The translations under genes were made by a program, and so were the position numbers. Source: a virus. Taken from it: a stretch of DNA of 26,436 bases. Below, one piece after another: positions 1-26,436 of the stretch (its first letter is position 1; every line of letters starts with the position of its first letter). The notes under the pieces are model-generated. The model saw nothing but the letters and a program-made list of their open reading frames with translations, was not told where the DNA came from and did not search any database. The stretch covers positions 1 to 26,436 of IMG/VR virus record IMGVR_UViG_3300023176_005127; one strand, given 5' to 3'.

Positions 1-512
1 TACTGAAGATTATCTTCGTTGAATTTGAAAGCAATTGCCGCCCAAATCATATAAGTTCTTTTGTTATGTAATCTGAAATTGAGAGCACCATTAGTTGCAC
101 TTGAAAAATCACTATTGATTCTGTACTTTTCATTACTATCTTGGTTCCACCCATCTATACTAAAATGTAATTCATCATATTCATTCAGAATACTAGAAAG
201 GTTTATCCACCAATCTATTTCTTTATGACTACCATTGGTAATGATTACGAGATGAATAGTTGGATTGATTTTCTTTATCCATTCAACTATCTTAAGAAAA
301 TCTTTACAGTAAATTGGATCACCATCGTTACCACAGAATGTAATACGACGAATCTCTTTGATAATATTCTCACCAATTTGATTTTGAAAAAACTCCAAAG
401 TGAGTTGACGATTTAATAGACTCTCGGGAACTTCTGCACGAGGACAACGAGGACATTTGAGAGTACAAATACTACTCGGTTCTATGTGCCAATGTAAGAG
501 TGATAGACTCAT
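1..512 (-). CDS. Radical SAM enzyme, SPASM/MoaA-like (partial, C-terminus outside window)
   Basis: The minus strand is open from an ATG at 512-510 to the window edge, giving 170 codons with no stop. The protein carries the radical-SAM cluster motif C16-x3-C20-x2-C23, which binds a 4Fe-4S cluster and cleaves S-adenosylmethionine. It continues with GNDGDP (61-66) in the place of the usual GGEP strand motif, ITNG (91-94) and a SIDG strand motif (118-121), all in the order and spacing of MoaA/PqqE/SPASM-type enzymes. The start codon overlaps the stop of gene 46 (ATGA), and no clear Shine-Dalgarno is seen, so translation is probably coupled to gene 46. The substrate cannot be told; the C-terminal half, where auxiliary clusters would lie, is missing. 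Class assignment is firm, function unknown. A peptide- or RNA-modifying role are both possible. Confidence 0.85.
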   Translation of the reverse strand, partial: MSLSLLHWHIEPSSICTLKCPRCPRAEVPESLLNRQLTLEFFQNQIGENIIKEIRRITFCGNDGDPIYCKDFLKIVEWIKKINPTIHLVIITNGSHKEIDWWINLSSILNEYDELHFSIDGWNQDSNEKYRINSDFSSATNGALNFRLHNKRTYMIWAAIAFKFNEDNLQ

Positions 513-2254
513 TGTTGGATTGGTTCGAAGTTGGTAAATCCATCTTCTTTAACAACTTCCAATACATTGTTTACACGACTAATTAATTCATTCTTATGAC
601 TAATTAACCACACACTTTTATTTTGTTCTCTTGCCATTGTTTTAAGAATTACTAAAGCATTCTCAACACCGGCATCATCCATTCCACTATCGACTAACTC
701 ATCGACAAAGATAAGATTGATTGGTGTGTATAGATTCTCCCACACATCACGGAAAGCCCAACTCAAAGAAAGTATTACACGATTCTTTTCACCACGAGAA
801 AGATTATCAAAGTCATAATCTTTTCCAAGATGAGAAATTTCTACACTTAAATCATCTTTAAATTCAATGAGGTGATTCAGACCTGTTTTTCTTATGTAAT
901 GAGTAAGTCTAGAATTTAAATAAGATAAATTCTGACTAATGATTTGTTTACGAACAAAACTATCTTTATCTGTCAGTAGTTTCAATAAGAAGTTTTGATG
1001 TTCAAGTAATGTATTACTTTCATTAATCAAAGTGTAATCAATATCTTGTAATGCTTCTTCTTTAATAGATTGAATTTGATCAGTATAAGGATTTTCCTCA
1101 ACTGCTCTCTTTTCCATTTGAACAACCAACGACTCAATAGAATGTTTATGATTTAATGCATCTTCCAAACTATTGTATTGTGTTGATGGTTTTTGTTCTA
1201 CGATTACTTGTGCTATCTCGTTTTCTTTTTCTTTTTTATTATTTTCTAATTCATCTAATTCGGTAATAAGTTGAGTGACTGATTCACTTTTCTCAGTTAA
1301 GAGTTGTGTTTGCATTTCATCGTGGAGTTGTTGTCCACATGCATGACACTTGTGATCAGACACTGCAACCAATTCTTTCTCAATACTCGTTAAAGAATTG
1401 TTCTTTATGTTAATGTTATTTTTTATTGTTGCTAAATCTGAATTGAGTGTTATTTGTTTTCTTGAATTTTCATTAATCGTTTCTATTAATTTATGATTTG
1501 CTATTTCTTTTTCAATATCAATTCCACTTAGTGCTTCTATTTGTGCTGCGTAGTTTTCTACATCTTTTATTTGTGATTCATTCCAGGCAGTATTCCTAAG
1601 TTCTAAACTTTTAATTTGTGATTCTATTGCTTTGTTTGATTCTTTTATAGCATTGATTCTAAATTCTTCACTCTTTATTTTATCTTTTACATCTTTGATT
1701 AATTCTTTTAATGTTGCTGCTTTTTCTGAAAGTATTGTAATACCTAATAGTTGTTCTATGATTTCTCTTTGGTCAGCCACTTTCATATTAAGAAACGGCT
1801 CTGTGTATGTTGTGAGTGCCACAATATGTTTAAACATTTCATGACTAATACCTAAAAGTTCTTCTATTGTATTCTGTGTTTCTCTATTTTCACCCTGTGC
1901 ACTATCATCTGATTCTGTATCACCTATATAAAGTTTTAGTATGTTTGGTTTTCTTCCTCTTTCAATTTTATAATCAGTTCCATTTTTGGTAAATTCAACA
2001 CTTACCAACATTCCCTTATCATTTGTTTTGTTTACTAAGTTTCCTAATTTAATTTTTGTTAATGCTTCACCATACAACGCATAACATAATGCATTGATGA
2101 TAGTTGTTTTACCTGTTCCATTTCTATTACCATTATCACCTAAGTCTAAGTTTTTACCCAAGACTAAAGTTAAATCGTTTTCAAATGTAATACCCTGAGT
2201 GATGTTTCCAACACTCATAAAGTTTTTGATTGTTAAGTTTTTTATCTTAATCAT
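509..2254 (-). CDS. 46: gp46-like recombination endonuclease subunit (SbcC/Rad50 ATPase)
   Basis: This 581-residue ABC-type ATPase is the partner of gp47 in the T4 equivalent of Mre11-Rad50. The complex resects double-strand ends for recombination and recombination-dependent replication. Visible motifs in order are: Walker A GNRNGTGKT (42-50); a long coiled-coil-like, Lys/Glu-rich middle (about 175-480) split by a zinc hook CHAC (303-306); the ABC signature LSRGEK (485-490); Walker B with FVDE (516-519) followed by a D-loop-like SGMD; and the H-loop histidine in ISH (H553). Length is close to T4 gp46 (560). Its ATG shares one base with the TAA of gene 47 (TAATG), and its own TGA overlaps the next ATG. 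All key residues are present, so it should be active. Confidence 0.97.
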   Translation of the reverse strand: MIKIKNLTIKNFMSVGNITQGITFENDLTLVLGKNLDLGDNGNRNGTGKTTIINALCYALYGEALTKIKLGNLVNKTNDKGMLVSVEFTKNGTDYKIERGRKPNILKLYIGDTESDDSAQGENRETQNTIEELLGISHEMFKHIVALTTYTEPFLNMKVADQREIIEQLLGITILSEKAATLKELIKDVKDKIKSEEFRINAIKESNKAIESQIKSLELRNTAWNESQIKDVENYAAQIEALSGIDIEKEIANHKLIETINENSRKQITLNSDLATIKNNINIKNNSLTSIEKELVAVSDHKCHACGQQLHDEMQTQLLTEKSESVTQLITELDELENNKKEKENEIAQVIVEQKPSTQYNSLEDALNHKHSIESLVVQMEKRAVEENPYTDQIQSIKEEALQDIDYTLINESNTLLEHQNFLLKLLTDKDSFVRKQIISQNLSYLNSRLTHYIRKTGLNHLIEFKDDLSVEISHLGKDYDFDNLSRGEKNRVILSLSWAFRDVWENLYTPINLIFVDELVDSGMDDAGVENALVILKTMAREQNKSVWLISHKNELISRVNNVLEVVKEDGFTNFEPIQQ

Positions 2255-3264
2255 TAAAGATTGTTATATATCTCAATTAGTTTTCCAGCATCATATGCAT
2301 CGGAATTAATTTTATTAATTTGATCATGAACGATTTGGTCGACAGATTGTATCTTAGAGATTTCTTCTATTTCCCCATCTTCCATCTCACCCATTACTGG
2401 TTGTAAAGATAATTCTCTTAGACCATATGTATCAATAAAAGTTTCTTTAATAAAAGTAGATTCTTCAAAATTAATTTCCACATCCATTAGTAAACGGACA
2501 TGCATATTCTTTTTTAAATACTTTTCTGGCTCTGCTATTACTTTACTTAAATTGAATGTGGAATACAATGGGCAATCTGACCAATTGTGGTATTTCGGTG
2601 AACCACCCCATTCAAGTGTCATACAACCTCTGTTAGCATCTCCATCATCTGCATAGTTATGAGGGAAACAATTACCAATGTAATGGATGTTTTTCTGTTC
2701 TTGTCTCATATGAAAATGGCCAGAAAAAACATATTCAATATCACCGAAGTGATCAGATTGTAAATGACCAGTATCTGGCATACGAACATTAGCATTCATT
2801 TTAAAGTGTGGTAATTCGAAATGACCAAAGATGTATCTAGTTTTCACATCACCAATTTTTTTATAATCTTCTTGAACTAACCAAGGAATAATTGCAACAT
2901 CATCTTGAATAAACCAATCATCAACGATGTGGATATTCTTCAAATGTTTTGCCCAGTTGACACCATGAACATCCCTTTTATCTCGATAATACAAGTCGTG
3001 GTTACCAACAATAAAATAAAAATTCTCAAACGCATCATTTAATCTTTCTAGTGCAGTTTGAGAATAATTTAAAGTATGAAGATTAATCGTTGCTCTGTTA
3101 TGATGCCAATCACCCAAAAAGATTCCTGTTTCACAACCTTCTTGTTTAGCAACAGAAATTGCCCAATCAACAAAATTTAGACAATCTTCATTGTGTTGTG
3201 TGCTATTATTTTTTAAACCGAAATGTATGTCGGTAAAACAACAGGCTTTTTTGAATAGACCCAT
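2254..3264 (-). CDS. 47: gp47-like recombination endonuclease subunit (SbcD/Mre11 nuclease)
   Basis: This 336-residue calcineurin-like metallophosphoesterase is the nuclease half of the gp46/gp47 complex. The metal-binding motifs are all visible in order: D12-x-H14, GDWHH (51-55), GNHD (87-90), GHFE with H148, and GHFH (182-185). The C-terminal third is less conserved and likely carries the capping and gp46-binding parts. Length matches T4 gp47 (339). It lies between gene 55 and gene 46, with TAATG overlaps at both ends, which predicts coupled translation and balanced amounts of the two subunits. A ribosome site is not obvious at its own start, consistent with coupling. Confidence 0.96.
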   Translation of the reverse strand: MGLFKKACCFTDIHFGLKNNSTQHNEDCLNFVDWAISVAKQEGCETGIFLGDWHHNRATINLHTLNYSQTALERLNDAFENFYFIVGNHDLYYRDKRDVHGVNWAKHLKNIHIVDDWFIQDDVAIIPWLVQEDYKKIGDVKTRYIFGHFELPHFKMNANVRMPDTGHLQSDHFGDIEYVFSGHFHMRQEQKNIHYIGNCFPHNYADDGDANRGCMTLEWGGSPKYHNWSDCPLYSTFNLSKVIAEPEKYLKKNMHVRLLMDVEINFEESTFIKETFIDTYGLRELSLQPVMGEMEDGEIEEISKIQSVDQIVHDQINKINSDAYDAGKLIEIYNNL

Positions 3265-4184
3265 TATTCCGTTTCTTCTTGTGCATGTTTAATAGCACGT
3301 TCCTTTTGTTGTTTATACATCTCCGCACTTCTTTGGTTTTCTTCTTCGTCGATTGATGCTTGTTGTCTTGTCCAACTTGGTGCTAAACCATTCTCTTCTA
3401 AAATATCATCACGAATGTTTTGCATTTTCTTCTCATTAAGAAGGACACGAGTAAATGAGTTAGTAACGATTGCGGTGTAATAAGCAAATGGATTATCTGA
3501 TTTTGCTTCATTAAATTTAAGACCTACTTGAATAAGTTGCATTAATGCTGCTCCTCTCATTTCGTCATTGTATGTATAGTTTCTCCAGTTTGATCTTGTT
3601 CCATATCTATCACATAGTTTCATATACATCTTTGCTAACTCGTCGGTTGTTTTTCCGTGTGTCTGTGAAAACCCACCATCTTCTAAACTACCTTTCCAAT
3701 GAGACTTACCGACAATATACGGAATATTGTTTTCGTCCACTCTGTAATGAAAAAATGGATGGAAGTTTGTTTTCATTGGAACTAAAACTTCATCTTCGTC
3801 ATCTGTTTCTACTGATGAATATTGATAGTCGATATCTAAGTCGTCAGCAATCTCATTAAAAAAATCAGATGAGTCATCATCTTGTGCTTTTTTCTTAGGT
3901 ACTAATGGAACATGTTCTTCTGTCATTACACGAATGACTATTTCTTGGTTAGATATGTCTTTATAATTGATTTTTTCTTCTTTTGGTAAATCACGGGAAA
4001 GTCTTTTTGCTCTTTCTTTTCTACCTTCTAATAACAAAGACTCATTAATTTCAGACACATCGTCAACGATGATGTCTTGGTCACAATCTTTTTCTTTATC
4101 CATGAAAGTACAGTATGAAATCTTACTTAAATGAATCTGAGTAAGTATGTCTCTATTATTTAAATAATTCTTTTTTCTTGGCAT
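3264..4184 (-). CDS. 55: gp55-like late-transcription sigma factor
   Basis: This 306-residue protein is the phage sigma factor expected to direct host RNA polymerase to late promoters of the ATAAATA type. The N-terminus (NYLNNRDIL, 6-14) resembles the start of T4 gp55 (NYVNNKELL). A sigma-region-2-like block lies at 200-255 (YNDEMRGAALMQ, NPFAYYTAIV, SFTRVLLNEKK), followed by NIRDDILEENGL, which I recall from marine T4-like gp55 proteins. It is much longer than T4 gp55 (185). The extra length is mainly a charged region at about 25-140, with an acidic stretch at 101-132. The C-terminus is a charged helix and lacks the hydrophobic clamp-binding tail (SLDFLYE) of T4 gp55. It is the first gene of the leftward operon and has its own strong ribosome site. 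Confidence 0.92.
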   Translation of the reverse strand: MPRKKNYLNNRDILTQIHLSKISYCTFMDKEKDCDQDIIVDDVSEINESLLLEGRKERAKRLSRDLPKEEKINYKDISNQEIVIRVMTEEHVPLVPKKKAQDDDSSDFFNEIADDLDIDYQYSSVETDDEDEVLVPMKTNFHPFFHYRVDENNIPYIVGKSHWKGSLEDGGFSQTHGKTTDELAKMYMKLCDRYGTRSNWRNYTYNDEMRGAALMQLIQVGLKFNEAKSDNPFAYYTAIVTNSFTRVLLNEKKMQNIRDDILEENGLAPSWTRQQASIDEEENQRSAEMYKQQKERAIKHAQEETE

Positions 4185-4190
4185 ATCCTA

Positions 4191-4196
4191 TCCTCT
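4191..4196 (-). promoter_or_regulatory. Strong ribosome binding site of gene 55
   Basis: On the minus strand AGAGGA lies 6 bases upstream of the gene 55 ATG (4184-4182). It is the only strong Shine-Dalgarno in the leftward operon. The downstream genes 47, 46 and the radical-SAM gene start at overlapping stop codons, so this site probably sets ribosome entry for the group. Confidence 0.8.
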
Positions 4197-4249
4197 GAAA
4201 ATGTTTGGTTCTATTGTAATATTTGTCCATCTTTGTAGACATTGGGTTT

Positions 4250-4303
4250 CACCATTGTGGTGATTTCGGTAAGGATGTATTTGTCTGTTTTTCTGATTTC
4301 GGT
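4250..4303. repeat. Direct repeat (TGATTTCGGT) and adjacent inverted repeat in the divergent control region
   Basis: The ten-base word TGATTTCGGT occurs at 4261-4270 and again exactly at 4294-4303. The start-to-start distance is 33 bases, close to three helical turns. Immediately to the left, 4250-4262 is an inverted repeat CACCA-TTG-TGGTG that shares two bases with the first copy. The elements lie between the starts of gene 55 (leftward) and gene 48 (rightward), where an activator or repressor site would be expected. The repeats are seen directly; a regulatory role is inference. They do not match the T4 MotA box. Confidence 0.5.
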
Positions 4304-4320
4304 CAAAATTTGAATAGTTA

Positions 4321-4349
4321 ATATACGGAGTTTAAAAACGACATAAATA
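4321..4349 (+). promoter_or_regulatory. Late promoter P1 (extended ATAAATA type) for the gene 48 operon
   Basis: CATAAATA at 4342-4349 matches the T4-type late promoter core (TATAAATA) in 7 of 8 positions, and 29 bases separate its end from the gene 48 ATG. The preceding bases are also conserved: 4321-4349 matches 10702-10730 in 26 of 29 positions (mismatches at element positions 7, 15 and 20). The upstream part includes GTTTAAAAAC, nearly palindromic. It should be read by RNA polymerase carrying gp55. Confidence 0.8.
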
Positions 4350-4359
4350 CAGCAAACAT

Positions 4360-4367
4360 TATTTATA
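4360..4367 (-). promoter_or_regulatory. Candidate leftward late promoter octamer
   Basis: The plus strand reads TATTTATA, so the minus strand carries TATAAATA, a perfect match to the T4 late consensus. It faces gene 55 with a leader of roughly 170 bases. It lies inside the 5' leader that P1 would produce, so the two would be divergent and overlapping. In such AT-rich DNA a chance octamer is quite possible. The 29-bp upstream element of P1 is absent here. Confidence 0.35.
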
Positions 4368-4378
4368 AAGCAAAAGAA

Positions 4379-6211
4379 ATGCCTACAGATTTTAATACAT
4401 CATCCAGATCCAACTTAGATGCTAGATACAACCAATATCGTATAAATCGTTACGGTGCTGATACTGAACTAACACAGGATCAAATAAAAGAACTCTATAC
4501 AGATGCAGTTAAAGATTTAAACGCACAGGGTTACAATTACGATGTGGCAGACTTTACAGTCGATCCCAATACACAAGAGATAGGATTAACATTTCAAGGG
4601 GAAGACAACTATACTGCTACCAATAATGCTAATCGTAGTAACACAACAACTTCTGTGAGTGATGACGATGATGATTTTTATGAAACACCTAAAGATATTA
4701 AAACAACAGTTATAGATAATTCTACAACAACAGGTGGTGAGGAAATTAGAACAGCATTTGATGTTAAAGAATCAGTAGACACATCTGAAAGTCAATTTTG
4801 GCAAGATGAAGTAGATGATTTAAAAACAGATTATCAAGATGCAAGAACAAAATACCTAGCAGACAATCCAGGTTCAACGGGTATTGACTGGATTAAAAGT
4901 GAAGAGTCTAGAAACTTAAGTGCAGAAATTAGAGATGCAGAAGATAGTAGAGATGCGGCACAAATTAATGTTACAAAAAATTACGATGCTGATGGTAATT
5001 TAACAGGTGTAACAGAATCACAATGGGATTATAGAACAGGCGAATATACAGAAATATCTAAGTCAGAATACCAAACTGCGGATCAAGTAAATGACAAATT
5101 AAACAGAGATGAGTTTGGTGATGATGAAGCCGAATTGGATAATGTTGAATGGTCGAATGACGATACCACAGTCAGTGGTGTTAATAGTGCAGGTAATCCT
5201 GTTGTTGATACCGACTTTGACGATGATGGCAACATTGTTACTACATTTGCTGATGGTACAACACAAGTACAAGATGAAGATGGAAACATCATAAGTTCTA
5301 CCACACCAACACAGGCGGCACTTGATAACAATCTGGCTAACTCACAAAATAATTACAACAACGCACAGAATCCAAGTAACCCGGCAAATAGCCCATCGGT
5401 TGCAGAACTAAGAGGTGGTAATACTGACAAAGAAGATTGGCGTGTCAGATTGAGATTAGCACCACAGAGTAACTATCTATATAATGCTCCAGATCCTGGA
5501 ATTATGGCACCACTTAAGGCAACAGATGGAATTGTGTTTCCTTATATGCCTCGTATTGACCATCGACATGTTGCATCGTACACCAATCATTCATTACCAC
5601 ATTCAAATATAAGAAGTTATTTCTATCAAGGTAGTTATGTTGATCCATTGGTTGTTAATGCGACATTTACATCACAGGATACAAGAGAAGCAAATTATTT
5701 ACTAGCATCTTTACACTTTTTGAAAAGTTGTACAAAGATGTTTTATGGACAAGATGCACAAAGAGGAACACCTCCACCATTAGTATTTCTATCTGGATTA
5801 GGAGATTATCAGTACAACGAACATCCTTGCTTAGTTGAAAATATTCAATACAGTTTACCAACTGATGTTGACTACATTGAAGCGGGAGAACCAAGTAATT
5901 TAAATGCTGATTTCTTAGGACCTATCAGTAATAGTGTAAGTAACAAAAATCCAGTTGGTGATTTTGTAAGTTCAACTATTTCAAGATTGTTTTCATCAGG
6001 ACTAGATTTTGGTGCTAAAAGAATTATAAGAAGAGATAAAGTATCGAACGCAGGAATATTCGGTTCTAGTATAGATGGAAAGACAAGAGTTCCAACCAAA
6101 TTAGATATTTCATTTACATTACTTCCAGTTAATACTCGTGATCAAGTAAGTAATGAATATAGTTTAGAAAAATATGCAAATGGTAGTTTGCTTAAGAAAG
6201 GATTCTGGTAA
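4379..6211 (+). CDS. 48: gp48-like baseplate tail-tube cap protein with acidic N-terminal extension
   Basis: This 610-residue protein has two parts. Residues 1-350 are acidic, Asn/Thr/Asp-rich and probably flexible. They contain a DDDDD run (95-99) and YD-like phrases such as YDADGNLTG (202-210), DDDGNIVTT (281-289) and EDGNIISS. Residues 351-610 form the conserved domain (RLRLAPQSNYLY, a FYQGSYVDP stretch, NYLLASLHFLKS, MFYGQDAQRGTPPPLVFLSGLG, HPCLVENIQYSLP, LDISFTLLPV). Its plan resembles the C-terminal half of T4 gp48, which caps the tail tube on the baseplate. T4 gp48 is 364 residues, so the extension is the unusual part. The start is the first ATG after late promoter P1, with only a weak AAAGAA ribosome site. 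The stop overlaps gene 53 by one base. Tube initiator gp54 is the main alternative identity. Confidence 0.68.
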   Translation: MPTDFNTSSRSNLDARYNQYRINRYGADTELTQDQIKELYTDAVKDLNAQGYNYDVADFTVDPNTQEIGLTFQGEDNYTATNNANRSNTTTSVSDDDDDFYETPKDIKTTVIDNSTTTGGEEIRTAFDVKESVDTSESQFWQDEVDDLKTDYQDARTKYLADNPGSTGIDWIKSEESRNLSAEIRDAEDSRDAAQINVTKNYDADGNLTGVTESQWDYRTGEYTEISKSEYQTADQVNDKLNRDEFGDDEAELDNVEWSNDDTTVSGVNSAGNPVVDTDFDDDGNIVTTFADGTTQVQDEDGNIISSTTPTQAALDNNLANSQNNYNNAQNPSNPANSPSVAELRGGNTDKEDWRVRLRLAPQSNYLYNAPDPGIMAPLKATDGIVFPYMPRIDHRHVASYTNHSLPHSNIRSYFYQGSYVDPLVVNATFTSQDTREANYLLASLHFLKSCTKMFYGQDAQRGTPPPLVFLSGLGDYQYNEHPCLVENIQYSLPTDVDYIEAGEPSNLNADFLGPISNSVSNKNPVGDFVSSTISRLFSSGLDFGAKRIIRRDKVSNAGIFGSSIDGKTRVPTKLDISFTLLPVNTRDQVSNEYSLEKYANGSLLKKGFW

Positions 6212-6504
6212 TGTACAACGCAACAAGTCCATATTACGAAACAAAACTCACTAAGTCAAATCTTGGAATGATGGTAGATAGACCAATTCCAAAGTACAGT
6301 GATGATATTTCATTTGAAATAAATTCAACTTATCATAATCGTCCTGATTTATTAGCCCATGACTTATATGGTGAGTCTGATTTGTGGTGGGTTTTTGCTG
6401 CAAGAAATCCTAATACGATTAAAAATCCTTTATATGATTTTGCAGAAGGTACATCTATCAAACTACCAAAGTTAGAAGTTCTTAAACAAGTACTAGGATT
6501 CTAA
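6211..6504 (+). CDS. 53: gp53-like baseplate wedge protein (LysM-like fold)
   Basis: A 97-residue protein. The core RPDLLAHDLYGESDLWWVF (44-62) followed by ARNPNTIKNPLYDF and GTSIKLP (80-86) has the plan of the gp53/LysM-like tail proteins. These have an Rxxx(L/I)A..lYG..xLWW phrase, then N-P, then G-x-x-(I/L)-x-(I/L)-P. T4 gp53 shares the RPEELANAIYGNPQLYWVL phrase but is 196 residues, so this version keeps essentially only the N-terminal core. gp53 clamps the wedge around the hub in the T4 baseplate. The start overlaps the gene 48 stop (TAATG) and an AAAGGA ribosome site lies just upstream. Confidence 0.82.
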   Translation: MYNATSPYYETKLTKSNLGMMVDRPIPKYSDDISFEINSTYHNRPDLLAHDLYGESDLWWVFAARNPNTIKNPLYDFAEGTSIKLPKLEVLKQVLGF

Positions 6505-6505
6505 A

Positions 6506-9037
6506 ATGGTACTTGGTCCTATTCCAATTATTTTAAACTCAAAAAAAGATGGTGAAACATTGGGTAATACCAATGATGCAAGTACAGAAGTAAACGAAGA
6601 TAAAAAAGCCAAAGTCGAAGGTTCTCGTTTTCAAACACCATTTATTGGTCCACTATCGGAAGAAGATACAAAAAAACAAACAACCACAAACAAACTTCCA
6701 TCTGATTTAAATTTACTCAATGTAACTGAGTCAAACGCAAAGACGAGAAACAAATTAGTTATAAATCCTGCGACTGGAAGAATAGATGGAACTGCTGGTG
6801 AATCTGTTAGAGAACCATTTTCTAAAGTTTCAAACAAAGAAGAAGATTTATCGACGGGTAGTAAAAGTTTTGGACAAAGTGAACAAGACAATATTGCACC
6901 AGAATTTAAAGTAGATATAAAACCAAGACCGAATCCATTTAAAGGATTTGCTTCTATGACATACAGTATCAGTATCTATATTATGTCACCTGCTCAATAC
7001 ATAGAGATGGTATCAAGTGGTGTCAAATCAGTTAAAGGTCTGACTTTGATTTTACAAAGTGGTGGTGTCTCAAATAATCCTTCTGATAATTATGGTGCTG
7101 TAAGAAGTGAATACTTCAAAAGAGATTTTTATATTGATGACATCATCTTGGAAAGTTTAGTTTCTGGAACATCAGTTGGACAAGCACACAATGTGTTTAC
7201 TATGCAATTTAAGATTATCGAACCAAATGGATTAACATTTTTGGATAACTTACATGCCGCAATTCAAAAATACAATGTTGAAAACGGAATAAGTGAAGAT
7301 AGAATTAATTATGGTTCACAGAACTTTTTAATGACAGTAAGATTTTATGGATACGATGAAAATGGAAAACAAATTACTGGAAGGGATGTAGGAATTACAG
7401 AAAACCTTTCGGATTTAAGTTCGGTATCTGAAAAGTTTATACCATTTCAATTCAGTGATATTTCATTCAGATTAGATGGTGACCAAGTTGAATATAGATG
7501 TCAGGCAGTTGCCCCACAATCACAAATACCTTTTGGTGTAGGTTATGCAACTATTCCATTTAACACAGAACTTACTGGTCAGACAGTACAAGATGTTTTA
7601 AGTGATTTGGTTTTAACTACCGCAGAAGAAGACGCAGATAATGAAGTTGGTGGATTTACTGGATACGGCGTTTCACTTATGGAATCTTTGAACATTGGTC
7701 AACAGAATTTAGTTGGAGAAGGTGTACAAGAATATCCAAATATATATCGTGTTGAATTTGAAAAAGGTAGTGGAATTGCAGAGGCAAGTGTACTAACGAC
7801 ATCTGACTCAACTGACAAAGAAAAAACAAAGATGACAGAAGTCAGAAAGAAACAAGAATCACTTCTAACTAATAAAGGTTTCTATAACAAAAATACAAAA
7901 CAGTTTTCATTACAGGCAGGTCAATCTATTGTTCAGGCAATTGATATGATTCTAAGAACGAGTACTTATATTTCTAATCAACAGAATATTGTAATCAATG
8001 AGGTTACTGGTGAAGTTAAGAAAAAAGAAAAATCACCAGAGGTTTTACAATGGTACAAAATAAGAACAAGAGTCAAACCACTTCAATACGATAGAAAGAG
8101 AAATGATTATGCTTATGAAATAACTTACATAATTTCGAGATATCAAATTAATAATTTGCGTTCACCATACTTTGGTCCAAGTTATTTCCGTGGTGTACAC
8201 AAAGAATATGACTATTGGTTTACTGGACAGAACACAGAAGTTTTAGACTTCCAACAAGATTACAATTATTTGTATTTCCAAACAATGGGTGCAGATATGG
8301 CAACTGTTAACTTACAGAACAATGCTCGTGAGTTAACAAAAAGATACTATCAAAATAGTAGTTCTGAATCAACACAAGGTGGAAAGAATAGAAGAAATGA
8401 AGGTGCAGCAAATGCGGCAAGTCTTTTATATTCACCTGCCGACCAAGCCACTGCAAATTTAAGTATTTTAGGTGACCCTGATTTCATTGCACAGAGTGAA
8501 TTATTCTATGCACCAGATGGAAGTGATTTAGAGTTAGGTCCTTTTGTAACTGATGGAAGTATCAACTATGATGCAAGTGAAGTTTTGTTTGCAGTTAATT
8601 ACAACACAATAGTTGATTATGATTTGACTAAAGGTATAGCACCAACTTCTGAAAAGAATTTTGGTGTAGATTTAGGAAGTGGAAAGAATACAAGTACTTC
8701 GAGAATAAGTTTAATTTACCGAGCGAACACAATTACTACGATTTTATCAAAAGGTGCTTTCACACAGAAGTTAGAAGGAACACAAATGTTATTTCCAACT
8801 GATCAACAATTAGAAGTTGAAAAGAAAGAAACTAAAACACAACTCGAAGCAAAGAATCCGTTGGAACAAAAATATGGAGTCAATGAAGTAGGAGATACTG
8901 ATTCATTCGGTAATGAAATAGATACCGATGATTTTGGTAATGCATTACCTTATGATGCTTATGCGGCGTTCAAAACAGAGATGTTAAATAGAGATGCGTT
9001 TGGAAGTGATTTTGAAGGATTCGAAGAAGACGACTAA
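6506..9037 (+). CDS. Large putative baseplate hub protein (in the position of gp27)
   Basis: An 843-residue structural protein between gene 53 and gene 5. Residues 1-130 are polar and probably flexible. A conserved region starts near 133 (FKVDIKPRPNPF, FASMTYSISIYIMSPAQYIEM). A second lies near 523-595 (RVKPLQYDRKRNDYAYEITY, YFGPSYFRGVHKEYDYWFTG, EVLDFQQDYNYLYFQT). The latter, a Tyr/Trp-rich phrase followed by a return-strand pattern, is the style of gpD/VgrG/gp27-type hub folds. The gene directly precedes the gp5 spike, as hub genes do in many contractile systems. The C-terminus is strongly acidic (ending EEDD). No enzyme motif is seen. It starts one base after the gene 53 stop, with a TAGGAT ribosome site. 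Sequence similarity to T4 gp27 is not apparent to me, so the hub role rests on position and fold-style motifs. Confidence 0.6.
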   Translation: MVLGPIPIILNSKKDGETLGNTNDASTEVNEDKKAKVEGSRFQTPFIGPLSEEDTKKQTTTNKLPSDLNLLNVTESNAKTRNKLVINPATGRIDGTAGESVREPFSKVSNKEEDLSTGSKSFGQSEQDNIAPEFKVDIKPRPNPFKGFASMTYSISIYIMSPAQYIEMVSSGVKSVKGLTLILQSGGVSNNPSDNYGAVRSEYFKRDFYIDDIILESLVSGTSVGQAHNVFTMQFKIIEPNGLTFLDNLHAAIQKYNVENGISEDRINYGSQNFLMTVRFYGYDENGKQITGRDVGITENLSDLSSVSEKFIPFQFSDISFRLDGDQVEYRCQAVAPQSQIPFGVGYATIPFNTELTGQTVQDVLSDLVLTTAEEDADNEVGGFTGYGVSLMESLNIGQQNLVGEGVQEYPNIYRVEFEKGSGIAEASVLTTSDSTDKEKTKMTEVRKKQESLLTNKGFYNKNTKQFSLQAGQSIVQAIDMILRTSTYISNQQNIVINEVTGEVKKKEKSPEVLQWYKIRTRVKPLQYDRKRNDYAYEITYIISRYQINNLRSPYFGPSYFRGVHKEYDYWFTGQNTEVLDFQQDYNYLYFQTMGADMATVNLQNNARELTKRYYQNSSSESTQGGKNRRNEGAANAASLLYSPADQATANLSILGDPDFIAQSELFYAPDGSDLELGPFVTDGSINYDASEVLFAVNYNTIVDYDLTKGIAPTSEKNFGVDLGSGKNTSTSRISLIYRANTITTILSKGAFTQKLEGTQMLFPTDQQLEVEKKETKTQLEAKNPLEQKYGVNEVGDTDSFGNEIDTDDFGNALPYDAYAAFKTEMLNRDAFGSDFEGFEEDD

Positions 9038-10323
9038 TGGAAAATATTATTAAAAATAGAGGAAGAACCTCTGGTTACAAACTAGATAGAGGTGGAGTTC
9101 CATCAGAGTCTGGTCCATTTGTTGGACTAGTAATGAATAATATAGACCCAACAAGAAATGGTCGTATTCAGGTATGGATTGATGAATTTGGTAAGAATGA
9201 TAAAAACGATCCTACTGGTTGGAGAACAATTAGTTATATGACTCCTTACTATGGAAAGGTTGCACACAATGGAACAACTGAGGGAGTTGGAACATCTGTT
9301 GGAAATGCTCAATCTTACGGTATGTGGTTTAACACACCTGATGTTGGAACTAAAGTAATGTGTTTCTTTATCAATGGTGACCCCAACTATGGATACTATG
9401 TGGGTTATCTTCCAGAAAATGGATTGACACATATGATTCCAGCCATTGCTGATAATGTAACTGAAATCAATCACAAAAATAAAGAAATATCAGAAGACCC
9501 AAGATTTTATGATCAGAACAAACCTCAACATTCATCTGTTGTTGCAACAATGTATCAACAAGGTCTAAAGGATGACACAGTTAGAGGTCCAATATCTTCA
9601 ACCGTTCAACGAGAAAGTCCAAGTGCTGTTTTTGGAATTAGTACTCCTGGTCGTCCAGTTTACAGAAATGGAATGTACGATACAAATGTTAAGGAAACAT
9701 TAGAAAACGGTGAGGTTGAATTACAAGATGTTGATATTATCGGAAGAAGAGGTGGACATTCATTTGTTATGGATGATGGAGACTTAGAAGGTAATAATCA
9801 AATGATGAGATTAAGAACTAGTCATGGTCATCAAATTACAATGAGTGACGATGGTGAGTGTTTATACATAACTCATGCGAATGGACAAAGTTGGGTTGAG
9901 TTAGGTAAAGGTGGAACCGTTGATGTTTACAGTTCTAACTCAATTAATATGAGAACACAAGGAACTTTAAATTTACACGCAGACGAAGATATTAATATCA
10001 ATGCCGGTGGTAATCTGAATATGAAAGCAGACACAAATATAGAGATGGGTGGAACAGAAATACATCTCAATAAAGATGGTGCTAGTACAGTTCCGGGAAC
10101 ATCAACAACTTATACCGATATAGAATTAACTGATGATGGATGGAAAGCAGAAGAAACGGCAAGTCTTGCATCTATCGCAACTAGAGTACCAACCCACGAA
10201 CCATATAGTGCTCATAACGGAAGTGTTACTCAAACGACTAATCCAGTTGATAGGGATAAACTAAATAAACAAGTTACTACTTTGATTAATAATCAAAAAG
10301 TTCAACCACCTAAATATACATAA
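9037..10323 (+). CDS. 5: gp5-like baseplate central spike (OB-fold plus beta-helix, no lysozyme domain)
   Basis: This 428-residue protein forms the central spike that pierces the outer membrane in T4-like tails. Residues 25-128 match the gp5/VgrG OB-fold (GPFVGLVMNN, GRIQVWIDEFG, WRTISYMTPYYG, DVGTKVMCFF, YYVGYLPE). Residues 183-215 are a conserved linker (GPISSTVQRESPSAVFG, STPGRPVYRNGMYD). From about 236 to 345 the sequence becomes an interlocked beta-helix with short alternating strands (GGHSFVMDDGD, MRLRTSHGHQITMSD, SINMRTQGTLNLHADEDINI). T4 gp5 has 575 residues with a lysozyme domain between OB-fold and helix. Here that insert is absent and no Glu-Asp-Thr lysozyme triad region is present. 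The ATG overlaps the hub stop by one base, and GAAGAAG upstream may serve as ribosome site. Confidence 0.88.
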   Translation: MENIIKNRGRTSGYKLDRGGVPSESGPFVGLVMNNIDPTRNGRIQVWIDEFGKNDKNDPTGWRTISYMTPYYGKVAHNGTTEGVGTSVGNAQSYGMWFNTPDVGTKVMCFFINGDPNYGYYVGYLPENGLTHMIPAIADNVTEINHKNKEISEDPRFYDQNKPQHSSVVATMYQQGLKDDTVRGPISSTVQRESPSAVFGISTPGRPVYRNGMYDTNVKETLENGEVELQDVDIIGRRGGHSFVMDDGDLEGNNQMMRLRTSHGHQITMSDDGECLYITHANGQSWVELGKGGTVDVYSSNSINMRTQGTLNLHADEDININAGGNLNMKADTNIEMGGTEIHLNKDGASTVPGTSTTYTDIELTDDGWKAEETASLASIATRVPTHEPYSAHNGSVTQTTNPVDRDKLNKQVTTLINNQKVQPPKYT

Positions 10324-10697
10324 TGGCTACATATATCGGATACAACACTATTAACCAAATAAAGAAACACACTCTTACTGATACCGAGTTAGTAAAGCGT
10401 GATTTCTTAAATTCATTGAACATTAGACAAGGTGAGGTTCCTGGTCGTCCAGAAGTTGGAACTACTATTTGGAATTATGTATTTGACCCAAACACCAATG
10501 ATGTCTTGAGACAAATCAAAGCCGAGATAAATCGATTAATTGATTACGATCCGAGAATCACTGCAGAGGAAATCAATGTTACTTCTCGAAGTCATACAGT
10601 AATCATTGAAGTAAATGTTCGTATCATTCCTAACTTGGAACTCGAAACTATTCGTGTTTTCTTTGATGAAGGTTCTAATTTAGCATCTTTAGGCTAA
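10323..10697 (+). CDS. 25: gp25-like baseplate wedge protein
   Basis: A 124-residue protein close to T4 gp25 (132). The family signature is visible at 38-56: GEVPGRPEVG followed by TTIWNYVFDP, which corresponds to the R-P-E-(F/V)-G phrase of gp25/GpW-type wedge proteins. It is followed by an amphipathic helix (VLRQIKAEINRLIDYDPRI) and two beta strands (TVIIEVNVRIIP, ETIRVFFDE). gp25 sits at the sheath-baseplate junction, and its homologues occur in all contractile tails. The ATG shares one base with the gene 5 stop and there is no clear ribosome site, so coupling is likely. It is the last gene before late promoter P2. Confidence 0.93.
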   Translation: MATYIGYNTINQIKKHTLTDTELVKRDFLNSLNIRQGEVPGRPEVGTTIWNYVFDPNTNDVLRQIKAEINRLIDYDPRITAEEINVTSRSHTVIIEVNVRIIPNLELETIRVFFDEGSNLASLG

Positions 10698-10701
10698 CAT
10701 T

Positions 10702-10730
10702 ATATACAGAGTTTATAAACAACATAAATA
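10702..10730 (+). promoter_or_regulatory. Late promoter P2 (extended ATAAATA type) for gene 6 and the giant gene
   Basis: CATAAATA at 10723-10730 lies 25 bases before the gene 6 ATG, in the 58-base gap after gene 25. The full 29 bases match P1 (4321-4349) at 26 positions. The upstream half contains the perfect 10-base palindrome GTTTATAAAC (10711-10720), two bases from the core. No terminator hairpin is seen between gene 25 and this site, so it probably adds to read-through from P1. Confidence 0.8.
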
Positions 10731-10755
10731 ACGGAAAGATATTTAATTCGTTATT

Positions 10756-13700
10756 ATGGCAACAAGTTCACGACAAACAAGTATATTTGGAATAGATGAT
10801 TGGAAGGCTTTATACAAGACTTACAACCAAGCAGACTTCCAAAGTTATAACTTTGAAACACTTAGAAAATCATTTGTTGATTACATAAGACAGAACTACC
10901 CAGAAGATTTTAATGACTATGTTGAAAGTAGTGAGTTTATTGCATTACTTGATGTTATTGCCTTTATGGGTCAAGCAATCAGTTACAGACAAGATTTAAA
11001 TACTCGTGAAAACTTTTTAGATACTGCAGAAAGAAGAGACAGTGTAGTAAGACTTGCGGACTTAGTTGGTTACACACCTAAGAGAAGTGAAGCAGCATCT
11101 GGTTACCTCAAAGTATCTTCTATATCAACTACCGAAAATATCACAGATTACAATGGTTCAAATTTAGCAAATGTAACTATTCGTTGGAATGATAGTACTA
11201 ATGCTGATTGGCACGACCAATTCAATACAATCATTAATGCGTTACTAAAAGATAGTCAACGAGTTGGTAAACCTGCAAGAACAACAGATGTTCTTGGAAT
11301 AGAAACAGAAGAATACACCGTAAATCTAGTTAACAATTTGATGCCAGTAATTCCTTTTAATGCTGATGTCAATGGTTCTAATATGTCTTTTGAAATTGTC
11401 AGTGCTACTACTGCAGGTGGGAGTTCTGTATATGAACCTGCTCCAGTTCTTAATGGTGATTTTAACTTTATGTATAGAAATGATGAAATGGGTTATGCAA
11501 GTGCTAACACTGGATTCTTCTTTTATTTCAAACAAGGTTCATTATCAAATAAAGACTTTACACTAAATGAAAGAGTTGCAAATAGAACAGTGGATATTAA
11601 TGTTGAAGGTGTAAACAATGATGACATTTGGTTGTACCAACTTAATACATCAAACGGTTCAGTAGAAAGTGAGTGGGAAGAAGTAGAGAATGTTTATTCT
11701 CCTACTACTGATCAATCTGGTTCTTCTATAAGACAATACTTTAGTGTTACTAGTAGAGCAAATGACCAAATTACAATGAATTTCGGTGATGGTGTATTTG
11801 GTGAAATTCCAGTTGGTTTCTTCAGAGCATTTTTAAGAACAAGTAATGGTCAGAAGTATGTCATAAACAGAAATGATATTACTGGAGTTCAGATTAGTGT
11901 TCCTTATATTAGTAGAACGGGTCGTTCGGAAACTGCTACATTCACAGTTTCATTAACAGAGAATGTAAGTAATGCAACTACAAGAGAAACACTAGCAGAT
12001 ATTAAACGAAACGCACCAGCCAGATTCTATACACAAAATAGAATGGTTAATGGTGAAGACTATAACAATTTTCCTTACACTGCTTTCAGTAGTATTATCA
12101 AAAGTAAAGCAGTCGCAAGATCAAACATTGGAACAAGTAGATATCTTGATTTAATTGATCCTACTTCTAAGTATTCGAGTGTAAACACATTTAATAGTGA
12201 TGGTGTTTTATTCAAAGATTCTAAGGAAGAAGACTTCGAATTTTCTTTCAATGACAAAAATGATATTGAATCTGTTATTCGTAATCAAGTAGAACCCAAA
12301 CTAGTTGAGAGAAGTACAATTCATCTTTATTATAAAGAGTTCCCAAGAAAATCATTATCTTCTGTTGATATACAATGGAATCAGAGTACAACCAGTACAA
12401 ACGAAACTACTGGTTATTTTATGAATACAGCAACTACACCTTTAGAGATTGGTAGTTATGTATCTGATAATAGACAGTTCTTAGTAGAAGGTGCATTAAT
12501 TAAATTTACAACACCTGCTGCAAACAGTGATGGGTTTTACTATTTCGATGAAAATAATAGATTAAAACAAAAGACTTCATTATCTGCTACTGATAATACA
12601 ACTATTTGGACAAGCATTAAAGATGTTACATTACAGGGAACTAACTTTGGTTCTGGTAATTTTGATGATGGAACTGGTCCAGTAATAATCACAGACTTTA
12701 TTCCTACAAATGCAGTTCCTGAAGAAATTATTACCGTTTATAACACTGATTTACCAGTAGCGTTCGAACAAGATATGTTAGAACAAATCGAGTTATACAA
12801 TGACTTTGGTTTGGGATACAACAACACCGATGGTGAATGGTATATCATCACAGATTCAAACTTAAACAAGACTGGTAGTTTTGATTTGACAAATGCAGAA
12901 GATACAAGTGGTACTGGAATCGATGCCAGTTGGATAGTAAAGTTTATTGCAACTGATAATGTCTATAAAGTTACAACAAGAGGATTATATTATTATTTTT
13001 CAAGTGTCTTGGAAAACAGATTCTATTACAACAATGAAAAGATTTTTGATCCTAAGAGTGGAAAGACAGTAAATGATTTTGTCAAAGTTCTTAAGACAAA
13101 TACAAAACCAGGATTAAACGAACAACTTATTGATGATATCAAATTAGATATTGTTGACCAACCAGTTGCATCAGATGGATTCGTAAATGACTATCTTGTT
13201 GAAGTTAGTTTCACAGACGATGACGATGATAACATTGGAGATAATCCAGATTTCTTTGATGACTTAGTTCAAAGTAGTGGACAAGTATTTTTCCAAACAA
13301 TTACAGATAGTGATGGTCTTGAAAGAGATTTACCATTAGCAAGTGGAACAATTATCACTGAGTTCTCGTCAACTTCTGATTCAAGTTTAGTGTTGTCAAG
13401 TTACGCAGATGGTCAACTATTTTATTTCTCTTCTGAAACAAATAAGTTTAGAGAATTAAATAGTAGTGTTTTAGAAGTAAGAACTGATTTATCTGTGGAA
13501 ACTGGTAGACAAGATTTACAATTCCAATATAGACATAATAGTGCAGAAACAAATAGAATAAACCCAGGTTTGACAAACATTATCGATATGTATATTGTCA
13601 CTGATGCTTATTACACTGCTTATAGAAATTATGTTCAAGATACAACTAATACTGTATCTAAACCATCGCAACCTACAAATTCTGAATTGACGACTGCTTA

Positions 13701-14133
13701 TACCAGTCTACAAGATTCTAAAATGTTGTCGGATAACATTGTATTGAACAGTGTTAACTTCAAGCCACTATTTGGTACGAAAGCAGATGCTTCACTAAGA
13801 GCAGACATTCAAGTTATTAAAACTGCTGGTTCAATTGTGAGTGATAGTGAAGTTAAAAGTAGAGTCGTTTCAGTTGTAAATCAATACTTCGATATTACAA
13901 ATTGGAACTTTGGTGATACTTTTTATTTCTCTGAACTTGCAGCATACATACACGAACAACTAGGAGATATTGTTGGTTCTGTTATTCTGAAATCATTGGA
14001 TTCAAGTAAGACATTCGGTGATTTGTATGAAATAAGATCAACATCTAATGAGATTTTTGTAAGTGCATTGACGGTTGATAATGTAAATGTTATCAATTCA
14101 CTTACTTCAGAAACTCTTAATGGAGTAGCATAA
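10756..14133 (+). CDS. 6: gp6-like baseplate wedge protein (Baseplate_J type)
   Basis: This 1125-residue wedge protein forms the dimeric ring holding the baseplate together. The N-terminal helical domain at 37-120 is diagnostic: LRKSFVDYIRQNYPEDF, FIALLDVIAFMGQAISYRQD, a TRENFLDTAERRDSVVRLA stretch and LVGYTPKRSEAASG. This is the gp6/Baseplate_J layout. Near 343 FGDGVFGEIP matches the Baseplate_J core, and near 434 GEDYNNFPYTAF matches the typical T-x-x-D-Y phrase. The C-terminus (about 985-1125) resembles the family's end domain (RADIQVIKTAGSIVSD, VVNQYFDITNWNFGD, FSELAAYIHEQLGDI). T4 gp6 has 660 residues; the extra length lies mainly in Asp/Thr/Ser-rich beta insertions between about 500 and 960. 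It starts after late promoter P2 with a weak ribosome site. Confidence 0.92.
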   Translation: MATSSRQTSIFGIDDWKALYKTYNQADFQSYNFETLRKSFVDYIRQNYPEDFNDYVESSEFIALLDVIAFMGQAISYRQDLNTRENFLDTAERRDSVVRLADLVGYTPKRSEAASGYLKVSSISTTENITDYNGSNLANVTIRWNDSTNADWHDQFNTIINALLKDSQRVGKPARTTDVLGIETEEYTVNLVNNLMPVIPFNADVNGSNMSFEIVSATTAGGSSVYEPAPVLNGDFNFMYRNDEMGYASANTGFFFYFKQGSLSNKDFTLNERVANRTVDINVEGVNNDDIWLYQLNTSNGSVESEWEEVENVYSPTTDQSGSSIRQYFSVTSRANDQITMNFGDGVFGEIPVGFFRAFLRTSNGQKYVINRNDITGVQISVPYISRTGRSETATFTVSLTENVSNATTRETLADIKRNAPARFYTQNRMVNGEDYNNFPYTAFSSIIKSKAVARSNIGTSRYLDLIDPTSKYSSVNTFNSDGVLFKDSKEEDFEFSFNDKNDIESVIRNQVEPKLVERSTIHLYYKEFPRKSLSSVDIQWNQSTTSTNETTGYFMNTATTPLEIGSYVSDNRQFLVEGALIKFTTPAANSDGFYYFDENNRLKQKTSLSATDNTTIWTSIKDVTLQGTNFGSGNFDDGTGPVIITDFIPTNAVPEEIITVYNTDLPVAFEQDMLEQIELYNDFGLGYNNTDGEWYIITDSNLNKTGSFDLTNAEDTSGTGIDASWIVKFIATDNVYKVTTRGLYYYFSSVLENRFYYNNEKIFDPKSGKTVNDFVKVLKTNTKPGLNEQLIDDIKLDIVDQPVASDGFVNDYLVEVSFTDDDDDNIGDNPDFFDDLVQSSGQVFFQTITDSDGLERDLPLASGTIITEFSSTSDSSLVLSSYADGQLFYFSSETNKFRELNSSVLEVRTDLSVETGRQDLQFQYRHNSAETNRINPGLTNIIDMYIVTDAYYTAYRNYVQDTTNTVSKPSQPTNSELTTAYTSLQDSKMLSDNIVLNSVNFKPLFGTKADASLRADIQVIKTAGSIVSDSEVKSRVVSVVNQYFDITNWNFGDTFYFSELAAYIHEQLGDIVGSVILKSLDSSKTFGDLYEIRSTSNEIFVSALTVDNVNVINSLTSETLNGVA

Positions 14134-14134
14134 T

Positions 14135-17100
14135 ATGGCTAGAAATCGTTCCGTTGATTTTTTACCAGAACTATTTAAAACAGAAACCAATAAAGAGTTT
14201 CTAAGTGCAACACTTGATCAATTAACTCAAGAACCTAAACTAAAAAGAACACAAGGTTATATTGGTAGAAACTTTGCAGAAGGTAATCAAGACGATGAAG
14301 ATACATATATCGTAGAACCAAACGAAGAGAGAGGAAATTATCAATTAGAACCAGCCGTCATTTTTCAAGATAGTGAAGGTAAAGTTGACGAAGCAATCAC
14401 ATATCCCGAGATTATTGATTCACTAAAAACAAGTGGTGCAGATGTAACAAGACACGATAGATTATTTTCCAACAAGATTTATAGTTGGTCTCCACTTATT
14501 GATTTTGATAAGTTTGTAAACCATTCACAATACTACTGGTTACCAGAAGGTCCAGATAGTGTTGATGTTAGTGCATCTGAAATTTCATTGACTGACAATT
14601 ATGATGTTACTAGAGGTACTGATTCATATGAAATGAGTGGTATTAGTGGAGAGAATCCAACAATTACAGTTGCAAGAGGTGGTGAATATACTTTCACTTT
14701 AAATCAAGGGGGAAATCCTTTTTGGATTCAAACGGAACCTGGTAAAGACGGATTAAGAAATGATACCGATAATATTAGTACAAGATCAGTACTTGGTGTT
14801 ACTAATAATGGATTAAGTACTGGCACAGTTACATTTGCTGTACCTTCTGCATCGGCTCAAGATTTTTATACAAACTTAACATCAATCACAGATATTGATT
14901 TGGCAACATTCAAACGATTCGATGAAATCAATGGTGCCGTTCTCAGTGAATTAAAAACAATTGATGGAGTAAGTGACTTAGAAAATAAAACCATTGTATT
15001 CTTAGATTCAACTGCAGGTAATAGTGCTGATTTGGGTTGGCAATATCTTGATTTATTTGATGATACTGGTTTAGAAGAAGATGCAAATGATGAAGTTGTT
15101 TATATCGATGCACAAGCAGATAGATATAGTGTCTATAAAATTGAATACCTAACTAGTGGTGATAGCACTGTTATAAAACTTAATAAGATTAAAGGTGTAA
15201 ACAAACACGAAAAGTTCTTAGTTACTACTGGAACTACATATAGTAATATTTCTTTTTATAAAAATTCATCTGGGTACTTTGAACAAATACCAGTTCTTAC
15301 TTCTGGTTTAGATAGACTTTATTATCAAGACGGAAATGACGATAATAAATTTGGTGTTATTAATATCGTTGACTCATCTGTAAATCCTATTTTATATGTA
15401 GATGTGGACATTGTTGGTAAAAAGAATTACACAAGTCCCAATGGAGTAGTATTTACAAATGGTTTAAAAGTTCAGTTTAGAGGAAATGTTTCCCCAACTA
15501 CATATCAAGACAAAGAATACTATGTAGAAGGTGTAGGTAAAGAAATTATCTTAGTTCCAGTAACTGATTTAGTAACACCAGAAACATACACTAATTCAAT
15601 TACACAACCATACGATAGTCAGCCGTTTGATACCAAGTCATTTGACTCATCTTTAAACTCTCCATCTGATTTAGACTTCATTACAATTAATCGTTCAAGT
15701 AATGATTTAAATCCTTGGACTAGAAGTAACAGATGGTTCCATATTGATGTTATTACTAAAACAGCAGAATACAACAATACAACATTGGTTGTTGATAATG
15801 ACTACAGAGCAAACAGACCAATCATTGAATTTGAATCAAACATTCGATTGTTCAATTATGGAACTGAAAGTAAAAAACCAATTACTGCGATTGACTTCAC
15901 AGAAACAGATGCGTTCAGTAACATCAATGGTTCATCTGGATTTGAAATAGATGGTGCATCTATTACAGATGGTGCAAGAGTTATATTTGCAGCAGATGAA
16001 GACACAGATGTAAGAAACAAAATATACACAGTAAATATTATTGATTTGGATGATGATGGTTCAACAGAAGTTGAGTTAGTAGAAACAGACTCTACAATTC
16101 TTAAAGATCAAATAGTTGTCTCTTTAATTGGGGCAACAAGACAAGGAAAATCATATCATTATGATGGAAGTGAATGGATAGAATCACAACAAAAGACTAA
16201 AGTAAATCAAGCACCTTTATTTGATTTATATGATAGTAACGGTGTTTCATATTCTAATACAACCACTTATAAAAATACAACATTTGCTGGAACAAAAATT
16301 TTCAGTTATAAAGAAGGAACAGGTGTTAAAGATACTGTTTTAGGTTTTCCTTTATCTTATTTAAATATCGACAATATCGGTGACATTGTTTATTCTAATA
16401 ATCTTTATTATGATACATTCTCTTATGGTGTACCTACAGTAACCACAACTACGGAAAATGGTTTCTTAAGACAATATTCCGACAGAACAACATACAATAA
16501 AGAATTTGGTTGGACAGAATTTATTGAAGAAGTTAGACAACCACAAGTGTTCACATTTGATTATGATGGTGTAAGTTTAATTCTTGATGTAACACAAAAA
16601 ACTAATCTCAGTATTCCAGCCCTCAAAGTTTTTGTAGATGGTACTATTGTTAATAAAGACAACTACACAGTTACGGAAGGTAACGGTAAAACAGTAATTG
16701 TTTTTAATGATGTTGATGTATACACAGTTGGCACTCAAATTGTAGTTTATATTATTAGTGATGAAGCAAGTGAAGTTGGTTTTTATCATGTACCTTCAAA
16801 TTTAGAAAATAATCCATACAATGAAAATGCAAAGGAATTTACATTAGGTGGTATTCGTAAACACTATACTAAAATTGCAGAGAACTTAACGAAACTATCA
16901 GGTGTTGTATTAGGTTCTAATAATAGTAGAGATTTAGGTGACATCGAAAAATACGGTGACACAATAATACAATCAAGTGCACCTTTACCGATTGCAGCAA
17001 AATTCCTACATAGTAGTGAATTAAATTTCTTCCAAGCACTCCAATATAGTGAACATTCTTATGAAAAATTTAAATTACAAATCATTGATTGGGTTGAAAA

Positions 17101-20100
17101 GAATGATGTCTATGATATGTCTGCAGCAGAGATATTGGATGCAGCACTTGAATATATAAATTTAGGAAAGAGTGTATCTAGCCCATTCCATAAAAGTGAT
17201 ATGCTTCCTGGTGTTTGTACACCAACGATTACAAACTACACAGTTTCGAATGTTGTCACTACAACTTACAATATGAATGAAATCTATGATTTCACAAAGG
17301 CAAATCATTCTGCGGTTCTTGTATATTTAAATGATGAAATTCTGATTAAAGATTACGATTATACAGTCGGTGAATCCACACCAACAATCACCATTCTAAA
17401 AACAATAGAGTTTGGTGATAAGATTATGATTAAAGAGTTTGAGAGTACGGTTGGTTCATCATACATTCCAAACACACCATCTAAATTGGGTTTATACACT
17501 AAGAAGAAACCAGAAAAGTATACAAACAACACATATGTAAATCCAGTAAATGTTATTCAAGGACACGATGGTAGTTTAACAGTTGCATACGATGACATCC
17601 GTGATGATGTCCTATTAGAATTTGAAACAAGAATCTTTAATAATATTAAAACTAACTCTGATATTCCTATATCAGAAACAGATGTAATCCCTGGTAAGTT
17701 CAGAACCACCGATTATAGTGAAGCAGAAATTAATACTATCCTTTCGAATGAATTTCTAAATTGGGTAGGTTGGAATAGATTAGATTATAAAACTCAAGAT
17801 TATAGTTCAACAAATGAATGGACATGGAACTATGGTAGTGCAAGTAGTAAATTAGATGGTACTTCATTAAAAGGACACTGGAGAGGTATATTCACTCACT
17901 ACTACGACACAGATCATCCACATTTACATCCTTGGGAGATGTTGGGGTTATTAGAAGAACCAAGTTGGTGGGAAGAAGAATATGGTGTTGCACCTTATAC
18001 GAGTGGAAACTTAGTTTTATGGGAAGATTTAGAAGCCGGTTTAATTAAAGAACCAGGAAATAATAGAGTTGATGAAAGATATAAAAGAACTGGTCTTACT
18101 AAAGTAATCCCAGTCGATAGCGAGGGCAATCTTTTAAATCCATTCGAAGGAATTGTTCAGAATTACAACCAAGTAGATTTTAAAAAATCTTGGGTATTTG
18201 GTGACGGTGGTCCTGTAGAGGCAGCATGGAAAAAGAGTAGTGCATATCCATTCGCATTACAAAAGTTACTTGCACTAACTAAACCAGCACAGTACTTCAC
18301 ATTATTCGCCGATAGAGATTTATATACACTTGATTCAACAAGTAATCAGTACTTGTACAATTCAAGAGACCGATTAGATGTTAGAAATGATATACAAGTA
18401 CAAACAACATCACAACCAAAACATAGTTATATAAATTGGATTGCAGATTACCATAATTCTAATGGTTGTAGTTGTGTAGAAATTTCAAATGAATTATCTG
18501 ATTTGGATGTCCGTCTTGTATATAGAATGGCTTCGTTTACAGATAAGAATTACTTAAAAATTTACACAGATAAGAGTAGTCCAGACAGTTCAAATACTGG
18601 GTTATTAATTCCAGACCAAAGTTATGAATTATTCTTACATAAGAACGAACCTTTAACAGAATTAGAATATTCATCAGTAGTAATTCAAACTTCTGCAGAT
18701 GGATATGCTGTTTATGGTCATAGTAAGACTCAACAATATTTCCAAATTTATAAGAGTATTCAAGATAGAAATGGTATTAAAGTTGGTGATTATGTATTAC
18801 CAACAAGATTCACAAAACAAGTTACATCAGTTCCGTATGGTTATAACTTTAGAACAAAAGGTGCAGTACTTGATTTCTTATCAAGTTATGGTGCTTTCTT
18901 AGAAGATAAAGGAATGATTTTCAATACTATAGAGAATGGTGTTGAACTTAATTGGAACGGAATGGCAAATGAATTTTTGGCTTGGGCTGGTAGTGATTGG
19001 GGTGAAGGTGCAATTATTAATTTAAATCCGTGTGCCCTTTCATTAGAATTTAATAAAGAGTTATTGATTGTAGATAACATTAATAATAATCCAGTTGATG
19101 CATTGGATCAGAATGAACTCCCTCTAACACCAAATGATTATGTTGTTACTCGTTTAGATAACAGTTTTAAGATTACAACAATAAACAATAAGTCAATAAA
19201 TTTAATTAGAATTAAATCAGTTAGTTACGAACATTTACTAGTACTTGATAACACAAGTGTGTTCAATGATTTAGTCTATGAGCCAGTCACTGGTCTTAGA
19301 CAACAAAGACTTCGTTTAGTTGGTTTCTCTACATACGATTGGAATGGTCAACTAGATGCACAAGGATTTATTCTAAACCAAGATAATGTAAGTGATTGGA
19401 AAGCAAATGTTTTCTATTCCAAAGGAACAATTGTCAAATACAAAAATTCATATTGGACATCTTCAACAAGATTAGAACCAGCCACAACATTTAATTTTAA
19501 TGATTGGTCTAAGATTGATTACGATAATATTAAGAAAGGATTACTTCCAAATATTGCAAATAAAGCAGAACAGATTACAGAATACTACAATAAGAAAACT
19601 ACAAATCTTGAATCAGATGTAGATTTATTGGCGATGGGTCTCATTGGATATAGACCTCGTGAATATATGAGTTCATTAGATGATGTCAGTAGAGTTAATT
19701 TCTATGGTGGGTTTATCGAAGGAAAGGGAACAACACAAAGTTCTAACAAGTTCAGAAATGTTAAATTCGATAAGAAAATCACAGATTATGAAATAAATGA
19801 AAACTGGGCAATTTTAGAATCAACATATGGAGCAAGTGATAATAAAGTTTACTATGAAGTAGAATTAGAAAATTCTAAATTACAAAACAATCCATCTATT
19901 GTAGAAGTTGTTAGTAATACCTCAACGAAAACAGAGAAACATCAAATAACAAAGATTGAAGATTTGTACGATTCATCTAAGACTTTCTCTGATACAAATA
20001 TTTTACCAATCAGAACATCCAAACCAACAGATGTAAATTTACCAAGTGCTGGTAATGTATATGCAAATGATGTTGATGTTGCAGTATTCGAATTAACGGA

Positions 20101-23100
20101 TTTAAATGATTCTGCTGGTATCGTTTATTTGAATAGTATTGAAGATGGTTCAAACATTTGGGTTGCAAAATATAGAACTTATGATTGGACGGTGTTAAGA
20201 GCACAGACACACGGAGACATTTATAGTGTTACAGAAAGTGATGATAGATTAACAATTGTATTCTATGATGATCACGAATTTGTAGCCGGTGATAATTTTG
20301 TTATTCAAGGAATGAGTTTACTCGTAAATGGGTATTACAATGTTTATGAAGTTACTGATAGTACAACTATTGTTGTAAATGGTTCACTAAGTACATCAGT
20401 TATTAATATCTCTGCCGACAGTGATACTGTCAGAGCAGATTCTACAAACTACAAAACAGACCATACATTTGGAAACTGTTTTAAATTAGTTCCAGTAAGA
20501 GTTGGTTCCGAAAGTGAATTATCAACTTCTTATTTCAATAATCTTGCAAATGGTTCTAAAGTTTGGATTGATTCTAATTCGAATGGAAAATATGATACTT
20601 ATGAGAAGAAATCTGGAACTTGGACAAGTACCAGAGAAGAGATAGATGAAGTTAACACTTCACTAATCAATAGAGTATTAATATTTGATAAGAACACAGA
20701 TAACAAGAATATAGATTTAGATTACATTGATCCAGTAAATGGAAAGATTCTTGGACAGGCTAAACAAAATATTGATTACATTACATATTCTGATCCTGCA
20801 AGATACAGTAGTACAGATTCAACTGGAATTATTTGGGGTGAAGAACATGTCGGTAAAATATGGTGGGATGTATCAAATGTTAGATTCCTAAACACACATT
20901 TTTCAGACAAGAGTTATTCAAGTAAAAATTGGGGTAAGACATTTACTGGAAGTACCATTGATATTAGACAATGGGTTAAGAGTTCTAAATCACCAGAAAA
21001 TTATGATGGTGAAGGTACAGTTGTAGATACTTCTTCTTACACACAGATTTCTACAGTAAATTCTGCTAACACTATTGTTACAAATTATTATTTCTGGGTA
21101 ACGAGTAGTGATGAATTATTTGATAATAAAACACTCAGTACAAACTCAATAAAAACATTTATTGAGAACCCAACGAGTACTGGAGTTGCATATGTTGGTT
21201 TCTTGGATAGAAGTACAGTTGCATTATTCAATACAAGAAAATACACAGAAGATGGTGTGTTGAATATTTCATTTAATTCACTTGATACAGAAAGTGCAAT
21301 CTATAACGAATACAGTTTAATTAAAGAAAACAGTGAATATGATTTCTTGAGTGATAATCTATACAAGAAATTACTAGATAGTTTGATTGGTGGTAATGAA
21401 ATTGGTTTATCAGTTCCTAATCCAGAATTAAACATTTCTCAAAAAAATGGTATTAAGTTTAGACCAAGACAGTCAATGTTTGAGAATCGTTTCCAAGCAT
21501 TAAAAGAATATTTAACTGAAGTAAACACAATTCTTGCTGGTGAAATCATTTCTACAAATAAGAGTTTCGTGTTATTAAACAAAGAACAAGTTCAACCTGG
21601 TGAATCATCTGGTAAGTGGGATACTAAGTTAGATGACTTAGAAGAATTAGCCTATCAAGATTTAGATTCAGTTTCAGTTGGACACAAATATTTAGTTGAA
21701 GTCGACACCGACAATAATGGTGGGTGGAGTATCTATGAAGTTATTTCAGGACCAAAGACACAACTTATTGAAATTCAAGAATACGATACCAAGAATGCTT
21801 GGGAATATATAGATTGGTACTTAGATTCAGATGCAGAACAAGCAACTTCAATTCAAACACTTACCGATTCATCGAAACTTACATCATTGACGGTGGATGA
21901 TGGAGAATATGTTAAAGTTACAAGTAATAGTGATGGTAAATTTGAAATTTACAAATATGAAAATAGTACTTGGGTATTAGTTGGTTTAGAAGATGGAACA
22001 ATCAAATTTAAAGAATCTCTATGGAACGGTATCTCATCACAAGACAACATTACTGTGGATACAGATATATTTACAGCAGATACTATTATCAATACTGCAG
22101 ATAGAGGAACTGGTGGCATTGAATTAAGAAATGTTTTAAAAGCAATCAATGAAGATATTTTTGTTGATGATTTAAAGATTTACAAAAACAAATTACTAAT
22201 ATCAGTATTCAACTATATTTTATCTGAACAGTCTTCAGTTAATTGGTTACAAAAAACGAGTTTCATTGATGTTACACAACGAGTAAGAGATTTAGAACAA
22301 TATTCTACTTACAAGAAAGATGATCAGACATTCTTACTAAATTACATAGAAGAGTCAAAACCATACCACACACAAATTAAAGACTTTACATTGAAGTATG
22401 GTGGATACGATCAATACAATGTAGATGCCGCAGACTTTGATTGTCCAGTATATTACGACACGACATTTGGAAAATATATTAGTCCAATACTAGATTATGA
22501 TGGAGTAGTCATTAAGTCGGATCAAAGTAATTTCGATGATGATGGAGTAGGACTTAAAGAAGTTGATTACAATATTTGGGAATTAACTCCTTGGGATAGT
22601 TGGTACAACAATAGAAACCTAATTATTGATAGTGTAGAAATTTTAAATGGTGGAACTGGATACACAGAAGCACCAACATTGACAGTTACGGGTGGTGGTG
22701 CAACAGAACAAGCAAAACTTACTTGTAGAATTAATCCGACTGGTTCCATAATTTCAGTAACAGTTGTTTCAGAAGGTAAAGGTTATACTTCTGTCCCAAC
22801 GATTACATTAGGAAATGGTGCTGGTCAAGATGCTAAATTATTACCAATCCTAAAGAATGATTTAGTAAGAACTATCAAAACTACTATGAATTATAATCGT
22901 TGTGAATATTCACACGATGTAGTGGATTGGGTATCTAATACCACATTAAGAACAACTATAGATGACACTGATGTGACAGCAGATAGTGGTGCATTGACAG
23001 TAGATTCATATGACAATGTTTATGAAGCAAATCAATTAGTAAGATACCAAAATAAACTTTATACACACAATGTAACTAGAGCATTCAAAACTAAATTCTT

Positions 23101-25438
23101 ATTAGATGATTTCACAATTGTTGATTCATCAACTTTAAGTGCGGCTGATAGAACTATGGGTTACTACACTCCTGGTGTAAATGATCCTGGTTTAAATCTT
23201 GCAATGTTGATTAATGGTATCGATTATCCAGGAGTTGACTTAAAAGATTATACATTTACAGAAACTGGAATTTATACAGTAGATTCTAATTTAGTCACAG
23301 TTGATAGTAATAGATTAACAGCCGATGTTAATAATGCTATACAAATAGATTCGAATATTAAGAGTTCGTTTACTGATTTATATCTGGGTATAAGACCAGA
23401 GGATATTAATGTTGAAGGTGGTGAGTTCATTGATGAGTATTCAAGTCATTCACCAGAAGAGTTGATTCCTGGAAGTATGTTCGATACATTAGATATGATT
23501 GTAAGAACAAGACCTGGATTTGATTATCAAGGCAATGGACATGCATATGAAGTTCAATCAACTTCATTTGAATACAATAGTTCTACTAATACATCAGGAA
23601 GTTTTGAAGATGTGGTAGCACATCCTTGTCAAATCAAAGTTATTAATTCTTCAACTAAAACATCTCTTCATGAAACTGTTGACTACACAGTGAATTGGGT
23701 AAACAAAACTGTTACTTTATTCGGTCCAGATGTATTCGATGGTAATACTATTCAAATTATTGTTTACGAAATAGGTGGTGGTAATCAATTATATCGTTCT
23801 AACTATATTGGTGATGAATTTGGAAGTGAATTAACTATTCCAGTTAAATCGTCTGAAATATATGACATTGTTATTATTCACAATGGTGAAAAATTAGGTG
23901 ATGTCTTCACTGCAACAAGTGATGGAAAAATCACAGTAGATTCAACTTTAGAAACAGCAGATTCAACTGCATTGACGGCGGATTCATCTGTAACACAGAC
24001 GAGTACTTCTACTACTATTACTTTCCAAGAATACTACGGTGCAAGTGATTTCATTTCTGTAACCGTTTTCGGATATGAAACAAACCAAAAAGAATATTCA
24101 CTCCCTACTACAACACACTTCCAAAAGAGAGGTGCTGATACTACGGAAATTACAGCAGATTCAACAATAATCACTGCTGATAATGTAAGCACAAATTATG
24201 ATTTAGGTGCGAGTGTTCTTGTCACAGGAAAGAATAAAGAAAATGCTATAGTAGAATTAAATGGTAAGAGACTTAGATCACCAGAAGCAGTCAGATATAC
24301 TGCAGATGGTGTTGAAACTGATTTCAGATTACCTACAGTTGGTGACATTGACCATACATTAGTCACTAATAGTGAAATAGTTGTATTTGTAGGCAACGAG
24401 AGACAAACATTAACCACAGACTATACAGTCATCTCAGTAACAGTTGGATTGGATACATTTAAGGAAGTAAGTTTTATTACCGCACCAAGTAGTGGTGAAA
24501 TAGTAGATGTTTACACAACACATTCCGCAGAATACACAATTGATACAAGTGGTATTTTACAAATTAAATCAAGTGTTACTGTGACTGGTGAGGATGAAAT
24601 TGATGTAACTACTTGGAACGACACATCACAGTTAGATATTATCACATCAATCTTTGTTGGTCCTACTACAGTTAGTACTCCTATCATCGAATTGTTTGAT
24701 AGTGGTGGATTCGATTCGGTTTCATTTGATTTTGTTGGTTCAAGTTCATCTGATATAAATTTATTTGACTTGGGTAGAGATGTTACAACAACACAGAGAG
24801 TTTATGTCACATTGAATGGTGACTATCTTACCCCTGATGTTGATTATTCAGTAGAAGGTCAGAATATACTTTTAGCAGGAGAGTTAATTGGACCAACCGA
24901 TGAAGTCATTGTGACAAGTATTACAAGTAATCTTGTTCCTGATGCATTGTCGTTTAGATATTTCAAAGATATGAATGGAAACTCTGCGATGTATAGAATC
25001 TCTACATGTTGTTTGAATAGAGTAGAACTAACAAGAGACTTATTAGAAACTGACGATACAATTTATGTTAATGATGTAAGTAATATCGCAATTCCAAATT
25101 TGACTTTGGGTAATTTCGGAATTGTTATGATTGAAGGTGAAAGAATCACATTCAGAGAAATTGATACAGTCAACAAAACATTGAGTGGATTGAGAAGAGG
25201 AACTGCAGGTACTGGTTATGTCAGTAAACATTTAAAAGGTTCTCAAGTAACTGACATTTCTGCACAGAACCTTGTTGATAATACTGTAATAGAGACAACT
25301 ACATTGGGTTCTGATCAACGAGAAAGTTCATTTAGTTATGACAAGGTTTGGTATGCACAAGGAACATCTACTGCAAGTAATGGTATCTCCTTACAGAACC
25401 AAACAACAGTTCAGGCAAACTTTGTAAAACAGAGGTAA
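14135..25438 (+). CDS. Giant baseplate/tail structural protein (gp7-like position), 3767 residues
   Basis: One uninterrupted frame. The start is one base after the gene 6 stop, with GGAG 10 bases upstream. Residues 1-140 form a conserved anchor (FLPELFKTETNKEFLSATLD, GYIGRNFAEG, DRLFSNKIYSWSPLIDFDKF, QYYWLPEGP). Residues about 172-246 are cupredoxin-like. Further conserved blocks, which I recall from giant tail proteins of marine T4-like and jumbo phages, are: NEFLNWVGWNRLDYKTQD, HPHLHPWEMLGL and LVLWEDLEAG (about 1204-1310); WNGMANEFLAWAGSDWGEGA (about 1607); KIWWDVSNVRFL (about 2241); KFRPRQSMFENRFQALKEYL (about 2441); and a SFIDVTQRVRDLEQY to YIEESKPYHTQIKDF pair (about 2709-2752). After 2830 come beta modules, T-A/V-D-S repeats, and an end domain (3642-3695). 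Position after gene 6 matches T4 gene 7, but T4 gp7 is 1032 residues and similarity is not evident. Wedge/baseplate structural role likely; no enzyme motif seen. Confidence 0.72.
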   Translation: MARNRSVDFLPELFKTETNKEFLSATLDQLTQEPKLKRTQGYIGRNFAEGNQDDEDTYIVEPNEERGNYQLEPAVIFQDSEGKVDEAITYPEIIDSLKTSGADVTRHDRLFSNKIYSWSPLIDFDKFVNHSQYYWLPEGPDSVDVSASEISLTDNYDVTRGTDSYEMSGISGENPTITVARGGEYTFTLNQGGNPFWIQTEPGKDGLRNDTDNISTRSVLGVTNNGLSTGTVTFAVPSASAQDFYTNLTSITDIDLATFKRFDEINGAVLSELKTIDGVSDLENKTIVFLDSTAGNSADLGWQYLDLFDDTGLEEDANDEVVYIDAQADRYSVYKIEYLTSGDSTVIKLNKIKGVNKHEKFLVTTGTTYSNISFYKNSSGYFEQIPVLTSGLDRLYYQDGNDDNKFGVINIVDSSVNPILYVDVDIVGKKNYTSPNGVVFTNGLKVQFRGNVSPTTYQDKEYYVEGVGKEIILVPVTDLVTPETYTNSITQPYDSQPFDTKSFDSSLNSPSDLDFITINRSSNDLNPWTRSNRWFHIDVITKTAEYNNTTLVVDNDYRANRPIIEFESNIRLFNYGTESKKPITAIDFTETDAFSNINGSSGFEIDGASITDGARVIFAADEDTDVRNKIYTVNIIDLDDDGSTEVELVETDSTILKDQIVVSLIGATRQGKSYHYDGSEWIESQQKTKVNQAPLFDLYDSNGVSYSNTTTYKNTTFAGTKIFSYKEGTGVKDTVLGFPLSYLNIDNIGDIVYSNNLYYDTFSYGVPTVTTTTENGFLRQYSDRTTYNKEFGWTEFIEEVRQPQVFTFDYDGVSLILDVTQKTNLSIPALKVFVDGTIVNKDNYTVTEGNGKTVIVFNDVDVYTVGTQIVVYIISDEASEVGFYHVPSNLENNPYNENAKEFTLGGIRKHYTKIAENLTKLSGVVLGSNNSRDLGDIEKYGDTIIQSSAPLPIAAKFLHSSELNFFQALQYSEHSYEKFKLQIIDWVEKNDVYDMSAAEILDAALEYINLGKSVSSPFHKSDMLPGVCTPTITNYTVSNVVTTTYNMNEIYDFTKANHSAVLVYLNDEILIKDYDYTVGESTPTITILKTIEFGDKIMIKEFESTVGSSYIPNTPSKLGLYTKKKPEKYTNNTYVNPVNVIQGHDGSLTVAYDDIRDDVLLEFETRIFNNIKTNSDIPISETDVIPGKFRTTDYSEAEINTILSNEFLNWVGWNRLDYKTQDYSSTNEWTWNYGSASSKLDGTSLKGHWRGIFTHYYDTDHPHLHPWEMLGLLEEPSWWEEEYGVAPYTSGNLVLWEDLEAGLIKEPGNNRVDERYKRTGLTKVIPVDSEGNLLNPFEGIVQNYNQVDFKKSWVFGDGGPVEAAWKKSSAYPFALQKLLALTKPAQYFTLFADRDLYTLDSTSNQYLYNSRDRLDVRNDIQVQTTSQPKHSYINWIADYHNSNGCSCVEISNELSDLDVRLVYRMASFTDKNYLKIYTDKSSPDSSNTGLLIPDQSYELFLHKNEPLTELEYSSVVIQTSADGYAVYGHSKTQQYFQIYKSIQDRNGIKVGDYVLPTRFTKQVTSVPYGYNFRTKGAVLDFLSSYGAFLEDKGMIFNTIENGVELNWNGMANEFLAWAGSDWGEGAIINLNPCALSLEFNKELLIVDNINNNPVDALDQNELPLTPNDYVVTRLDNSFKITTINNKSINLIRIKSVSYEHLLVLDNTSVFNDLVYEPVTGLRQQRLRLVGFSTYDWNGQLDAQGFILNQDNVSDWKANVFYSKGTIVKYKNSYWTSSTRLEPATTFNFNDWSKIDYDNIKKGLLPNIANKAEQITEYYNKKTTNLESDVDLLAMGLIGYRPREYMSSLDDVSRVNFYGGFIEGKGTTQSSNKFRNVKFDKKITDYEINENWAILESTYGASDNKVYYEVELENSKLQNNPSIVEVVSNTSTKTEKHQITKIEDLYDSSKTFSDTNILPIRTSKPTDVNLPSAGNVYANDVDVAVFELTDLNDSAGIVYLNSIEDGSNIWVAKYRTYDWTVLRAQTHGDIYSVTESDDRLTIVFYDDHEFVAGDNFVIQGMSLLVNGYYNVYEVTDSTTIVVNGSLSTSVINISADSDTVRADSTNYKTDHTFGNCFKLVPVRVGSESELSTSYFNNLANGSKVWIDSNSNGKYDTYEKKSGTWTSTREEIDEVNTSLINRVLIFDKNTDNKNIDLDYIDPVNGKILGQAKQNIDYITYSDPARYSSTDSTGIIWGEEHVGKIWWDVSNVRFLNTHFSDKSYSSKNWGKTFTGSTIDIRQWVKSSKSPENYDGEGTVVDTSSYTQISTVNSANTIVTNYYFWVTSSDELFDNKTLSTNSIKTFIENPTSTGVAYVGFLDRSTVALFNTRKYTEDGVLNISFNSLDTESAIYNEYSLIKENSEYDFLSDNLYKKLLDSLIGGNEIGLSVPNPELNISQKNGIKFRPRQSMFENRFQALKEYLTEVNTILAGEIISTNKSFVLLNKEQVQPGESSGKWDTKLDDLEELAYQDLDSVSVGHKYLVEVDTDNNGGWSIYEVISGPKTQLIEIQEYDTKNAWEYIDWYLDSDAEQATSIQTLTDSSKLTSLTVDDGEYVKVTSNSDGKFEIYKYENSTWVLVGLEDGTIKFKESLWNGISSQDNITVDTDIFTADTIINTADRGTGGIELRNVLKAINEDIFVDDLKIYKNKLLISVFNYILSEQSSVNWLQKTSFIDVTQRVRDLEQYSTYKKDDQTFLLNYIEESKPYHTQIKDFTLKYGGYDQYNVDAADFDCPVYYDTTFGKYISPILDYDGVVIKSDQSNFDDDGVGLKEVDYNIWELTPWDSWYNNRNLIIDSVEILNGGTGYTEAPTLTVTGGGATEQAKLTCRINPTGSIISVTVVSEGKGYTSVPTITLGNGAGQDAKLLPILKNDLVRTIKTTMNYNRCEYSHDVVDWVSNTTLRTTIDDTDVTADSGALTVDSYDNVYEANQLVRYQNKLYTHNVTRAFKTKFLLDDFTIVDSSTLSAADRTMGYYTPGVNDPGLNLAMLINGIDYPGVDLKDYTFTETGIYTVDSNLVTVDSNRLTADVNNAIQIDSNIKSSFTDLYLGIRPEDINVEGGEFIDEYSSHSPEELIPGSMFDTLDMIVRTRPGFDYQGNGHAYEVQSTSFEYNSSTNTSGSFEDVVAHPCQIKVINSSTKTSLHETVDYTVNWVNKTVTLFGPDVFDGNTIQIIVYEIGGGNQLYRSNYIGDEFGSELTIPVKSSEIYDIVIIHNGEKLGDVFTATSDGKITVDSTLETADSTALTADSSVTQTSTSTTITFQEYYGASDFISVTVFGYETNQKEYSLPTTTHFQKRGADTTEITADSTIITADNVSTNYDLGASVLVTGKNKENAIVELNGKRLRSPEAVRYTADGVETDFRLPTVGDIDHTLVTNSEIVVFVGNERQTLTTDYTVISVTVGLDTFKEVSFITAPSSGEIVDVYTTHSAEYTIDTSGILQIKSSVTVTGEDEIDVTTWNDTSQLDIITSIFVGPTTVSTPIIELFDSGGFDSVSFDFVGSSSSDINLFDLGRDVTTTQRVYVTLNGDYLTPDVDYSVEGQNILLAGELIGPTDEVIVTSITSNLVPDALSFRYFKDMNGNSAMYRISTCCLNRVELTRDLLETDDTIYVNDVSNIAIPNLTLGNFGIVMIEGERITFREIDTVNKTLSGLRRGTAGTGYVSKHLKGSQVTDISAQNLVDNTVIETTTLGSDQRESSFSYDKVWYAQGTSTASNGISLQNQTTVQANFVKQR

Positions 25439-25459
25439 ATTTAGAGCAAGTATTTTTTG

Positions 25460-25467
25460 TATAAATA
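25460..25467 (+). promoter_or_regulatory. Late promoter P3 (perfect TATAAATA)
   Basis: TATAAATA is identical to the T4 late consensus and lies in the 34-base gap after the giant gene, following a run of six T. It lacks the 29-bp upstream element of P1 and P2. Only five bases (GGACA) separate it from the ATG at 25473. With the usual T4 spacing, transcription would begin at or next to that ATG. Confidence 0.75.
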
Positions 25468-25472
25468 GGACA

Positions 25473-25601
25473 ATGAAGGAAGAAAAAAAAGATAGTCAGA
25501 CTAAAAATAAACCAAATGAGTCTGGGGCTGTCAGTGTTGAAGCACATTTAAAAATATTTGACCCAAATACTGAAGAAGTATTTGTTAACAAAAGAAGTTA
25601 A
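25473..25601 (+). CDS. Small 42-residue protein related to the start of the next gene
   Basis: A 42-codon ORF ending in TAA at 25599-25601, two bases before the next ATG. The first 18 residues are charged and polar (MKEEKKDSQTKNK). The rest (VEAHLKIFDPNTEEVFVNK) matches residues 9-28 of the following 201-residue protein (VEGFLKIFDPKTKEIFFEG), including LKIFDP and the E-(V/I)-F strand, and then stops where the longer protein continues with NAIH. TAGGA upstream could be a ribosome site on a read-through transcript. It could be a small virion peptide or the remnant of a tandem duplication. The open frame, tight packing and preserved motif favour a real gene. Confidence 0.6.
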   Translation: MKEEKKDSQTKNKPNESGAVSVEAHLKIFDPNTEEVFVNKRS

Positions 25602-25603
25602 TT

Positions 25604-26209
25604 ATGAAAGAAAAAGCAAACAATACAGTTGAAGGATTTTTAAAGATATTTGATCCAAAGACAAAAGAAATATTTTTTGAAGGTTCTAATGCAATTCATT
25701 TTGAAAATATTTCTGAAGCAATGGCTCAGAGTCTTGCAAATAAAAACTTAGGATACATTTATCAAATGTCGTTTGGTAACGGTGGAACAAGTGTTGATCC
25801 AACTGGAACAATTACCTATCTACCATCCAACACAACTGGTCAAAATGCAGATTTATATAATGAAACTTTTACTAAGGTAGTAGATGATAACTCATCAACA
25901 AATACAGATACTACAAGAAATAATCTTACCGTCCTTCATACAACAGGTAAGGTTTACACAGATATTTTAGTTAGTTGTCTACTTGATTATAGTGAACCAA
26001 CTGGACAACAAGCATTCGATAACTCAACCGATTTAGATGGTGAGTTTGTGTTTGATGAATTAGGATTAAAAACATGGAATGGTAGTACAACGGATTTAAG
26101 ATTGATAACACATGTTGTTTTTCATCCAGTTCAAAAAGCACTCAATAGACAAATTCAAATTGATTACACAGTTCGTATACAAACACTTACGAACCTTAGC
26201 ACAACATAG
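25604..26209 (+). CDS. Virion structural protein (small tail/baseplate-associated, unassigned)
   Basis: A 201-residue protein. The N-terminal strand motif LKIFDPKTKEIFFEG leads to NAIHFENISEAMAQSLANK, then YQMSFGNGGTSVDPTGTITY, LHTTGKVYTDILVSCLLDY, FVFDELGLKTWNG and LITHVVFHPVQKALNRQIQIDYTVRI. From memory, this succession is common in marine T4-like phages just before fibre-type genes, where it is annotated only as a structural protein. It has no signal peptide, membrane segment or catalytic motif. AAAGAAG upstream is the likely ribosome site. It follows the 42-residue relative by two bases and precedes a probable fibre gene by eight bases, so all three are likely co-transcribed from P3. The exact place in the virion is unknown. 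Confidence 0.7.
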   Translation: MKEKANNTVEGFLKIFDPKTKEIFFEGSNAIHFENISEAMAQSLANKNLGYIYQMSFGNGGTSVDPTGTITYLPSNTTGQNADLYNETFTKVVDDNSSTNTDTTRNNLTVLHTTGKVYTDILVSCLLDYSEPTGQQAFDNSTDLDGEFVFDELGLKTWNGSTTDLRLITHVVFHPVQKALNRQIQIDYTVRIQTLTNLSTT

Positions 26210-26217
26210 AGGGAGAT

Positions 26218-26436
26218 ATGGCATACGAAGTTAACTTTACAAACGGAACAGTAGCAAAACTCGTAGAGGACGGCGTAACCGACAGCACATACAGTGTTAA
26301 GTTAGTTGGTAAGAATGTCACTGCATACGGAGAAGTTTTTGCTGAAAACTTTATTCAATTATTAGAGAATCACGCCAACACAACAGCACCTACAAACCCA
26401 GTCGAAGGACAACTTTGGTTTAATACTGCTGGTAGT
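26218..26436 (+). CDS. Tail-fibre-like structural protein, N-terminus (partial, runs off right edge)
   Basis: An ATG at 26218 opens 73 codons with no stop before the window ends. GAGG five bases upstream, overlapping the previous stop, is a good ribosome site. The protein starts MAYEVNFTNGTVAKLVEDG and continues with KLVGKNVTAYGEVFAENFIQLLENHANTT and APTNPVEGQLWFNT (about 28-70, read here as two segments). The phrase GKN-x-TxYGE...ENF..LLENxAxTxAPxNPxEGQLWxx is, from memory, a recurrent N-terminal virion-attachment module of fibre-type proteins in marine T4-like phages. The receptor-binding part is outside the window. It should be transcribed as a late gene from P3 or by read-through. Confidence 0.7.
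   Translation, partial: MAYEVNFTNGTVAKLVEDGVTDSTYSVKLVGKNVTAYGEVFAENFIQLLENHANTTAPTNPVEGQLWFNTAGS

Follow-up and report, generated by a model that had tools for sequence, protein, structure and literature searches.

The window analyzed here, meaning the whole stretch of DNA under study, is an entire public virus record, 26,436 bases long, and begins inside a radical-SAM (rSAM) gene, so that the open reading frame (ORF) of this gene is open at the contig end. On the minus strand the gene order is late sigma factor, gp47, gp46, and rSAM (Table 1), with successive junctions that overlap by 1, 1, and 4 nucleotides; at the last of these, which reads AACAATGAGTC, gp46 ends at position 509 and the ATG of the rSAM gene occupies positions 512 to 510. 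A preliminary description of this DNA had reported this ATGA overlap with the gp46 stop, a CxxxCxxC motif at residues 16 to 23, radical-SAM identity, and a place as the fourth gene of a sigma-47-46 operon, and each of these observations stands: the motif is formed by C16, C20, and C23 of the window ORF exactly as claimed, the ORF matches Pfam Radical_SAM above the cut-off (PF04055; E = 6.7e-9; 36.6 bits versus a cut-off of 29.5), and the operon position is borne out by the minus-strand gene order together with PHROG matches. The rSAM gene behind gp46 is thus real. All 75 homologues in the alignment keep the Cys motif unchanged, and dN/dS values between close orthologue pairs are 0.02 to 0.13, which together exclude a chance ORF.

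Table 1. Features of the sigma-47-46-rSAM gene series in the window
Feature	Positions	Strand	Basis
Radical-SAM (rSAM) protein, N-terminal 170 aa, cut by contig end	3..512	(-)	ORF and Pfam; Twitch-type in orthologues
CTLKCPRC codons, CxxxCxxC ligands of the SAM-binding [4Fe-4S] cluster, residues 16-23	444..467	(-)	Sequence; invariant in alignment
rSAM ATG / gp46 stop (ATGA), exact 4-nt overlap	509..512	(-)	Sequence; same overlap in relatives (46/103 gp46-rSAM junctions)
gp46 / SbcC-like recombination endonuclease subunit	509..2254	(-)	phrog_77, E=7e-101; 50% identical to PA5oct
gp47 / SbcD-like recombination nuclease	2254..3264	(-)	phrog_100, E=3e-60
Late-transcription sigma factor (gp55-like), first gene of the operon	3264..4184	(-)	phrog_12791, E=4.8e-79

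Upstream of the sigma gene we noted a TATAAATA motif, and such motifs are no commoner than chance when compared with shuffled sequences; an early or late promoter assignment was likewise rejected, as consensus matches were no better than in shuffles, and these results lend no support to the expression ahead of late structural genes that the preliminary description had suggested. The structural region of the window contains a single, unusually long ORF of 3767 aa (14135-25438, plus strand), and similarly giant virion structural genes are found in Atu_ph07 and Phosso.

A scan for a contig overlapping the window end, from which the C-terminal half of the protein could be recovered, found none, and because the contig ends inside the gene we studied this half in orthologues. 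A first scan yielded L002, whose rSAM is 64% identical to the window protein, and L003, in which no gp46 was recognized near the rSAM gene; a profile scan of viral contigs then detected 474 relatives, and 80 of these were retrieved. Full-length orthologues are ∼340 aa long, and their C-terminal half carries CX12GX4C followed by CX3C, nearly invariant across the alignment. At the level of sequence this arrangement is typical of a Twitch-type auxiliary cluster, agreeing with the C-terminal CX9-15GX4C and further Cys pair by which SPASM/Twitch domains are recognized, and the preliminary description had raised the possibility of just such extra Cys clusters. A structural model of the L002 protein built from the 75-sequence alignment (pLDDT 93.6, pTM 0.92) has, at full length, the partial TIM-barrel fold of the radical SAM superfamily and aligns with solved rSAM enzymes at Z scores of 12 to 18. 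The best Foldseek match was BlsE, a sugar-nucleoside decarboxylase (E = 1e-9), and the nearest solved structures were BlsE, SkfB, viperin, anSME, SuiB, DesII, MoaA, and BtrN. Pfam and the predicted fold place the protein in the SPASM/Twitch class, with the fold giving a class and not a substrate. Two named families were rejected by their curated models: MoaA (TIGR02666), for which the window protein scored 18.7 bits and an orthologue 33.9 against an equivalog cut-off of 284, and the tungsten-cofactor maturase (TIGR04317), with 34.9 and 40.3 bits against a cut-off of 380.

The pairing with gp46 that the preliminary description had suggested checking in related phages recurs widely. Among loci fetched by gp46 similarity alone, which are unbiased with respect to the rSAM and were counted where both ends of a gap were visible, the gap that separates gp46 from the nuclease gene after it is occupied at 54 of 70 loci, with an rSAM gene present at 45 of the 70; rSAM genes also lie in the 47-46 gap (12/72) and in the sigma-47 gap (2/54). 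We found no description of the gp46-rSAM pairing, or of the rSAM-carbamoyltransferase cassette treated below, in a library of openly licensed papers. The pairing is not constant, however, and the idea that the rSAM is an obligate companion of gp46/47 (SbcCD) was rejected, since no rSAM was found behind gp46 in the cultured gp46 relatives PA5oct, Atu_ph07, Phosso, and SCTP-2, or in 25 of the 70 gp46-selected loci. Other occupants of the gaps include amidinotransferases (with profile matches to GATM, SxtG, and inosamine-phosphate amidinotransferase at E values down to 7e-16), B12-type rSAMs, short-chain dehydrogenases (SDRs), an AMP-binding enzyme (AMP-ligase), and many proteins without assignment. 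The slots are thus empty in some relatives and filled with different enzyme families in others, a variation of content at a fixed place of the kind seen in the CP220 cargo module. The correlation of protein distances across 54 dereplicated loci is 0.75 for gp47 and gp46 and 0.25 for rSAM and gp46, and in L064 and L068 the same rSAM is encoded at another genomic site, apart from gp46. Because slot contents vary and the rSAM tree follows that of gp46 weakly, we conclude that the rSAM is interchangeable cargo in a variable slot of a core operon and not a recombination factor.

The gene that follows the closest relatives of the window rSAM (type I, 60 to 80% identical) encodes either a SegE-type GIY-YIG nuclease (71 loci) or, at the same position, an unrelated PDDEXK_15 protein (18 loci); examples of this next nuclease lie at 9027-9464 in L002 and 10013-10585 in L076. 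The first of these is labeled "NAD synthetase" by phrog_447 and SegE_GIY-YIG by Pfam, and the PHROG name appears to be wrong. Most B12-type rSAMs in the slots adjoin proteins of ∼130 to 190 aa without a Pfam match (for example, L093 3580-4116, L107 10769-11308, and L145 5652-6167), which could be partners or substrates.

A link to SDRs emerges from the relatives. In a related rSAM subfamily with the motif CGSYGDPIM, a small SDR directly follows the rSAM gene in L093, L115, L145, and L147, and the two are fused in one frame in phage contigs L095, L121, L144, and L163; around type I rSAMs an SDR is usually lacking from the slot, so the link comes from related subfamilies. The nearest bacterial relatives of type I are mostly from Bdellovibrionota, where a homologous SDR adjoins the gene in L170, L171, L172, L174, L175, and L210; none was found beside it in L173 and L209. 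In a broad Bdellovibrionota search, only 4 of 241 genomes had this close bacterial form at E ≤ 1e-70, which makes it rare, and some of the bacterial relatives, which are chromosomal, adjoin glycosyltransferase- or PhyH-like genes. Enzymes that are fused or encoded side by side usually act on the same substrate, and since the presence of an SDR implies that this is a small compound with a carbonyl or alcohol group, tailoring of a small molecule is favored over modification of a peptide or RNA. L169, which is labeled Candidatus Pacearchaeota and is probably a misbinned phage contig, also has a type I rSAM (40% identity) amid phage-looking ORFs.

Within the clade the rSAM load is high. At E ≤ 0.001, each of twelve long contigs (115 to 345 kb) gave between 8 and 19 Radical_SAM matches, some of them above the Pfam cut-off in all twelve; for comparison, PF04055 matches number 0 in PA5oct, 4 in Atu_ph07 (at 116-123 kb), 4 in Phosso, and 11 in Campylobacter phage F379. 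A second conserved multi-rSAM cassette is present in 10 of the 11 genomes in which tandem arrays were read, most with a carbamoyltransferase, and comprises five rSAM genes together with two families without assignment (L192-L196, L199-L203). The cassette opens with an unassigned protein bracketed by a pair of genes from a single rSAM family; three rSAM/SPASM genes come next, and after them a further unassigned protein and, in most genomes, the carbamoyltransferase. Comparison of cassette families 6 and 7 with solved structures gave no useful match, and an amidinotransferase-like ORF flanks some of these cassettes. Three rSAM genes of contig L198 (269,730 bases) match a recurrent three-rSAM module of Bdellovibrionota (L174, L179, L182, L183, L187), two at 40 to 51% identity and one at 31 to 37%, a likeness in sequence that hints at gene exchange or host range.

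We hold with moderate confidence that the rSAM/Twitch enzyme is interchangeable metabolic cargo of the sigma-47-46 operon that most likely serves small-molecule or glycan tailoring, because in relatives SDRs are fused to or neighbor such genes and amidinotransferases and carbamoyltransferases accompany them. The preliminary interpretation, which listed host takeover, nucleotide or RNA modification, and peptide modification, was too open in light of this company and is only partly supported. The phages that carry it form a large, uncultured jumbo clade with PA5oct and Atu_ph07 as distant relatives, and the gene overlaps lead us to infer that the operon drives rSAM expression, such that each cargo gene with an overlapping start codon would be expressed with the operon and need no promoter of its own. 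The enzyme would use S-adenosylmethionine at its [4Fe-4S] cluster for hydrogen abstraction, most likely from a small molecule, with the C-terminal auxiliary cluster either accepting electrons or binding the substrate. Likely substrates are intermediates of the sugar, cyclitol, or amino-sugar type, and in related pathways an NAD(P)-dependent SDR would be paired with the reaction; the phage of the window may use such a partner as well. The presumed purpose is a product that feeds a tailored surface glycan or a secondary-metabolite-like compound made during infection.

By fold alone the small-molecule reading is not favored, as the model is equally close to the peptide maturases SuiB, SkfB, and anSME (Z 16 to 18). 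This closeness is consistent with a maturase that modifies a ribosomal peptide, a virion protein, or a host protein in the manner of sactipeptide or ranthipeptide maturases, as are NCBIfam matches to WgkB, StsB, and other maturases of peptides and the 130- to 190-aa proteins beside B12-type rSAMs in the same slots. The NCBIfam matches are weak, however, with scores far under the curated cut-offs (e.g., 29 versus 650 bits), and an SDR fusion is a better fit to small-molecule redox chemistry. Further, the preliminary description had held that a neighboring Cys-rich or precursor peptide would point to a modification system, but the type I rSAM leaves no room for one: the next gene overlaps or lies within 60 nucleotides in 86 of 88 loci and the upstream genes overlap. 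An rSAM maturase of ribosomally synthesized peptides (RiPPs) with an adjacent precursor was rejected on these grounds, and we regard peptide or protein maturation in general as unlikely.

We give still less credence to nucleotide or nucleic acid modification, in which the product would be a modified nucleotide or a hypermodified DNA base shielding phage DNA, or the target would be RNA. Viperin-like nucleotide enzymes came first in a solved-structure profile search, yet only at E values of 0.001 to 0.005, and membership in the viperins was rejected, the orthologues having an auxiliary-cluster Cys set; viperins are not known to have an auxiliary cluster such as this set suggests. Phage DNA modification pathways do include carbamoyltransferases and rSAMs. 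DNA modification systems are described for PA5oct (PMC7824862). Against this, we saw no base-specific kinase, transglycosylase, or DNA-targeting domain in the slots, and the bacterial relatives adjoin SDR and, in some cases, glycosyltransferase- or PhyH-like genes on chromosomes. It is very improbable that the rSAM works with gp46/47 in recombination or repair and has kept its adjacency for that role. In most relatives it does follow gp46, with an overlap between the two genes, and it is under strong purifying selection, but its absence from this position in all four cultured phages and many other loci, its replacement in the slot by unrelated enzymes, its displacement in L064 and L068, and its poor congruence with gp46 speak against such a partnership.

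Returning to metabolic cargo devoted to small-molecule or glycan tailoring, we tentatively put forward a broader scenario, itself unlikely in its full form, in which the clade runs a conserved biosynthetic program of 8 to 19 rSAMs per genome together with carbamoyl- and amidinotransferases. The recombination operon would be the site where pathway variants are swapped in, modules would be held in common with Bdellovibrionota, and the product would be a guanidinylated or carbamoylated sugar-like compound made in infection. The reactions catalyzed by enzymes of the rSAM superfamily are chemically demanding and mostly belong to anaerobic or secondary metabolism, and their abundance in a core operon of a lytic-type phage clade would imply biosynthesis under phage direction. 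The rSAM-SDR fusion provides a concrete two-enzyme unit for expression and assay, while the fixed slot behind gp46 offers a simple probe for gathering many new phage enzymes. More generally, adjacency to a recombination gene need not mean a recombination function.

Several known systems resemble the one described here in part. The T4-related Campylobacter phages CP220 and CPt10 are reported to encode 11 to 12 rSAM proteins and a swappable five-rSAM module with a glycine amidinotransferase (PMC2853527). These two and F379 (all Firehammervirus), the last of which is among the nearest annotated matches at 29% identity, have multiple, interchangeable rSAMs in common with the window clade, but their module lies in a central variable region, whereas the cargo of the window clade sits inside the sigma-47-46 operon of uncultured jumbo phages, includes rSAM-SDR fusions, and has less than 30% identity to theirs. 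Pelagimyophages carry rSAM cassettes in a host recognition cluster, close to LPS genes and variable even among closely related phages (PMC7029224), in a genomic location and with a gene set unlike those of the window clade. For jumbo cyanophages such as S-SSM6a, a carbohydrate/secondary-metabolite cluster containing a carbamoyltransferase has been described and secondary-metabolite synthesis proposed (PMC7824862); the passage on S-SSM6a mentions no rSAM enzyme, and the location and gene set again differ. The sugar and aminocyclitol SPASM-Twitch enzymes BlsE, DesII, and BtrN share the predicted fold (Z 14 to 17) and, near the C terminus, the Cys residues for a single auxiliary cluster, but only 12 to 17% sequence identity, and the second Cys pair of the phage orthologues is CX3C. 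The rSAMs of the rSAM-SDR loci of Bdellovibrionota are 31 to 40% identical to the phage family and have the same SDR type adjacent, but are chromosomal and without gp46, unlike the phage slot. While interchangeable multi-rSAM modules were already known (PMC2853527), the uncultured jumbo phage clade, the cargo within a sigma-47-46 operon, the rSAM-SDR fusions, and the modules common to these phages and Bdellovibrionota are new here.
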